Below are positions 1 to 64,000 of a stretch of 64,000 nt of DNA, one piece after another. The translations under genes were made by a program, and so were the position numbers. The stretch comes from Vineibacter terrae (lineage in GTDB: Bacteria > Pseudomonadota > Alphaproteobacteria > Reyranellales > Reyranellaceae). The notes beneath the pieces were generated by a model. The model had not been told where the DNA came from, made no database searches, and saw only the letters and a list, made by a program, of their open reading frames with translations. The stretch spans positions 1 through 64,000 of the forward strand of contig NZ_VDUZ01000024.1 of the NCBI RefSeq assembly GCF_008039615.1. The letters are read 5' to 3'. Each line of letters starts with the position of its first letter. Positions within the stretch are counted from its first letter, which is position 1.

Positions 1-156
1 AGCACAATATATCCATAATTGCTACTCAAAAACACCATTTACATGCCTACATACTGGACGCAAAATCGCCGCTTTTTTCAACAAAGCCAAATACTTACCT
101 GACTCTGTCAGGGGTAACTTCGGCCTAAGCATTGCCCGGAACATACCTCCGGACCA

Positions 157-185
157 TTGGCAGGCGCGGCCTGCGGGCATATAAT
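157..185 (+). promoter_or_regulatory. Sigma70-type promoter for the M35-like peptidase gene
   Basis: A -35 hexamer TTGGCA (157-162) is followed by a 17-bp spacer and a perfect -10 hexamer TATAAT (180-185). Transcription would begin near 192, leaving a leader of about 35 nt before the start at 227. The match is unusually good for such GC-rich DNA, and the preceding 120 bases are markedly AT-richer than the rest of the window. Confidence 0.65.
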
Positions 186-226
186 AAGCAAGCGCTCACA
201 CATGAACATCGAACCGGAGGATGCGC

Positions 227-838
227 ATGTTCGATATCATGATGCTGCTGGGCAGCCTGCAGCCGCAGAAGACGATTCCGGCGCGCATCACCTGCGCCTG
301 GGCGGCGTTCCCCGACGAGAGGGTGCGCGGCTACATGGCCACGGCGCTGCACATCGTGGAGCGCGTGAACCTGCGGCTGGGCAACCTGCTGGCTGCGGCC
401 GACGCCGAGGCGCGCTGGAACGCGCCCGAAGCGCCCGAGCAGTTCTGGTTCGGCAGCTTCTCGCGGATCAAGGCCGCGAAGGTGCAGCGCACGTTCCGCG
501 GCATCCCCCGCCACCTCGCCAGCCCGCAGCTGAAGGTGGTATGCGACGCCGGCTTCGGGTCCTACGGCGAGGCGCGGCCGGGCATCCTGCGCATCCGGCT
601 CGGGCATCTCTGGCACGATCCCGACGTCCCCGAAAAGGATGCCGAGCGGGTGCAGACCTTCGTGCACGAGGCGGCGCATATCTGCGGCCGGTTCTCGATC
701 GCCGAGGGCAGCTTCTACGGCCGCGACGACGCCCACAGCCTGACGCGCTGGCGCATGCGCGCCACCCGCAACGCCGACAACTACGGCTACTACGCGATCG
801 ACGCGATCGACGCGATCGACCATCCGACGGCCGGGTAG
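227..838 (+). CDS. Putative aspzincin (M35-like) zinc metallopeptidase
   Basis: This 203-residue protein has a zinc-protease HEAAH motif near residue 147. It then has a YG pair and, about 20 residues on, NADNYGYY. This HExxH ... YG ... NADxYxYF order is typical of lysine-specific (M35/aspzincin) endopeptidases. The usual third ligand Asp, a few residues before YG, appears replaced by Glu in AEGSFYG. The start at 227 is chosen because GGAGG (216-220) lies 6 nt upstream; an in-frame ATG at 221 would sit directly on that site. No signal peptide is obvious, so the site of action is unclear. The C terminus carries a short repeated Ile-Asp-Ala run. It stands alone behind its own promoter. Family assignment is by motif only. 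Confidence 0.6.
   Translation: MFDIMMLLGSLQPQKTIPARITCAWAAFPDERVRGYMATALHIVERVNLRLGNLLAAADAEARWNAPEAPEQFWFGSFSRIKAAKVQRTFRGIPRHLASPQLKVVCDAGFGSYGEARPGILRIRLGHLWHDPDVPEKDAERVQTFVHEAAHICGRFSIAEGSFYGRDDAHSLTRWRMRATRNADNYGYYAIDAIDAIDHPTAG
794..820 (+). repeat. Three tandem 9-bp units inside the peptidase gene
   Basis: The unit GCGATCGAC is repeated three times exactly, encoding consecutive Ala-Ile-Asp triplets just before the C terminus. Such a tract could vary in copy number by slippage without shifting the frame. Confidence 0.8.
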
Positions 839-1035
839 CGCGGGAAAACCCACAATCGCCGCGTTCCTGCCTCACGGCCGACGCCGCTTCAGGCACGCGC
901 GCCGCGGCCCCGGCCGGCCGGCTGACACACCGCCGGCGGCGGGCGCCGCATAGACGCGACGGCGGCTGCCCTGGCGTGACGGCAGGGCAATGACGGGATT
1001 GCCTTTTGCGCCCGCATCATCGACATTAGCGGGCA

Positions 1036-1866
1036 ATGATCACGCGTCGCGCAATGCTTGGGGGCATGGGGTGCGGCCTGGCAATGCCGGGCCTGGCCGG
1101 TTGCGGCGCACGACAGGCGGCGTATCGCCGCCCCGACAGCGCCCAGGCGCCGGCGCGGCCGGCCCCGTCCGGCCTGGACGCGGTGATCGACATCAGCCAC
1201 ATGGTCGACGTCTCCGATTTCGGGCTGGCCCGCCGCCATAGCGACATCGAGGCGGTGATCCACAAATCGAGCGAAGGCGGCGACTGGTTCGACCCCTCCT
1301 ACGGCGCGCGCCGCGCCCAGGCCGAGGCGGCGGGCATGCTGTGGGGCGCCTACCATTACGGCACCCGCCAGTATTCCGGCGCCGACCAGGCGGCAGCGTT
1401 CCTGTCGGCGGCGCAGCCGGGGCCGTCGACCCTGCTGGCGCTGGACTTCGAGCTCAACGACCGCAACCCGCGCAACACCATGACCCTGGCCCAGGCCGAG
1501 ACGTTCGTGCTGGCGGTGCAGCAGGCCACCGGCCGGCTGCCGATGGTCTATGTCCATCCCAACTGGGCCAACGGCGTGCCGCCGCCGGGCCACAGCGCGT
1601 CGCTGGCGCAGCCGATCATGCCGGGCTCGATCCTGGCGCGCTGCGAGCTGTGGCTGGCCGACTACCGCGACGAGCCCGAGGTGCCCATGGCCTGGGCCGA
1701 CCGCGGCTGGCGCCTGTGGCAATACGTCGCCAACGAGAGCCCGGCCGACGCCGCCTACGGCACCGTGCCGCGCGCCGTGCAGGGCATCAGCCATTGCGAC
1801 CGCAACCTGTTCGCCGGCAGCTCATCCGACCTGAACCGCTTCTGGCGCAGCGGCCGGATGGCGTGA
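1036..1866 (+). CDS. GH25-family lysozyme-like lipoprotein
   Basis: This 276-residue protein has an N-terminal RR pair, a short hydrophobic stretch and a lipobox LAGC ending at Cys23, suggesting a lipoprotein (possibly Tat-exported). The catalytic fold starts with AVIDISH (Asp52), continues with a KSSEG segment and WGAYHYG, and has the GH25 acidic pair in LALDFE (Asp137, Glu139). The C-terminal part keeps W-rich strands such as LWQYV. GH25 enzymes cleave the MurNAc-GlcNAc bond of peptidoglycan, so a role in envelope remodelling is likely. The ribosome site is weak (GCGGGC before ATG). The 200 bp upstream contain no recognisable gene. Confidence 0.85.
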   Translation: MITRRAMLGGMGCGLAMPGLAGCGARQAAYRRPDSAQAPARPAPSGLDAVIDISHMVDVSDFGLARRHSDIEAVIHKSSEGGDWFDPSYGARRAQAEAAGMLWGAYHYGTRQYSGADQAAAFLSAAQPGPSTLLALDFELNDRNPRNTMTLAQAETFVLAVQQATGRLPMVYVHPNWANGVPPPGHSASLAQPIMPGSILARCELWLADYRDEPEVPMAWADRGWRLWQYVANESPADAAYGTVPRAVQGISHCDRNLFAGSSSDLNRFWRSGRMA

Positions 1867-1874
1867 TCTCTTCA

Positions 1875-2020
1875 CCTCTCCCGCGAGCGGGAGAGGTCGA
1901 CGAACGCGCCAGCGTTCGGCGGGGGAGGGATTTCACGCGAGGCGCCTCGTCTCGACGCCCTCACCCTCCCATCGCGCTTTGCGCGATGGGCCCCTCCCTC
2001 TCCCGCGCAGCGGGAGAGGG
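1875..2020. repeat. Composite palindromic element, copy 1 (downstream of CitE-like gene)
   Basis: The element begins and ends with short hairpins built on CTCTCCCGC / GCGGGAGAG, with inner GC-rich arms and an internal palindrome around GCGCGATGGGCCC. It lies between the convergent ends of the lysozyme and CitE-like genes and stops just before the latter's stop codon. A second copy in the same orientation is on the other side of the CitE-like gene. Confidence 0.8.
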
Positions 2021-2021
2021 G

Positions 2022-2897
2022 TCATGGCCGCGCTCTTGCCAGCAGGCGGCGGGCGCGCTCGACGACGGGCAGGTCGATCATCGCGCCCTCGAAGGCGGCG
2101 GCGCCCTGGCCGGCGGCCACGGCCTGCTCGAAGGCCGCGATCAGGCGGCGGGCGCGGTCGGCATCGGCGGCGCCGACGCCGTACGCCTCGTTGATGATCG
2201 GCACATGGGCGGGATGGATGCAGGCGGTGCAGGCAAAGCCCAGGCCGCGCGAGCGCCTGAGGCTGTCGCGGTAGCCCGCGAGGTCGGAGAAGTCGGCGAA
2301 GCGGCCGACCGAGCCCAGCGGCAGGATGCCGGCGCCGCGCGCCGCCGCCACCACCAGCATGGCGTAGACATAGAGCGCATCGCCGGTGGGCGAGCCGCCC
2401 AGCTCGGTCGACAGGTCCTCGGCGCCGATGCCCAGGGCCACGACGCGCGGGTCGGCGGCCGCGATCGCGCCCAGCGCCGGCAGCGCCTCGGGCGTCTCGA
2501 TGATGGCGATGAAGCGCACGGCGCCGGGCGCCAGCCCCGACGCCGCCTCGCGCGCCGCCACCGCCTCCGACAGCAGCTTCACGTGCTCCGGCCCCATCAC
2601 CTTGGGCAGCATCAGCGCCGCCACGCCCGGCATCACCGCGGCGGCGATGTCGGCCACCGCCAGCTCCAGCGGCCGGTTGATGCGCACCACCACGTCGGCG
2701 CCGCCCTGGCTGACCGTGGGCACGGCCGCCGGCAGGGCGCGGCGCGCCGCGTCCTTCTCAGCCGGCGCCACCGAGTCCTCGAGGTCCAGGATGATGGCAT
2801 CGGCGCCGCGGGTATGCGCCTTGGCGATGAAGTTGTCCTTGGTCGCCGGCACGAACATCAGCGAGCGCCAGGTCGGCAGGTCGGGGCGGACGGGCAT
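2022..2897 (-). CDS. HpcH/HpaI-CitE family CoA-ester lyase
   Basis: This 291-residue CitE-like protein is a TIM-barrel Mg2+ lyase of the citrate lyase beta / malyl-CoA / citramalyl-CoA lyase family. Visible family motifs are RSLMFVPA at the N terminus (CoA site), AIILDLEDSV, VVRIN, IAIIETPEAL (metal-binding Glu) and GAEDLS (metal-binding Asp). The start at MPVRP is chosen because homology begins there; the upstream in-frame codons run into a palindromic element. With the neighbouring CoA-transferase and hydratase it fits cleavage of citramalyl-CoA (or a related C4-C5 ester) to acetyl-CoA plus pyruvate, as in itaconate or mesaconate breakdown. The exact substrate cannot be told from sequence. 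Confidence 0.85.
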   Translation of the reverse strand: MPVRPDLPTWRSLMFVPATKDNFIAKAHTRGADAIILDLEDSVAPAEKDAARRALPAAVPTVSQGGADVVVRINRPLELAVADIAAAVMPGVAALMLPKVMGPEHVKLLSEAVAAREAASGLAPGAVRFIAIIETPEALPALGAIAAADPRVVALGIGAEDLSTELGGSPTGDALYVYAMLVVAAARGAGILPLGSVGRFADFSDLAGYRDSLRRSRGLGFACTACIHPAHVPIINEAYGVGAADADRARRLIAAFEQAVAAGQGAAAFEGAMIDLPVVERARRLLARARP

Positions 2898-2944
2898 GGG
2901 TATGGCCTCGGGGGTGGGTGTGCCACACCTGTGGTGCATCTTCA

Positions 2945-3077
2945 CCTCTCCCGCAAGCGGGAGAGGTCGGCGCGAAGCGCCGGGTAAGGGCTTCACGCAC
3001 AGCACCTCGTGTGAAGCCCTCACCTTCCCATCACGCTACGCGCGATGGGCCCCTTCCTCTCCCGCTTGCGGGAGAGG
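2945..3077. repeat. Composite palindromic element, copy 2 (upstream of CitE-like gene)
   Basis: This has the same architecture and orientation as the copy at 1875-2020: a CTCTCCCGC-type hairpin at each end and an internal region near GCGCGATGGGCCCC. It fills the gap between the CoA-transferase stop and the CitE-like start, so the CitE-like gene is flanked by two direct copies. Confidence 0.8.
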
Positions 3078-3080
3078 AGA

Positions 3081-4277
3081 TCAATCACGGGCGGCGCCTG
3101 AGGCGAGCAGGCGGTCGATGTCCGAGTCGGCGTAGCCGAGCTCGGCCAGCACGGCGCGGGTGTGCTCGCCCAGCAGGGGAGCGTGCGCCTCGTCGTCGCG
3201 GTTGCCGCCGGAGAAGATGTTGGCGACCCGGGTGCGGCGCAGGCGGCCCTGGCTGGGATGGTCCTCGGCGCGGAAGAAGCCCGTATCGGCCAGGTGCGGG
3301 TCCTCGAGCAGGTCGTCGATCGAGTTGTAGCGCGCCGCCGGCACGTCCAGCTTCGCGAAGATCGCCAGCCACTCGGCGGTGGTCTTCTGCGCCAGGCCCT
3401 GCTTGCGCACCTCGAAGTACGCGGCCGCGTGCGCGGTGCGCGCAGCGGCGCTGGCGAAGCGCGGATCGGCCTTCAGCTCGGGCCGGCCGACGGCGTCGAA
3501 GAAGGCGAAAGCCTGGACGTTGGTGTTGGGCCCGACGGTGATGTAGCCGTCGCGCGTCGGCAGCGGCCGGTAGTCGGGGCTCAGCAGGCGGTTGTCGCCG
3601 CTGGGGCCGACCGGCGGATCGAAGGTGGCGGCGCCCAGGTGCTCGCTCAGCACGAACGAGGCCATGTTCTCGAACATCGGCACGTCGATGGCCTCGCCGC
3701 GGCCGGTCTTCTCGCGGCGGTAGAGCGCGAAGCCGATGCATTGCGCCGCGATCAGGCCGGTGGTGTGGTCGGTCATCACCATGGGCACGAAGCGCGGCTC
3801 GCCCGTGGCGCGCGCGAAGGTGCCGGCGACGCCCGACAGGCTCTGCACGATGGGATCGTAGGCCGGGCGGTTGAAGTAGCGCCCGCCGCGGCCGAAGGCG
3901 AGGATCGAGCAGTGGATCAGGCGCGGGTGGCCGGGCGCCAGGCTCGGATAGTCGAGGCCGGCGCGCGCCAGGGCCTCGGGCCGGATGTTGCTCACGAAGA
4001 CGTCGGCGCCCGATATCAGGCGGCGCATGGCGTCCATGCCGCCTTCCTGCTTCAGGTCGAGGCAGACCGAGCGCTTGTTGCGGTTGAAGTTGATGAACTT
4101 GCCGGACATGCCGGGATGGCGGCTGCCCTGCGCCATGGTGCGCAGGAGGTCGCCGCCGGGCGCCTCGACCTTGATCACGTCGGCGCCCTGGTCGGCCAGC
4201 GTGCGGGTGCAGATCGGGCCCACCACCACCGTGGTGAGGTCGACCACGCGCACGCCCTCGAGCGGACCGCCGCTCAT
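3081..4277 (-). CDS. CaiB/BaiF (family III) CoA-transferase
   Basis: This 398-residue protein is full length for class III CoA-transferases, which move CoA between carboxylic acids through a covalent enzyme-acyl intermediate. It starts LEGVRVVDLTTVVVGP, has the family signatures DVIKVEAP, FINFNRNKRSVCLDL and ADVFVSNIRP, and has Asp at the usual nucleophile position in YDPIVQSLSG. GGAGG lies 7 nt before the chosen ATG. Context suggests activation of a C5 dicarboxylic acid such as itaconate or mesaconate, but family III enzymes also use formate, oxalate, succinate or carnitine derivatives, so the substrate is an inference. Confidence 0.85.
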   Translation of the reverse strand: MSGGPLEGVRVVDLTTVVVGPICTRTLADQGADVIKVEAPGGDLLRTMAQGSRHPGMSGKFINFNRNKRSVCLDLKQEGGMDAMRRLISGADVFVSNIRPEALARAGLDYPSLAPGHPRLIHCSILAFGRGGRYFNRPAYDPIVQSLSGVAGTFARATGEPRFVPMVMTDHTTGLIAAQCIGFALYRREKTGRGEAIDVPMFENMASFVLSEHLGAATFDPPVGPSGDNRLLSPDYRPLPTRDGYITVGPNTNVQAFAFFDAVGRPELKADPRFASAAARTAHAAAYFEVRKQGLAQKTTAEWLAIFAKLDVPAARYNSIDDLLEDPHLADTGFFRAEDHPSQGRLRRTRVANIFSGGNRDDEAHAPLLGEHTRAVLAELGYADSDIDRLLASGAARD

Positions 4278-4328
4278 GGGAGTCCTCCCGCGCGCAGAGT
4301 CGCGGGTTGAGGCATCGCAGGAAGATTT

Positions 4329-4431
4329 ACCACAGAGGCACAGAGGGCACGGAGGAACACAGAGAAAGACCGGTCGCGCGCCGTCGGCGCGCAATCTTCT
4401 CTTGTCTCTGTGTTCCTCTGTACCCTCTGTA
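4329..4431. repeat. Inverted-repeat element with CACAGAGG-type arms
   Basis: The left arm carries ACAGAGGCACAGAGGGCACG and a following AACACAGAGA. The right arm carries the complementary series TCTCTGTGTTCCTCTGT and CCCTCTGT. A small GC palindrome sits at the centre. It is the first of several repeats filling the gap between the hydratase and CoA-transferase genes; no gene was seen in this gap. Confidence 0.7.
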
Positions 4432-4478
4432 CTACTGACCTCAAGAATCTCCGCGAGCCGCGGTGATTTGGATAGCCT

Positions 4479-4636
4479 TCATGGTGAGCACAGGTGAATG
4501 CGAAGCATTCACCGAGTCGAACCATGAAGGCCTCGCACGGCCAGTGGTGCGGCGCTTCATGGTTCGACAGGCTCACCATGAAGCGCTTCCCCCACCAAGT
4601 GGTTGCGGCCAAAGGGCTGCGCTGTGCCTCTGTGGT
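4479..4636. repeat. Second inverted repeat plus a lone half-arm of the first
   Basis: TCATGGTGAGC at 4479 and GGTTCGACAGGCTCACCATG near 4561 form the arms of a second palindromic element with internal GAATGCGAAGCATTC. Just beyond it, CTGTGCCTCTGTGGT (4622-4636) is the complement of the left arm of the preceding element, suggesting one element inserted within or next to another. Confidence 0.6.
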
Positions 4637-4653
4637 GAAGCCTTCCTCTTTCA

Positions 4654-5520
4654 TCACGCGAGCTCCAGGTCCATCTCGCCGCAGAGATGGCCGGCCTTGT
4701 CGGCGGCCCAGACCTTCATGCGGCCGTCCTTGGCATCGGCGCCGCGGATGGTGAGCGGATCGCCGACCCACAGCGGATAGGTCAGGCGCGCCGTGAGCCC
4801 GCGCAGCGGCGTGGGCGCGCGCTTCAGCGCGGCGTCGATCATCAGCTGCATGGTGAGCCCGCCATTGTGCACGGTGTGCTCGTAGCCCTCGACGCCGCGG
4901 GCGTAGTCGGCGTCGTAGTGGATGCGGTGCGCATTCCAGGTGATCGCCGAGTAGCGGAACACCAGCGTCTCCGACAGCAGCACGGTGTCCTGCCAGGCGT
5001 GGCCGGCGGGCGCCGATGCCGGCACGGTGGCGGTGGTCTTCTGCCCCGGCGGCGTCGCCTCGCGGTAGATCGCGTCGAACTCGTCGACCGCCAGCACCTG
5101 GCCGCCCTGCTCGATGGTGTTGCGCAGGGTGAGCACGAAGATGTTCCCGGAGCGGCCGCTCTTGGGCACGATGTCGACGACCTCCGACTTGCGCAGCGCC
5201 GGCTGCCCGATGCGCAGGCCGCCCATCAGCTGCAGCCGCCTGCCGGCGCCCATGCGGCGCGGCATCGGGATCGGCGGCAGCACGACGCCGCCCTTGGCGT
5301 GGCCGTCCTCGCGCAGCTCCGACTGGCGCGCGATGTCGACGAAGAACATCGAGAACCAGTGCGCCGGCAGCGCCATGCCGGCCTTGAACGAGTCGGGATC
5401 GCGGTCGAGCATCGAGGCGACGCGGCGCACCATGGGCAGCGCGATGTCGTCCTCGATCACGCGCACGCGCCCGATCCACGGGCGCAGGATGGTCATGGCG
5501 TCGTCGAGAGAAGTTGTCAT
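4654..5520 (-). CDS. Double hot-dog acyl-CoA hydratase (HTD2 / mesaconyl-C4-CoA hydratase-like)
   Basis: This 288-residue protein has an N-terminal FAS1-like/MaoC-N region with HWFSMFF and a C-terminal hot-dog with the hydratase motif SAITWNAHRIHYDADYAR followed by HNGGLTMQL. That HRIHYD ... YA pattern is typical of mesaconyl-C4-CoA and itaconyl-CoA hydratases and of HTD2-type 3-hydroxyacyl dehydratases. It would add water to an unsaturated CoA ester, giving a substrate for the CitE-like lyase downstream. Only 28 bp separate it from the IlvD-like gene upstream. Family is firm; substrate is inferred from the neighbours. Confidence 0.8.
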   Translation of the reverse strand: MTTSLDDAMTILRPWIGRVRVIEDDIALPMVRRVASMLDRDPDSFKAGMALPAHWFSMFFVDIARQSELREDGHAKGGVVLPPIPMPRRMGAGRRLQLMGGLRIGQPALRKSEVVDIVPKSGRSGNIFVLTLRNTIEQGGQVLAVDEFDAIYREATPPGQKTTATVPASAPAGHAWQDTVLLSETLVFRYSAITWNAHRIHYDADYARGVEGYEHTVHNGGLTMQLMIDAALKRAPTPLRGLTARLTYPLWVGDPLTIRGADAKDGRMKVWAADKAGHLCGEMDLELA

Positions 5521-5548
5521 CCTGGATCCTTGTCGTGTTCGGGGAGGG

Positions 5549-7267
5549 TCATACCACGCAGCCGTAATGCGCGGACGAGACCAGGCGGATGTATTTGTGG
5601 TGCACCGAGCCGGGCCGCACGCGCGCCGACAGATCGGGCGCGCGCCAGCTGGCCATGCGGCGTGCGATCTCGTCGTCGGGAACGTCGAGCGTCAGGGTGC
5701 GCGCCTGCGGGTCGATGACGATGGTGTCGCCGTCGCGCACCGCCGCGAGCGGGCCGCCGCGCGCCGCCTCGGGCGAGATGTGGCCGATCAGGATGCCGTG
5801 CGAGACGCCGGAGAAGCGGCCGTCGGTGATCAGCGCCACGTCGACGCCCAGGCCGCGGCCCTGCAGCTGGATGGTCAGCATCACCATCTCGGGCATGCCC
5901 GGCCCGCCTACCGGGCCGACATTGCGCACCACCACGACGGTGCCGGGCACGATCGCGCCGGCGCGGATCGCGGCCATGGTGTCGGCTTCCGAGTCGAAGA
6001 CCCGCGCCGTGCCGCGGAATTGGCCCTTCTCCAGCGTCTTGCCGGACAGCTTCAGCACGCAGCTTTCCGGCGCCAGGTTGCCCTTCAGCACGCTGATATG
6101 GTGGTTGGGCGGCGCGATCGGCCGCGCCACCGGCAGGACGATGTCCTGCGGCGCCATCTCGTCCAGCGTCGGCACCGCCGCGAGGTTCTCCGCCAGCGTC
6201 CGGCCGGTCACGGTGAGCGCATCGCCGTGCAGCAGGCCGTGGCGCAGCAGCTCCTTCATCACCACGGGCACGCCGCCGATCGCGTGCAGGCTGGTCATGG
6301 CATAGGGGCCGTGCGGCTGCAGGTTGGCCAGCAGCGGGATGCGCTCGCCCACCTGCTGGATGCGCTCGATGGTGATCGGCACCTGGGCCTCGCGCGCGAT
6401 GGCCAGCAGGTGCAGGTACATGTTGGTCGAGCCGCCCATGGCGTAGACCGTGGTGATCGCGTTCTCGAAGGCGCGCTCGGTCATGATGTCGCGCGGCCGG
6501 ATGCCCGATGCGATCAGCCGGTACAGCGCCTCGACCGAGGCGCGCGCCTGGGCCCGCACGTCGTCGTGGATGTCGCTCTGGGCGTCATAGTCGGCCGGGT
6601 GCGAAGCGCCGTGCGGCAGCATCATGCCGATCGCCTCGGCGATGGTGCTCATGGTGTTGGCCGTGAACATCGCGCCGCAGGTGCCGCTGCCGGGCATCAC
6701 GTTGCGCTCGAGCTCCGACAGCTCGGCGGCCGAGATGCGGCCGGCCTCGCACGCCGCCCGGCCCTCGGCATAGTCCATGATCGTGAGGTTGGCGCCCTTG
6801 CGCACCCAGGGCTCGAACGCGACCTTCCCGGGCGAGCTGGTGCCGGGATACAGCACCAGCCCGAAGGCGTTGGTGCGCGCCAGCGGCATCAGCGCCGCGG
6901 CGCCGGTCTTGTCGCAGCCGGAGATCACGATCATGGCGTCGCCGTGATGCGCGTAGTGGCCGATCTCGACGCAATCGGCGACCACGTCGCGCGACACCAG
7001 GCTGTAGCCGGCCGTGGGCGTGCCCTGGGTCAGGGCGTCCGACACCGCCGGGGCGCCGACGATCAGCCCCTGCCCGCCCCGCTCGGCGATAGTGTCGACC
7101 AGCAGCTCGCTGATGCGGCGCACGCGGTTGTTGCAGCGATGCGCGTTGGTGTAGGCGGCGGCGATCGTCACCACGGCGCTGGCCTGGGCCGCGCGGTCGG
7201 GATCGAAGCCGGCCGCGCGCACTTCCACCCGCGACTTCTTCCAGTAGGTGCTGCTGTCTTGCGTCAT
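5549..7267 (-). CDS. IlvD/Edd family dehydratase
   Basis: This 572-residue protein is full length for Fe-S dehydratases that remove water from 2,3-dihydroxy acids or sugar acids. The cluster-ligand cysteines are visible: Cys45 in HRCNN, Cys118 in SGCDKTGA and Cys197 in [14 protein letters not shown]. The C-terminal domain has [11 protein letters not shown] and [14 protein letters not shown]. The first ligand motif differs from the CN-x-H of classical dihydroxy-acid dehydratase, so it may be a paralogue acting on another hydroxy acid rather than the branched-chain amino acid enzyme. It is the first gene of the minus-strand metabolic operon, divergent from the MDR gene across about 120 bp. Confidence 0.85.
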
Positions 7268-7390
7268 GGACCATCCGCCCGTCTTGCCTTGCGGGCATTA
7301 CGACAACGCCCGTTCCCGGAATGCAAGCCCTGCGCTTGTGAGCGTCGGCAATTCGCGGCAAAGATGGCGCACGTACATCGGGAGATCGAC

Positions 7391-8533
7391 ATGGACGGCG
7401 ACGCCAAGGCTACAGGACTGGAACTGCGCTCCCTCATCCGCAAGAGCGGCGCGCTCGAGCTATCGCTGGCGAAGGTCGCCGTGCCCGAGCCGGGCCCCGA
7501 CCAGGTCGTGGTGCAGGTGCAGGCCACGCCGATCAACCCGTCGGATCTCGGCCTGCTGCTGGGCCCGGCCGACATGAGCACGGCGACGTCCAGCGGCAGC
7601 GGCGCGGGCATCGTGGTGAGCGCCAAGGTGCCGGCGGCGTCCCTGCCCTTCCTGGCGGCACGGCTGGACCAGGCCATGCCCGTGGGCAACGAGGGCGCCG
7701 GCACCGTGATCGCGGCCGGCAGCGCGGAGGCGGCGCAGGCGCTGCGCGGCAAGACGGTGTCGATGATCGGCGGCGCGATGTACGCGCAGTACCGCCTGAT
7801 CAAGGCCAGCGACTGCCAGGAGCTGCCGGCCGGCACGACACCGGCCGAAGGCGCGTCATGGTTCGTCAATCCGCTGACCGCGCTGGGCATGACCGAGACC
7901 ATGCGGCGCGAGGGCCACAAGGCGCTGGTGCACACCGCCGCGGCCTCGAACCTGGGCCAGATGCTCAACCGGATCTGCCTGGAGGACGGCATCGGCCTGG
8001 TCAACATCGTGCGCAGCGCGGCGCAGGCCAAGACCCTGCGCGACATCGGCGCCAGGCATGTCTGCGATTCCACGTCGCCCAGCTTCGTCGAAGATCTCAC
8101 GCAGGCCCTGGTCGACACCGGCGCGACCATCGCCTTCGACGCCATCGGCGGCGGCACGCTGGCGAGCCAGATCCTGACCTGCATGGAGATGGCGCTCAAC
8201 AAGAGCGCCGCCGGCTACAGCCGCTACGGCTCGAGCACGCACAAGCAGGTCTACATCTACGGCAGCCTCAACACCGCGCCGACCGAGCTCGTGCGCGCCT
8301 ATGGCATGGCCTGGTCGGTGGGCGGCTGGCTGCTGACGCCGTTCCTGCAGAAGATCGGCCGCGCCGAGCAGCAGCGGCTGCGCCAGCGCGTGGTGGCCGG
8401 GCTGAAGACCACGTTCGCCAGCCACTACACCCGGGTCGTGTCGCTGCAAGAGGCGCTGCAGCTCGACAACATCGCCGCCTATGCCAAGCGCGCCACCGGC
8501 GAGAAGTTCCTGATCGATCCCAGCAAGGCCTGA
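7391..8533 (+). CDS. MDR-superfamily NAD(P)H:quinone oxidoreductase-like protein
   Basis: This 380-residue protein resembles zinc-independent medium-chain reductases. It has an N-terminal GroES-like part (PINPSDLGLLLG, GNEGAGTVIAAG), a nucleotide-binding segment around ALVHTAAASNLGQML, and FDAIGGGTLASQIL further on. The cysteines of the structural zinc site of alcohol dehydrogenases are missing. The start at 7391 has GGGAG 7 nt upstream; an in-frame ATG at 7364 is the alternative. Substrate unknown. It is divergent from the IlvD-like gene, so the two may share a control region. Confidence 0.8.
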   Translation: MDGDAKATGLELRSLIRKSGALELSLAKVAVPEPGPDQVVVQVQATPINPSDLGLLLGPADMSTATSSGSGAGIVVSAKVPAASLPFLAARLDQAMPVGNEGAGTVIAAGSAEAAQALRGKTVSMIGGAMYAQYRLIKASDCQELPAGTTPAEGASWFVNPLTALGMTETMRREGHKALVHTAAASNLGQMLNRICLEDGIGLVNIVRSAAQAKTLRDIGARHVCDSTSPSFVEDLTQALVDTGATIAFDAIGGGTLASQILTCMEMALNKSAAGYSRYGSSTHKQVYIYGSLNTAPTELVRAYGMAWSVGGWLLTPFLQKIGRAEQQRLRQRVVAGLKTTFASHYTRVVSLQEALQLDNIAAYAKRATGEKFLIDPSKA

Positions 8534-8550
8534 CAATACGGGATTGCGCC

Positions 8551-8590
8551 GCAGCGAGGGGTCCGGGCATCCCCTGGATCCCTCGCTTGC
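8551..8590. repeat. Degenerate stem-loop, possibly a decayed palindromic element
   Basis: GCAGCGAGGG (8551) pairs with CCCTCGCTTGC (8580-8590) around a GGGGTCC / GGATCC core. The arms resemble the inner arms of the paired palindromes found elsewhere in the window. It lies just after the MDR gene, so it may be a remnant copy or act as a transcription stop; there is no T-run. Confidence 0.4.
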
Positions 8591-8682
8591 ATTCGGGGCG
8601 ACAGGAGCCGTCACGACAACGTCATCCAGCGGAGCCGCTTTCGGAGTAGGCTCCCCTTCCGTCGTCAGGGGGAAGCAGAGAC

Positions 8683-10293
8683 ATGAATGCGATCAGCCTT
8701 GCCTTCACGCCGCGCTATGTTGTGCTCACGCTCTGCGTGCTGGTGGCCGTCGTCTGCCTGGTGCTGTCGTTCGTCTATTCCGGGTTCCTGATCCCGTTCG
8801 TGATCGCGGCGGCGCTGGTCGGCCTGGGCGCGCACGACCTGCTGCAGACCAGGCACAGCATCCTGCGCAACTACCCGATCGCGGCCCGTATCCGCTTCCT
8901 GCTCGAGGAGATCCGGCCCGAGATCCGCCAGTACTTCCTGGAGAGCGACACCGACGGCGCGCCCTTCAGCCGCGACCAGCGCTCGATCGTCTACCAGCGC
9001 GCCAAGGGCCAGCTCGACAAGAAGCCGTTCGGCACCCAGCTCGACGTCTACGGCACGCCGTTCGAATGGCTGAGCCACTCGATCGCCGCGCGCCGCCCCT
9101 CGAAAGGGCCGTTCCGGGTCACCATCGGCGGGCCGGACTGCAAGCAGCCCTACTCGGCCTCGGTGTTCAACATCTCGGCGATGAGCTTCGGCGCATTGTC
9201 GGCCAACGCCGTGCGGGCGCTGAACAAGGGCGCCAAGAAGGGCGGCTTCGCCCACGACACCGGCGAAGGCGGCTTCAGCCCCTATCACCGCGAATATGGC
9301 GGCGACATCATCTGGGAGATCGGCAGCGGCTATTTCGGCTGCCGCAACCCCGACGGCACGTTCAGCGCCGAGCGCTTCAGCGAGACCGTGGCCAATCCGC
9401 AGATCAAGATGGTCGAGATCAAGCTGTCGCAGGGCGCCAAGCCCGGCCATGGCGGCGTGCTGCCCGGCGCCAAGGTCTCGGCCGAGATCGCCGCCACGCG
9501 CGGCGTGCCGCAGGGCGTCGACTGCATCTCGCCGCCCAGCCATTCGGCGTTCTCGACGCCGCTGGAGCTGATGCAGTTCATCGCCCGCCTGCGCGAGCTC
9601 AGCGGCGGGCGGCCGGTCGGCTTCAAGCTCTGCGTCGGCCATCCCTGGGAATTCCTCGGCATCTGCAAGGCGATGCTGGAGAGCGGCATCTATCCCGACT
9701 TCATCGTCGTCGACGGCACCGAAGGCGGCACCGGCGCCGCCCCGCTGGAATTCATCGACCATGTCGGCATGCCGCTGCGCGATGGCCTGATGTTCGTGCA
9801 CAACGCCCTGGTCGGGCTCGGCATCCGCGACCGCATCCGCGTCGGCGCCAGCGGCAAGATCACCACGGCGTTCGACCTGGCACGCGCCCTGGCGCTGGGC
9901 GCCGACTGGTGCAACGCCGCGCGCGGCTTCATGTTCGCGCTGGGCTGCATCCAGTCGCAGAGCTGCCACACCGACCGCTGCCCGGTCGGCGTCACCTCGC
10001 AGGATCCGCTGCGCATGCGCGCGCTGGTCGTGCCCGACAAGGCCGAGCGCGTCTACCGCTTCCACCGCTCGACCCTGAAGGCGCTGGCCGAGGTGGTGGC
10101 CGCCGCCGGGCTGGAGCATCCGAAGGATCTGCAGCCGCGCCATTTCTCCCAGCGCGTCGCGCCCAACCTGGTGCAGCGCTTCGACCAGATCTACCGCTTC
10201 GTCAAGCCCGGCGAGCTGCTGGCCGGCACCGACGATCCGCGCTTCGCCGATGCCTGGCGCACGGCGCGCGCCGACAGCTTCGCGCCGGGGTGA
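8683..10293 (+). CDS. Membrane-anchored FMN-binding glutamate-synthase-family protein
   Basis: This 536-residue protein begins with two hydrophobic segments (about residues 9-29 and 33-48), followed by the FMN/Fe-S synthase domain of the GltB family. Recognisable parts are NISAMSFGALSANAV, the GGFAHDTGEGG loop, KLSQGAKPGHGG and the 3Fe-4S cluster motif C-x5-C-x4-C around residues 422-433 (GCIQSQSCHTDRCPVG). The glutaminase domain of true glutamate synthase is absent, so ammonia-channelling synthesis is unlikely. The physiological reaction of these stand-alone synthase-domain proteins is not settled. A GGGGGAA ribosome site precedes the ATG. Confidence 0.85.
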   Translation: MNAISLAFTPRYVVLTLCVLVAVVCLVLSFVYSGFLIPFVIAAALVGLGAHDLLQTRHSILRNYPIAARIRFLLEEIRPEIRQYFLESDTDGAPFSRDQRSIVYQRAKGQLDKKPFGTQLDVYGTPFEWLSHSIAARRPSKGPFRVTIGGPDCKQPYSASVFNISAMSFGALSANAVRALNKGAKKGGFAHDTGEGGFSPYHREYGGDIIWEIGSGYFGCRNPDGTFSAERFSETVANPQIKMVEIKLSQGAKPGHGGVLPGAKVSAEIAATRGVPQGVDCISPPSHSAFSTPLELMQFIARLRELSGGRPVGFKLCVGHPWEFLGICKAMLESGIYPDFIVVDGTEGGTGAAPLEFIDHVGMPLRDGLMFVHNALVGLGIRDRIRVGASGKITTAFDLARALALGADWCNAARGFMFALGCIQSQSCHTDRCPVGVTSQDPLRMRALVVPDKAERVYRFHRSTLKALAEVVAAAGLEHPKDLQPRHFSQRVAPNLVQRFDQIYRFVKPGELLAGTDDPRFADAWRTARADSFAPG

Positions 10294-10298
10294 CCTCT

Positions 10299-10384
10299 GT
10301 CATCCCGAGCGCAGCGAGGGATCTCCCGCGAATGGCCGCACGGTGCTTCTTTCGCGGGAGATCCCTCGCTGCGCTCGGGATGAC
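10299..10384. repeat. 86-bp paired palindrome (REPIN-like), copy A
   Basis: Near-perfect inverted arms of about 32 bp read GTCATCCCGAGCGCAGCGAG then GGATCTCCCGCGA, around a short centre with GCACGGTGC. It sits 5 bp after the synthase-domain gene and before the hydroxyacid dehydrogenase gene. Other copies in the window share arms and centre. Confidence 0.9.
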
Positions 10385-10424
10385 GGCGGTGGTGATATAA
10401 ACATCGAACGTTCCGGAGGACGCC

Positions 10425-11402
10425 ATGAAGGTCACGATCCTCGACGACTATCACGACACGCTGCGCACGCTCGATTGCTTCAGCAAGCTGGCCGGCCATG
10501 ATGTCACGATCTGGAACGACCATCTGCAGGACGTCGAGCCGCTGGCGGCGCGCCTGCGCGACACCGAGGCGCTGGTGCTGATCCGCGAGCGCACGCAGAT
10601 CCGCAGCACCCTGCTGGAGCGCCTGCCCAGGCTGCGGCTGATCAGCCAGCGCAGCGTCTATCCGCATATCGACATCGATGCCTGCACGCGGCTGGGCGTG
10701 ATCGTGTCGTCGAACCTGCATGCCGGCACGCCCTCCTACGCCACCGCCGAGCTGACCTGGGGGCTGGTGCTGGCGGCGATGCGCCAGATCCCGCAGCAGA
10801 TGGCGTCGCTGAAGGCCGGCACCTGGCAGACCGGCGTCGGCAGCACCGTGCGCGGCAAGACGCTGGGCATCTACGGCTACGGCCGCATCGGCAAGGTGGT
10901 GGCCGAATACGGCAAGGCGTTCGGCATGAACGTGCTGGTGTGGGCGCGGCCTGATTCGCTCGCCAAAGCCCGGGCCGATGGCTGGCCGGTGGCGGCCAGC
11001 AAGGCGGAATTCTTCGAACGCTGCGACGTGATCTCGCTGCACATGCGCCTGGTCGAGGCGACGCGCGGCATCGTCACCGCCGAGGACCTGGCGCGCATGA
11101 AGCCGACGGCGCTGCTGGTCAACACCAGCCGCGCGCCGCTGGTCGCGCCCGGCGCGCTGGCCGCGGCGCTGCGCGCCGGCCGCCCGGGCATGGCCGCGGT
11201 CGACGTCTTCGAGGAAGAGCCGGTGCGCGATCCGGCGCATCCGCTGCTGGCGCTCGACAATGTCGTGGCCACGCCGCATATCGGCTACGTCTCGCGCGAG
11301 GAGTACGAGCTGCAGTTCGCCGACATCTTCGACCAGATCGTCGCCTACGCCGCGGGCACGCCCACCAACGTGGTGAACCCCGACGTGCTCGCGAAGACGT
11401 AA
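10425..11402 (+). CDS. D-2-hydroxyacid dehydrogenase family protein
   Basis: This 325-residue NAD(P)-dependent oxidoreductase has the Rossmann loop GYGRIG (151-156). The catalytic set of the family is Arg236 in NTSRAPLV, Glu265 in DVFEEEP and His285 in TPHIGYV. These enzymes interconvert 2-keto acids and D-2-hydroxy acids. The amino-terminal lid ([11 protein letters not shown]) resembles the subgroup annotated as phosphoglycerate dehydrogenase-like, but substrate is not predictable. GGAGG is 5 nt upstream of the ATG. It follows a palindromic element, so independent transcription is likely. Confidence 0.88.
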
Positions 11403-11468
11403 CCGGTCGCGGAAGTAGCCGCGGTTCGCATATCGGTTCAGGAGGCTGTTCGTCAGGGGAGGCTGGCC

Positions 11469-12575
11469 ATGACACGTTCACGTCCTGTCGTGCTTGCGGT
11501 CGCAGCTTGCTTCAGCGTCTCAGTGGCCACCGCCGTCGCGGCGCCGGATGACATTCCACCCGTCGCCCCTGAGAGCGGACCTTGGGATGCAGGCGACGGT
11601 TTCAAGTTCGACAAGAAGGAAAAGAAGAAGCGCAAGGCGTTAAGCGGAATCGCCTGCCCGGCGAACGCGTCGGGACAGCGTTTGTGCCTGGCCGTGTTCG
11701 ACGAAGGCGGCGAAGCACGCTACCTGGTGATCAGGGATGGGGCGTACACCGTGGACAATGAACCGGTCGTCCTCGTTCCCGGCGATGTCGAACTGGACGC
11801 GGAAGCAGCCGCTACCGGAAGCGGCTTCTACTACGTCACCGGATCGCACAGCGCCAAGCGCAATGATTGCGACAACAATCCTGAAAGCAGGCGTGTCATC
11901 CGGTTCAGGGTGGATCCTGGCACAGGCCGGGCGCTACGAGCAGCAGGCCCCGGCGCAGAACTGGCGGGCTACGCCAGCACCGACAGGCTTTGGACCGTGA
12001 TGGCAGCCGTCCCAGGGCTGAAGGATCATGTGGGCAATCATATGTGCCTCGGCACGCAGCCCCCAAAGGACGCGCCGCATCTGCCGGGCAAGCGCGGTGT
12101 CAACATCGAGGGCCTTGCGTTCATGGGCGGACGACTGTTCTTTGGCTTTCGCGGTCCGGCGATCGACGGCACCGCCCGGATCCTGGACGTCGACGCCGAT
12201 GCACTGTTTGGCACGGCCGACCCTGGTCCGAAGCTGTCGACGATCTGGGTCGGCCCGGGCCGGGCTATCCGCGACCTGCATGCGGTACGCGACGGCATCC
12301 TCGTGCTCGCGGGCCCCGACGACGACGCGCAGAACAAGGACGTCCCCTGGATCGTGATGCGCTGGGACGGTCAGCACACGGGCAGTGCGACAGGCAAGCC
12401 GAAACCTCTGGCACGGCTTGTTCTGGATAGTGTCGTGAAGCGGCCCTGCGACGACGAGCTCAAGCCGGAAGCGATGGCGGTGGTCGACGACAAGCCCGGA
12501 GAGCCGTACCGCGTGATAATCTTCTCCGACGGCATGTGTGATGGCGGGCCGCTCGGCTTCTCGATTCGGCGGTGA
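11469..12575 (+). CDS. Secreted DUF3616 protein
   Basis: This 368-residue protein has a clear signal peptide (hydrophobic residues 6-24, likely cleavage after AVAA), then a Lys-rich segment KKEKKKRK. The body contains VNIEGLAFMGGRLFFGFRGP near residue 212, the hallmark of DUF3616. It also has repeated strand-like stretches (RYLVIRDG, RVIRFRVD, RILDVDADALF) that suggest a beta-propeller. Paired Cys residues (CPANASGQRLC, RPCDDE/GMCDG) could form disulfides in the periplasm. The biochemical function is not known. Base composition is slightly less GC-rich than its neighbours. Confidence 0.75.
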   Translation: MTRSRPVVLAVAACFSVSVATAVAAPDDIPPVAPESGPWDAGDGFKFDKKEKKKRKALSGIACPANASGQRLCLAVFDEGGEARYLVIRDGAYTVDNEPVVLVPGDVELDAEAAATGSGFYYVTGSHSAKRNDCDNNPESRRVIRFRVDPGTGRALRAAGPGAELAGYASTDRLWTVMAAVPGLKDHVGNHMCLGTQPPKDAPHLPGKRGVNIEGLAFMGGRLFFGFRGPAIDGTARILDVDADALFGTADPGPKLSTIWVGPGRAIRDLHAVRDGILVLAGPDDDAQNKDVPWIVMRWDGQHTGSATGKPKPLARLVLDSVVKRPCDDELKPEAMAVVDDKPGEPYRVIIFSDGMCDGGPLGFSIRR

Positions 12576-12688
12576 GGGAGCGCCGGCGGCATTATGGTGA
12601 GGAAGGCGCCGGCGACGCCCCTTGGTGGCGCCAGCAGCACCTACGCCGAGCGCAGCCCGCTGCCGATCCTGTGAGGCACGACTCCATC

Positions 12689-13252
12689 ATGCGCACGTTC
12701 GCCATCCTGCTGCTGCTCATGCTCAGCGCCAGACATGCCGCCGCCAGCGACGCGGCGGCATGGGCGGCGCTGCGGGCCGATGGCCATATCGCCCTGATGC
12801 GGCACGCCGATGCGCCCGGTGTCGCCGATCCGCCGGGCTTCCGGCTCGACGACTGCGCCACGCAGCGCAACCTCAGCGCCAAGGGCCGCGCCGATGCCGT
12901 AGCCGTGGGTGTCCGCCTCAAGGCCCAGGGAGCACGCCTGGGCCGCATCGTGAGCTCGCCCTGGTGCCGCTGCGTCGACACCGCGGCCCTGATGGATATC
13001 GGCCGAATCGAGATCGAGCCGACGTTCAGCAACGCCGTCGTGCTGAGCGACCGCCGGGCCGAGCTCGCTCAAGGCGCCCGCGACATCATGCGCGCCTGGA
13101 AGGGGCCGGGCGCGTTGCTCGCCGTCACCCACGGCGCCAACATCCAGGCCCTGATCGGCTACAATCCCGGTGCGGGCGAGATCGTCGTCGTGACGCCGCA
13201 AGCGGACGGCACGCTACGCGAGATCGGACGCCTGCCGGTGCCCCAACGCTGA
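12689..13252 (+). CDS. Secreted histidine phosphatase family protein
   Basis: This 187-residue protein starts with a signal peptide (MRTFAILLLLMLSARHAAAS). The phosphoglycerate-mutase-like active site is visible as LMRHADAPG (nucleophilic His), NLSAKGRADA, SSPWCRCVDTA and VTHGANI (second catalytic His). The start is set at the signal peptide, although the frame is open further upstream. Family members remove phosphate from small molecules or proteins in the envelope; the substrate is unknown. It begins about 110 bp after the DUF3616 gene. Confidence 0.82.
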   Translation: MRTFAILLLLMLSARHAAASDAAAWAALRADGHIALMRHADAPGVADPPGFRLDDCATQRNLSAKGRADAVAVGVRLKAQGARLGRIVSSPWCRCVDTAALMDIGRIEIEPTFSNAVVLSDRRAELAQGARDIMRAWKGPGALLAVTHGANIQALIGYNPGAGEIVVVTPQADGTLREIGRLPVPQR

Positions 13253-13265
13253 CACTGGAGACGTC

Positions 13266-14006
13266 ATGTCCTTGCATCCCGATCTGAACGGCCGCGTGGC
13301 GCTGGTCACCGGCGCCTCGCGCGGCATCGGCAAGGCGATCGCGCTGACGCTGGCCGAGGCCGGCGCCGCCGTGGCGGTGAACTACCACAGCCGCGCCGCC
13401 GAGGCGCGGCGCGTGGTCGAGGCCATCGGCACCGGCGGCCGGCGCGCCATCGCCTGCGCGGCGGACGTCTCCGACAGCGGCGCCGTCGCCGCGATGGTGC
13501 GCCAGATCGAGGTCGAGCTCGGCGCCGTCGACGTGCTGGTCAACAACGCCGGCATCGGCATCGCGCGCGGGCTGGACGATCTCAGCGAAGCCGACTTCGA
13601 CCGCACCATCGCGGTGAACCTGAAGTCGGCGTTCCTGTGCACCCAGGCGGTGCTGCCGGGCATGCGCGCCCGGCGCTGGGGCCGCATCGTCAACATCACC
13701 TCGGGCGCGGCGCGCGGCAGCGGCATCGTGGGCGTGCATTACAACGCCTCGAAGGCCGGCATGGAGGGATTGACGCGCGGCTACAGCACACGTGTCGTGA
13801 AGGACGGCATCACCGTCAACGCCGTGGCGCCGTCGCTGATCGAGACCGACATGATCGGCGGCCATCGCGAGGAGCGCGCCGCGCGCGTGCCGCTGGGCCG
13901 CCTGGGCACGCCCGAGGAAGTGGCGCAGGCCACGCTAATGGTGATCGGCAACGCCTACATGACAGGCCAGACAATACAGGTGAACGGTGGCATGCACTTC
14001 ATTTGA
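13266..14006 (+). CDS. Short-chain dehydrogenase/reductase (FabG-like)
   Basis: This 246-residue classical SDR has the cofactor loop TGASRGIG (15-22), NNAG, the catalytic Ser in NITSGAA, and Tyr/Lys in HYNASKAG, ending with the typical GQTIQVNGG. It is probably a soluble NADP-dependent 3-oxoacyl or sugar/alcohol reductase. FabG itself is normally in the fab cluster, so this is more likely a paralogue. GGAGACGTC precedes the ATG. It lies 13 bp after the phosphatase gene and 12 bp before prmA, consistent with co-transcription. Confidence 0.88.
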   Translation: MSLHPDLNGRVALVTGASRGIGKAIALTLAEAGAAVAVNYHSRAAEARRVVEAIGTGGRRAIACAADVSDSGAVAAMVRQIEVELGAVDVLVNNAGIGIARGLDDLSEADFDRTIAVNLKSAFLCTQAVLPGMRARRWGRIVNITSGAARGSGIVGVHYNASKAGMEGLTRGYSTRVVKDGITVNAVAPSLIETDMIGGHREERAARVPLGRLGTPEEVAQATLMVIGNAYMTGQTIQVNGGMHFI

Positions 14007-14018
14007 CAGGTCCGGCGC

Positions 14019-14921
14019 ATGACCGCCTGGAAAGTTTCGGCTGTCGTGCCGGCGTCGGCCGTGGCGCGCTTCGATGCGGCATTGTCAGACATCCTGGTCG
14101 ACGACACGCTGGTGGTCTCGACCGTCGAGACCTCGCGCGACGGTCCCTGGCGCAGCGAGGTGTTCGGCGCCGGCGACCTCGACGCCGCCTTGCGCGAGCG
14201 CCTCGCCGACGCGATCGCGGCCGCAGCGCAGGCGGCCGGCATCGCGCCGCCGCAGCACGCCGTCGAGATGCTGCCCGACACCGACTGGGTGGCGGAGAAC
14301 CAGCGCTCGTTCCAGCCCTTCGCTGTCGGGCCGTTCTGGGTCCATCCCTCACATGAGCCGGGCCAGCCGCCGACCGGCGCCATCCCGCTGCGCATCGATG
14401 CCGGCCTGGCGTTCGGCACCGGCACGCATGCCACGACCCGCGGCTGCCTGGAGGCGATCGCCGCGCTCGACCCGGCCCGCGGCCGGCGCGCCATCGATGT
14501 CGGCTGCGGCAGCGGCATCCTGGCGATCGCGATGGCCAAGCTGTGGCGCCGGCCGATCCTGGGCAGCGACAACGATCCCGAGGCCGTGGCCGTGGCGCGC
14601 GAGAACGCCGGGCTCAATTCAGCCGCCGACCTGTGCACATTCCACGTCGCCGACGGCCTCGAATCGCCGGCGCTGGCCGAGGCGTCGCCTTTCGACCTGA
14701 TCGTGGCCAACATCCTGGCGCAGCCCCTGATCGACCTGGCGCCCGCCTTCGCCCGCGCCACGGCGCCGGGCGCGACGCTGATTCTGGCCGGACTGCTGGC
14801 CGAGCAGGAGGACGAGGTCTGCGCCGCCTACGCGCCGCTCGGCTTCCCGCGCATCGCCCGTGTCGAGCACGAGACCGGCGGCGCGGCCTGGCCGACCCTG
14901 ACCCTGCGCCGCGGCGGCTGA
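14019..14921 (+). CDS. prmA: Ribosomal protein L11 methyltransferase
   Basis: This 300-residue SAM-dependent enzyme trimethylates lysines and the N terminus of ribosomal protein L11 in the cytoplasm. The N-terminal L11-recognition domain is followed by the diagnostic segment DAGLAFGTGTHATTRGCLE, the SAM motif DVGCGSGILAIA, and VANILAQPL in place of the NPPY-type motif. The length and motif order match PrmA. It is tightly linked to the SDR gene upstream and followed by a paired palindrome. Confidence 0.93.
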   Translation: MTAWKVSAVVPASAVARFDAALSDILVDDTLVVSTVETSRDGPWRSEVFGAGDLDAALRERLADAIAAAAQAAGIAPPQHAVEMLPDTDWVAENQRSFQPFAVGPFWVHPSHEPGQPPTGAIPLRIDAGLAFGTGTHATTRGCLEAIAALDPARGRRAIDVGCGSGILAIAMAKLWRRPILGSDNDPEAVAVARENAGLNSAADLCTFHVADGLESPALAEASPFDLIVANILAQPLIDLAPAFARATAPGATLILAGLLAEQEDEVCAAYAPLGFPRIARVEHETGGAAWPTLTLRRGG

Positions 14922-14962
14922 AACAAGGGAACTGCTCGCGGCGCTGGAAGTAGGTATGGCTT

Positions 14963-15048
14963 GTCATCCCGAGCGCTGCGAGGGATCTCCTGCGGCGAGG
15001 CGCACGGTGCGCCATTCGCGGGAGATCCCTCGCTGCGCTCGGGATGAC
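14963..15048. repeat. 86-bp paired palindrome (REPIN-like), copy B
   Basis: It has the same arms as the copy at 10299 with a few changes (CGCTGCGAG, TCCTGCG in the left arm) and centre GCGCACGGTGCGC. It lies between the convergent prmA and DUF1127 genes. Confidence 0.9.
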
Positions 15049-15114
15049 GGAAAGGACGGCAGGAGGGCCAACTCCACTGACCGGGACACCCCAAAGACAA
15101 CGATCGGGGACGGC

Positions 15115-15152
15115 CCCCAAAGAAAACGGCCGGCGGGGGTGCCGCCGGCCGT
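15115..15152 (-). terminator. Rho-independent terminator of the DUF1127 gene
   Basis: On the minus strand an 11-bp stem ACGGCCGGCGG / CCGCCGGCCGT with a short loop is followed by TTTTCTTT. It lies about 30 bp after the DUF1127 stop codon and has all features of an intrinsic terminator. Confidence 0.85.
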
Positions 15153-15182
15153 GGAGGTTGAGGGAGACAGACTGAAAGACGT

Positions 15183-15563
15183 TCAGGCGACCCGGTTCAC
15201 CACGTCGTCGTTGAAGGACGACGCCGCGGACGAGCGGTTCAGCGCGCGCGGCATAAAACCGCTGGCGCTCGACACCGCGGCGCGGATCTCGCTGCGGCTG
15301 ATGCCGATATCGGCCAGCATCCGGTTATCCAGCGCGGCCAGTTCGGCCATGGCCTGGCGGCGGCGGTTGGCCGCCCGGATCGAGGCGATGAGCTTGGCCA
15401 GACCACTGCCGATCCAGGTGCCAACGGTCGCGGCGCGGTCGTGTCGCGCCAGATGTTCGACCGTAGCCCGGTCCGCATGGGCCTGGGTGGACCCGAAGCC
15501 CGCACCGGCCGGCGCGACTCCGCTTGCCGTTGCCTGAGTGACGGTAAGCTTCTGGGACTGCAT
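15183..15563 (-). CDS. DUF1127 domain small protein
   Basis: This 126-residue protein has a C-terminal DUF1127 motif, with a basic helix (ASIRAANRRRQAMAELAALD) followed by DNRMLADIGISRSEI. Short DUF1127 proteins in alphaproteobacteria have been linked to RNA turnover and to phosphate and stress adaptation. This one is longer than the 45-75-residue forms, with an Ala/Thr-rich N-terminal half of no recognised fold. The ATG is preceded by AGGAG about 10 nt upstream. It is monocistronic with its own strong terminator, as expected for an abundant stress-type transcript. Confidence 0.8.
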   Translation of the reverse strand: MQSQKLTVTQATASGVAPAGAGFGSTQAHADRATVEHLARHDRAATVGTWIGSGLAKLIASIRAANRRRQAMAELAALDNRMLADIGISRSEIRAAVSSASGFMPRALNRSSAASSFNDDVVNRVA

Positions 15564-15911
15564 GAGAAGGGTACTCCTGTTCGATGATTGCCGCCGACGA
15601 TACGCTGCCGTCGACGCACGACCCATGTCGCACTGCACAATATGGTTGCTACAGCGCAGCATTTAAGCGCAAGTTTCCCGAGTCAGCTATGCATTTAGCT
15701 CATGGATTGATCATTTTTGGGACGCAATTGGGCTCGTACGCAATAAAGGGCATGTATAATTTCTGCATCGACACGAATATGATGCAAACCCATGTTGGAC
15801 CGGCACATATCGAGCTGGTGCAGTCTTGAATCCAAGGTCGTTGACGACGCACTGCAGCAAAGTCACGAATAGACCCATGACCCGTTCCATTCGGCCCGCA
15901 GGAGTCCGTGC
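15564..15911. other. AT-richer divergent intergenic region
   Basis: About 350 bp separate the DUF1127 gene from the aminopeptidase gene. The section 15640-15800 is clearly lower in GC than its surroundings and contains TATAAT (15755-15760), but no well-spaced -35 was found on the same strand. An 81-codon open frame on the plus strand has no ribosome site or family likeness. The region probably holds both divergent promoters. Confidence 0.4.
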
Positions 15912-17936
15912 ATGACGACCCCCGACGACGGCGCACGCGCGCTGCTGCAGCGGTTGGCGGCCCAGGCATCGACCAAGGCCTCGCCGGAGGAGCTGGAGCA
16001 GCTGATGGAGGGCATCGCCGCGGCGCCCGAGAGCCTGGCCGGGCCCGAATGGCTGGAGCTGGTGGCGCCCGACACCGGTCAGCACGGCGCGCTTGCCGAC
16101 GACCTGGTGGCGCTGCGCACGCGGCTGGCGGCGCGGCCCGACGGCATCGAGGATGCGGTGCCGCCGCGAGCGCGCCTGGATGACCTGCGGGCCGAACTGC
16201 GCCGCCGCGGGCTGGACGGGTTCATCGTGCCGCGCGCCGACGAGCACCAGGGCGAGTACGTCCCGCGCGCCGCCCAGCGCCTGGCTTGGCTCACCGGCTT
16301 CACCGGCTCGGCCGGCTGGGCGATCGTGCTGGCAGACAAGGCGGCGGTCTTCGTCGACGGCCGCTACACGTTGCAGGTGCGGGCGCAGGTCGACACCGGG
16401 CTGTTCGAGCCGCTGGGATACCCCGAGACGACACCCGACACCTGGCTGGCGGCGAACCTGGCCAAGGGCGCCCGCTTCGGCTTCGATCCGTGGCTGCACG
16501 CCCTGGCCGACGCCGACCGGCTGGCCCAGGCCTGCACCAAGGCCGGCGCCGACCTGGTGCCTGTCGACTCCAATCCCATCGACGCGGTGTGGCCCGACCG
16601 GCCGCCGCCGCCGCTGGCGCCGGTGATCCCCCATCCGCTCGAGCTGGCCGGCGAGGCGGCGGAGGTCAAGCGCGCACGCATCGCCAAGCTGGCCGCCGAC
16701 AAGGGCACCGACGCCGTGCTGCTGACGCAACCCGACTCGATCGCGTGGCTGCTCAACATCCGCGGCGGCGACGTGCCGCGGACGCCCTTCCCGCTCAGCT
16801 TCGCCCTGCTGCGCAAGGACGGCGCCGTCGACCTCTTCATCGACCAGCGCAAGCTGACCGCCGTCGCCCGCGCGCATCTGGGCAACGGCGTCGCCGTGCA
16901 GGCGCCCGCAGCGCTGGCCGGCGCCCTTGCCGAGCTGGGCGCGTCGGGCGCCACCGTGTGGCTCGACCCCAACAGCGCGCCACGCTGGGCGCTCGACCGG
17001 CTGGGCAGCGGCGCCAAGATCGTGCGCGATACCGATCCCGTGGCGCTGCCCAAGGCGTGCAAGAACGATGTCGAGATGCAGGGCGTGCGGGCCGCCCATA
17101 AACGGGACGGCGCGGCGGTCACGCGCTACCTCGCCTGGCTGGCACAGACGGCGCCGTCGGGGGCGCTGGACGAGATCGCGGCCGCCGACCGCCTGCAGCA
17201 GCTGCGCGAGGAAACCGGGGCGATCCGCGACCTCAGCTTCGACACGATCAGCGGCACCGGCGCCAACGGCGCCATCGTGCACTATCATGCCACGCCACGC
17301 ACCGTGCGGCGCCTGGCGCCCGGCGAGCTCTACCTGGTCGACTCGGGGGCCCAGTACCGCGACGGCACCACCGACATCACGCGCACGGTCGCCATCGGCA
17401 CGCCGACACCGCAGATGCGCGAGCACTTCACGCGCGTGCTGAAGGGCCACATCGCGCTCGCCATGGCGCGCTTTCCCGTCGGCACCACCGGCAGCCAGCT
17501 CGACGCGCTGGCGCGCTACCATCTGTGGCAGGTGGGGCTCGACTACGACCACGGCACTGGACACGGCGTCGGCGCCTACCTGTCGGTGCACGAAGGGCCG
17601 CACCGCATCTCGAAGGTCGCCAACAGCGTGGCGCTGCGGCCGGGCATGATCGTCAGCAACGAGCCCGGCTACTACAAGGCCGGCGCCTACGGCATCCGCA
17701 TCGAGAACCTGGTCGCCGTGCGGCCGGCGGAAATCGCCGGCGCCGACCGCGCCTATCTCGAGTTCGAGACCCTGACACTGGCGCCGTTCGACGTGGCCTG
17801 CATCGAGCCGGCGCTGCTGACCGACGCCGAGCGCGCCTGGGTCAACGCCTACCATGCGCGGGTGCGCGACGAGATCGGCCAGCAGGTCGACGCCACGACC
17901 CGCGCCTGGCTGGACACCGCCACCCGAACCATCTGA
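15912..17936 (+). CDS. Xaa-Pro aminopeptidase (M24B family)
   Basis: This 674-residue cytoplasmic metallopeptidase removes N-terminal residues preceding proline. The pita-bread metal site is complete: DSGAQYRDGTTDITRT (two Asp), GTGHGVGAYLSVHEGP (His), NEPGYYKAGAYGIRIEN (Glu) and LEFETLTLAPFD (Glu). Two creatinase-like N-terminal domains precede it (GFIVPRADEHQGEY, WLLNIRGGDVPRTPF), giving the long three-domain form rather than the 440-residue E. coli type. The first 70 residues (LLQRLAAQAST...) are an extra helical extension. AGGAG lies 8 nt before the start. The GNAT gene follows after 23 bp. Confidence 0.92.
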   Translation: MTTPDDGARALLQRLAAQASTKASPEELEQLMEGIAAAPESLAGPEWLELVAPDTGQHGALADDLVALRTRLAARPDGIEDAVPPRARLDDLRAELRRRGLDGFIVPRADEHQGEYVPRAAQRLAWLTGFTGSAGWAIVLADKAAVFVDGRYTLQVRAQVDTGLFEPLGYPETTPDTWLAANLAKGARFGFDPWLHALADADRLAQACTKAGADLVPVDSNPIDAVWPDRPPPPLAPVIPHPLELAGEAAEVKRARIAKLAADKGTDAVLLTQPDSIAWLLNIRGGDVPRTPFPLSFALLRKDGAVDLFIDQRKLTAVARAHLGNGVAVQAPAALAGALAELGASGATVWLDPNSAPRWALDRLGSGAKIVRDTDPVALPKACKNDVEMQGVRAAHKRDGAAVTRYLAWLAQTAPSGALDEIAAADRLQQLREETGAIRDLSFDTISGTGANGAIVHYHATPRTVRRLAPGELYLVDSGAQYRDGTTDITRTVAIGTPTPQMREHFTRVLKGHIALAMARFPVGTTGSQLDALARYHLWQVGLDYDHGTGHGVGAYLSVHEGPHRISKVANSVALRPGMIVSNEPGYYKAGAYGIRIENLVAVRPAEIAGADRAYLEFETLTLAPFDVACIEPALLTDAERAWVNAYHARVRDEIGQQVDATTRAWLDTATRTI

Positions 17937-17959
17937 ACCGCCCATCACGGACGCCGACC

Positions 17960-18538
17960 ATGAGCCGCCAACCCCGGAACCGGTCGGCCGCCGCCGCAGG
18001 CACAGCGCCGCGCAAGCTGAAGGACGCCCGCATCACCCGCGAGGCATTTCCCGACGTCCGCCTGCGCGCGCTGGCGCTGGGCGACCTGCCGCAGATCGCG
18101 CGCTGGCTGGCGCAGCCGCATGTCGCGGCCCGCTGGGACCCGCCGCACGTGGCCCTGCCGGCGATCGTGCAGGACATCGATTCGCCCGACACCTCGCCGT
18201 TCGTGATCATCGCGCACGGCCGGCCGGTGGGCTACCTGCAGATCTACGCCGCGACCGGGACGGCGTTCTGGGCCGGCCACGACCTGCCGCGCGAGACCTT
18301 CGGGCTGGACCTGTTCATCGGCGACCCGGCGGCGCTGGGCCGCGGGCATGGCAGCGCCTGCCTGTCGCTGGCCGCTTCCCACCTGCTCGGCCTGCCGGGC
18401 GTGGCCCGTGTGCAGGGCGACCCGGCGCCCGACAACAAGGCCTCGCTGCGGGCCTTCGAGAAGGCCGGGTTCGAGCGCCGCGGCGAGATCACCACGCCGG
18501 ACGGCCCGGCGATCTACATGGCGATCGATCGGCGATAG
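17960..18538 (+). CDS. GNAT acetyltransferase, AAC(6')-like
   Basis: This 192-residue acetyl-CoA-dependent transferase resembles the AAC(6')/IucB-like GNAT group in layout. IARWLAQPHVAARWDPP near the N terminus is followed by VGYLQIY, the CoA-binding loop LGRGHGSACLSL, and DPAPDNKASLRAFEKAGF. That group includes aminoglycoside 6'-acetyltransferases and siderophore acetylases, but chromosomal members often have other substrates. It probably shares a transcript with the aminopeptidase gene upstream. The N-terminal 25 residues are basic and of no known fold. Confidence 0.75.
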   Translation: MSRQPRNRSAAAAGTAPRKLKDARITREAFPDVRLRALALGDLPQIARWLAQPHVAARWDPPHVALPAIVQDIDSPDTSPFVIIAHGRPVGYLQIYAATGTAFWAGHDLPRETFGLDLFIGDPAALGRGHGSACLSLAASHLLGLPGVARVQGDPAPDNKASLRAFEKAGFERRGEITTPDGPAIYMAIDRR

Positions 18539-18562
18539 CCCTGGTTCTGACCCGGGTTTCAT

Positions 18563-18592
18563 GAACCCATATCAATTGATATAGTGGGGTTC
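18563..18592. promoter_or_regulatory. Palindromic operator of the toxin-antitoxin operon
   Basis: A perfect 14-bp palindrome ATATCAATTGATAT (18569-18582) is flanked by GAACCC and GGGGTTC, making an imperfect 30-bp dyad. It overlaps a possible -10 (TATAGT) and ends 17 bp before the antitoxin ATG. Phd/YefM antitoxins usually bind such dyads to repress their own operon. Confidence 0.7.
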
Positions 18593-18608
18593 GAGCTGGA
18601 GATAACCA

Positions 18609-18905
18609 ATGATTCGCCGTGCGACTGCGATGAAGCTGCGCCAGAACCTGGGCGAGCTGCTCAACGAAGTGCAGCACGCTCGGCGTCCTGTCGTCATCAC
18701 CCGGGGCGGCAAGCAGGTTGCGGCACTTGTCGATATCGAGCTTTTCGACCGGATTCGCGCCATGCGCGACGAATTCCGGCGAATGACTGAGGAGCTTGGC
18801 CGCGCCTATGAAGGCGTCGACCCTGCCGTTGCGCAAGCCGAGATCGATGAGGCAGTGGCCGCAGCCCGCCGCCGTACACGGGCACGACTGAAGCGGCGCA
18901 AGTAA
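18609..18905 (+). CDS. Phd/YefM-type antitoxin
   Basis: This 98-residue protein has the Phd/YefM N-terminal DNA-binding fold (ATAMKLRQNLGELLNEV, RRPVVITRGGKQVAALVDIELF). A highly charged helical C terminus (about residues 50-98, ending in a basic Arg/Lys run) is where antitoxins contact their toxins. The toxin gene starts 7 bp downstream. The protein should neutralise the PIN nuclease and repress the operon through the upstream palindrome. Confidence 0.85.
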   Translation: MIRRATAMKLRQNLGELLNEVQHARRPVVITRGGKQVAALVDIELFDRIRAMRDEFRRMTEELGRAYEGVDPAVAQAEIDEAVAAARRRTRARLKRRK

Positions 18906-18912
18906 CGGCAGC

Positions 18913-19326
18913 GTGCGCGTCGTTCTCGACACCAATGTCGTTGTATCCGGGTTGATGCTTCCGGCGAGCCGCCCCGGCCGGATTCTCGCCGCCTGGGAAG
19001 CCGGATTGTTTCTGTTGGTGACATCCGACGACCTTCTCGCTGAGCTGGCTGATGTCTTGGACCAACCCAAAATCCGGCGCCGGGTCCGCTGGTCAAAAGA
19101 CTCAATCGATGACTACGTCTCCACGATGCGTGCGTTCAGTCATGTCGTGAATGCGCGCCAGTATCGTCGCCCGATCGTTCGCGACATCAATGACGATATC
19201 GTTTTGGCAACCATGGTCGCAGGGCGTGCAGACTGGCTTGTGACGGGCGACAAGGACTTCCTGGTCCTGGCGGAGGGCTATCCGATCCTGTCTCCGGCCG
19301 CTTTCTGGTTGCGGCATGGATGGTAG
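18913..19326 (+). CDS. PIN-domain ribonuclease toxin (COG1569-like)
   Basis: This 137-residue PIN nuclease starts with GTG. The acidic metal-binding residues are in place: Asp6 (VLDTNVVVSG), Glu44 (LLAEL), Asp94/95 (DINDDIVLA) and Asp113 (VTGDKDFL). PIN toxins cut RNA in the cytoplasm when their antitoxin is degraded. Paired with the Phd-like gene, it forms a complete type II toxin-antitoxin module; the RNA target is unknown. Confidence 0.87.
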   Translation: MRVVLDTNVVVSGLMLPASRPGRILAAWEAGLFLLVTSDDLLAELADVLDQPKIRRRVRWSKDSIDDYVSTMRAFSHVVNARQYRRPIVRDINDDIVLATMVAGRADWLVTGDKDFLVLAEGYPILSPAAFWLRHGW

Positions 19327-19347
19327 CGGCGCTTTGCTGGGACACCT

Positions 19348-19432
19348 GTCATCCCGAGCGCAGCGAGAGATCTCCCGCGAGTGACGCACCGTGCGCCATT
19401 CGCAGGAGATCTCTCGCTGCGCTCGGGATGAC
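19348..19432. repeat. 85-bp paired palindrome (REPIN-like), copy C
   Basis: Its arms are as in the other copies with compensating changes on both sides (GAGAGATCTCCCGCGA / TCGCAGGAGATCTCTC). It lies between the convergent toxin and helicase-nuclease genes. The paired changes suggest the hairpin itself is maintained. Confidence 0.9.
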
Positions 19433-19460
19433 AGTGAGGTCCGTTCGATCGACTTTCACA

Positions 19461-22400
19461 TCAATCGGCAACTGCCGGCCGTCGCCGCCAGAAATCGCCG
19501 TGCCGTTCGATATGGCCATCCGCCGACAGCCGCGCGACGGCGGCGGCGATGGCGTCCTTGAAGGCGGCGGAGGCCGCGGCGGCGCCCAGAAGCGCCGCCA
19601 CGGCGCGGGGCAGCTCGGCATCGGCGGCGCCGAGGCTGCGGTCGATGATCGCGAGGACAGCTTCGCGCAGCTCCGGCGGCGGCAGGCTCTCGGCACGCCG
19701 CAGCGACTCCTGCCGTACGTTGCGGCGGTCGCGGATGCGGATCGGCTGATCGGCCCGCCATACGAAGTCGCCCTCGGTCGCGCAGCCGCCCGCGCGCTGC
19801 ACGGCGGCGATCGCCGCCTCGACCGCGGCGCGGATGGCTGCGCCGGCGCGCTGGTAGCCCCAGAGCGTCCGCAGCCGGGTCACGATCTCTTCGCGCGCGA
19901 TCGGCCCCTCGGTCGTGATGATCTGCGCCACGCAGTCGGCCAAGCGCGACGGCGGCGCGTCGACCAGGTCGATTGCCGGCACCGCGAAGGCGCTCTCGAC
20001 ATAGGCCGAGGCCGCTGCGTCGGCTTGCGCCTCCATGACCCGGCGCAGGCGCGGCGGCGATGCGGCATCGCGATCCAGCACCACGATCTGCCGCCCCGCG
20101 TCGACAGCGGCAGCGTCGACAGCGGCGGCGCCGGCCGCGCCGGCGGCGGCCGCTGCCTGCGCCTCGCGCTGCTCGGCCAGCTCCGCCGCCGACGCGGCTT
20201 TGAGCTCCTCCAGCCGCGCGACGAGGCGGCGCAGCTGCGCCTCGGGACGCTGCCACCAGTCCTGGCTCCATATGCGATGCAGGATCCAGCCGTGCCGCTC
20301 CAGCACGAGCTGCCGCAGCCGGTCGCGATCACGCGCCGAGCGCGACGAATGATAGGCTGCGCCATCGCATTCGATGCCCAGCAGGTAGCGGCCCGGCACA
20401 TGCGGATCGACGACGGCGAGATCGATGAAGAAGCCGGCGATGCCGACCTGCGGATGGACCTCGTAGCCCTCGCGCCGCAGGGCGTGCAGCACCGCTTCCT
20501 CGAACGGCGATTCGACGTCGCGCCGGCTGGGCTGCGCCACGTCGAGCACGCCGCGCTCGGCGTACTGCAGGAACAGCTTGAAGGCGACGACGCCGGCGCT
20601 GCGCGCCCGTTCCAGGTCGATGTCGTCGGCGCGGATGGCGCTGAACAGCTCCAGCCGTTCCTTGGCGCGAGTGATCAGGACGTTCAGCCGCCGCTCCCCG
20701 CCCTCGGCGTTGAGCGGGCCGAACGCCATCGCGAGGTAGCCGTCCTTGTCGCGGCCGTAGCCCACCGAGATCAGGATCACGTCGCGCTCGTCACCCTGGA
20801 TGTTCTCGAGGTTCTTCACGAAGAACGGCTCCGGCCCGCCGGTCGCGAAGAAGGGCTCGACGTCGGGGTCCTGCCGCCGCAGCAGCTCCAGCTCGTCCAG
20901 CACGGCCCGCCGCTGCGCGATCGAGAAGGTGCCCACGCCCAGCGACTTGCCGGGCATGGCGCGTGCATGGGCGATCACGGCAGCGGCCACCGCCTTGGCC
21001 TCGATCCTGTTGTCGCGCGCGCCGCCGCGATCGTAGACGCCGTGCGGCAGATGGCGGAACACCAGGCCGCGGCCGCCGGCCTGGGCATAGGGGCTGGGCA
21101 CGATGAACAGGCGGCTGTCGTAGAACTGCTTGTTCGACACCGCGATCAGCGACTGATGCCGGCTGCGGTAGTGCCAGCGCAGCATGGTCGACGGCACGCC
21201 CTGGGCGACGCACAGGCCCAGCACGCTCTCCAGGTCGGCGGTGCTGCTGCCGCTGTCATCATCGGCCGAGCCGCTTTCCAGCGCCCGCGCGAAGAAGCGC
21301 GTCGGCGGCAGCTGCCGCTGATCGCCGACCACGACGATCTGCCGGCAGCGCGCGATCGCGCCCAGCGCATCGACCGGCTCGACCTGGGAGGCCTCGTCGA
21401 CCACCAGCAGGTCGAACGACAGCGCCCCCGGCGGCAGGAACTGCGCCACCGACAGCGGGCTCATCATGAACACCGGCTTGATCGCCTGCACCGCGGGCCC
21501 CGCCTCCTGCATCAGCCGCCGGATCGGCAGGTGGCGCGACTTCTTCTCGATCTCGCGGCGCACGATGCCCAGCGGCCCGATGCCGCCGGCCTCGCGCGGC
21601 ACGGCGCGATAATGCGCCGTTGCCGCCTCGAGCTGCGCCAGGTCGATGCGCCTGAGGTCGGCGGCGCGGAAGGCGGCAATGCGCGCGTCATGCACATCGC
21701 CGTCAAACGCGGCCAGCACCGGCAGGCGCTGCCGGAAATCACGGATCAGCGTGTCGTAGTAGAGGTGATCGAAGACGTCGGCCGCGTCCGCCGGCGCCAG
21801 CACGCCGGACGCCAGGCGCGCCACGACGTCCCCCAGCCCGAAGGCGATGGCGCGGTGCTCCTGCGCCCGGTAGCCGCGCCAGACCTCGAGGCCTTCCGGA
21901 TCCTGCTGCCAGGCCGCCAGCCGCGCCGCCAGCTCGGCCAGCGGCACGGACGGCAGCGACGCCGTCGCGAAGGCACGCTGCAGGTCGAGCCGCAGGCGCG
22001 CGACCAGGCCGTCGATCGCGCCCATGGCCGCTTCGCGCGCCGCCTCGACCTTCCCACCCAGCGCCACGGCCGCGCCCCGGTCGGGCAGCGCGGCGTAGAC
22101 GGCGCGGAAATCCGGCGGCAGGCCCTGCACGGCATGCCCCCGTACCCAGGCGTGGATCGCGGCCAGCCGGGCCCAATCGCTGCGCGCGCCAGCCCACAGC
22201 GCACCGAATGCCGCCGCGCCGGTGCGGTCGTCGCGCGCGAGCGCGGCCAGCGCCGCACGCCCGGCGGAGAGCGCATCGATCAGCGCCAGCCGATCCGCCT
22301 TGGCGGCGGGCGGCTTGTCCTTCAGCACCGATGCCAGCTCGCGCAAGCCGCGGCGATAGGCGCCGTCGAACAGGAAGGCCAGCAGCGGATGGCCGGCGCG

Positions 22401-24341
22401 GGCGATGGCCTGGCGCGCGGCTCCAAGATCGGTCGACCACGCCGCGTCATGGGCCCGGCCATCCACCGTGCGCACAGCCTGCGCATGGCCCTGGCCGGCG
22501 TCGATCAGCGCGCCGATCGCGGGCATCGCGTCGTGCCAGGCGGGCGACGCGACCGCCGCCGGATCGGGATCGGGCGCGGCGCCGACCGCCGCCGCGATCG
22601 CGGCCAGCCGCGCGACATCCGACAGCGCGACCGGCGACGGCTGGCCGAGCATGGCCGCCAGCGCATCGGCCGCGGCGCGCAGCTGCGCCAGCGCCGCTTG
22701 CGCCGCGCCGATATCGGCCACGAGATGGGTGCGGTCGCTGGCAATCAGGTCGGCACGCTCGACGCCGCGCCAGGCATGCTGCCCGGGCGCGCCCATGCCG
22801 GCGATGCGGGCCGCGAGATCGCCGACAATGCCGTCGGCGTCGGCCTTCTGCTGCTTCGTCCAGCCTTCGGCACCGGGCAGCGTTGTGTCGCGGCAGGCGG
22901 CAGCGTGATCGCGCAACCGCAGCAGATGCCCCATCACCACGTGCGGCGACAGCCCCGATGGCGCCTGCGGCTCGTTCAGCGCCGCCGGCAGGGCGTTGAG
23001 CTCGACGCGGACCGCCTGCAGGCGTTCGAAGAAGCCCTGATCGGCCGCGCCGTCGGGACGGCCAAGCTCCAGCGTGCGCTTCAGCTCCGCCAGCACGGCG
23101 CGCTTGTTGGCCTTGTGGCTGTGCAGCTCCAGGCAGGCGTCGCCGACATGCACTGAATCGAGCCGGCGCTTCACCACATCCAGGGCCGCCATCTTCTCGG
23201 CGACGAACAGCACGCTGCGGCCATCGCGCAGGGCTGATGCGATGACGTTGGCGATGGTCTGCGACTTGCCGGTGCCGGGCGGGCCTTGCACCACCAGGCT
23301 TTCGCCGCGGCGCGCGCGCTCGATGGCGATGGTCTGCGAGCTGTCGGCATCGACGACATGCGCCAGCCGTTCCGGCGTCAGCTCGATGTCGATGCGGTCC
23401 TCGCCGGCGAAGCTCGGCTCGGCGGCGGGAAAGCCCGCGCCCAGCAGGGCGGCGACGAACGGATGCCGGTCGAGCGGCGCCGCCTCGGGCCAGTTGTCGG
23501 CATCGAGGTCGCGATACATCAGGTACTTGGCGAACGAGAACAGGCCCAGCACCATCTCGTCCGCAGCCACGGACCAGCCCTCCTGGCCGGCGACGGCAGC
23601 GGCGACGGCAGCGACATGGGCGGCAAGATCGAGCTCCTCGACGGGCGGCAGCTCGGGCAGCGCGATGCCGTGGTCGTTCCGCAGCCGGGCGCGCAGCGAG
23701 ATGTTCTCGACGATCTCGTCCTCGGTCCAGGCCATGGCGAAACGGCTGCCGGCGCCCTTGCGCTCCAGCCGCACCGGCACCAGCAGCAAGGGCGCGCGGC
23801 GCTCGATATCCGATGCCTCGACCTCGCGCCAGCGCAGCACCCCGATCGCGAAATAGAGGATGTTGACGCCCTGCTCCTCGATCAGCAGGCGGGCGTCGTA
23901 GGCAAGATCGAACAGCCGCTTCTGCAGCCGCTCCGACGACAGCGCCGTGTGCAGGCGCATGTCGCGATGCCGGGCGGCGATGCCATCGGCATCCGCCTCG
24001 TCGTCGTCATCGGGCTGCGCCAGCGCGCTGCCATCGGGGTCGACGTCCGGCTCGACCGCGGCAGCCGCCTCGGGCGCGGGAAGCGCCAGCGTGCCGCCGT
24101 CATCCGCCCGGCGCTTGCGGCGCGACGCCTCGGCCTGGGTCTGGGCCGGATCGGGCAGGAAGCTCAGCGCCCGCTTCTCGGCGACCAGCAGGCGGAAGAC
24201 CTCGGCCGCCTTCTCGTCGTGCACCGCCACGACCCGCGCCGTGCCACCCGGCTTGGGCAGGCTGAGCAGGCGATTGGCCGTGCTGAGGTCGAGCAGCGAC
24301 TGGCGCGCGCGGCGCAGCTCGGCGGCGATGTCGGCGGTCAT
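19461..24341 (-). CDS. DUF4011-SF1 helicase-nuclease-DUF3320 protein, candidate anti-phage gene
   Basis: This 1,626-residue protein starts with DUF4011 (RQSLLDLSTANRLLSLP, NILYFAIGVLRW). An SF1 (UPF1-like) helicase follows: Walker A VVQGPPGTGKSQTIANVI near residue 350, Walker B LLVVDEASQVEPVDA near 980, motif III VVGDQRQLPPTRFF, then MLRWHYRSRHQSLI and LNVLITRAKERLELF near 1220. A Vsr/MTES_1575-like nuclease lies around 1275-1375 (FFIDLAVVD, LGIECDGAAYHSS, RDRDRLRQ). The C terminus resembles DUF3320. ATG 24341 is preferred over GTG 24362, which lies inside a palindrome. This matches the DUF4011-helicase-Vsr defence architecture (called Hhe in one screen, from memory). It lies next to a toxin-antitoxin pair. 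Confidence 0.82.
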   Translation of the reverse strand: MTADIAAELRRARQSLLDLSTANRLLSLPKPGGTARVVAVHDEKAAEVFRLLVAEKRALSFLPDPAQTQAEASRRKRRADDGGTLALPAPEAAAAVEPDVDPDGSALAQPDDDDEADADGIAARHRDMRLHTALSSERLQKRLFDLAYDARLLIEEQGVNILYFAIGVLRWREVEASDIERRAPLLLVPVRLERKGAGSRFAMAWTEDEIVENISLRARLRNDHGIALPELPPVEELDLAAHVAAVAAAVAGQEGWSVAADEMVLGLFSFAKYLMYRDLDADNWPEAAPLDRHPFVAALLGAGFPAAEPSFAGEDRIDIELTPERLAHVVDADSSQTIAIERARRGESLVVQGPPGTGKSQTIANVIASALRDGRSVLFVAEKMAALDVVKRRLDSVHVGDACLELHSHKANKRAVLAELKRTLELGRPDGAADQGFFERLQAVRVELNALPAALNEPQAPSGLSPHVVMGHLLRLRDHAAACRDTTLPGAEGWTKQQKADADGIVGDLAARIAGMGAPGQHAWRGVERADLIASDRTHLVADIGAAQAALAQLRAAADALAAMLGQPSPVALSDVARLAAIAAAVGAAPDPDPAAVASPAWHDAMPAIGALIDAGQGHAQAVRTVDGRAHDAAWSTDLGAARQAIARAGHPLLAFLFDGAYRRGLRELASVLKDKPPAAKADRLALIDALSAGRAALAALARDDRTGAAAFGALWAGARSDWARLAAIHAWVRGHAVQGLPPDFRAVYAALPDRGAAVALGGKVEAAREAAMGAIDGLVARLRLDLQRAFATASLPSVPLAELAARLAAWQQDPEGLEVWRGYRAQEHRAIAFGLGDVVARLASGVLAPADAADVFDHLYYDTLIRDFRQRLPVLAAFDGDVHDARIAAFRAADLRRIDLAQLEAATAHYRAVPREAGGIGPLGIVRREIEKKSRHLPIRRLMQEAGPAVQAIKPVFMMSPLSVAQFLPPGALSFDLLVVDEASQVEPVDALGAIARCRQIVVVGDQRQLPPTRFFARALESGSADDDSGSSTADLESVLGLCVAQGVPSTMLRWHYRSRHQSLIAVSNKQFYDSRLFIVPSPYAQAGGRGLVFRHLPHGVYDRGGARDNRIEAKAVAAAVIAHARAMPGKSLGVGTFSIAQRRAVLDELELLRRQDPDVEPFFATGGPEPFFVKNLENIQGDERDVILISVGYGRDKDGYLAMAFGPLNAEGGERRLNVLITRAKERLELFSAIRADDIDLERARSAGVVAFKLFLQYAERGVLDVAQPSRRDVESPFEEAVLHALRREGYEVHPQVGIAGFFIDLAVVDPHVPGRYLLGIECDGAAYHSSRSARDRDRLRQLVLERHGWILHRIWSQDWWQRPEAQLRRLVARLEELKAASAAELAEQREAQAAAAAGAAGAAAVDAAAVDAGRQIVVLDRDAASPPRLRRVMEAQADAAASAYVESAFAVPAIDLVDAPPSRLADCVAQIITTEGPIAREEIVTRLRTLWGYQRAGAAIRAAVEAAIAAVQRAGGCATEGDFVWRADQPIRIRDRRNVRQESLRRAESLPPPELREAVLAIIDRSLGAADAELPRAVAALLGAAAASAAFKDAIAAAVARLSADGHIERHGDFWRRRPAVAD

Positions 24342-24350
24342 GCTTTGCCG

Positions 24351-24456
24351 GGAGCGCGCCACTCCAGTGGCGCACCGGCGCGCAGCGCCGGATCATGAGC
24401 AGCGCCGCAAAAGAGCCGGCCCTTCGGGCCGGTGCGCCACTGGAGTGGTGCGCTCC
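24351..24456. repeat. Inverted-repeat element upstream of the helicase-nuclease gene
   Basis: Two 28-bp arms (24351-24378 and 24429-24456) match at 27 of 28 positions; the core is GCCACTCCAGTGGCGCACCG. Inside is a further hairpin GCCGGCCCTTCGGGCCGG. It separates the helicase-nuclease start from the end of ligA. Its position argues for the downstream ATG start of the helicase gene. Confidence 0.8.
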
Positions 24457-24471
24457 CTGCAATACTCACCG

Positions 24472-26670
<2,199 letters not shown>

Positions 26671-26749
26671 TCATGCCGGCAGGCGAGAGAGAACATAAGT
26701 AGGACATTGCGATGCGGGAAGACAGCGTGCTTCTCGCACAGCGCGTCGC

Positions 26750-26782
26750 TCGCAGGAGATCCCTCGCTACGCTCGGGATGAC
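26750..26782. repeat. Half copy of the REPIN-like palindrome
   Basis: Only the right arm of the family is present (CGCAGGAGATCCCTCGCTAC then GCTCGGGATGAC). It lies between ppa and ligA. The left arm is not recognisable, so it appears to be a decayed or single-unit element. Confidence 0.7.
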
Positions 26783-26799
26783 AGGGAAGCATAAGGCGA

Positions 26800-27339
26800 T
26801 CAGGCCTTCCCCTGACGCTGGGCACGGTCATGCGCCTCGAGGATGATGCGGTGGGCCTCCTCGACATCGCCCCAGCCGTCGTGCCGCACCCACTTGCCGG
26901 GCTCGAGGTCCTTGTAGTGGGAGAAGAAGTGCTCGATCTGGCGCAGGGTGATGGCCGGCAGATCGGTGCAGGTGCGGATATGGTCGTAGCGCTGGGTCAG
27001 CCGCGGCGCCGGCACGGCCACGATCTTCTCGTCGCTGCCCGCCTCGTCGGTCATCCTCAGGACGCCGACGGGGCGCACCGACATCACGGCCCCGGCCACG
27101 ATCGGCCGTGTGTTGGCGATCAGCACGTCGCAGGGATCGCCGTCGCCGCACAAGGTGTGCGGGATGAAGCCGTAGTTCCCGGGATAGCGCATGGGCGTAT
27201 AGAGGAAGCGGTCCACGACCAGCGTGCCGGACTTCTTGTCCAGCTCGTACTTGATCGGCTCGCCGCCAATCGGCACCTCGACCACGACATTGACCTCGAC
27301 CGGCGGATTGGCGCCGAAGGGGATCTCTTCCAGGCGCAT
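26800..27339 (-). CDS. ppa: Inorganic pyrophosphatase
   Basis: This 179-residue family I soluble pyrophosphatase hydrolyses PPi to phosphate in the cytoplasm and so drives biosynthetic reactions. The signature GDGDPCDVL carries the metal-binding aspartates. Other conserved parts are [25 protein letters not shown] and [11 protein letters not shown]. The length is normal. The start is the only good ATG before the conserved N terminus. It is monocistronic, with an incomplete palindromic element downstream. Confidence 0.95.
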
Positions 27340-27439
27340 GGGGACTCCATCGTTGTTGCGGGCAACATAGCCTTACAACGGGCGTGGGCAAAGCGTCCGC
27401 GCGGTCCCGCACGGCCGCTGCATGTGGGTTTTTCCCGCG

Positions 27440-28033
27440 TCAGACCGCGTCGGGCAGGCCGTAGGCCTCCAGCCGGGCGCGCACCTGCGCCACGTTGTGG
27501 CCCAGCACGACGATGTCGTGCGTGCGGCCGGTGCTGTCACGGACATGGTCGTGCAGCAGGGCCTCGCCGCGGAAGCCGAGGCTCTCGAACAGCGCGATGG
27601 CGCCGGTCTGGTCGACGGTCATCTGCGCCGTGAGCTTCTCGAGCCCCGAGCCCAGCGCCAGCGCGAAGGTCTCCTGCGACAGCGCCCGCCCGACGCCGCG
27701 CCCGCGCAGGTCAGCCGCCACCACCATGCGGATCTCGCCGACATGCGGCGACCACGAATGCGGATCGCGCACGATGGTGCCGCATCCCACCACCCGGCCG
27801 TCCATGACGGCCAGCAGGCTGACGATCGAGCCGCGGCCGATCTCCTTGATCCAGGCGCCGAGCACCTTCGGCTCGCTGATGTTGCGCGGCAGGAACAGCA
27901 GATCGTGAACCGGAAGCGCGCGTGCGAACGCGAGCACCGCCGCTTCGTCCGCCGCCGTCATGTGGCGGAACGTGATGTCGCCGGCCTCGGTCGCCACGAC
28001 ACGCGGATAGCTTCGGGTTTCGTTCGCGCTCAT
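27440..28033 (-). CDS. GNAT family acetyltransferase coupled to phaC
   Basis: This 197-residue GNAT protein has the acetyl-CoA loop in EIRMVVAADLRGRGVGRALSQ and a terminal ALFESLGFRGEALLHDHV. Its ATG overlaps the phaC stop in an ATGA, so the two are probably translationally coupled. Substrate is unknown. The tight link to a polyhydroxyalkanoate synthase might mean regulation of the synthase or of CoA-thioester metabolism, but that is inference. Confidence 0.78.
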   Translation of the reverse strand: MSANETRSYPRVVATEAGDITFRHMTAADEAAVLAFARALPVHDLLFLPRNISEPKVLGAWIKEIGRGSIVSLLAVMDGRVVGCGTIVRDPHSWSPHVGEIRMVVAADLRGRGVGRALSQETFALALGSGLEKLTAQMTVDQTGAIALFESLGFRGEALLHDHVRDSTGRTHDIVVLGHNVAQVRARLEAYGLPDAV

Positions 28034-29112
28034 AGGGACCGCCCGCTCAGCCAGGAATCGACTTTCGGCCATAGGCGCTTCACGGCGTTGGCGCCCGCGA
28101 CCAGGCTGACATGCCCGCCCTTGAGGATGACCTCCTCCTTGTCGGCCGAGCCGACGCGGGCGATCAGATGCCTCGCCGCCTCGTAGGGCACGATGTGGTC
28201 ATGCTCGGCGACCGCATGCAGGATCGGCGCCTTGATCCCGGCCAGATCCGCCGGGTGGCCGCCGACCGACATGGTGCCGTTGAAGAGGCGGTTGTCCCAC
28301 ATCAGATCCTTGATGATCTGCCGGAAGTACTCGCCGGCGAGCGGCAGCGTGTCGGTCCCCCAGCGATCGAGCATGCGGTACGACTTCACGTACTCGTCGT
28401 TCCAGATGTTCTCCCAGAGCTGCACCTGACCGGCGGTGCGCGTCGCCGGCCGCAGCATCTCGAAGGAACTGAAGATCATCTCCGGCGGCAAGTTGCCGAC
28501 GCCGTCGACCAGCCGGTCGACGTCGAAGTAGCGACGGTCGGAAAAGCTCTGGAACAGTGTCATCTCGCGGAAGTCGATCGGCGTCGTGAAGCACACCAGG
28601 TTCTTCAGCGGCCCCTCGGGGAAGATCGAGGCATAGAGCAGCGACAGCACGCCGCCGAAGCAGTATCCGACCAGGCTGACATCGGGCTCGCCGCTGTCCT
28701 GCTGGATGTGGCGGATGCAGTCGGGGATGAATCCGAGGACGTAGTCCTCCATCCGCAGGCCCTTCTCCTCGGGCGTGGGCGCGGTCCAATCCAGCATGTA
28801 GACGTCGAAGCCGCGCTTCAGCAGGAACTCGACGAAGCTCTGCCCCGGCGTCAGGTCGAGGATGTAGCCCCGGTTCGTGGTGGCCATCACGATCAGGACC
28901 GGCACGCGGTAGAGCTCGTCGGCCAGCGGACGGTAATGGTAGAGCTTCATCGTGCCGCGGGCGTGGATCACGTCCTTGGGCGTGGAGCCCAGGACCGGCG
29001 CCCGCGAGGCAAAGTACTCGACGCCCTTGATGCTGCGCTGGATCGCGCGCTGCACCTCGGTCTGGATGCGATCGGCGACCGAGGCCGCCGTCGGCTGCGC
29101 CGCGCCGGTCAT
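28030..29112 (-). CDS. phaC: Class III poly(R)-hydroxyalkanoate synthase subunit PhaC
   Basis: This 360-residue alpha/beta-hydrolase-fold enzyme polymerises (R)-3-hydroxyacyl-CoA at the granule surface. The catalytic triad of class III synthases is visible: Cys151 in the lipase-like box GYCFGG, Asp305 in AEHDHIVP and His334 in KGGHVSL. YHYRPLADELYRVPVLIV and MLDWTAPTPEEKGLRMEDYV are typical of the family. The start is placed at MTGAAQ, which overlaps the stop of the upstream PhaE-like gene (ATGA). The length matches class III (about 355 residues), not class I. Confidence 0.92.
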   Translation of the reverse strand: MTGAAQPTAASVADRIQTEVQRAIQRSIKGVEYFASRAPVLGSTPKDVIHARGTMKLYHYRPLADELYRVPVLIVMATTNRGYILDLTPGQSFVEFLLKRGFDVYMLDWTAPTPEEKGLRMEDYVLGFIPDCIRHIQQDSGEPDVSLVGYCFGGVLSLLYASIFPEGPLKNLVCFTTPIDFREMTLFQSFSDRRYFDVDRLVDGVGNLPPEMIFSSFEMLRPATRTAGQVQLWENIWNDEYVKSYRMLDRWGTDTLPLAGEYFRQIIKDLMWDNRLFNGTMSVGGHPADLAGIKAPILHAVAEHDHIVPYEAARHLIARVGSADKEEVILKGGHVSLVAGANAVKRLWPKVDSWLSGRSL

Positions 29113-29498
29113 GACGGCGCTCCCCCCGAGGTGCCGGGCGGCCGCCGGGTGCGCGGCGGCCGCGGCATCGCCGTGGCGCGGCCTGCGGCCGCCGTGCCCT
29201 GGTGGACCTGGTAGAGCAGCGCCTTGATCTCGCTCAGCTGGGCCTCGATCGCCTGCAGGCGCTCGCCCATGTTGGCGAGCTGCGACCGGCTCGGCAGGTT
29301 CATGGCGTTGAGCTGGCGCTCCATCGCCTGCGTCAGCGCCGCCTGGGCGTTGACCGACGCGCCGGTGGCCTGGTTCATCGTGCGGCGGAAATCCTCCGAC
29401 TCCATCATGCGCTTGGCCAGGTCGTTGGTGTTCGACTCCCAGCTGCTGAGCAGCTGGCGCCAGGTGCCAAAGGGGTCTGTTTCCTTGGTGGATGTCAC
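29109..29498 (-). CDS. phaE: Short PhaE-like PHA synthase partner subunit
   Basis: This 129-residue protein starts at a GTG with a strong GGGAGGGG site; an in-frame ATG at 29534 lacks one. It is helical with a coiled-coil-like stretch (ANMGERLQAIEAQLSEIKALLYQVH) and an Arg/Pro-rich tail. The segment DPFGTWRQLLSSWESNTNDLAKRMMESEDFRRTMNQ resembles PhaE/PhaR subunits, which activate class III/IV PhaC. It is much shorter than classical PhaE (over 300 residues) and closer in size to PhaR. The gene directly overlaps phaC, supporting a partner role. The symbol is by position and weak similarity. Confidence 0.7.
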   Translation of the reverse strand: MTSTKETDPFGTWRQLLSSWESNTNDLAKRMMESEDFRRTMNQATGASVNAQAALTQAMERQLNAMNLPSRSQLANMGERLQAIEAQLSEIKALLYQVHQGTAAAGRATAMPRPPRTRRPPGTSGGAPS

Positions 29499-29768
29499 GG
29501 CGCCCCTCCCTTCCGCTTGCAACAAACGCGTCATTTTCGACGACAGTAGCAGAATCTCCCCGGGCGACCACCGACCTGCGGCGCAAAAAATGCCAACCGG
29601 ATGTCGGCAGAACGGCGCGCCGGGCGTCCTCGTGTCAAAGGCCAGACAGCGTCCAGCGTGGTGCGTATTGCTAGGAGAACAAAAAGGGTCTTCCCACAAG
29701 GGCTTGATCGCGCGCTTGTACCCCCGGCTTGGCGCAACGAGTCCCTCGACAGGAGGCGTTGCCATTCC

Positions 29769-30059
29769 ATGCCCCAAGACCTTTCTCCCGCCGAGCTTGC
29801 CGAGCTTGTGCGCGACAGATACGCCGACCGCCATGGCGGCGCCGAGCACCTGGAGCGCAGCGCCGCCTGGGATATCGCGTCGCTGACACTGGCGCTCAAG
29901 CAGGTGCAGCTCGCGAGGTCAGCCGTGCACGACCTGGCGCGGACGTCGGACCTTCCGATCACCATGGCGCTGGGCGCCGACGACAGCGAGGAGATGATCT
30001 CGCTGGAGATCGCCGAGGACGGCCTGCAGCGCACGCTCGAGGCCTTGAAGCGCCTGTGA
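29769..30059 (+). CDS. Hypothetical 96-residue helical protein
   Basis: This small, acidic, mostly helical protein has no recognised domain (SPAELAELVRDRYADRHGG, DIASLTLALKQVQLARSAV). The start is placed at MPQDLSP, with AGGAGG about 12 nt upstream; the open frame continues upstream without a better site. It is divergent from the pha operon across about 270 bp that show no other gene, so a link to granule biology is possible but unproven. Confidence 0.55.
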   Translation: MPQDLSPAELAELVRDRYADRHGGAEHLERSAAWDIASLTLALKQVQLARSAVHDLARTSDLPITMALGADDSEEMISLEIAEDGLQRTLEALKRL

Positions 30060-30131
30060 TACCCAGCACCGGCCGGCGCCATCGGTCCTGCCTTCGCAGG
30101 CCAGGCACGGCCTTCATCCTGAGAAGCGGAC

Positions 30132-30443
30132 ATGGATTCGCACGACGACGATCTCATGAATTTCGCAATGCACGGGGCGCCACCGCTGCCTGGCGCCGGC
30201 GATCAAGGCCATGTCGAGGATGACGGCGCGCGCATCTGGCACGCCACCTACGGCACAGGCCCTGCCGTCGTCCTGCTGCATGGCGGCCTGGGGCATAGCG
30301 GCAACTGGGGCCATCAGGTCCCGGCGCTGGTCGACGCCGGCTACCGCGTGGTGCTGCTGCCCGGAGTCAGCCATTTCGCGCCGCTGCAGCGCCCAGCGCT
30401 GTTCAATGGCGCGGTACGCGCGTTCCTCGACAAGGTTGTCTGA
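30132..30443 (+). pseudogene. Alpha/beta hydrolase with an internal deletion
   Basis: This 103-residue frame keeps the N-terminal hydrolase strand and oxyanion segment (ARIWHATYGTGPAVVLLHGG, then HSGNWGHQVPALVDAGYRVV) and the C-terminal His region (LLPGVSHFAPLQRPALFNGA, then AFLDKVV). About 150 residues between them are missing, including the nucleophile elbow and the acid residue. The join is in frame, between AGYRVV and LLPGVSH. The product cannot have normal hydrolase activity. It is probably a recent in-frame deletion; expression as a short protein cannot be excluded. Confidence 0.7.
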
Positions 30444-30452
30444 GAGGCGGCG

Positions 30453-32147
30453 CTACTTGCCCGCGGTCATCAGCTGCCTGGCGGCGGCGCGGGCGGCATC
30501 GGTGATGGCGGCGCCGGACAGCATGCGAGCCACCTCCTCCAGGCGAGCGGCGCGGTCGAGCGCCAGGACCTCGCTGGCGGCCTTGGCCCGGCCGGTGGTC
30601 TTGCGGATCAGCCAGTGATGGTCGGCCAGCGCCGCGACCTGCGGCGAATGGGTCACCACCAGCACCTGCAGCGACCTCGCCAACCGGCGCAGGCGATCGC
30701 CGACCGCGGCCGCGGTCGCGCCGCCGATGCCGCTGTCGACCTCGTCGAAGACCAGGGTGCGCGCATCGCCGACCTTGGCCAGCGCCAGCTTCAGCGCCAG
30801 CATGAAACGCGACAGCTCGCCGCCCGAGGCGATCTTGCCGATCGGGCCCGGCGCCATGCCGGGATTGGTGGCGACCAGGAACTCGACGCGGTCGGTGCCG
30901 TGGCTGCCCCAATCCTTGTCGGCCTGCGCCTCCAGCCGCGTGACGAACCTGGCGCGCTCCAGCTTCAGCGGCGGCAGCTCGGCGCTCACCGTCCTGTCGA
31001 GCCTGGTGGCGGCCTTGGCCCGCCCCGCCGACAGCGCCCGCGCCGCCGCGACGAACGCCTCGCGCGCCTGCGTCGCTTGCGCCGCCAGCGCGCGCTGGCG
31101 CGCATCGCCGTCGTCGAGCGCGGCAAGCTGCTCGGCCATGCGCTCGCGCAGGCCGGCCAGGCCGCCCACCGTCGTGCCGTGCTTGCGCGCGGCGGCGCGC
31201 AAGGCGAACAGGCGCTCCTCGATCTTCTCCAGCCGTGCCGGATCGGCATCCAGCGCATCGCGCGCCTGCTCGAGCTGGGCCGCGGCCTCGGTCGCCTCCG
31301 ACAGCGCGCGCTCCAGCGCCGACAGCGCCGCGTCGAGCCGGCCACCGGCCGGCGCCGCCTGCCGCTCGACCAGGCGGTGGGCGTGGCGCAGCGCCGCTGC
31401 GCCGCCCTTGTCGTTCTCCAGCTCGGCCAGGGCCGCGACCACGGCCTCGCCCACCGCCGCGCCGTGGCGCAGCAGCTGGCGCTCGGCAGCCAGCCGGTCC
31501 TCGTCGTCGGCCTTGGGCGCGAGCTTCTCCAGCTCGGCCACGGCATGACGCAGATACTCTTCCTCGCGGCGCGCCTGCTCGAAGGCAGCTTCTGCCGCCC
31601 GGCGCGCCGCCTCGGCCGTGCGCCAGGCGTTCCACGCCGCCTCGACCTTGGCCGCATCGGCACCGAGGCCGCCGAAGGCATCGAGCGTGGCGCGGTGGTT
31701 CACCGGCACCAGCAGGCCGTGCTGCTCGAACTGACCCTGGATCTCGACCAGGGTCTCGCCCAGCCGCTTCAGCAGGCCGATCGAGGCGGGCTGGTCGTTG
31801 ACGAAAGCGCGGCCGCGGCCGTCGGCCCCCACCAGGCGGCGCAGGAGCAAGGTGGCGCCTTCGTCGACGATGCCCTGCTCGGCCAGGATCGCGTGCGCGG
31901 GGTGGTCGTCGGCCAGCGAGAACTCGGCGCCGACCACGGCCTGGGCCGCGCCCGGCCGCACGATGCCGCTGCCGGCGCGGCCGCCCAGCGACAGGCTGAA
32001 GGCGTCGAGCAGGATCGACTTGCCGGCGCCGGTCTCGCCCGTCAGCACGCCCAGGCCGGACGCCGTGCCCGGCTTGCCCGGCACGGGGAAGGCCAGATCG
32101 AGCTTCTCGATCAGGACGAAGTCGCGGATGGAAAGGCCGAGCAGCAT
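30453..32147 (-). CDS. recN: DNA repair protein RecN
   Basis: This 564-residue SMC-like ATPase acts in double-strand break repair. It has an N-terminal Walker A in LTGETGAGKSILLDAFSL, QGQFEQHGLLVP, long coiled-coil arms rich in Ala/Glu/Arg, and C-terminal motifs ASGGELSRFMLALK (signature) and LVFDEVDSGIGGATAAAVG (Walker B), then VVTHSPQVAALADHHW. It follows bamD by about 50 bp, the usual position in alphaproteobacteria. Confidence 0.95.
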   Translation of the reverse strand: MLLGLSIRDFVLIEKLDLAFPVPGKPGTASGLGVLTGETGAGKSILLDAFSLSLGGRAGSGIVRPGAAQAVVGAEFSLADDHPAHAILAEQGIVDEGATLLLRRLVGADGRGRAFVNDQPASIGLLKRLGETLVEIQGQFEQHGLLVPVNHRATLDAFGGLGADAAKVEAAWNAWRTAEAARRAAEAAFEQARREEEYLRHAVAELEKLAPKADDEDRLAAERQLLRHGAAVGEAVVAALAELENDKGGAAALRHAHRLVERQAAPAGGRLDAALSALERALSEATEAAAQLEQARDALDADPARLEKIEERLFALRAAARKHGTTVGGLAGLRERMAEQLAALDDGDARQRALAAQATQAREAFVAAARALSAGRAKAATRLDRTVSAELPPLKLERARFVTRLEAQADKDWGSHGTDRVEFLVATNPGMAPGPIGKIASGGELSRFMLALKLALAKVGDARTLVFDEVDSGIGGATAAAVGDRLRRLARSLQVLVVTHSPQVAALADHHWLIRKTTGRAKAASEVLALDRAARLEEVARMLSGAAITDAARAAARQLMTAGK

Positions 32148-32163
32148 CGCAGCACGCTACTCC

Positions 32164-32191
32164 CCTTCTCCCCGCCTGCGCGGGAAGAAGG
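32164..32191. other. Stem-loop between bamD and recN
   Basis: CCTTCTCCCCGC and GCGGGAAGAAGG pair at 11 of 12 positions around a CTGC loop. There is no T-run on either strand, so it is more likely an mRNA-stability or processing hairpin, or a remnant of the CTCTCCCGC repeat family, than an intrinsic terminator. Confidence 0.5.
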
Positions 32192-32197
32192 CTGCTC

Positions 32198-33046
32198 TCA
32201 GAAAACCGATTTCCACATCCGATTCAGCCATGAGCCCTCGTGCCGCTCGGGCCGCAGGTCGACGCCTTCCAGCAGGTAGTAGGAGTCGGCGTACCAGTCG
32301 CTGCCCGGGTAGTTGTGGCCCAGCACGGCGGCGGCCGTCTGGGCTTCGTCGTGCACACCCAGCGCCAGGTAGCACTCGACCAGCCGATGCAGCGCCTCGG
32401 GCGTGTGCGTGGTGGTCTGGTAGCGCTCGATCACCTGCCGGTAACGGTTGATCGCGCCGACATACTGGCGCTGCGACTGGTAGAAGCGGCCGACATCCAT
32501 CTCCTTGCCGCCGAGATGGTCGATGGCGAGGTCGACCTTGAGGCGGGCGTCGCGGGCATAGGCGGTCTCGGGGAAGCGCTTCGTCACCTCGGCCAGCGCG
32601 TTCAGCGCCTGCTCGGTGATGCGCTGGTCGCGGCCGACATCGGCGATCTGCTCGTAGTAGCACAGCGCCTTCAGGTAATAGGCGTAGGCGACATCACGAT
32701 GGCCGGGATGGAGCTGGATGAAGCGGTCCAGCGCCAGGATGGCGTCGTCGTACTTGTTGGCCTGGTAGTACGAGAAGGCGGCCATGAGCTGCGCCTTGGT
32801 CGCCCACACCGAGTACGGGTGCTGGCGGTCGACCTCCTCGAACCCCTTGGCCGCGGTCTTGTACTCACCCGCCCCCAGCGAATCGAGGGCGTTGTTGTAC
32901 AGCTTCTCGACCGGCTGCTCGACATAGGCCTTGTCGTCGTCGTCCTTGCTGCTGCACGCCACCAATGCCAGCGCGCACGCTGCCCCGAGCACGGCCGCCC
33001 GACAGGCTCGCATGGCGGTTCGGATCGGGGCGTACGACATCATCAT
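32198..33046 (-). CDS. bamD: Outer membrane assembly lipoprotein BamD
   Basis: This 282-residue lipoprotein has a lipobox ALVAC near residue 31 and TPR-type helices (LYNNALDSLGAGEYKTAAKG, YPGSDWYADSYYLL). It is part of the BAM complex that folds outer-membrane beta-barrels, and acts in the periplasm anchored to the outer membrane. GGAGAG lies 7 nt before the ATG. Its place after ftsZ is conserved in alphaproteobacteria, but here the usual lpxC between them is missing. Confidence 0.93.
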   Translation of the reverse strand: MMMSYAPIRTAMRACRAAVLGAACALALVACSSKDDDDKAYVEQPVEKLYNNALDSLGAGEYKTAAKGFEEVDRQHPYSVWATKAQLMAAFSYYQANKYDDAILALDRFIQLHPGHRDVAYAYYLKALCYYEQIADVGRDQRITEQALNALAEVTKRFPETAYARDARLKVDLAIDHLGGKEMDVGRFYQSQRQYVGAINRYRQVIERYQTTTHTPEALHRLVECYLALGVHDEAQTAAAVLGHNYPGSDWYADSYYLLEGVDLRPERHEGSWLNRMWKSVF

Positions 33047-33152
33047 GGACCGGCTCTCCAGGGATCGGCAGCGCGACGGGTGTAGCGGTTTATACCATGA
33101 GGGGGAAGCAGGCTATGCCTCCGCTGCCCGCGCGTCGTCGGGCGGAAGGCGC

Positions 33153-33180
33153 AAAAAATCGGGGACCTTGCGGCCCCCGA
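33153..33180 (-). terminator. Rho-independent terminator of ftsZ
   Basis: A 9-bp stem TCGGGGGCC / GGTCCCCGA with a GCAA tetraloop is followed by six T residues on the minus strand, about 30 bp after the ftsZ stop. It should end the dcw transcript before bamD. Confidence 0.88.
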
Positions 33181-33208
33181 GTCTCGTCTTGTGGAGAAAC
33201 ACCAACGG

Positions 33209-34942
33209 TCAGTTGGCCTGGCGCCGCAAGAAAGCCGGAATCTGCAGATCGTCCTCGTCGCGGGCCGCCTTGGCGCGGTCGGCCGAATCGAGGCCGGCGA
33301 TCTTGGGCTGCGCCGAGGCCACCGGACGCAGCGGCGTGGGCGCCGGGGCCGGTGGGTCGGCCGGGCGCGTGCCGATCACCGGCTCGACCTGCAGCGCCGC
33401 CGCCGGTCCCGGCGGACGGCCGCCGCCCACCAGCCCGGTGATGCGCTGGAAGATATTGGGGCTGCGGGCTGCCTCGCTCCGCGACGCCGCCGTTGCTGCC
33501 GCCGCCGCCGCCGGGCGCGATACCGGCGTCGGCCGTGTCGACAGGCGCCAATCGTGCTGGGACGGCGCCCGCGCCGCGGGCGGGACCGCGGCAACGGCCG
33601 GCGCAGCTGCGACCGCCGCCGCCGGCTGGACCAGCGGCAGCTCGCCTTCGTGATGCGGTGCCGGCGCTGGCGCGGCGGCCATGGGCTCTTCATACACGGC
33701 AAGCGCCGGCGCTTCGGCCACAGCCGCGACCGGCTCGACCGCTGCCACCGGCGGCGGTGGCGCGGCTGCCACCACGGGCGCAGCTTCGACCGGAGCGGGA
33801 GCCGGGGCCGCGGCCACCGGCATCGGCGCCGGCGCCGGCGCATAGGCCGCCATGGGCGCCATCACCGGCGTGCCCCCCACCGGGCGTGCCACGCGCTGCT
33901 GCAGGTGCGGCTGGCCGGTCGGCAGGTTGGGCCGGTCGATGGTGAGATACTTCGGCTCGGGCTGGTGCATGACCGCCGCCGAGATGCCGGTGGCAACCAC
34001 CGACACGCGCATGCGGCCCTGCATGCCGGCGTCGAAGGTCGAGCCGAAGATGATGTCGGCGTCGGGGTCGACTTCCTCGCGGATGCGGTTGGCGGCCTCG
34101 TCGACCTCCAGCAGGGTCATGTCGAGCCCGCCGGTGATGTTGATCAGCACACCCTTGGCGCCCTTCATCGAGGAGTCCTCGAGCAGCGGGTTGGAGATCG
34201 CCGCCTCGGCCGCCGCCTTGGCGCGGTCGGAGCCTTCGGCCTCGCCAGTCCCCATCATCGCCTTGCCCATCTCGCCCATCACGGTGCGGATGTCGGCAAA
34301 GTCGAGGTTGATCAGGCCGGGCATCACCATCAGGTCGGTGACGCCGCGCACGCCCGAGTAGAGCACATCATCCGCCATCTTGAAGGCGTCGGCGAACGTC
34401 GTCTTCTCGTTGGCGATCTTGAACAGGTTCTGGTTGGGAATGATGATCAGCGTGTCGACGAACTTCTCGAGCTCGATGATGCCGTCGTCGGCCATCGCCA
34501 TGCGCCGGCGACCCTCGAAGTGGAACGGCTTGGTCACCACGCCGACCGTGAGGATGCCCTGGTCGCGCGCCGCCTGGGCGATCACCGGCGCCGCACCGGT
34601 GCCCGTGCCGCCGCCCATGCCGGCGGTGACGAACACCATGTTGGAGCCTTCGAGCGCCTTCATCAGCTCGGGCAGCGCCTCCTCGGCGGCCTGCTTGCCC
34701 ACTCCCGGCCGCGCGCCGGCGCCCAGGCCCTGGGTGATGCTGATGCCGAGCTGGATGCGGCGGTCGGCCAGCGACTGGCCGAGCGCCTGCGCGTCGGTGT
34801 TGGCGACGACGAACTCGACGCCCTCCAGCGACGACGAGATCATGTTGTTGACGGCGTTGCCGCCGGCCCCACCGACGCCGATGACGGTGATGCGTGGCTT
34901 GAGGTCGGACTCCGACTGTGGGAGCGACAGGCTGATTGTCAT
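33209..34942 (-). CDS. ftsZ: Cell division GTPase FtsZ
   Basis: This 577-residue tubulin homologue polymerises into the Z ring. The GTP-binding fold shows [14 protein letters not shown], the signature [10 protein letters not shown] near residue 105, and the synergy loop [11 protein letters not shown]. After about residue 330 comes a long linker rich in Ala/Pro. The C terminus [13 protein letters not shown] is the conserved peptide that binds FtsA and membrane tethers. The ATG at 34942 is preferred (GGAG 8 nt away) over one 6 nt upstream. The protein is long because of the linker, which is common in alphaproteobacteria. Confidence 0.96.
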
Positions 34943-35082
34943 TGGCATATCTCCAGGCGAAGACGAGGGGGTTATCTGCGTCGGAGCCGCCGCGATCCCT
35001 CGATTGGTTGGAGATCTTCGACGACACCGGCCCTTGTTTTACGAGGCCGTTAGGGATTGCCAGTCCCGATACAGATTCTAGA

Positions 35083-36321
35083 CTAAAAATTATCCCGTAT
35101 CCAACTGCCAATTCGGCCGAAGCGGCTGGCCGGCACTTCCGCCGGTGGATTTTGCGCCTGGCTCACCGCCTGGACCTGCTGCGCCGCATGGATCAGCAGG
35201 CCGGCGCAGCCGGCGAAGGGCGGCCCGGCCAGCGACTCGGCCAGACCCGCCATGCGCAGCGGCCCGCCGAGGCGGACCTTCTTGTTGAGGATCTCGCTGG
35301 CGATCTCCGGCAGCCCGTCGAGCTGGCTGGCACCGCCCACCAGCACGGCGCGGCCGCCGGCGAGCCGCCCGATGCCGCTCGCTTCCAGCCGGCTGCGCAC
35401 CAGCTCGAAGGTCTCCTCGATGCGCGGCCGGATGATGCCGACAAGGATCGAGCGCGGCACGTGGTTGGGCGTCGTGCGCTCGTGCTCGCCGATCAGCGGC
35501 ACGTCGATGATGTCGTATTCGTCGTTGGGCCGGGCGCGGGCGCGGCCGATCAGCGTCTTCATCCGCTCGGCGTCGGCGATCGGCGTCGACAGGCCGCGCG
35601 CGATGTCGCTGGTGACGTGGCTGCCGCCGATCGGGATCGAATCGACATGCACGAGGTAGTCTTCGTAGAAGACCGCGATCGAGGTGGTGCCGCCGCCCAT
35701 GTCGACCAGCGTCGCGCCCAGCTTGCGCTCGTCGGGCACCAGCGTGGCGAGGCCGGCGGCATAGGGCGTCGCGACCCGGTCGGCGATGTCGAGATGGGCG
35801 CGCTTGATGCACACCGCGAGGTTGCGCATGGCGCCGGTGGCCGCGGTCACCAAATGGACATCGACCCCCAGCCGCTCGCCATACATGCCGCGCGGCTCGA
35901 TCACCTGGCTGCCGTCGATCTGGTAGCCGATGGGCAGGGTGTGGATAAGGTCGCGGTCCGACGTCTCGGCCGGCAGATGAATCTGCGACAGCAGCCGGCG
36001 CACGTCGCGCTCGCCGATCTCGTGATGGCCGACCTGCACCTCCAGCGTCTGGTTGTGCGATGCCGGCTGCCCCCCGCCGACGCCGACGATCACCTCGCGG
36101 ATGGTCTCGCCGCACATCTCCTCGGCGGCGCTGACGGCCGACGAGATCGCCCGCGTCGCCTGCTCCATGTCGACGATGTTGCCGGAGCGCAGTCCTGCCG
36201 CGGCGTGATGCCCGATGCCGATCACGCGCAACCCAGCCCCGTCGACGCGCGCGACAAAACAGACGACCTTGCTCGTTCCGATATCGAGCGCCGCAACAAT
36301 CCCGTTTCTTGCTTTTGCCAC
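35083..36321 (-). CDS. ftsA: Cell division ATPase FtsA
   Basis: This 412-residue actin-like protein tethers FtsZ to the membrane. It has VAALDIGTSKVVCFVARV, VDMGGGTTSIAVF (phosphate loop), VLVGGASQLDG and the C-terminal amphipathic helix region ending RFGRIGSWIRDNF. The start is a GTG with GGAG 8 nt upstream. It follows ftsQ by 17 bp, and about 140 bp separate it from ftsZ, enough for an extra ftsZ promoter, though none was convincing. Confidence 0.95.
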   Translation of the reverse strand: MAKARNGIVAALDIGTSKVVCFVARVDGAGLRVIGIGHHAAAGLRSGNIVDMEQATRAISSAVSAAEEMCGETIREVIVGVGGGQPASHNQTLEVQVGHHEIGERDVRRLLSQIHLPAETSDRDLIHTLPIGYQIDGSQVIEPRGMYGERLGVDVHLVTAATGAMRNLAVCIKRAHLDIADRVATPYAAGLATLVPDERKLGATLVDMGGGTTSIAVFYEDYLVHVDSIPIGGSHVTSDIARGLSTPIADAERMKTLIGRARARPNDEYDIIDVPLIGEHERTTPNHVPRSILVGIIRPRIEETFELVRSRLEASGIGRLAGGRAVLVGGASQLDGLPEIASEILNKKVRLGGPLRMAGLAESLAGPPFAGCAGLLIHAAQQVQAVSQAQNPPAEVPASRFGRIGSWIRDNF

Positions 36322-36338
36322 GGTACGCACTCCACTCT

Positions 36339-37415
36339 CTATCTTTGGCCACCGCCCCCCGGTGCGGCCTTTCGGGCACTTTCGTTGGGCTTGGCCGTCG
36401 CCGGCTTCGCCGAAGCTGCCGCCGGTTTCGCGCCGGCGGCTGCCGGCGGCGGATCGACCCGCGCCGGCGGACGGTCGGCGACGGCCTGCAGGGGATCCGG
36501 CAGACCGCGACGACGCAGGATGAGCATACCAGGAAGACGCAGGTCGACGATAGAAAGGTCGCGCGCCAGCAGACGATCGCTCTTGTCCAGCGCCAGCAGG
36601 CGCTGCAGCGCGGCGCCGGCATCGTCGGCCGGCAGCTTGATCGTGATCCCCTCTTCCAGTGTCAGGTTCCAGCGCCGCTGCCCGACATAGACGGCAGCGC
36701 GCATGCGATCGCGGATCGGCTTGGCGTCCTGCAGCAGCAGCAGCAGCTCGGCCAGATGCTCGGGCGCGCCTTCGCCGGCCACCACCAGCCGGATCTGCGA
36801 CTCGGCCGGATCGATGGAGCGCACCTTGCGGCCCAGCCGGTCGATCAGCACGTACTCGGTCGTGCGCTTGCCGTTGGCCTGCACGACCTCGGTCTGCCAC
36901 AGGGCGACGGCGCTGCGCTCACGCAAGGTGACGTGGATGGTGTCGGGCCAGCGGCGCTCGACGGCAGCGTGCTCGACCCACTCGATCTGCTCAAGACGCA
37001 GGCGCGCGGCGTGCAGGTCGACGGACAGCAGCGACTGGCCGCGGCGCACATCGAGCGACTTCAGGATGGCGTCCTGGGTGACGTGCCGGCGGCCCTCGAC
37101 GGTGATGTCCTGCAGCGGGAATGGCGCGAAGGCACTGACGCGATCGCCCCACGACGACACCCAGTTCTGCAGGTTCTCGACATGACCGCTGCGCCACAGC
37201 GCGTAGCCGCCGATGGCGCCGCCGCCCAGCACGCCCACCAGCAACCCCAGGATGACGGCGCCGCGCCACGGCACATCCAGGCGGCGCTTGTTACGTGCCG
37301 CCTTGCGCGTGGCCGGGCGCGCCGAGCCAGGCCGCGGCGATCCCGGCCGCCGGCCGCTGCCGCGCCGCGGGCGGACATCGATGTCGCGGCCGTGGACGGG
37401 GCTCACGCCGGACAT
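36339..37415 (-). CDS. ftsQ: Cell division protein FtsQ
   Basis: This 358-residue bitopic membrane protein has a basic cytoplasmic N terminus rich in Arg/Pro, a membrane span at about residues 50-74, then a POTRA domain beginning FPLQDITVEGRRHVTQDAIL and the beta domain (SIVDLRLPGMLILRR). It recruits later divisome proteins. A low-complexity Ala/Pro/Lys tail of about 50 residues follows the normal end. The ATG lies inside the 3' end of ddlB (13-bp overlap), typical of this operon. Confidence 0.93.
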   Translation of the reverse strand: MSGVSPVHGRDIDVRPRRGSGRRPGSPRPGSARPATRKAARNKRRLDVPWRGAVILGLLVGVLGGGAIGGYALWRSGHVENLQNWVSSWGDRVSAFAPFPLQDITVEGRRHVTQDAILKSLDVRRGQSLLSVDLHAARLRLEQIEWVEHAAVERRWPDTIHVTLRERSAVALWQTEVVQANGKRTTEYVLIDRLGRKVRSIDPAESQIRLVVAGEGAPEHLAELLLLLQDAKPIRDRMRAAVYVGQRRWNLTLEEGITIKLPADDAGAALQRLLALDKSDRLLARDLSIVDLRLPGMLILRRRGLPDPLQAVADRPPARVDPPPAAAGAKPAAASAKPATAKPNESARKAAPGGGGQR

Positions 37416-38335
37416 CGCGCGTGCTCCACCATCCAGCGCATGAGCTGGGGAAACGGCAGGCCCGACCACTTGGCCTGCTCGGGGGCCAGCGACAGCGGCG
37501 TCATGCCGGGCTGGGTGTTGATCTCCAGGATGTTGAGGCCGTCGGTGCCCGGCAGGCTGTCGTCCCAGCGGAAATCGGCGCGCGTGAGGCCCTCGCAGCC
37601 CAGCGCCTGGTGCGCGGCCAGGGCCCAGCGCATGGCCTCGTCGTAGACCGGCCGGGCGATCGGCGCCGGCACGAGATGCTCGGTGATACCGTCGGTGTAC
37701 TTGGCCTCGTAGTCGTAGAACTTCACGCGCGGACGCAGCTCGGTCACCGCGATCGGCCGATCGCCCAGCACCGCCACCGTCAGCTCGCGGCCGGGCACGA
37801 AGCGCTCGACCAGGACCCGATCGCCGAACCTGGCCTCGGCCGCCTCGACGGCGGCGAGGTTGTCGCCGGGACCGACGATGTGCACGCCGATGCTGGAGCC
37901 CTGGTCGATGGGCTTCACGACATAGGGCCGCGGCATCGGATCGCCGCCCAGCAGCGCGCGCCGCTCCACCACCACGCCTTCGGGGCAGCGCAGGCCGATC
38001 TCGGTGAACATCTGGCGCGCGCGCGGCTTGTCCATCGCCAGGGCCGAGGCCAGCACGCCGGAATGCGTGTAGGGAATCGCCAGGATCTCCAGCACACCCT
38101 GCACGCAGCCGTCCTCGCCCCACTTGCCGTGCAGGGCGTTGAACACGACGTCGGGACCGCCGCCGCCAGCCGGCCGCAGCAGGTCGACCAGCGACCGCAG
38201 GTCGCGCGTCACGTCGAGCTCGACGACGTCATAGCCGGCCTCGCGCAGGGCATCGGCGCAGGCGCGGCCTGTGGTCAGCGATACGTCGCGCTCGGGCGAC
38301 CAGCCACCTTTCAGGACCGCGACTGACTTGCTCAT
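37403..38335 (-). CDS. ddlB: D-alanine-D-alanine ligase
   Basis: This 310-residue ATP-grasp enzyme makes D-Ala-D-Ala for the peptidoglycan stem peptide. It has [41 protein letters not shown] and the metal-binding [16 protein letters not shown]. Its ATG overlaps the murB stop (ATGA). The length and motifs are standard for the DdlB form found in dcw clusters. Confidence 0.95.
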
Positions 38336-39285
38336 GACGGCACTCCCGGCGTCACCGGCGCCTCGCCGGCGCATGGCGTGCCGATGCGCATGATCTCCCA
38401 GCGCAGCGTGACGCCGGAGGCCTCATGCACGCGGCGGCGCACCTCCTCGCCCAGCGCCTCGATATCGCGCGCGGTGGCATCGCCCGTGTTGATCAGGAAA
38501 TTGCAGTGCTTCTCAGACACCTGCGCGCCGCCGATGCGCAAGCCGCGGCAGCCGGCGGCGTCGATCAGCCGCCAGGCCTTGTCGCCCGGCGGGTTGGTGA
38601 AGGTCGAGCCGCCGGTGCGGCTGCGCGGCTGGGTCTCGCCGCGGGCCCGGTCGATCTCGACGATCCGCGCGCCGATCTCCTCCGCCCGTCCCGGCCGGCC
38701 GCGCAAGACGGCGCCGGTGAAGATCACCGACTCGGGCACGGCGCAGTGGCGATAGGTGAAGCCCAGCTCGTCCGGCGTCAGGCGCAAGGCCCGGCCGCTC
38801 CGGTCGAGCGCCTCGGCATGCGCCACCGCGTCCTTCATCTCGCCGCCATAGGCGCCGGCGTTCATGCGCAACGCGCCGCCGATCGTGCCCGGCACGCCGC
38901 TCAGGAACTCCAGCCCGGCCAGGCCGTGGTCGCGCGCCGTCAGCGCCACATTGAGGTCGAGCGCGCCGGCGCCGGCGAACACCTGCTCGCCCTCGACACG
39001 GATGTCGGTGAAGCCGCGCAGCAGGCGGATGACCACGCCCGGGATGCCGCCGTCGCGCACCAGCAGGTTGGAGGCGACGCCCAGCACCGTGACCGGGATG
39101 TCGTCCGGCGTGCCGGCAAGGAAAGCCGCGAGGTCGTCGCGGTCGGCAGGACGGAAAAGAATCTCGGCCGGGCCGCCGGCGCGGAACCAGGTCACCGACG
39201 CCAACGGCGCGTTGGCCGTCAGCCGGCCGCGCACCGGCGGCAGGCGGTCGATCAGGTGCTGGGTTGTCCGCGCCACGGCGCTCAT
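38332..39285 (-). CDS. murB: UDP-N-acetylenolpyruvoylglucosamine reductase
   Basis: This 317-residue flavoenzyme reduces UDP-GlcNAc-enolpyruvate to UDP-MurNAc with NADPH. It shows [19 protein letters not shown], the FAD segment [34 protein letters not shown] and the catalytic Ser in [11 protein letters not shown], ending near [13 protein letters not shown]. It starts at an ATG overlapping the murC stop. Confidence 0.95.
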
Positions 39286-40748
39286 GCCGGCCGGCCCGGG
39301 GGCGTGATGGCGACCACGCGCGGCGCAGCCCGCTCCTGCGCCAGCTGCCGGATCTGGTCGGGCAGCGCATAGGCCCAGCCCGAGATGCTGCCGGCGCCCA
39401 GGCAGATCACGACGTCGCCAGGCCGCGCCACCGTCCACAGCAGCTCCGGCAATTCGCCCGGCGCCGCCAGCGGCATGACATGGGCATGGCCCGCCTGCTG
39501 GATGGCGCCGATCAGCATCTCCTTGTCGACGCCCGCGATCGGCGCCTCGCCGGCCGGATAGACATCGGCCACGATGACCAGGTCGGCATCGCCGAAGCAG
39601 CGCGCGAACTCGTCCCGCAGGTCGCGCAGTCGGGTGAAGCGGTGCGGCTGGACGACGGTGATGACCTGGCCGGAGCCGCCATAGGCCTGGCGCGCGGCCC
39701 GCAGCACGGCGGCGATCTCGACCGGGTGGTGGCCGTAGTCGTCGATCACGGTGATGCCGTGCGCCTCGCCGGTCTTGGTGAAGCGCCGCTTCACGCCGGA
39801 GAAGTTCGCCAGGCCGGTGCGGATGGTGTCGTCGTCGATGCCCATCTCGACCGCGACCGCGATGGCGGCCAGCGCGTTCTGCACGTTGTGCTGGCCGAAC
39901 ATCGGCAGCCGCATGCGCGGGATCAGGCGTGTCTCGTTGGCGGCGCGGTTGGTGACCACGACGTCGAAATCGGCGCCGTCGCGATCCAGCCGCAGGTCGA
40001 CGGCGCGCACATCGGCATTGGCGCCCAGGCCGTAGGTGACGATGCGGCGGTCCGACACGCGCGGGATGATCGCCTGCACCTCGGGATGGTCGAAGCACAG
40101 CACCGCGAAGCCGTAGAACGGGATGTTCTCGACGAAGGTCACGAAGGCGTCGCGCACCTTGTCGAAATCGCCGTAGTGGTCGAGGTGCTCGGGGTCGATG
40201 TTGGTGACGACGGCAATGGTTGCGGGCAAGCGCAGGAAGGAGCCGTCCGATTCATCGGACTCGACCACCATCCAGTCGCCGGCGCCCAGGCGCGCATTGG
40301 TGCCGTAGGCGTTGATGATGCCGCCGTTGATCACCGTCGGATCGATATGGGCGGCATCGAGCAGGGTCGCCACCATCGAGGTCGTGGTGGTCTTGCCATG
40401 GGTGCCGCCGACCGCGACCGACCATTTCAGGCGCATCAGCTCGCCCAGCATCTCGGCGCGCCGCACCACCGGCACGAAGCGGGCGCGGGCCGCCAGCACC
40501 TCGGGGTTGTCCTTCTTCACCGCCGACGACACGACCACGACCTCGGCGTTGCCCAGATTGTCGGCGCGGTGGCCGATCGCGACGCGGATGCCCAGCGCCG
40601 CCAGCCGTTTGCAGTTGGCGTTGTCGGCGACGTCGCTGCCCTGGACCTTGTAGCCGAGGTTGTGCAGCACCTCGGCGATGCCGGACATGCCGATGCCGCC
40701 GATGCCGACGAAGTGGATAAGACCGATGCTGAGCGGCAAGGCCCTCAT
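39282..40748 (-). CDS. murC: UDP-N-acetylmuramate-L-alanine ligase
   Basis: This 488-residue Mur ligase adds the first stem residue. It has the MurC-type nucleotide fold start [21 protein letters not shown]-binding [42 protein letters not shown] and [11 protein letters not shown]. The ATG overlaps the murG stop (ATGA), so murC translation depends on ribosomes passing through the palindromic element lying in the murG 3' end. Confidence 0.96.
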
Positions 40749-42025
40749 GCGGCGGCTCCTGTCTCTTTCCTTCCCCCGGAGGGGGAAGGTGGCGCGGAGC
40801 GCCGGAAGGGGGATGTCGGTATGGATTCTACGTCTCCAGAAGAAATCGATTCGGATCGAGCATCCCCCTTCCGCCCCTTCGGGGCACCTTCCCCCTCCGG
40901 GGGAAGGTAGGGGTGTGCTGCCGACGACTGCCGCGCAATCAGGTCGACGACCAGGTCGGCCAGATCGCGGGCGGCATCGGGGCGGCCGGCGGCGCGCGCC
41001 GCGGCCGCCATCGCCGCCAGCCGGTCGGGCGCACCGAACAGCGTCTCGAGATGCGCCCGCAGCGCCTCGGCCGTGAAGCGCTCGTGCGGCAGCAGGATGG
41101 AAGCGCCCACCTCGTCGATCGCCTTGGCGTTCGCGCGTTGATGGTCCTCTGTTGCGTGGGGGAAGGGGACGAGGACCGATGGCCGACCGGAAGTTGTCAA
41201 TTCGGCCACCGTCGACGCTCCCGCCCTCGCGACAACGAGGTGGGCCCCGGCCAGTCGCGCCGGGAAGTCGGAGAAGAAGGTCGCGCACTCGGCATCGATG
41301 CCGCGCTCGGTGTAGAAGGCGCGCACGCGCGCCAGGTCCTCGGCGCGGCACTGCTGCACCAGCTGCAGACGCCGGCGCAGGGCTTCCGGCAGCGCCGCGA
41401 TGGCCTCGGGGATGACGATGCCGAACGAGGCTGCGCCCTGGCTGCCGCCGATCACCACCATGCGGATCTCGCCGTCCGGCGTCGGCGCCTGGTAGGGCGC
41501 ATCGCGCAGCGCGCGCACGGCATCGCGCACGGGATTGCCCACCAGCCGCACGCGCGGATCGCCGGCGGCCAGGTGACGCACCGTGCCGAAGGCCGTCGCG
41601 ATCATGGTGCGGCGTCCCACCACCAGCCGGTTGGCGCGGCCCAGCACGGCGTTCTGCTCGTGCACCAGGGTGGGCAGGCGCCGCAGGCGCGCCGCCAGCA
41701 TCGCCGGCACGCTGGCGTAGCCGCCGAAGCCGACCACGGCTGCCGGCGCCAGGCCACCCAGCAGCGCGAAGGACTGCAGCACGCCGACGCCCAGCGCCGC
41801 GACATTGCCGATGCGGTTGGCGATGCCGCCGGCACCGGGGCTGCCGGCGCGGACGCGATGCGCCGGCAAGGCAGCGAGCGCGCCCTGCCATTTGTGGCCG
41901 CGATCATCCGTGATCAGCGCCAGCGGCACGCCACGGCGCGCCAGCTCGCCGGCCAGGGACTCGGCGGGAAACACGTGGCCGCCGGTGCCGCCGGCGGCCA
42001 GGATCACGGGGCGGGAGGCGCTCAC
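40745..42025 (-). CDS. murG: MurG glycosyltransferase with a repeat-derived C-terminal extension
   Basis: This 426-residue enzyme adds GlcNAc to lipid I to form lipid II at the inner face of the membrane. Family motifs are [65 protein letters not shown] and [14 protein letters not shown]. The catalytic core ends near [15 protein letters not shown]. The next 50 or so residues ([20 protein letters not shown] ... [14 protein letters not shown]) come from a palindromic element read in frame. Normal MurG is about 360-370 residues. The start is a GTG overlapping the ftsW stop. Confidence 0.94.
40769..40908. repeat. Palindromic element inside the murG coding end
   Basis: It has the same composite design as the element between murD and mraY: a small hairpin at each end (CCTTCCCCCGGAGGGGGAAG), GGCGCGGAGCGCC beside it, and a mirrored CCCCTTCGGGG near the other end. 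On the minus strand it has no stop codon in the murG frame and is translated. Confidence 0.85.
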
Positions 42026-43149
42026 GACGCTTCCCCCAGACCGGCGCGCTCGCGGGTCAGCGCCAGCATCATGCCCACCGCCAGCGCCATCGCCACCGCC
42101 GACGAGCCGCCATAGGAGATGAACGGCAAGGTCATGCCCTTGGCCGGCATGAGCTGCACCGTCGAGGCCATGTTGATGAAAGCCTGCAGCCCGAACTGGA
42201 TCACCAGCCCGGCCGCGGCCAGCATGATGAACAGGCTGGTCTCGTTGGCGATGCGCGACATCGACCGCAACGTGATGAAGGCGAACAACAGCAGCACGAT
42301 CAGGCAGACGATCAGCCCGAACTCCTCGCCGGCCACGGCCATCACGAAGTCCGTGTGCGCGTCCGGCAGCTGTGCCTTCACCGTGCCCTCGCCCGGCCCG
42401 CGCCCGAACAGGCCGCCGTTCATGAACGCCTCAAGCGCGGTGTTGACCTGGTAATTCTCGCCGGCGTCGGGATTGATGAAGCGCTCGATGCGGGCCTGCA
42501 CGTGCGAGAAGGTCAGAAAGGCGCCGACGAGGCCGGCCGCGGCCAGGCCCGTGCCCATCACCGCCAGCCAGATCGGCAGGCCGGCGAGGAAGAACTGCGC
42601 CGCCCACACCACCGTCACCACCACCGACATGCCGAGATCGGGCTGCATCAGCAGCATGCCCAGCACGGCGGCGAACAGCACCGTGGACAGCAGGAAGCCG
42701 GGGAAGCGCGGATTGAGCTTCTTCTGCGCGAACAGCCAGGCCGAGATCACCGCCAGGCTGGGCTTGACGAACTCCGAGGGCTGCACCGTGCCGAAGCCGG
42801 GCAGCGATATCCATCGCCGCGCGCCCTTGATCTCGGTGCCGACCACCAGCGTGGCGGCAAGCGCCGCCAGGCCGACCGCGAACACGACCAGCGACAGCCG
42901 CCGCACCATGCGCGGCGGCGCCAGCGAGATGGCCAGCATGACGGCGAGCGCAACGGGCAGGAACAGCAGCTGGCGGCGCACGAAATGGAACGAGTCGGCA
43001 CCGATGCGCTCGGCCGCCGGCGGCGACGCCGCCATGGTCAGCATCACGCCCACGCCCATGATCAGCAGCACGGCGCCCAGCGACCAGCGGTCGACCGTCC
43101 ACCACCAGCGACCGACGACCGAGTTGTCGTTGCGCGGCACTGTGATCAT
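42022..43149 (-). CDS. ftsW: Septal peptidoglycan polymerase FtsW
   Basis: This 375-residue SEDS-family membrane protein has about ten hydrophobic segments. It has the SEDS motifs GARRWISLPGFGTVQPSEFV, LLMQPDLGMSVVV, VQARIERFINPDAGENYQ, PDAHTDFVMAVAGEEFGL and the C-terminal GMTLPFISYGGSSAVAMAL. Lying between murD and murG is the standard FtsW position (RodA lies elsewhere). It works with FtsI at the septum. The ATG overlaps the murD stop. Confidence 0.95.
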   Translation of the reverse strand: MITVPRNDNSVVGRWWWTVDRWSLGAVLLIMGVGVMLTMAASPPAAERIGADSFHFVRRQLLFLPVALAVMLAISLAPPRMVRRLSLVVFAVGLAALAATLVVGTEIKGARRWISLPGFGTVQPSEFVKPSLAVISAWLFAQKKLNPRFPGFLLSTVLFAAVLGMLLMQPDLGMSVVVTVVWAAQFFLAGLPIWLAVMGTGLAAAGLVGAFLTFSHVQARIERFINPDAGENYQVNTALEAFMNGGLFGRGPGEGTVKAQLPDAHTDFVMAVAGEEFGLIVCLIVLLLFAFITLRSMSRIANETSLFIMLAAAGLVIQFGLQAFINMASTVQLMPAKGMTLPFISYGGSSAVAMALAVGMMLALTRERAGLGEAS

Positions 43150-44537
43150 GCGGCACCTCCGGTCTCGACCGTTGCACCGGGCAGGGCCCGCGCCAGGGTG
43201 CGGAAGGCATCGCCGCGCACCTCGAAGTTCGGCCACTGGTCGTAGGAAGCGCAGGCCGGCGACAGCAGCACGACGGCGTCCCGCCGCCGCTCGCGCTGCG
43301 CCATTTCGTGCGCCTGCTGCAACGCCGTCTTCAGATCGCCGCTGCGGGTATAAGGTATCTTGCCTTCCAGTGTGACGGCGAAGGCGTCGCTGGAGATGCC
43401 GATCAGGAAGGCATGCGCGACGCGGCCGAACAGCGGCTCCAGTGGCACGATGCCTTCCGCCTTCGGCGTGCCGCCGACCAGCCAATAGATGGTGTCGTAG
43501 GCCGCCAGCGCCTTCTCCGTGGCGTCGGCGTTGGTTGCCTTGCTGTCGTTGATATAGACGATGCCGTCGACCACCGCGACCCGCTCCTGGCGATGGGCCA
43601 GCCCGGGATAGGTGGCCAGCCCCTGCGCGATCGCCGCGATCGGAAGGCCCAGCGCGTGGCAGGCGGCATAGGCGCAGGCAGCGTTCTGCCAGTTGTGGGC
43701 GCCGGGAAGGTTCTTGATCGGCCTCAGGTCGATCTCGGCGCCGGTGCAGGCATCGCGCAGGCGGCCGCCCTGCACCGACACGCCGGCGCCGTCGGCGCCG
43801 CCGACCGTCACGGTCAGCAGGGTGCCCGGTCCGCCGGCCAGGCCGGCGGCAGTCTGGCGCGAGGGCCCGTCGTCGATGCCGACCACGGCCACGTCGCCTT
43901 CCTGCTGGTTGTCGAAGACATGGCGCTTGGCGGCGACATAGCCGGCAAGATCGCCGTGACGATCGATATGGTCGGGCGTGATGTTGAGCCACACCGCGAC
44001 GCTGCAGCGCAGGCTCTGCACCAGCTCGAGCTGGAAGGAGGACAGCTCCAGCACGTAGACGCCGTCGCGGCCCAGCGGCCGGAAGTCGAGCGCGGCGGGC
44101 CCGAAATTGCCACCGATATCGCGCTGGATGCCAGCGCTCTTCAGGATATGGCCGATCAGCGCCGTCGTCGTCGACTTGCCATTGGTGCCAGTGATGCCGA
44201 CGACGCGCGCCAGCGGCCGGCTGCGGGCCAGCAGCTCGATGTCGCCGATCACCGGCTTGCCGGCGGTACGCGCCGCCAGCGCTGCCGGATGCGGCCTGGG
44301 AAAGGTGTGCGGGATGCCGGGGCTGAGCACCAGCGCGTCCCAGCGGTGCCAGTCCAGCGACTCGGGGTCTGCCAGCGCGAAGCCGTGGCTCTGCGCCTGG
44401 GCACGGCGCGTGGCGTCGTCGTCCCAGACCACGACATCGACCTGCGCCGCCTGCAGGGCGCGCGCCGCCGCCAGCCCGCTGCGCGCGAGCCCCAGCACGG
44501 CAAACCGCGTTCCCTGCAAGGACGACAGGTCGATCAT
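43146..44537 (-). CDS. murD: UDP-N-acetylmuramoyl-L-alanine-D-glutamate ligase
   Basis: This 463-residue Mur ligase has FAVLGLARSGLAAARAL, the ATP loop VGITGTNGKSTTTALIGH, NITPDHIDRHGD and YINDSKATNADATEKAL, with the MurD-type end VLLSPACASYDQWPNFEVRG. It adds D-Glu to the stem peptide in the cytoplasm. The mraY-murD gap is one of the few wide gaps in the cluster, filled by a palindromic element. Confidence 0.95.
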   Translation of the reverse strand: MIDLSSLQGTRFAVLGLARSGLAAARALQAAQVDVVVWDDDATRRAQAQSHGFALADPESLDWHRWDALVLSPGIPHTFPRPHPAALAARTAGKPVIGDIELLARSRPLARVVGITGTNGKSTTTALIGHILKSAGIQRDIGGNFGPAALDFRPLGRDGVYVLELSSFQLELVQSLRCSVAVWLNITPDHIDRHGDLAGYVAAKRHVFDNQQEGDVAVVGIDDGPSRQTAAGLAGGPGTLLTVTVGGADGAGVSVQGGRLRDACTGAEIDLRPIKNLPGAHNWQNAACAYAACHALGLPIAAIAQGLATYPGLAHRQERVAVVDGIVYINDSKATNADATEKALAAYDTIYWLVGGTPKAEGIVPLEPLFGRVAHAFLIGISSDAFAVTLEGKIPYTRSGDLKTALQQAHEMAQRERRRDAVVLLSPACASYDQWPNFEVRGDAFRTLARALPGATVETGGAA

Positions 44538-44560
44538 TTCTAGTTACCTCAACGCGTTTC

Positions 44561-44687
44561 CCTCCCCCACGCCGTGGGGGAGGTGGCCGAAGGCCGGAGG
44601 GGGAGCCCACGTGGTCTTCGTCACTGAGACCACGTCAGCTCCCCTCCGCCCCTTCGGGGCACCTCCCCACGCTGGAGCGTGGGGAGG
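44561..44687. repeat. Palindromic element between mraY and murD
   Basis: Small terminal hairpins (CCTCCCCCACGCCGTGGGGG and ACCTCCCCACGCTGG...) bracket GGCCGAAGGCC, a central dyad CACGTGGTCTTCGTCACTGA / GAGACCACGT, and CCCCTTCGGGG. The architecture matches the element in murG. Here it is intergenic and directly precedes murD on the transcript. Confidence 0.85.
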
Positions 44688-44716
44688 AATTTTGGTGCTT
44701 GGCCTCATGCCCCGCC

Positions 44717-45808
44717 TCACCGCAGCTTGAGGGTGGCCAGGCCGACGATGCCCAGCACGATGGCGATGATCCAGAATCGAATCACGATCGTCGGTTCGGC
44801 CCAACCCTTTTTCTCGAAGTGATGGTGCAGCGGCGCCATGCGGAAGACACGCCTGCCGGTGAGCTTGAAGGACATCACCTGCACCACGACCGACGCGGTC
44901 TCCAGCACGAACAGGCCGCCGACGATGGCCAGCACGATCTCGTGCTTGATGACGACGGCGATGGCGCCCAGCGCGCCGCCCATGGCCAGCGAGCCGGTGT
45001 CACCCATGAACACCATGGCCGGCGGGGCGTTGAACCACAGAAAGCCCAGCCCACCGCCGATCAGGGCGGCGCAGATGATGATCAGCTCGCCGGCGCCGGG
45101 CACGGCGTGGATCTGCAGGTAGTTCGTCAGCACGGCGTTGCCGACGATGTAGCTGATCACACCGAACACACCGGTGGCGATGATCACCGGGCCGATCGCC
45201 AGGCCGTCCAGGCCGTCGGTGAGGTTCACCGCGTTGGACGCGCCGACCATCACCAGGGTGGCGAAGAGAAGGAAGCCGACCACGCCAATCGGTATCAGCA
45301 CCGACTTCAGGAACGGCACCGCGAGCTGGAAGCGCAGCCCCGGCGGCGAGCCCTCGGCGATGAAGGCAGCGGCGATGACGGAAAAGACGACGGCGACCGT
45401 GAGCTTGAGCCGGCCGGGCAGGCCTCGCGTGTTGCGCTTGCTGACCTTGAGGTAGTCGTCGACGAAGCCGATGCCGCCGAAGCCCAGGGTCAGAAGCAGC
45501 ACGATCCAGACATAGCGGTTGCGCAGATCGGCCCACAGCAGGGTCGCCACCACCAGCGCGATCAGGATCAGGAACCCGCCCATGGTGGGCGTGCCCTTCT
45601 TGGTCAGCAGGTGGCTTTCCGGCCCGTCGTCGCGGATCGGCTGGCCCTTGCCCTGCTTGCTGCGCAGCCACGCGATCAGCCGGCCGCCGAACATGAACGA
45701 CAGGAGCAGCGCCGTCAGGAAGGCCCCGCCGGAGCGGAACGTGATGTAGCGAAACAGATTGAGCGGGGTGAACTGATCGGCCAGCGGTGCCAGCAGGTGA
45801 AACAGCAC
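44717..45808 (-). CDS. mraY: Phospho-MurNAc-pentapeptide transferase
   Basis: This 363-residue integral membrane enzyme (about ten spans) transfers phospho-MurNAc-pentapeptide to undecaprenyl phosphate, forming lipid I. It has [21 protein letters not shown] with the catalytic Asp pair, [31 protein letters not shown] and [20 protein letters not shown]. It begins with GTG, 2 bp after murF, with GAGGAG upstream. Confidence 0.96.
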
Positions 45809-45810
45809 GG

Positions 45811-47262
45811 TCAGCTCCTCCCCGGACCGCGTGCCTGAGTCACCTCGCCCAGCGCGATGACCGCCTCGACAATCACCTTCATCTTGGAGCCCAGCGATCC
45901 CTTCACGGCCACCACATCCCCTGCCTTCAGAGCCTCGACCACACGCTGCGCCAGGCGCGAGGAATCCGGCGCATGCGCCCCACGCAGCCGCGGCGGCAAC
46001 GCCCGGTGCAACGCCGCCATGGCAGTGCCGGCCGTGAACACCACATCGGCGCCGCTCGCCTCGACGTCGGGCGCGAGCGCGGCATGCAACGCCGCGCTGT
46101 CGGCCCCGAGCTCCAGCATGTCGCCCAGCACCAGCACGCGCCGGCCGCCCGGACCGGGCCGGGCCGCCGTCAGCAGCGCCAGCATGGCGCGCACCGAGGG
46201 CGGGCTGGCGTTGTAGCTCTCGTCGATCAGCTCGACGGTGCCGGCAGCCAGCGCCACGCGCCGACGCGCGCCACGGCCGGCCGGCGCCGTGACGCCGGCC
46301 AGGGAAGCCGCCGCCGCGTCGAGGCCGGCGCCCAGCGCAACCGCCGCCGCCAGCGTCGCCAGGCTGTTCAGCACCCAGTGCCGGCCCGGCGCGCCGAGGC
46401 GATAGCGGAGTTCCTGTCCCTGCGCCAGCGCCACGACGGTGCTGCCGGTGTCGTCAAGGTCGCAGTCCAGCAGACGGAACGCGGCGGCAGGGTGCTCCCC
46501 GAACGTCACGTGCTGCGTCACCCCTGCCGCTGCCGCCAGATCCGCCAAGCGAAAGAAGCGTGGGTTGTCGCGCGGCAAGATGGCGGTGCCGCCGGTCATC
46601 CCCGCGAAGATCTTCGCCTTCTCCTCGGCAATCGCATCGACGGTGCCGAAATATTCGATATGGACGGCCTCGACCGTGGTGATGATGCCGACATGCGGCC
46701 GGACCTGCCGCGCCAGCGGCTCGATCTCGCCGGGATGGTTGGTGCCGATCTCGCACACGGCGTATCGCGCATCCTCGGGCAGGCGGGACAGGGTCAGCGG
46801 CACGCCGATATGGTTGTTGTGGCTGGCGTCGGCGGCGTGGGTCTTGCCTTGCGCCGTGAGCACGTGGCGCAGCGCCTCCTTGGTGCTCGTCTTGCCGACA
46901 CTGCCGGTGACGGCCACGATGCGCGCGCTGGCGCGTGCGCGTGCCGCCTGCCCCAGGCTCTGCAGGCCGCGCAGCGTGTCCTCGACCAGCAGCAGCGGAC
47001 CTTCCGACGCGTTGCTGCTGCCCAGGTCGGGATCGCTGACCATCGCCGCGGCCGCGCCCTTGGCGAAGGCCGCGTCGATGAAGCCATGCCCGTCCATCGT
47101 CTCGCCCTTGAGGGCGATAAAAAGGTCTCCCGGCCGCAGCGTGCGGGTGTCGATCGAGACGCCTGTCGCGCTCCAGTCCGAGCCACCCAGGATGCGCGCG
47201 CCGCTGGCGGCGGCGGCATCGGTGCCGGTCCACAGAGGATCGCGGAACGCCATGATGGTCAT
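45811..47262 (-). CDS. murF: UDP-MurNAc-tripeptide:D-Ala-D-Ala ligase
   Basis: This 483-residue Mur ligase completes the pentapeptide. It shows [19 protein letters not shown], the ATP loop [49 protein letters not shown] and [17 protein letters not shown]. The start overlaps the murE stop (ATGA); a second in-frame ATG (MAFRD) lies 3 codons later. Confidence 0.95.
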
Positions 47263-48764
47263 GCGGCGGCACCTCGCGCGCTGGGCGCCGCGGTCAGCTC
47301 GCGTGCCACGACCGCGTCGTCGAAGGGATGCGTCACGCCTGAGATGGTCTGGCCCTGCTCGTGCCCCTTGCCGGCAATGACCACAAGATCATCGGGCCCA
47401 CGCACGGCGTCGAGACCGGCACGAATCGCGGCGCGGCGGCCGTCCTTGACCTCGACCACGCTCGCCGTCCCACCGGTCACGCCGGCCATGATCGCGGCCC
47501 GGATCGCAGCCGGATCCTCGCTGCGCGGGTTGTCGTCGGTGACGATCGCGACGTCGGCCAGTCGCGCGGCGATATCGCCCATGATCGGCCGCTTGCCCGG
47601 GTCACGGTCGCCGCCGCAGCCGAACACGACGATCAGCCGTCCATGGGTGTGCGGCCGCAGCGCCCGCAGAACCTGCTCCAGCGCATCCGGCTTGTGGGCG
47701 TAGTCGACCAGCACCGGCGCGCCGGCACGATGTGTCGCCACGCGCTCGAGCCGGCCGGGCGCGCCCTTCAGCTTCGCCATGGTCACCAGCGCCGAGTCGA
47801 CCGGCACGCCGACGGCGACGGTCAACCCCAGCGCGGCCAGCGCGTTGCCCGCCATGAAGGCGCCGATCAAAGGGAGATCGACCTCATAGCGGCGGCCGAA
47901 CAGCGTCAGCACCAGATGCTGCCCGTCACCATGTGGCCGGGCGGCGTCGAGCCGCAGCTCATCGCCCGCCAGCCCGTAGCACCACAGCCGCAGCTGACGC
48001 TGCCGGCTGAGCTCGATGAGCGGCTGCGCATGCGGGCTGTCGGCGTTGATCACGGCCGTGGCGCCGGCCGACATCAGGTCGCTGAACAGACGCCGCTTGG
48101 CCGCAAGATAGGCATCCATCGACGGGTGATAGTCGAGATGGTCGCGCGACAGGTTGGTGAAGGCGGCGGCGGCGAAGCGGACGCCGTCGAGGCGGTGCTG
48201 GTCCAGCCCATGGCTGGAAGCCTCCATTGCCACATAGTGCACGCCGCCGTGCGCCAGGGTGGCGAGGTCGCGATGCAGGAGCACCGGATCCGGCGTGGTC
48301 AGGCCCGGTGGGGTGGTCAGCACGGGCGAGACGATGCCCAGCGTTCCCAGGCTGGCGGCGGGGAAGCCGGCGCCGGCGAACATCTGGCGCGCGAACTCGG
48401 CGACGGAGGTCTTGCCGCTGGTGCCGGTGACAGCCACGATCACGCGCGGCTGCTGGCCGGCGAAGGCCGCCGCCAGGCGCGCCAGGCGCCGACGCGGCTC
48501 GGAATCGCGGACCACGACCACCGTTTCCGGCAGTGCCGGCAGGTCGGCCGCCTCGCCGGCCAGCACCGCGACGGCACCGGCGGCGACGGCCTGGCGCGCG
48601 AACGCAGCGCCGTCGGCCTTGCTGCCCGGCAGCGCCACGAACAGCCAGCCGGCGCGCGCGGCGCGGGAATCGGCGGTGATGCCGACGATCTCGGGATCGC
48701 GCGGCATCGGCGGCATGGCACCGGTATCGGCATCGGACTGGCGTAGCAGCTCGCTCAGGCGCAT
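47259..48764 (-). CDS. murE: UDP-MurNAc-L-Ala-D-Glu:meso-DAP ligase
   Basis: This 501-residue Mur ligase has ADSRAARAGWLFVALPG, ATP loop VAVTGTSGKTSVAEFARQM, MEASSHGLDQHRLDGV and NLSRDHLDYHPSMDAY. Around residue 410 it has DDNPRSEDP; the DNPR motif is the known mark of meso-diaminopimelate specificity, so the peptidoglycan is of the DAP type. One base separates its ATG from the ftsI stop. Confidence 0.95.
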   Translation of the reverse strand: MRLSELLRQSDADTGAMPPMPRDPEIVGITADSRAARAGWLFVALPGSKADGAAFARQAVAAGAVAVLAGEAADLPALPETVVVVRDSEPRRRLARLAAAFAGQQPRVIVAVTGTSGKTSVAEFARQMFAGAGFPAASLGTLGIVSPVLTTPPGLTTPDPVLLHRDLATLAHGGVHYVAMEASSHGLDQHRLDGVRFAAAAFTNLSRDHLDYHPSMDAYLAAKRRLFSDLMSAGATAVINADSPHAQPLIELSRQRQLRLWCYGLAGDELRLDAARPHGDGQHLVLTLFGRRYEVDLPLIGAFMAGNALAALGLTVAVGVPVDSALVTMAKLKGAPGRLERVATHRAGAPVLVDYAHKPDALEQVLRALRPHTHGRLIVVFGCGGDRDPGKRPIMGDIAARLADVAIVTDDNPRSEDPAAIRAAIMAGVTGGTASVVEVKDGRRAAIRAGLDAVRGPDDLVVIAGKGHEQGQTISGVTHPFDDAVVARELTAAPSARGAAA

Positions 48765-48765
48765 G

Positions 48766-50637
48766 TCAGCGGCCTCCCCTGCCGGTCGGCCTGGCGGGCG
48801 GGGCTGCCGGCGGCGGCGCGGCTGCTTCCGCCGGCGGCCCCGTCGTGGCCTCGACGAGCTGCGTCAGGGTGGGCGCGGCGGCTGCCGGCGCGCTGACAGG
48901 AGGCGCGCCGATGGGGGGCGCCGTCGCCGGCGAGCCGGCCAGCAGCTTCGCCGCCGCCGCCGGATCCACCGGCGGGATGCCGTAGAGGGTGGCGATGAAC
49001 TCGATGATGGCCCGGGTCGAAGGCGCCGCGACCGCGCCGCCGGTGGCATAGCCGCCGGTCTCCTTCGTGCCCTTGGGCTCGTCGATCGAGACCATGACTA
49101 CGTATTTCGGGTCGCGCATCGGGAACGCGGCCACGAAGGAGCTGATCAGCGCCTTCTCGCGGTAGCCGTGCCGGCCGGGCTTCTCGGCCGAGCCGGTCTT
49201 GCCGCCGACGTCGAAGCCGGGCACGTCGGAGTTCCTGCCCGATCCTTCCACGACGTTCAGCCGGAACAGGTCGCGCATCTGGCGCGAGGTCTTCTCGCTG
49301 ATGACGCGCGTGCCGGTCCCAGCATGGCCGGCGGCAGTGCGCTTCAACAGCGTCGGCCGGTAGTAGATGCCGCCGTTGATCATCGCCGACGTGGCGGTCA
49401 CGACATGCAGCGGCGTCACCGAGATGCCATGACCGTAAGCGATGGTCAGCATGTTGATCTTGCGCCATTGCCGGGGATAGAGCGGCTGCCCCACTTCCGG
49501 CAGCTCGATCGGCACGGGGCGCAGCATGCCGATCTTGTCCATGAAGGCACGCTGGCCCTCGACGCCGATCTCCGACGCCATCTTGGCCGAGCCGATGTTG
49601 GACGAATACTTGAAGATCTCGGCGATCGTCAGCGCGCGGTTCTGCGCGTGGTAGTCGGTGATGGTGAAGCGGTCGATCTTGATCGGCGAGCTGGCGTCGA
49701 ACACCGACGTCGTCGTGAAGCGGCCGCTGTCGAGCACCATCGCGGTGTTGAAGATCTTGAACGTCGAGCCCTGCTCATAGACGCCCAGCGTCGAGCGGTT
49801 GAACAGCGCTTCGTTGCTGATGGTCTGGTGGCGGTTGGGATCGTAAGCCGGCAGCGACGCCAGGGCGAGGATCTCGCCCGTGGTCACGTCCATGACCGCC
49901 GCCGTGGCGCCGATCGCCGAGAAGCGCTGGGCGGCGCGCGCGATCTCCTGCTCCAGGAAGCGCTGCAGGCGAATGTCGATCGCCAGCCGCAGCGGCTCGC
50001 CCTGGCGCAGCGTCTCGTCGAAGCGCTTCTCGATGCCGGCCAGGCCGATATTGTCGATGCCGGTGTAGCCCAGGATGTGTGGCCCGATCGCGCCCTGCGG
50101 GTAGATGCGCCGCTCTTCGGCCTGGAACTCGAAGCCGGGCAGACCCAGCCGCATCACGGCGGCATGCTCGCGCGGGCTGAGCCCGCGCTTGATCCACACG
50201 AAGCTGCGCCCCGACAGCAGCCGCTCGCGGATGTCCTCGGCTTTGACGTCGGGCAGCACCTTGGACAGCTTCTGCACCGCCTCTTCGACATCCATCACCA
50301 GGCGCGGCGTCGCGAACAGCGACACCACCGGCAGCGACGTGGCCAGAACGACGCCGTTGCGGTCCAGGATGTCGGCCCGATCGGCCTGCACCTGCGCCGG
50401 ATGCGCCGCCCGCGCCACGCCCGGCTCGTTGCCGTCGCGCAGCAGCGAGACATACGACATGCGCAGGCCCACGGCGACGAACAGCACCGCGAACAACGCC
50501 GCGCCTACCGACAGGCGCGCGCGCGCCACTTCCAGGGCATCGCGGCCCGGCAGGTTCTGCGGCGCCAGCCGCTGGCGCACATCGCGCGCTGGGGTGGTTT
50601 CCTCAGGGTCGCGGCGGCGGAACAGGCCGCCGATCAC
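48766..50637 (-). CDS. ftsI: Septal transpeptidase FtsI (PBP3)
   Basis: This 623-residue class B penicillin-binding protein cross-links septal peptidoglycan in the periplasm. A cytoplasmic N terminus and one membrane span (about residues 40-60) precede the dimerisation domain (QADRADILDRNGVVLATSL). The transpeptidase motifs are GSTFKIF (catalytic Ser near residue 290), KYSSNIG near 344 and GKTGSAEK near 480. About 55 extra Ala/Pro-rich residues follow the usual end. The GTG start overlaps the ftsL stop. Confidence 0.95.
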   Translation of the reverse strand: MIGGLFRRRDPEETTPARDVRQRLAPQNLPGRDALEVARARLSVGAALFAVLFVAVGLRMSYVSLLRDGNEPGVARAAHPAQVQADRADILDRNGVVLATSLPVVSLFATPRLVMDVEEAVQKLSKVLPDVKAEDIRERLLSGRSFVWIKRGLSPREHAAVMRLGLPGFEFQAEERRIYPQGAIGPHILGYTGIDNIGLAGIEKRFDETLRQGEPLRLAIDIRLQRFLEQEIARAAQRFSAIGATAAVMDVTTGEILALASLPAYDPNRHQTISNEALFNRSTLGVYEQGSTFKIFNTAMVLDSGRFTTTSVFDASSPIKIDRFTITDYHAQNRALTIAEIFKYSSNIGSAKMASEIGVEGQRAFMDKIGMLRPVPIELPEVGQPLYPRQWRKINMLTIAYGHGISVTPLHVVTATSAMINGGIYYRPTLLKRTAAGHAGTGTRVISEKTSRQMRDLFRLNVVEGSGRNSDVPGFDVGGKTGSAEKPGRHGYREKALISSFVAAFPMRDPKYVVMVSIDEPKGTKETGGYATGGAVAAPSTRAIIEFIATLYGIPPVDPAAAAKLLAGSPATAPPIGAPPVSAPAAAAPTLTQLVEATTGPPAEAAAPPPAAPPARPTGRGGR

Positions 50638-51233
50638 CGCGGGCCTCCCTTCGCGCCGCGGTCGACCCGCGGCGGCGATGGCGGCTTCGGCGGCGGCGCG
50701 CCCGGCGCACCATCGGCGTCCTCCGTCGGCGCGGTGGTGACCTCCTCGTCGAGGACGGGGGCGCGCGCCTGGGCGATGGCCGGGGCAGCGCCGGCCGCGC
50801 GATTTGGCCCGGAGGCCGGCGCGCGGGCGCCAGCCTCCGGTTTGGCAGCGGTGCGGAGCGTCGCCGACGCTGAGGGGGCGTCGGTAGACGAGGGGGCGCC
50901 GGTTCCCGGCCCTCTTGCTGGCGTCGTCTTGTTGTCGCTGACGAACGCTCCGTCGGTCCGCCGCAGGGGGACCTGATCAATCCGGCCGATCTGCCGCAGC
51001 GCGATCGGCTGGAGGTGAATGAACTTGTCGTTGAGCCTTTCGATGCGCTGCAGCTCGCCGAGATGGGCGTACTCGACCTTCAGCACATGCGTGGCGCGCT
51101 GGTTCTCGACGATCTGGCGGTTGAGGCCCTCGATCTTCTCTTCCAGCGTCTGCACCTGGTACTTGACCATGAACAGGCCGATGCCGGTGCAGATCGCCGC
51201 CACCACCCAGAACAGGATGCCGCGGTTGATCAT
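50634..51233 (-). CDS. ftsL: Cell division protein FtsL with an extended tail
   Basis: This 199-residue protein has a membrane span (about residues 5-22) and a leucine-zipper-like periplasmic helix ([20 protein letters not shown], then [19 protein letters not shown]). These are typical of FtsL, which forms the FtsQLB complex. Residues 100-199 are low-complexity Ala/Pro/Thr and have no counterpart in ordinary FtsL of about 100-120 residues. Identity rests on position between rsmH and ftsI as well as topology. The ATG overlaps the rsmH stop. Confidence 0.88.
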
Positions 51234-52237
51234 GCGGCACCTCCCGCCGCGGCGACGGCCAGCTTCTCGCCCACCCGCAGCCGCGCCGAGCGGGCGCGCG
51301 GGTTGGCAGCGCATTCGGCGTCGCCTGGCGTGACCGGCCGACGCGTCACGACACGCCAGGTCGCACCCGGCATGTCATCGTCGCGGCGCGCAGCAGGAGC
51401 ATGGCGCGATGGCCGCGGCCCCTCGCCTGCCCGCGCACGCAGGAAATCCTTGACCGTGCGGTCCTCGAGCGAATGGAACGACACCACCGCCAGCCGTCCG
51501 CCCGGCGCCAGCAGGGTGTCGGCTGCCGCCAGGCCGCGGCGCAGCTCACCCAGCTCGTCGTTGACGTGGATGCGCAGCGCCTGGAACGTGCGAGTCGCCG
51601 GATCGATCTTGTCGCGCGCCGCTGCCGGACCGAGCGCCCGGCGCACGATGTCGGCCAGCTCGCCGGTGCGCTCGATGCGCTTGCCGGCGCGGGCGCGCAC
51701 AATGGCACGCGCGATGCGGCGCGATTGCCGCTCCTCGCCGTAATCGTACAGGATGTCGGCCAGCTCGCCTTCGTCGGCTGAATTGACCACGTCGGCAGCG
51801 CTGGCGCCGTCGGCCGACATGCGCATGTCGAGCGGGCCATCGTGACGGAAGGAGAAGCCGCGCTCGGCCGTGTCGATCTGCATCGACGACACGCCGAGGT
51901 CGAGCGCCACGCCGTCGACCGCGGCGACACCCTGCGCCTCGAGCAGACCGACCATGTCGCCGAAGCGACCCTCTATCACTGTCAGCCGTCCGGCCAACCC
52001 GGCCTGCAGGGCCTGCGCCGCCCGCACCGCCCGCGGATCGCGGTCGATGCCGACAACGCGGCAGTCGGCAGCGTCAAGCAGCGCCCGGCTGTAGCCGCCG
52101 GCGCCGAACGTGCCGTCGACATAGGTGCCGCCCGGCTGCGGATCGATCAGGCGCACGACCTCCTCGCATAGCACGGGCACATGCGGCATGCCCGCGTGCG
52201 GGTTGGGCGCGGCCGCGGGCGCGCGAACGGCGGTCAT
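51230..52237 (-). CDS. rsmH: 16S rRNA (cytosine1402-N4)-methyltransferase
   Basis: This 335-residue SAM enzyme (formerly MraW) methylates C1402 in the ribosomal P site. It has [13 protein letters not shown], the SAM motif [50 protein letters not shown] and [17 protein letters not shown] short extra N terminus (about 15 residues) precedes the conserved start; the ATG overlapping the mraZ stop is chosen by operon logic. Confidence 0.95.
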
Positions 52238-52707
52238 GCGGAGCCTCCCCGATGCGCCATCACGCGGCTGCGGAACGCATTGCGTTCGGCCTGCGACTGG
52301 CGCGCCCAGGCTTGGTCGCTCCAGATTTGGAAGAAACCATGGCGACCAACGAAGGCCACCTGCTCGCATTCGCCCAGCACGCTCTTCAGCGGCGGCGGCA
52401 GCGACAGCCGGCCTTCGCCGTCGTAGGCGACCTCGACCGCAATGCTGGACAGGTACGCCGCGGGATTGTCGCCGTCCGCGAACAGCTCGGCCTCGAACGT
52501 ACCGGCCTTGGCCTGCGTGTCGGCTTGCAGCTTGTCCATCAAGGCGTTGAAAGCCTTGGCGCCGCGGGCGTCGATGGCGTCATGCGAAATGGACGGAAAG
52601 GCAATGAAACCGTCGAACCCCTCTTCGGACAGATGGGCACGCCAGGGGGCCGGCACGGAAATCCGCCCCTTCTTGTCCATCTTCATCATGAAAGTGGACA
52701 GGAACAT
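52234..52707 (-). CDS. mraZ: Transcriptional regulator MraZ
   Basis: This 157-residue protein has two SpoVT/AbrB-like halves: [18 protein letters not shown] and [20 protein letters not shown]. It then has [15 protein letters not shown]. MraZ binds TGGG-type direct repeats in its own promoter and controls the dcw operon. ATG 52707 has GGGGGA 7 nt upstream and is preferred over the GTG one codon earlier. Three suitable repeats lie about 90-120 bp upstream. Confidence 0.95.
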
Positions 52708-52797
52708 CACCGTTCCCCCACGACCGGCTATTCGCCCCTCCGCCCCACGCGGACCGGTGGCACCCCCGCCGCTATTGCCGCGGCCTACGGGTCTGAA

Positions 52798-52828
52798 TGG
52801 GATATCATGGGAAATGACGGGACGTCAA
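52798..52828 (-). promoter_or_regulatory. MraZ-box array overlapping the probable mra promoter
   Basis: Three units spaced exactly 10 bp apart on the plus strand (TGGGATATCA, TGGGAAATGA, CGGGACGTCA) match the TGGGN-N5 direct repeat recognised by MraZ. On the minus strand TTGACG (52828-52823) could be the -35 element of the operon promoter and overlaps the third unit, with a weak -10 near GATATC. The boxes are oriented opposite to the gene. MraZ bound here would block RNA polymerase. Confidence 0.65.
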
Positions 52829-52986
52829 ACGAATCGGGGTGAAAACAGAAGGTTATCCGTGGGTTAGCTGTTCCGGGTCTGTTTCGAGGACCCAATGGCT
52901 GGATGGTTCCGCGAGAGGGCGCCCCATATGCAGCATGAGTATTGTCCTCATGCGTAAGCCGGATTCTGGAGCTTGCGGCCATCACA

Positions 52987-53014
52987 CGTTTTCCACAACC
53001 AATTGTGGAAAACG
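52987..53014. promoter_or_regulatory. Inverted pair of DnaA-box-like sequences
   Basis: CGTTTTCCACAA and TTGTGGAAAACG form a perfect 12-bp inverted repeat with a 4-nt CCAA spacer. TTTTCCACA fits the DnaA-box consensus TTWTNCACA on both strands, and a looser TTATCCGTG lies at 52853. It sits between the dcw promoter and a small divergent gene. It may alternatively be a transcriptional hairpin; no T-run follows. Confidence 0.5.
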
Positions 53015-53188
53015 CCTCGACGCTGCTGCAGGCCGTCGGCCCTGCAACTTCCAGGAGATTCACATCAAGATCATCAATCAACGATCAATAACAATAGGTT
53101 CATGGAATCTTCACTTGAGTCCGGGGACCCGCGCTTGCAGCATGGGCTGGGGGACGGAATTCCAGTGCTTCGGCGTGAAGGACGGCCC

Positions 53189-53557
53189 ATGCGCTACATC
53201 GACAACCAATTCGAGTGGCCGATCTTGTGGCGGATCGGCAGTGGGCCGCGCGCCGTGCGTTCGCTGGACGAAGCGCTTGAGGCGATCGACTTCCGCCTGG
53301 AGGAGATCGAGGGGCGGCTGGTCTATAGCGACGAGATCAGCGCGCTGCTGCGGCTGCGCGGCGTGGTCGAGGCCGCAAGCGCGGCACTCGACACGGCATC
53401 GATCACCGCGTCGGCCAACGCATTGCGGTCGTTCGCCGCGAGCTACCGGCCGATGGTGGCCGTGCCCGAGGGCGTGAGCCTGGATGTCCTCTTCTCGTAC
53501 AAGGACCCCCTCTCGCCCTATCGCCGCCGGTGGGATTCCGGCAGCGCCGATGCCTGA
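53189..53557 (+). CDS. Hypothetical 122-residue protein
   Basis: There is no recognised family. The protein begins MRYIDNQFEWPILWRIGSGP, has an acidic helical stretch (SLDEALEAIDFRLEEIEGRL) and an Ala-rich helix, and ends in a charged RRRWDSGSADA. AAGGA lies upstream of the chosen start; an alternative in-frame ATG at 53102 would add 29 residues. It is divergent from the dcw cluster, across a control region of about 480 bp. Codon use looks typical of the genome, so it is probably real. Confidence 0.6.
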   Translation: MRYIDNQFEWPILWRIGSGPRAVRSLDEALEAIDFRLEEIEGRLVYSDEISALLRLRGVVEAASAALDTASITASANALRSFAASYRPMVAVPEGVSLDVLFSYKDPLSPYRRRWDSGSADA

Positions 53558-53773
53558 AGCGCCGGCAACCTGCCGACGACGCCAGGTCTGGTTCCGAAGG
53601 CGATGTCCGTCCCGGTCCGGCGCGGCCGGTCGCGTCTCGATATCGCGGGTCATGCCTTCGGCGACGAGCATGGCGGCCTCCGGGCAATCCCCCCTCGCCA
53701 GGTCAACGCAGCGCGGGCGACAACGCTCCATCGCATCGCAGCCCGATCGCATACGGCGGTTGCGGCGAAGCGT

Positions 53774-54427
53774 TCAGACGTATGTCGGCACCGGCCGGTT
53801 CTCGCGGCGCAGGAAGCCGATCATGGCATCGATCACCCGCCGTACCGCCTGGCGCTGCGCGATCCGCAGACGCCAGGCAGCCAAGTGCGGCCATGACGCC
53901 GAGCTCATCGGCACCGCCATGCGGGCGGCGAAGAACTGGGCCATGAAGAAGGCAATGTCAGCGTAGGAATAGTCGCCGGCCAGGTGATCGCGGGCGGCCA
54001 ACAGGCGGTCCATGTCGCCGTAGTAGCTTTCGATGGCAGCCCGCGCCGGGCCGGCTTCCGGATGCGTGCCCGCACCCGGCAGACCCATCAGCCTGATGAC
54101 ATGCGGGAAGAAGACCTCGTCGGATTTCAGCTCCAGCAGCCGGGCACGCGCCCGCTCGGCCGGCGGTGCCGGCCACAATGGCGGCGATGGCCAGCGGTCC
54201 TCGAGATACTCGAAGATCTGTGTCGAATCGAAGATCTCCAGCTCGCCGTCGACCAGCACCGGGACCTGTCGCTTGGGGTTGATGCGCAGCACGTCCGGAT
54301 GCTTGGGTTCGTAAAGGGTGCGCATGTCGAACGGCACCATCTGCAGGTCGAAGGCGATGCCCTTCTCATGGGCGGCGATCTCGACCTTCGCCCCGAACAT
54401 GCTGAGCGGCCCGGAATAAAGTCTCAT
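53774..54427 (-). CDS. Glutathione S-transferase family protein
   Basis: This 217-residue protein has a thioredoxin-like N-terminal domain (MRLYSGPLSMFGAKVEIAAH, then NPKRQVPVLVDGELEIFDST with the cis-Pro and Glu/Ser-type glutathione contacts) and an all-helical C-terminal domain (GDYSYADIAFFMAQFF). Cytoplasmic GSTs conjugate or reduce electrophiles with glutathione; substrate unknown. AAGGAT precedes the ATG. It is divergent from a WYL regulator about 110 bp away, which probably controls it. Confidence 0.87.
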   Translation of the reverse strand: MRLYSGPLSMFGAKVEIAAHEKGIAFDLQMVPFDMRTLYEPKHPDVLRINPKRQVPVLVDGELEIFDSTQIFEYLEDRWPSPPLWPAPPAERARARLLELKSDEVFFPHVIRLMGLPGAGTHPEAGPARAAIESYYGDMDRLLAARDHLAGDYSYADIAFFMAQFFAARMAVPMSSASWPHLAAWRLRIAQRQAVRRVIDAMIGFLRRENRPVPTYV

Positions 54428-54536
54428 GGTTCGATCCTTTCGCTCGACCCGAAGCCGTCGCTTCCTTCGTCGGTGTGCCGATCTTGCGGATGGAAACCTG
54501 CCATCGGATGTCAGGATTTGCTGATAAGCTTCAAAA

Positions 54537-55538
54537 ATGCGCGCCAGCCGCCTGCTGTCGATCCTGATGCTGCTGCAGACCCGCGGCCGCATGAGCGCCG
54601 AGGCGCTGGCGGCCGAGGTCGAGGTCTCGGTGCGCACCATCTATCGCGACATCGATCAGCTGAGCGCCGCGGGCGTGCCGGTCTATGCCGAGCGCGGCTG
54701 CATGGGCGGTTTCGCGCTCCTGGATGGCTGGCGCACGCGCCTGACCGGCCTGACGGCGCCCGAAGCCCAGGCCCTCTTCCTGTCGGGCCTGCCGGGACCG
54801 GCGTCCGAGCTGGGGCTCGGCGAGGCCATGCAGGCGGCGCAGCTGAAGCTGCTGGCGGCGCTGCCAGCAGACTGGCAGACCGAAGCACGCCGCGTGAGCG
54901 CGCGTTTCCACCTCGATCCGGCCGGCTGGTTCAGCACCGCGCAGCCGACCGACCACCTGCCCGCGATCGCCGAAGCGGTATGGACGGAGCGGCGCATCAA
55001 TGTGCGCTATGAAAGCTGGAAGGCCGTGGTGAGCCGCGAGCTGGAACCGCTTGGCCTCGTGCTCAAGGCCGGCGTCTGGTATCTGGTGGCGCAACGCGAC
55101 GGCAAGCTGCGCACCTATCGGTTATCGAGCATCCAGGTGCTCACGGTCACGGCGACGCCCTTCCACCGGCCGGCGGATTTCGACCTGGCGCGCTTCTGGG
55201 CGGACTCCACGCAGCGCTTCGAGACCGGCCTCTACCGCGACGCGGCATGGCTGCGTGTCTCGCCACAGGGTCTGAAGCTGCTCGCCGGCCTCAGCCCTGC
55301 GGTCGCCGCTGCCGTCGCCGGCGCTGCGCCCGAAGCGGAAGCGGACGGCTGGACCCGGCTCAGCATCCCGATCGAGTCGATCGACCATGCCGCCCACGAG
55401 CTGCTGAAGCTGCGCGCCGAAGCCGAGGTGCTGGCGCCGCCCGCTTTGCGCGCGCGGCTCGCCGAGACGGCGCAGCGGTTGGCCACTCTCTACCGGAAAG
55501 CACCGCAGGCACGCCGGAAAGCGGCCGAGCGCGATTAG
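54537..55538 (+). CDS. YafY-type HTH-WYL transcriptional regulator
   Basis: This 333-residue regulator has an N-terminal winged helix (SRLLSILMLLQTRGRMSAEA, then VSVRTIYRDIDQLSAAGVPV) and a central WYL domain (RINVRYESWKAVVSRELEPL, GVWYLVAQRDGKLRTYRLSS). A C-terminal WCX-like extension follows. WYL proteins sense nucleotides, single-stranded nucleic acid or other ligands. YafY-like members often regulate the divergent neighbour, here the GST gene. rnpB lies just downstream on the opposite strand. Confidence 0.87.
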   Translation: MRASRLLSILMLLQTRGRMSAEALAAEVEVSVRTIYRDIDQLSAAGVPVYAERGCMGGFALLDGWRTRLTGLTAPEAQALFLSGLPGPASELGLGEAMQAAQLKLLAALPADWQTEARRVSARFHLDPAGWFSTAQPTDHLPAIAEAVWTERRINVRYESWKAVVSRELEPLGLVLKAGVWYLVAQRDGKLRTYRLSSIQVLTVTATPFHRPADFDLARFWADSTQRFETGLYRDAAWLRVSPQGLKLLAGLSPAVAAAVAGAAPEAEADGWTRLSIPIESIDHAAHELLKLRAEAEVLAPPALRARLAETAQRLATLYRKAPQARRKAAERD

Positions 55539-55594
55539 CGTGCCAATGTGGCGCCAAGCCCTGGGTTGCCGCCGCTTGCCGCAACGTGATGAAC

Positions 55595-55988
55595 GCGTCA
55601 GATGGCCTGTAAGCCGGGTTCTGTACCCGCGGATGCGGGTGGCGGCCATTCCTCTGGGACGCCCGTCACCGGGCGCCTCGCGCGACCGACCCGGACAGCG
55701 ACGCGGAAACGCGCCCGGGCCGGTTGCCCGGCCCTTGCCATCCCTATTTGGTCTTGCTCCCGGTGGGGTTTGCCGTGCCGGTCCCGTTACCGGTCCCGCG
55801 GTGCGCTCTTGCCGCACCCTTTCACCCTTGCCACGGGCCGAGGCCCGTTCGGCGGTCTGCTTTCTGTGGCACTTTCCCTGGGGTCGCCCCCGCCGGCCGT
55901 TAGCCGGCACCGTGTTTCCGTGGAGCCCGGACTTTCCTCGACGCCGCGGCTTGCACCGCAACGCCGCGGCCGCCCGGCCATCTGACGC
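55595..55988 (-). ncRNA. rnpB: RNase P RNA (A type)
   Basis: The minus strand carries the universal RNase P core: GAGGAAAGTCCGGGCTCCA near the 5' end, GGGTGAAAGGGTGCGGCAAG with AGAGCGCACC, CCAAATAGGGATGGC, and ACAGAACCCGGCTTACAGGC near the 3' end. The ends are set by the P1 helix, a perfect 12-bp pairing of CGTCAGATGGCC with GGCCATCTGACG. The RNA is the catalytic subunit for tRNA 5' processing. Confidence 0.95.
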
Positions 55989-55994
55989 CGGGCT

Positions 55995-56023
55995 CTGCTA
56001 CGCCCAATGCGCGGCCGGTTCAA
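55995..56023 (-). promoter_or_regulatory. Promoter of rnpB
   Basis: TTGAAC (-35) and TAGCAG (-10) with a 17-bp spacer predict a transcription start near 55988, exactly where the P1 helix begins. The -10 is weak, so the call rests on the agreement of position. Confidence 0.5.
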
Positions 56024-56068
56024 GGGGCTCGCAGATGCGCGCGGTCCGGCCCAACGCGCCCGGTTCCT

Positions 56069-56833
56069 CTATGGCTGCACGCAGGCCCGGGTCCGCGCCA
56101 GCAGGTCGTGCAAGCGCGCCACGGTCTCGCCGTCGGCGACGCCGTCGACCCGCGCCGGGCGATAGTGCCGCTGGAAGGCCGACACGATATCCGCCAGGCT
56201 GACATCGACGACGTCGCTGATGCCGTCATCGACGCCATCATCGACATAGGCGAAGCGGCCGTCCTTGCGTCCATAGCGATGCGGCGGCGGATATCCGAAC
56301 CGGCGCAGCAAGGCCTGCACGGCCTGCGGCGATGCCGTGTCGACGGCGGTCGCATCGGACCACAGCCCGATGCCGGCCTCGGCCAGGGCCGGCCAGAAGA
56401 ACAGCGTGCCGGGATCGTCCTTGCGCTGCGGGGCGATGTCGGAATGGGCCACGACACCGTGCGGCCGGATGGCCGGATGGCGGTGCAGCACCGCGCCGCA
56501 CAGCGCGATGACGGCGGCCTGCTGGGCGGCGGGATAGGCATGCCGGTTGCCGTCGAGGTTGACGATCTCGATGCCGATCGAGGTGCTGTTCAGGCTGCGC
56601 GCATCGCGCCACCACGAGAGCCCGGCATGCCAGGCGACCCGTGCCTCGTCGACCAGGCGATAGATGTCGCCGTTGGTATCGACGAGGTAGTGGGCGCTGA
56701 CGGCGCCGAAGCGCAGCAGCTGCAGCGACACGTCCAGCGGCTGGGCCGTGTGGTGCAGCACCAGCGTGTCGACGACGGCGCCGCGCGCGCGGTCGGCATG
56801 GTTGTTTGAAGGCAGGTCGATGAACCGGGCCAT
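56069..56833 (-). CDS. N-acetylmuramoyl-L-alanine amidase (AmpD/AmiD-like)
   Basis: This 254-residue amidase_2 enzyme cuts the bond between MurNAc and the stem peptide. Its zinc ligands appear as His27 (VLHHTA), His130 (VVAHSDIAP) and Asp140 (RKDDPG), with IGIEIVN as the central strand. A C-terminal peptidoglycan-binding-like part (VQALLRRFGYPPP, DIVSAFQRHYRPARVDG) resembles AmiD. No clear signal peptide is seen, so it may act in cytoplasmic muropeptide recycling, like AmpD. rnpB follows downstream. Confidence 0.88.
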   Translation of the reverse strand: MARFIDLPSNNHADRARGAVVDTLVLHHTAQPLDVSLQLLRFGAVSAHYLVDTNGDIYRLVDEARVAWHAGLSWWRDARSLNSTSIGIEIVNLDGNRHAYPAAQQAAVIALCGAVLHRHPAIRPHGVVAHSDIAPQRKDDPGTLFFWPALAEAGIGLWSDATAVDTASPQAVQALLRRFGYPPPHRYGRKDGRFAYVDDGVDDGISDVVDVSLADIVSAFQRHYRPARVDGVADGETVARLHDLLARTRACVQP

Positions 56834-56891
56834 GGGCCAAGCCTAGAGCACGCCTGGCGCGAATGGAATCGCCACCGAAGATGCCTCGCCG

Positions 56892-57770
56892 CTACGCCCG
56901 GGACGGCTGGCCGGGTGCGCGGTCGCGCGCGGGCCGCAGCACGACCAGGGCGACGCCGACGATGGTGACGGCGCCACCGGCGATCTTCTGCAGCGTGAGC
57001 GGCTCGCCCAGCATCAGCGCGCCGGCCAGCACGCCGAACAGCGGCACCAGCATCTGGAACGGTGCCACGCGCGTGAGCGGGTAGCGGTACAGCAGGCGGT
57101 ACCAGGCCCAGTACGAGACGATCACCATCGGCACGACCTGGTAGAGCAGCGCCGCGACGCCGCTCCAGGTCACGGCGCGCAGCGCCGCCATTTGGCCGCT
57201 CTCCAGGACGAGCGAGAGCACGAGCGTCTGCGGCACGATCAGCAGCGACACCCAGCAATTGAGCACGTTGGCCGACAGGGTGCCGATGCGCTTCACGTGC
57301 GCATGGTAGAGCGCGAAGAAGGCGCAGCCGAGCACCGGCAGGACGAGGGCCCAGAGATGGTCGCCCACGGCCGGCTCGCCGGCGATCAGCAGCACGCCGC
57401 CGAAGGCGATCGCCATACCGGCCCAGCCGACAGCGCCAAGCCGCTCGCCGAACCACAGGCGGGCCAGCAGGGCCGAGAACACGGCCTGCAGCTGCGACAC
57501 GACCGCCATGGTGCCGGCCTCGAGATAGCGCGCGCCGGTGAACATCGTGGTGAAATGCAGCGAGCCCAGCATGAACGACAGCACCAGCAGGTCGCGCAGC
57601 CGGCCCTTGGGCCAGGGCACGAAGGGCACCATCAGCAGGAAGGCGCAGGCGAAGCGCAGGGTGACGAACAGGATCGGCGGGATCTCCTGCACGCCGACGC
57701 GCACCGCGACGAAGTTCAGCCCCCAGATCGCCATCACCACGAGAGCCAGCGCGACGTCGGATGGCCTCAT
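56892..57770 (-). CDS. EamA/DMT-family transporter
   Basis: This 292-residue permease has ten hydrophobic segments in two EamA repeats (starting VALALVVMAIWGLNFVAVRV and LWALVLPVLGCAFFALYHAH). It has the typical WFGERLG and MLGEPLTL segments at the repeat ends. DMT members export metabolites such as cysteine or threonine, or drugs; the substrate is not predictable. The start overlaps the stop of the DjlA-like gene (ATGA), so the two are probably co-translated. Confidence 0.87.
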   Translation of the reverse strand: MRPSDVALALVVMAIWGLNFVAVRVGVQEIPPILFVTLRFACAFLLMVPFVPWPKGRLRDLLVLSFMLGSLHFTTMFTGARYLEAGTMAVVSQLQAVFSALLARLWFGERLGAVGWAGMAIAFGGVLLIAGEPAVGDHLWALVLPVLGCAFFALYHAHVKRIGTLSANVLNCWVSLLIVPQTLVLSLVLESGQMAALRAVTWSGVAALLYQVVPMVIVSYWAWYRLLYRYPLTRVAPFQMLVPLFGVLAGALMLGEPLTLQKIAGGAVTIVGVALVVLRPARDRAPGQPSRA

Positions 57771-58606
57771 GTCACCGGTTGGGCTTCCGGCCGCTGCGCC
57801 CGGCGCTCGCGGCGGATGCGGTCATAGGCGCCGTTGATGGCCGCCAGCTTGCGGTTGGCCAGCGCGATCGCCTCGGGCGGCAGGCCGCGCGCGATCAGCC
57901 GGTCAGGATGATGCACGCGCGCCAGCCGCCGATAGGCCTGCTGCACCGCCTCGTCGCCGACATCGGGCATGATGTCGAGGATGGCATAGGGATCGTCGTT
58001 CAGCTCGACGCCGGCAGCCGCGGCGACACGACGGAACTGCGTCTCGGAGAGGCCGAAGATCGTCGACACGGACCGCAAGTAGGCAAGCTTGGCGACATCG
58101 TCGACATGCACGTCGTCGGCCTTGGCGATCAGGAACAGGCCGGCCAGCACCTCTTCCAGCACCTCGGGATGCGCGGGGAACAGGCTCGCGACCTGGCGCG
58201 CATAAGCCTCGAAGCCGCTGCTGTCGCGCTTGGCCAGATCGAAGAAGCGGCCGACGTTGTCGACCTCCTCGGGCGGCACGTGGAAGAAGGAGCGGAAGGC
58301 GTCGATCTCGCGGCGTGTCACCACGCCATCGACCTTCGCCATCTTGGCCGCCAGCGCGATCACGCCGATGGTGAACGCGATATGCTGGGTCGCCGCCGGC
58401 CGGTCGCCATAAGGCGCATCCACCGCGGACGCGGCATCGGCTGCAGCCCCGCCAGCGCGAGCTGTGATCGGGGTGCCGTCACCTGCGGGCAGATCATCGG
58501 CCAGCGCGTCGTAGGCATGACCGGCCGCGGCGCCCAGCAGGGCGCCGATCGGGCCGCCAATCATCAGGCCGGCGGCGCCTCCGACGATCTTTCCCCAAAC
58601 GCTCAT
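57767..58606 (-). CDS. DjlA-like protein (TerB plus DnaJ domain)
   Basis: This 279-residue protein has a glycine-rich, membrane-active N terminus (IVGGAAGLMIGGPIGALLGA). A TerB-like helical domain follows (TIGVIALAAKMAKVDGVVTR, EVLEEVLAGLFLIAKADDVH), then a C-terminal J domain with the HPD tripeptide in RVHHPDRLI. DjlA proteins are membrane-bound co-chaperones for DnaK. The J domain is at the C terminus, as in DjlA. It is coupled to a DMT transporter gene. Confidence 0.85.
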   Translation of the reverse strand: MSVWGKIVGGAAGLMIGGPIGALLGAAAGHAYDALADDLPAGDGTPITARAGGAAADAASAVDAPYGDRPAATQHIAFTIGVIALAAKMAKVDGVVTRREIDAFRSFFHVPPEEVDNVGRFFDLAKRDSSGFEAYARQVASLFPAHPEVLEEVLAGLFLIAKADDVHVDDVAKLAYLRSVSTIFGLSETQFRRVAAAAGVELNDDPYAILDIMPDVGDEAVQQAYRRLARVHHPDRLIARGLPPEAIALANRKLAAINGAYDRIRRERRAQRPEAQPVT

Positions 58607-58727
58607 GATGCCCGACCTCTAACCGGACCCACCCGATGATGCAACGTGCACACTGCCGCGCGACATCACATGCCCGGGACGGACGGCGGTCTTACGGAAA
58701 AATGACAGTGCCTCCGCTGTATGACGT

Positions 58728-59459
58728 TCACAGCAGCGGCGCGCCGACAGCGACACATGCCAAAATCACCAGGGCGAGCCGGCGGAAGAAAGCTTCGCTG
58801 GCGAGCGGAAAGAGACGCTGGCCCACCAGCCCGCCCGCGACATAGGGACCGGCCAGGATCGCGCCCAGGATCAGTGTGTCGCGCGTGACCAGCCCCTGCA
58901 GGCCCAGGCCGATCAAGGCCACCAGATCGACGGCGCCGAAATAGACGATGAAGCTGGCGCGCACCGCGGCGGCGCCGTCGGCCCCCGCCAAGTAGTAGAA
59001 AGCGATCGGCGGGCCGGCCATGCCACACAACCCGTTGAGGAAGCCGCTGGCGGCACCGGCGGCCAGGGTGGCCGGCCGCGTCGGCCGGCCGGCGAAGCGC
59101 CAGCCCATGGCCAGGATCAGCACGGCGCTGAGCACGACTCCGGAAATGGCCCAGCGCAGCGGCTCGGGATCGGCCTTCAACAGCACCAGCACGCCCAGCG
59201 GCACCGCCACGGTGGCCGCCAGCAGCAGCAGCCCGATCCGCCGCCAGTCGACCAGGCCGACGGCACCGCGCAGCATGGGCAGCGCGATGCAGAACTCGAC
59301 CAGCAGGCATACCGGCACGCCGATGACCGGGCCGTAGAGGGCCGAGAACACCGGCGTCAGGATCATCGCCGCGCCGAAGCCGGCGAAGCCCCGGACCACG
59401 CCCGCCAGGAGCGCAACACCGGCGGCAACCGCCAGCGACGGCGCAATCAAATGGTCCAT
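58728..59459 (-). CDS. TauE/SafE-family permease
   Basis: This 243-residue membrane protein has about eight hydrophobic segments and the two family motifs GVVRGFAGFGAAMILTPVFS and ASGFLNGLCGMAGPPIAFYY. The family exports sulfite, sulfoacetate or other organic anions. The start is set at MDHLIAP, where the first segment begins; the upstream open frame reads into a palindromic element. No sulfur-oxidation genes are nearby. Confidence 0.87.
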   Translation of the reverse strand: MDHLIAPSLAVAAGVALLAGVVRGFAGFGAAMILTPVFSALYGPVIGVPVCLLVEFCIALPMLRGAVGLVDWRRIGLLLLAATVAVPLGVLVLLKADPEPLRWAISGVVLSAVLILAMGWRFAGRPTRPATLAAGAASGFLNGLCGMAGPPIAFYYLAGADGAAAVRASFIVYFGAVDLVALIGLGLQGLVTRDTLILGAILAGPYVAGGLVGQRLFPLASEAFFRRLALVILACVAVGAPLL

Positions 59460-59516
59460 GGCGGTGCGCCGGATGCCGGATGAGGCGAGGCCGGGACGAT
59501 CGCACATGCAGCTCCT

Positions 59517-59602
59517 GTCATCCCGAGCGCAGCGAGGGATCTCCTGCGGAATGGCGCACGGTGCGCTGCTCGCGGGAGATCCCTTGCTGCGCTCGGGATG
59601 AC
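59517..59602. repeat. 86-bp paired palindrome (REPIN-like), copy D
   Basis: It has the same arms as the other copies (GTCATCCCGAGCGCAGCGAG ... CTCGGGATGAC) and the centre GGCGCACGGTGCGC. One arm carries CCCTTGCTG instead of CCCTCGCTG. It lies between the divergent TauE-like and DUF882 genes, so it is upstream of both, unlike the other copies. Confidence 0.9.
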
Positions 59603-59747
59603 AGGAACTGCGCCCGTGGGGCATCCGGCGCCGACTCCCCAAAGAATTTGCACTTCCATGTCCCCATGTTGATTTCGAGGTCAATCTATGAGAAACTTTT
59701 ATGAGTGAGCGGGTCGTCAGTCGATGGGCCGCCGAGCAGGGATGCCC

Positions 59748-60362
59748 ATGGGCCGACCGATTCCGCGCCGCGCCGCGCTCACGACTTTGACTGGTGCCAT
59801 GCTGACCGCCGCGGCCGCTACACCGGTGCTGGCGCAGCAGGCGGTGCTGCTCTACCCTCGCGCGCCCAGCCTCAGGCCCGGCTATCGGCCTCTCGAGACG
59901 CGTCCCTTCGGCGGAGTCGGCCTGCGGCGCGTGACCCTGGTCTCGGCCCAGACCGGCGAGACTTTTTCCGACATCTTCGCCCTGGGCAACCGGCCCAGCA
60001 CCATCGCCATGGCCCGCTTGAGCCGGCTGATGCGCGACCCGCACAACGGCGCCACCAAGGCGATCGACCCGGCGCTGATCGAGGTGCTGGCGCGCATGCA
60101 GACCAAGCTGCAGCGGCCGATCCAGGTCCTGAGCGGCTACCGCTCGCCCGAGACCAACTTCCGCATGCACATGATGGACCCGGGTGGCGTCGCCGAGCAC
60201 AGCTTCCACACGATCGGCAGGGCGGTCGACTTCACGGTGGCAGGCGCTTCGGCCGAAGCGTTGGGCCGGCTGGCGCGCCAGTGCGGCGCCGGCGGCATCG
60301 GCGTGTATGGGTCGGGCTTCGTGCATGTCGACACGGGGCCGGTGCGCAACTGGGTGGGCTAG
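59748..60362 (+). CDS. DUF882 (YcbK-type) peptidoglycan peptidase-like protein
   Basis: This 204-residue protein has an N-terminal twin-arginine-like signal (PRRAALTTLTGAMLTAAAAT, cleavage after VLAQ). The M15-type metallopeptidase core includes QVLSGYRSPETN, the zinc motif HSFHTIGRAVDFTV (His-x6-Asp) and FVHVDTG (His). The family is related to MepK/YcbK, which trims peptide cross-links in the periplasm. AGG(G) lies about 6 nt before the chosen ATG; the ATG 6 nt upstream overlaps that site. Confidence 0.87.
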   Translation: MGRPIPRRAALTTLTGAMLTAAAATPVLAQQAVLLYPRAPSLRPGYRPLETRPFGGVGLRRVTLVSAQTGETFSDIFALGNRPSTIAMARLSRLMRDPHNGATKAIDPALIEVLARMQTKLQRPIQVLSGYRSPETNFRMHMMDPGGVAEHSFHTIGRAVDFTVAGASAEALGRLARQCGAGGIGVYGSGFVHVDTGPVRNWVG

Positions 60363-60367
60363 GACTG

Positions 60368-60418
60368 GCCGGACCGGCAGTAAAGACAACGAGCGCGCCG
60401 GGAGGCGCGCGGTCCGGC
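60368..60418. other. Nested stem-loop between convergent genes
   Basis: GCCGGACCG (60368) pairs with CGGTCCGGC (60410), and within it GCGCGCC pairs with GGCGCGC. Lying between the 3' ends of the DUF882 and binding-protein genes, it could stop transcription from both sides, although neither strand has a T-run. Confidence 0.45.
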
Positions 60419-60437
60419 TCAAGCGTCGTGCCCTCTG

Positions 60438-62027
60438 TCACGGCCCGCTCTTCTCCACGTTCCAGAAGATCGTGGCGCTCATCGGCGGCAGCCAGCCTTT
60501 GGTCTTGCTGCTGTAGGCCAGCACGCCGTACCACTCGCCGAGCGGATAGTGCGTGCCCAACATCACGGCGCGGGCCTGGATCTCGGCGGCGATCTTCTTG
60601 CGCTGCTCCATATCGGTCTGGCGCGCGAACGCCGCCCGCAGGTCCTCGATCTGCTTGTCGCAGGGCCAGCCGGGCGTGGCCTTCTCGCATGACGCGTTGA
60701 GGTTCTGCGAGATCACCGGGTCGCTGGAATCGAGGGCGCCCCAGCTCGTCGCGAACGCGTTCCAGCCCCCCTGCGCCGGCGGCTCGCGGCGGTTGGTGCG
60801 GCTGACCAGGGTCTGCCAGTCCATCGACTGCATGTCGACCTTGAAGCCGGCGCGCTCGAGCTGCGCCTTGGCGACCGGCGCCAGGTTGACCAGGAACGGC
60901 AGGTCGGTGGGCCGCATCAGCACCACGGGCGTGCCGTCGTAGCCGGCCTCCTGCAGCAACGCCTTGGCCTTGGCGACATTGCCCTCCAGACGCCCTTCGG
61001 TGCCCGCCGTGGTGGCCAGCGGCGTGCCGCAGATGAAGTAGGCCTTGCAGAGCTGGTAGAAGCGCGGATCGCCCACCTGGGCCTCGAGGAAGGGCTTCTG
61101 GTCGATGGCGTAGCCCACCGCCTCGCGGATCTTGGGATTGTCGAACGGCGGATGCAGCCAGTTGAGCCGGAACGTGTACTGGCCGGGATAGGTGCCGCGC
61201 ATCAGGACGATCGACTTGTCCCCTTCCACCAGTGGCAGCAGATCCGGCGTCAACGCTTCGTTGCCGTCGATCTCGCCGGCCAGCATGGCGTTGGCCGCCA
61301 CCTGCGGATCCGGCATCACGATCCATTCGATGCGGTCGACCTTGGCCACCTTGCCACCGGCCAGGCCCGACGGCGGCTCGGCACGCGGCTTGTAGTTGGC
61401 GTTGCGCACATAGACGACCTTGTCGCCGGGCTTCCATTCGTCGGCCTTGAAGATGAACGGCCCCGAGCCGGTGGCGTCGCGGATCTGCTGCGTGCCTGGC
61501 GTGTCGGCGATGCGCTTGGGCATCATGAAGGGCGCCGTGCTGCCGGGCTTGGCCAGCGACTCGATGACCAGCCCATAAGGTCCCTTCAGCGTCAGGCGGA
61601 ACGTCCTGGCGTCGACGGGCACCAGCTCCTGGGTGTTCTGCATCAGGCGCTGCCCGATGCCGTCGCGCTCCGCCCAGCGCTTGATCGACTGCACGCAATC
61701 CTCGGCCGTCACCGGCTTGCCGTCGTGCCACTGCAGGCCATCGCGCAGGGTGAAGGTGTAGACCAGGCCGTCGGGGCTGACAGTGTGGCCCGCGACCATC
61801 TGCGGCTGCGGCTTGAGGTTGGCATCGAGGGCATAGAGCGTGTCGTACACGAGATAGCCGTGCGTGCGCGCGATCTGCGCCGACACCCAGATCGGGTCGA
61901 TCACCTTGAGGTCGGAATGCATGACCATGCGCAAGGTCGACGGCGCCTGCGCCGACAGCGACAGCGGCCAAGCCACCGCCGCCGTCGCCAAGCCGCCAAT
62001 CACGGCGCGGTACAAACGCTTCAGCAT
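60438..62027 (-). CDS. Family 5 ABC transporter substrate-binding protein
   Basis: This 529-residue periplasmic solute-binding protein (DppA/OppA class) has a signal peptide (VIGGLATAAVAWPLSLSAQA). Its family segments are DGLVYTFTLRDGLQWHDGKP, GSGPFIFKADEWKPGDKVVY and NPKIREAVGYAIDQKPFL. Two Cys pairs (QLCKAYFICG, SCEKATPGWPC) may form disulfides. It would bind peptides or other oligomeric solutes. No permease or ATPase genes are adjacent, so it is an orphan within this window. GGGAG lies 7 nt before ATG 62027; another ATG is one codon upstream. Confidence 0.9.
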   Translation of the reverse strand: MLKRLYRAVIGGLATAAVAWPLSLSAQAPSTLRMVMHSDLKVIDPIWVSAQIARTHGYLVYDTLYALDANLKPQPQMVAGHTVSPDGLVYTFTLRDGLQWHDGKPVTAEDCVQSIKRWAERDGIGQRLMQNTQELVPVDARTFRLTLKGPYGLVIESLAKPGSTAPFMMPKRIADTPGTQQIRDATGSGPFIFKADEWKPGDKVVYVRNANYKPRAEPPSGLAGGKVAKVDRIEWIVMPDPQVAANAMLAGEIDGNEALTPDLLPLVEGDKSIVLMRGTYPGQYTFRLNWLHPPFDNPKIREAVGYAIDQKPFLEAQVGDPRFYQLCKAYFICGTPLATTAGTEGRLEGNVAKAKALLQEAGYDGTPVVLMRPTDLPFLVNLAPVAKAQLERAGFKVDMQSMDWQTLVSRTNRREPPAQGGWNAFATSWGALDSSDPVISQNLNASCEKATPGWPCDKQIEDLRAAFARQTDMEQRKKIAAEIQARAVMLGTHYPLGEWYGVLAYSSKTKGWLPPMSATIFWNVEKSGP

Positions 62028-62133
62028 CATCAGACTCCCGTCGGGTGGCGTTTCTCCCACGCCACACCTCACCCCACCGGAGCGCCGTAGCAAGTTCCAT
62101 GCCCGCTTGGCCTGCCATGCACCCGGACCGGTG

Positions 62134-63420
62134 CTAGGCAGCCTGCGCCAGGGCCTGGGTGAGGTCGGCGATCAGGTCGTCGGGGTCCTCGATGCCGATG
62201 CTGAGGCGGATGGTGCTGTCCTTCACGCCGCTGCGGCTGCGCACGTCGGCGGGCACGCCGGAATGGGTCGTGGTCGCGGGATGGCTGGCCAGCGATTCGG
62301 TGCCGCCCAGGCTGACGGCCAGCTTGAAGATGCGCAGCGCGTTGAGGAAGCGGAACGCTTCCGGCTGGCCGCCCACGATATCGATGCTGAAGGTCGAGCC
62401 GGCGCCGGTGCATTGCGCCTCGTAGACGCGGCGCACCACGCTGTCGCGCTCCAGCTCGCTCAGCACGTGGACTGCCTGCACGCCGGGATGGTTGCGCAGG
62501 AAGGCGGCGATGGCCTCGGCGCTCTGGGTCGCGCGCGTCATGCGCAGCGACAGCGTCTCCAGCGAGCGGCCCAGCATCCAGCACGAATGCGGATCGAGCT
62601 GGGTGCCGATGGCGCCGCGCAGCAGCCGCACCGGGCGCAGGCGCTCGGTGCTGCCGATGGCGGCGCCAGCAATGAGATCGCTGTGCCCGCCGACATACTT
62701 GGTCAGCGAATAGAGCGAGATGTCGACGCCGTGCGCCAGCGGCTTCTGGAAGAGCGGACCCAGCAGCGTGTTGTCGCACACGATCACCGGCCGCCGGCCC
62801 TGCGCCGCCTCGATCCGCGCCGCCGCGTCGCGGATCAGCGCGAAGTCGACCAGGGTGTTGAGCGGGTTGGACGGCGTCTCGACCATGATCACGCTGACCC
62901 GGCCACGGGCCATGGCGCGATCGGTGGCGAGCGCGATCTCGGTTGCGTTGATGCCGTCGGCGAAGCCTTCGGCGGCGATGCCGAACGGCGCGAAGGTGCG
63001 CGCAAGCAGCGTCTCGGTGCCGCCATAGAGCGGCTGACTGTGCAGGATGGCGTCGCCCGGGCGGGCATAGGCCAGGATGGTGGTGGCGATGGCCGACATG
63101 CCGGAGGAGAACACCAGCGCGCTCTCGCCGCCTTCGTAGATCGCCAGCCGGTCCTCGACGATCTCGCTGTTGGGGTGGTTGAAGCGCGAGTACACCAGCC
63201 CGGCCGAGCCGCGCGTCGGCGGCTCCTTGCGGCCGGCGACATAGTCGAAGAAGTCGCGGCCCTCCTCGGCCGACCGGAAGACGAAGGTCGAGGTCAGGAA
63301 GACGGGCGGCTTGACCGAGCCCTCCGACAGAGCCGGATCGTAGCCATAGCTGAGCATCAAGGTCTCCGGCCGGAGCCGATGATTGCCGATCTGGTCGGTG
63401 TGGCTGCGATCCTTGGTCAT
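62134..63420 (-). CDS. Cys/Met-metabolism PLP-dependent enzyme (cystathionine gamma-synthase family)
   Basis: This 428-residue fold-type I PLP enzyme has [48 protein letters not shown] and the PLP lysine in [16 protein letters not shown], ending with [16 protein letters not shown]. It could be a cystathionine gamma-synthase or lyase, methionine gamma-lyase, or O-acyl-homoserine sulfhydrylase. These cannot be separated on sequence alone, although the long N-terminal lead ([20 protein letters not shown]) is typical of a distinct cystathionine-gamma-synthase-like subgroup. An ATG 12 nt upstream is an alternative start. Confidence 0.88.
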
Positions 63421-63574
63421 GTGCGCATCCATCCGGTGGTGAGGCGTGCGACGGAGGGACATCCGACAGCGGGACTGAGGCAAATAGTAGGCGGTGCCGA
63501 TGACATGATCGAGGCCGTTTGCCCGGAGCGGACGGTGGGCACCATGCCGGCGCTCCCAATGACAACGCTTCAGC

Positions 63575-64000
63575 CTAGGTGTCGTTGCCCGACGGCCTGT
63601 CCCACGCCCTGCCCAGGGCTTGCGCCTCCCGCCGCCATTGCGCGCGCTGCGCTTCGCCGGCCTGGCGCCACTGCTCGCGCTGTGCCGCGGCTTCCGCCTG
63701 CCAGATCTCGTGCAGCGCCCTGGTTTCGGCAATCGTCGCCGCCGCCTGCGACGCCAGCGCCACGGCCGCTGGCTCGGCAGCGGGCAGGATTTCCGGCGCC
63801 CGCGGCGGCGCCATTGCCGCCAGGGCCGCGGATCTCGCCTTGAGATGGCTGACGATCTCGCGCCGCCGCCGTGCGAGCGTCGGTTCATTGCGGCGCGGCG
63901 CCGGGATCGTCACCATAATCGGCGGCAGGCCCGGCTGTCGCGCCGAAGCCGGCGGAAGCGTCCGGATGACGCGGGTCACCGGGGCATCGATCACACTCGA
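63575..64000 (-). CDS. Hypothetical Ala/Arg-rich protein, cut by the window edge
   Basis: The frame is open to the window end; a GTG at 63994 could be the start (139 residues) but an upstream one may lie outside. The visible part has a basic, Pro-rich N terminus ([20 protein letters not shown]) and a helical, Gln/Glu/Arg-rich C terminus with repeats such as [20 protein letters not shown], likely a coiled coil. No family was recognised. Confidence 0.45.

Follow-up and report, generated by a model that had tools for sequence, protein, structure and literature searches.

The end of murG in Vineibacter terrae raises the question of how a palindromic repeat comes to be read as part of an essential enzyme. 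In the window, the 64,000-nt stretch of DNA analyzed here, the murG reading frame (40745..42025, minus strand) encodes 426 amino acids from a GTG start and closes with a TGA stop at 40745-40747. We determined that its 3′ portion holds a composite palindrome of a repeat that we call family A (40769..40907, minus strand), a 139-nt element with a double-hairpin shape, based on an alignment of 22 copies, the covariance model R1, and the fold. By hand count from the GTG at 42025, it corresponds to MurG residues 373-419. The preliminary description had placed a palindrome inside the murG frame, and it is present there, ending at 40907 rather than 40908. R1 scores this copy at 149 bits, with the copy itself being part of the model. 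Folded in a 186-nt context, the element reaches -111 kcal/mol, a value equaled by 0 of 200 shuffles (z -7.4). The arms are 66 nt long and 79% complementary; they reach slightly past the element and constitute terminal inverted repeats, a trait of MITEs. Across 40769-40907 the MurG frame runs without a stop, both in the ORF list and in the sequence, as had been claimed. The DNA at 40769-40907 is a family-A repeat copy read in frame as the MurG tail, and the tail is presumably translated. The kinship proposed with an intergenic element at 44561-44687 also holds, since R1 matches a related composite palindrome at 44567..44682 (minus strand; 47.5 bits, E 1.7e-8), located between murD and mraY according to the ORF list. 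R1 also finds two weaker relatives, at 1876-2018 (E 0.002) and 2945-3077 (E 2e-10), which flank a gene for an HpcH/HpaI-type aldolase/lyase (Pfam). An Rfam identity for the element was rejected, as the 11 matches in 39000-46000 are all miRNA models under gathering scores.

Pfam identifies Glyco_transf_28 and Glyco_tran_28_C in MurG, with the final domain ending at residue 353. In the AlphaFold model the core is confident and residues 374-376 and 378-426 have pLDDT below 50; the tail is thus predicted to be disordered. The next gene, murC (39282..40748, minus strand; Mur_ligase domains in Pfam), begins with an ATG at 40746-40748 that overlaps the murG stop. An AGGAG (40756..40760, minus strand) lies in the final codons of MurG, past the element and ahead of the stop, and is probably the murC ribosome-binding site, judging from its sequence. 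Most relatives have a GGAG-type motif at a similar distance before murC. At 30/30 junctions (our genome and 29 relatives) murG and murC overlap as ATGA or GTGA, with an identical stop-to-motif spacing of 30 nt in all 30. Because every junction has the overlap, it is ancestral, and the element therefore entered just upstream and left it intact. The preliminary description had murC overlapping a new stop; the overlap was indeed kept, but it is not new. We also considered 80 named alphaproteobacterial loci with a strict motif, 48 of which lacked the motif and were dropped. MurC is next to murG in 28 of the remaining 32, and the overlap at the usual spacing occurs in 19 of these 28. Among the matches listed for the V. 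terrae genome, murG is the only full-length one.

The V. terrae genome (G000) is an 8.76-Mb draft in 135 contigs; G001, G002, and G003 are its congeners. A BLAST search with the murG copy returned 108 matches in G000, counting both strands and fragments, from which 41 records were built (22 full-length and 19 partial or clustered). Since the query was the in-frame murG copy itself, this list is seeded with that case. R1 returned at least 146 matches over both strands. The genome contains at least 22 near-full-length copies with sharp ends, and the 22 that were aligned run from CCTTCC or CTTCC to GGAAGG. Over these 22 copies 98.8% of pair cells are paired and the arms are nearly invariant; with arms that hardly vary, covariation was discarded as evidence either for or against an RNA role. 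Each of the six frames is open in 55-86% of the 22 copies vs. approximately 33% in base shuffles. An open frame therefore needs no selection, and frame openness was not taken as a sign of it. Hydrophilicity was likewise rejected as the reason for the frame, with GRAVY means of -0.68 to -0.99 over the six frames. By eye, the family-A flanks show no constant target-site duplication. Family A is probably mobile. In six copies (L003, L004, L005, L006, L012, and L018) one flank is alike (CATCCCGAG...GTGAT), as if they were nested in another repeat.

The preliminary description had proposed a search for other in-frame copies in the genome, and four were found beyond murG. For this, a home-made codon score, trained on the window and applied with self-chosen thresholds (0.2 per codon, lead 0.1), was run on the 41 copies and fragments, and the frames were then read. 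Three copies have a coding signal on both sides and one open frame: one in a UvrD helicase, between DEYQDTN and VGDDDQS (G000:C42:65030-65169), one inside the gene of an AcrB-type RND pump (G000:C29:98387-98528), and one in the linker of a dual ABC ATPase (G000:C15:139031-139169). The fourth forms the tail of a LivM-type branched-chain amino acid permease (G000:C65:42630-42768), where the stop overlaps the next start as ATGA. Pfam domains in these proteins are UvrD-helicase, ACR_tran, two stretches of ABC_tran, and BPD_transp_2, respectively. The UvrD insert site corresponds to PcrA residue 243, with PcrA aligning up to 242 before the insert and from 244 after it; E. coli UvrD also aligns on both sides. 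This UvrD gene is the only match in the genome at E 1e-60. Among these five cases, a single peptide frame is used over the whole element in MurG, UvrD, and ABC, from LPPEGEG to PSPSGGR. The RND protein begins in that frame and leaves it near the end, and LivM enters the element in another frame before joining it. A possible sixth in-frame copy, L169 (L169:1564-1765; G000:C5:97263-97464), lies near the C-terminus of an unannotated protein that ends soon after the element. Two loci flagged as coding on both sides were not counted, L167 for a stop inside the element and L170 because the frame ends before it. Also not counted were L239, L241, and L250, in which the frame crosses the element and meets a stop beyond it with no clear downstream coding, and L261, which has a stop inside the element.

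We then compared MurG in our genome and 29 others, with the first residue matched as the starting point for lengths. The protein has 425 residues in V. terrae, 456 in G003, 413 in G002, and 375 in G001. Outside the genus, the count is 366 in a second genus (four genomes), 357-373 in a third, and 369 in a representative of another family. In 27 of the 29 other genomes the length is 357-375. Extended tails are found in three of the four genus genomes, and G001 and the other-genus members read have empty sites. Aligning MurG of close relatives, as the preliminary description had advised, placed the tail's absence in one of three congeners and in the other genera. A conserved tail of unrelated sequence in all relatives, which would have spoken against it, was not found; the relatives share no conserved tail. 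Since these genomes lack the tail and the DNA in question is a repeat present in many copies, the simplest origin is an insertion, which supports the earlier claim that such elements can enter at the end of an essential gene. In the tail of G003 there is another palindrome, one that matches many places in each of the four genus genomes, and beside it is a piece resembling the first family-A hairpin. The start of the G002 tail, approximately 39 nt, weakly matches five places in G000 (82-87%) and none besides itself in G002, so that this insert is a weak and degenerate repeat. The three extended tails, unlike as they are, all end on the ancestral murG/murC overlap.

Other repeats also occupy the same sites as family A in the remaining genes. 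The G002 UvrD loop contains a different palindrome that has 15 further occurrences in G002, not all of them complete. The RND loop of G002 contains a half-repeat for which G002 gives 59 matches and G000 gives 53 (E <= 0.05, self and both strands included); its fold is no better than shuffles (z -0.6), and the insert was recognized by sequence repetition only. The G002 LivM tail is made of another palindrome (36 matches in G002, 44 in G000) and also ends in ATGA. G002 therefore holds other repeats at four of the five in-frame sites of G000, namely UvrD, RND, LivM, and, weakly, MurG. In the G002 ABC linker, overlapping match coordinates leave no room for an insert, and this site is empty. The UvrD site is empty in G003, which has a short loop, and in eight other genomes, while the G001 match stops short of it. 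Empty sites are also found for RND in G001, G003 (short loop), and five others, and for LivM in G001. In the other repeat families, 1 of 22 copies (14 from G002, 8 from G003) is in frame inside a gene. This is L301:1198-1313 of G002, located in the Ala-Pro linker of a protein that resembles pyruvate dehydrogenase E2 by sequence.

The sites common to G000 and G002 could each descend from one ancestral repeat that was later replaced, through nested insertion or recombination, rather than from separate insertions. We give this slightly less than even odds: the four shared sites, the six family-A copies with similar flanks, and the family-A-like hairpin beside another repeat in G003 murG are consistent with it, but by eye the family-A copies in UvrD, RND, and ABC of G000 have no leftover of a second repeat next to them.

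Family A does not behave in this way everywhere. By the same codon-score test, 0 of 82 copies in G001, G002, G003, and G007 are in frame inside a gene. These 82, among the matches listed, comprise 47 from G003, 26 from G007, 5 from G001, and 4 from G002; six listed places (five in G007, one in G003) and all listed G011 places are outside the set. In six of the 82, the two flanks are coding in a single frame, but stops occur in the element or close to it. The inside-gene rate of 3/41 in G000 vs. 0/82 gives p ~0.035 by hand calculation, with the G000 list seeded by the in-frame murG copy. Given the 0/82, survival in frame is not a fixed trait of family A. With the murG case set aside, the chance of two further tails being in frame is about 1 in 9 by hand estimate, and frame keeping could be luck, copies being open in most frames. 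In G007, of the second genus, the element is shorter, at 119-122 nt in 26 copies (L271-L295), with at least 150 matches.

The element could instead be kept for its RNA, as a murG-murC hairpin that tunes mRNA stability or murC translation, with the protein tail as a by-product. The very stable fold of the murG element and its position directly upstream of the murC ribosome-binding site would fit such a role, as would the location of most copies examined outside genes or at gene edges. However, three copies are inside genes, where there is no gene junction, and the MurG inserts of the sister species are unequal in fold compared to shuffles, with z -8.4 in G003 vs. -1.9 in G002. We consider an RNA role unlikely. 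An ancestral origin of the long tails, with loss elsewhere, is highly improbable. Three of the four genus members do have long MurG, and so do 3 of the 28 named alphaproteobacterial loci further away (384-396 residues when counted from GGTGGH, a comparison of lengths only), but the three genus tails align poorly with each other and match repeats elsewhere: family A for G000, another family present in four genomes for G003, and, weakly, G000 sequences for G002. An assembly or sequencing artefact hiding a stop or frameshift has the least chance of all, even in a draft of 135 contigs, as five G000 genes read through the element and G002 has in-frame repeats at the same places.

The best account is an insertion of family A at the end of murG that was kept as a tolerated in-frame tail. 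Including mobility, translation, and harmlessness, we put its probability at roughly 0.8. It builds on the repeat family, the open in-frame reading, the empty sites, the other repeats at the same sites, and the kept overlap. The mobile double-hairpin repeat would have inserted where the final codons of murG vary, on the upstream side of the ribosome-binding site of murC. Its survival would be due to the lack of a stop in the MurG frame, to a net length that leaves the native murG stop on the murC start, and to the position of a disordered tail at the MurG end, where it is likely harmless. Coupling between murG and murC may select the reading frame. The same tolerance would lead to the in-frame copies in the UvrD loop, RND loop, ABC linker, and permease tail, with repeated insertions at tolerant protein positions having to fit the frame and, where a gene ends, to respect its overlap with the following gene. 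In the sister species, other repeat families would have entered at the same positions. It seems that bacteria of this genus go on acquiring protein pieces made of repeats at a small number of tolerant sites. More tentatively, the MurG tail, UvrD loop, RND loop, and LivM tail may be exchange sites, where repeat families replace each other in frame between species while overlaps are kept; selfish repeats might then be a running supply of disordered segments, essential genes included.

Should the tails be translated, palindromic repeats can lengthen an essential enzyme by approximately 46 residues in bacteria only distantly related to Rickettsia. One MurG site is seen in four states across the four genus genomes, a natural series in which to ask if the tails are neutral, have a regulatory role, or bring a benefit, and to what degree the overlapping start of the next gene restricts the frame.

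The Rickettsia palindromic elements are described as palindromes of ~150 bp found in frame in genes, with several families per genome and a conserved peptide each (PMC10969869, PMC3733652). Family A resembles them as a 139-nt palindrome with a long hairpin that is in frame in the conserved genes for MurG, UvrD, RND, ABC, and LivM in G000, with 0/82 in four other genomes. It differs in its host, which is of another lineage with an 8.76-Mb genome, and in that the element is open in most of its frames. The closest MurG matches that carry a name come from Reyranella-type MAGs rather than Rickettsia. The likeness to Rickettsia that had been suggested stands at the level of mechanism, with three copies inside conserved genes and one at another gene end. 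Compared by description, family A appears to work like the Rickettsia in-frame palindromes without being one. The GTAG- and CGTC-tagged REPs, according to PMC3733652, are 20-40 bp palindromes with the tag at one end; they are mostly intergenic, with some in frame inside genes, including UvrD/Rep helicases, and different REPs occur at about one site in Xanthomonas recB. Here too, family A and other repeats are found in UvrD, with different repeats at the same site. In contrast, the aligned family-A ends lack either tag, the element is a 139-nt composite rather than 20-40 bp, and one species pair (G000 and G002) shares four sites. The enterobacterial RU elements are small mobile repeats with open frames fused to genes (PMC2759123); by description family A is similar in its fused open frame, and the lineage differs. 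None of the titles and abstract openings searched describes family A, the murG insert, or Reyranella repeats. In-frame repeat insertion is already known from Rickettsia and from REPs, UvrD/Rep helicases included (PMC3733652). What this case contributes is a composite family from a different lineage, its position at the end of an essential gene whose overlap was kept, and a same-site pattern in four genes. The apparent same-site exchange and the kept gene overlap are the unusual features of this system.
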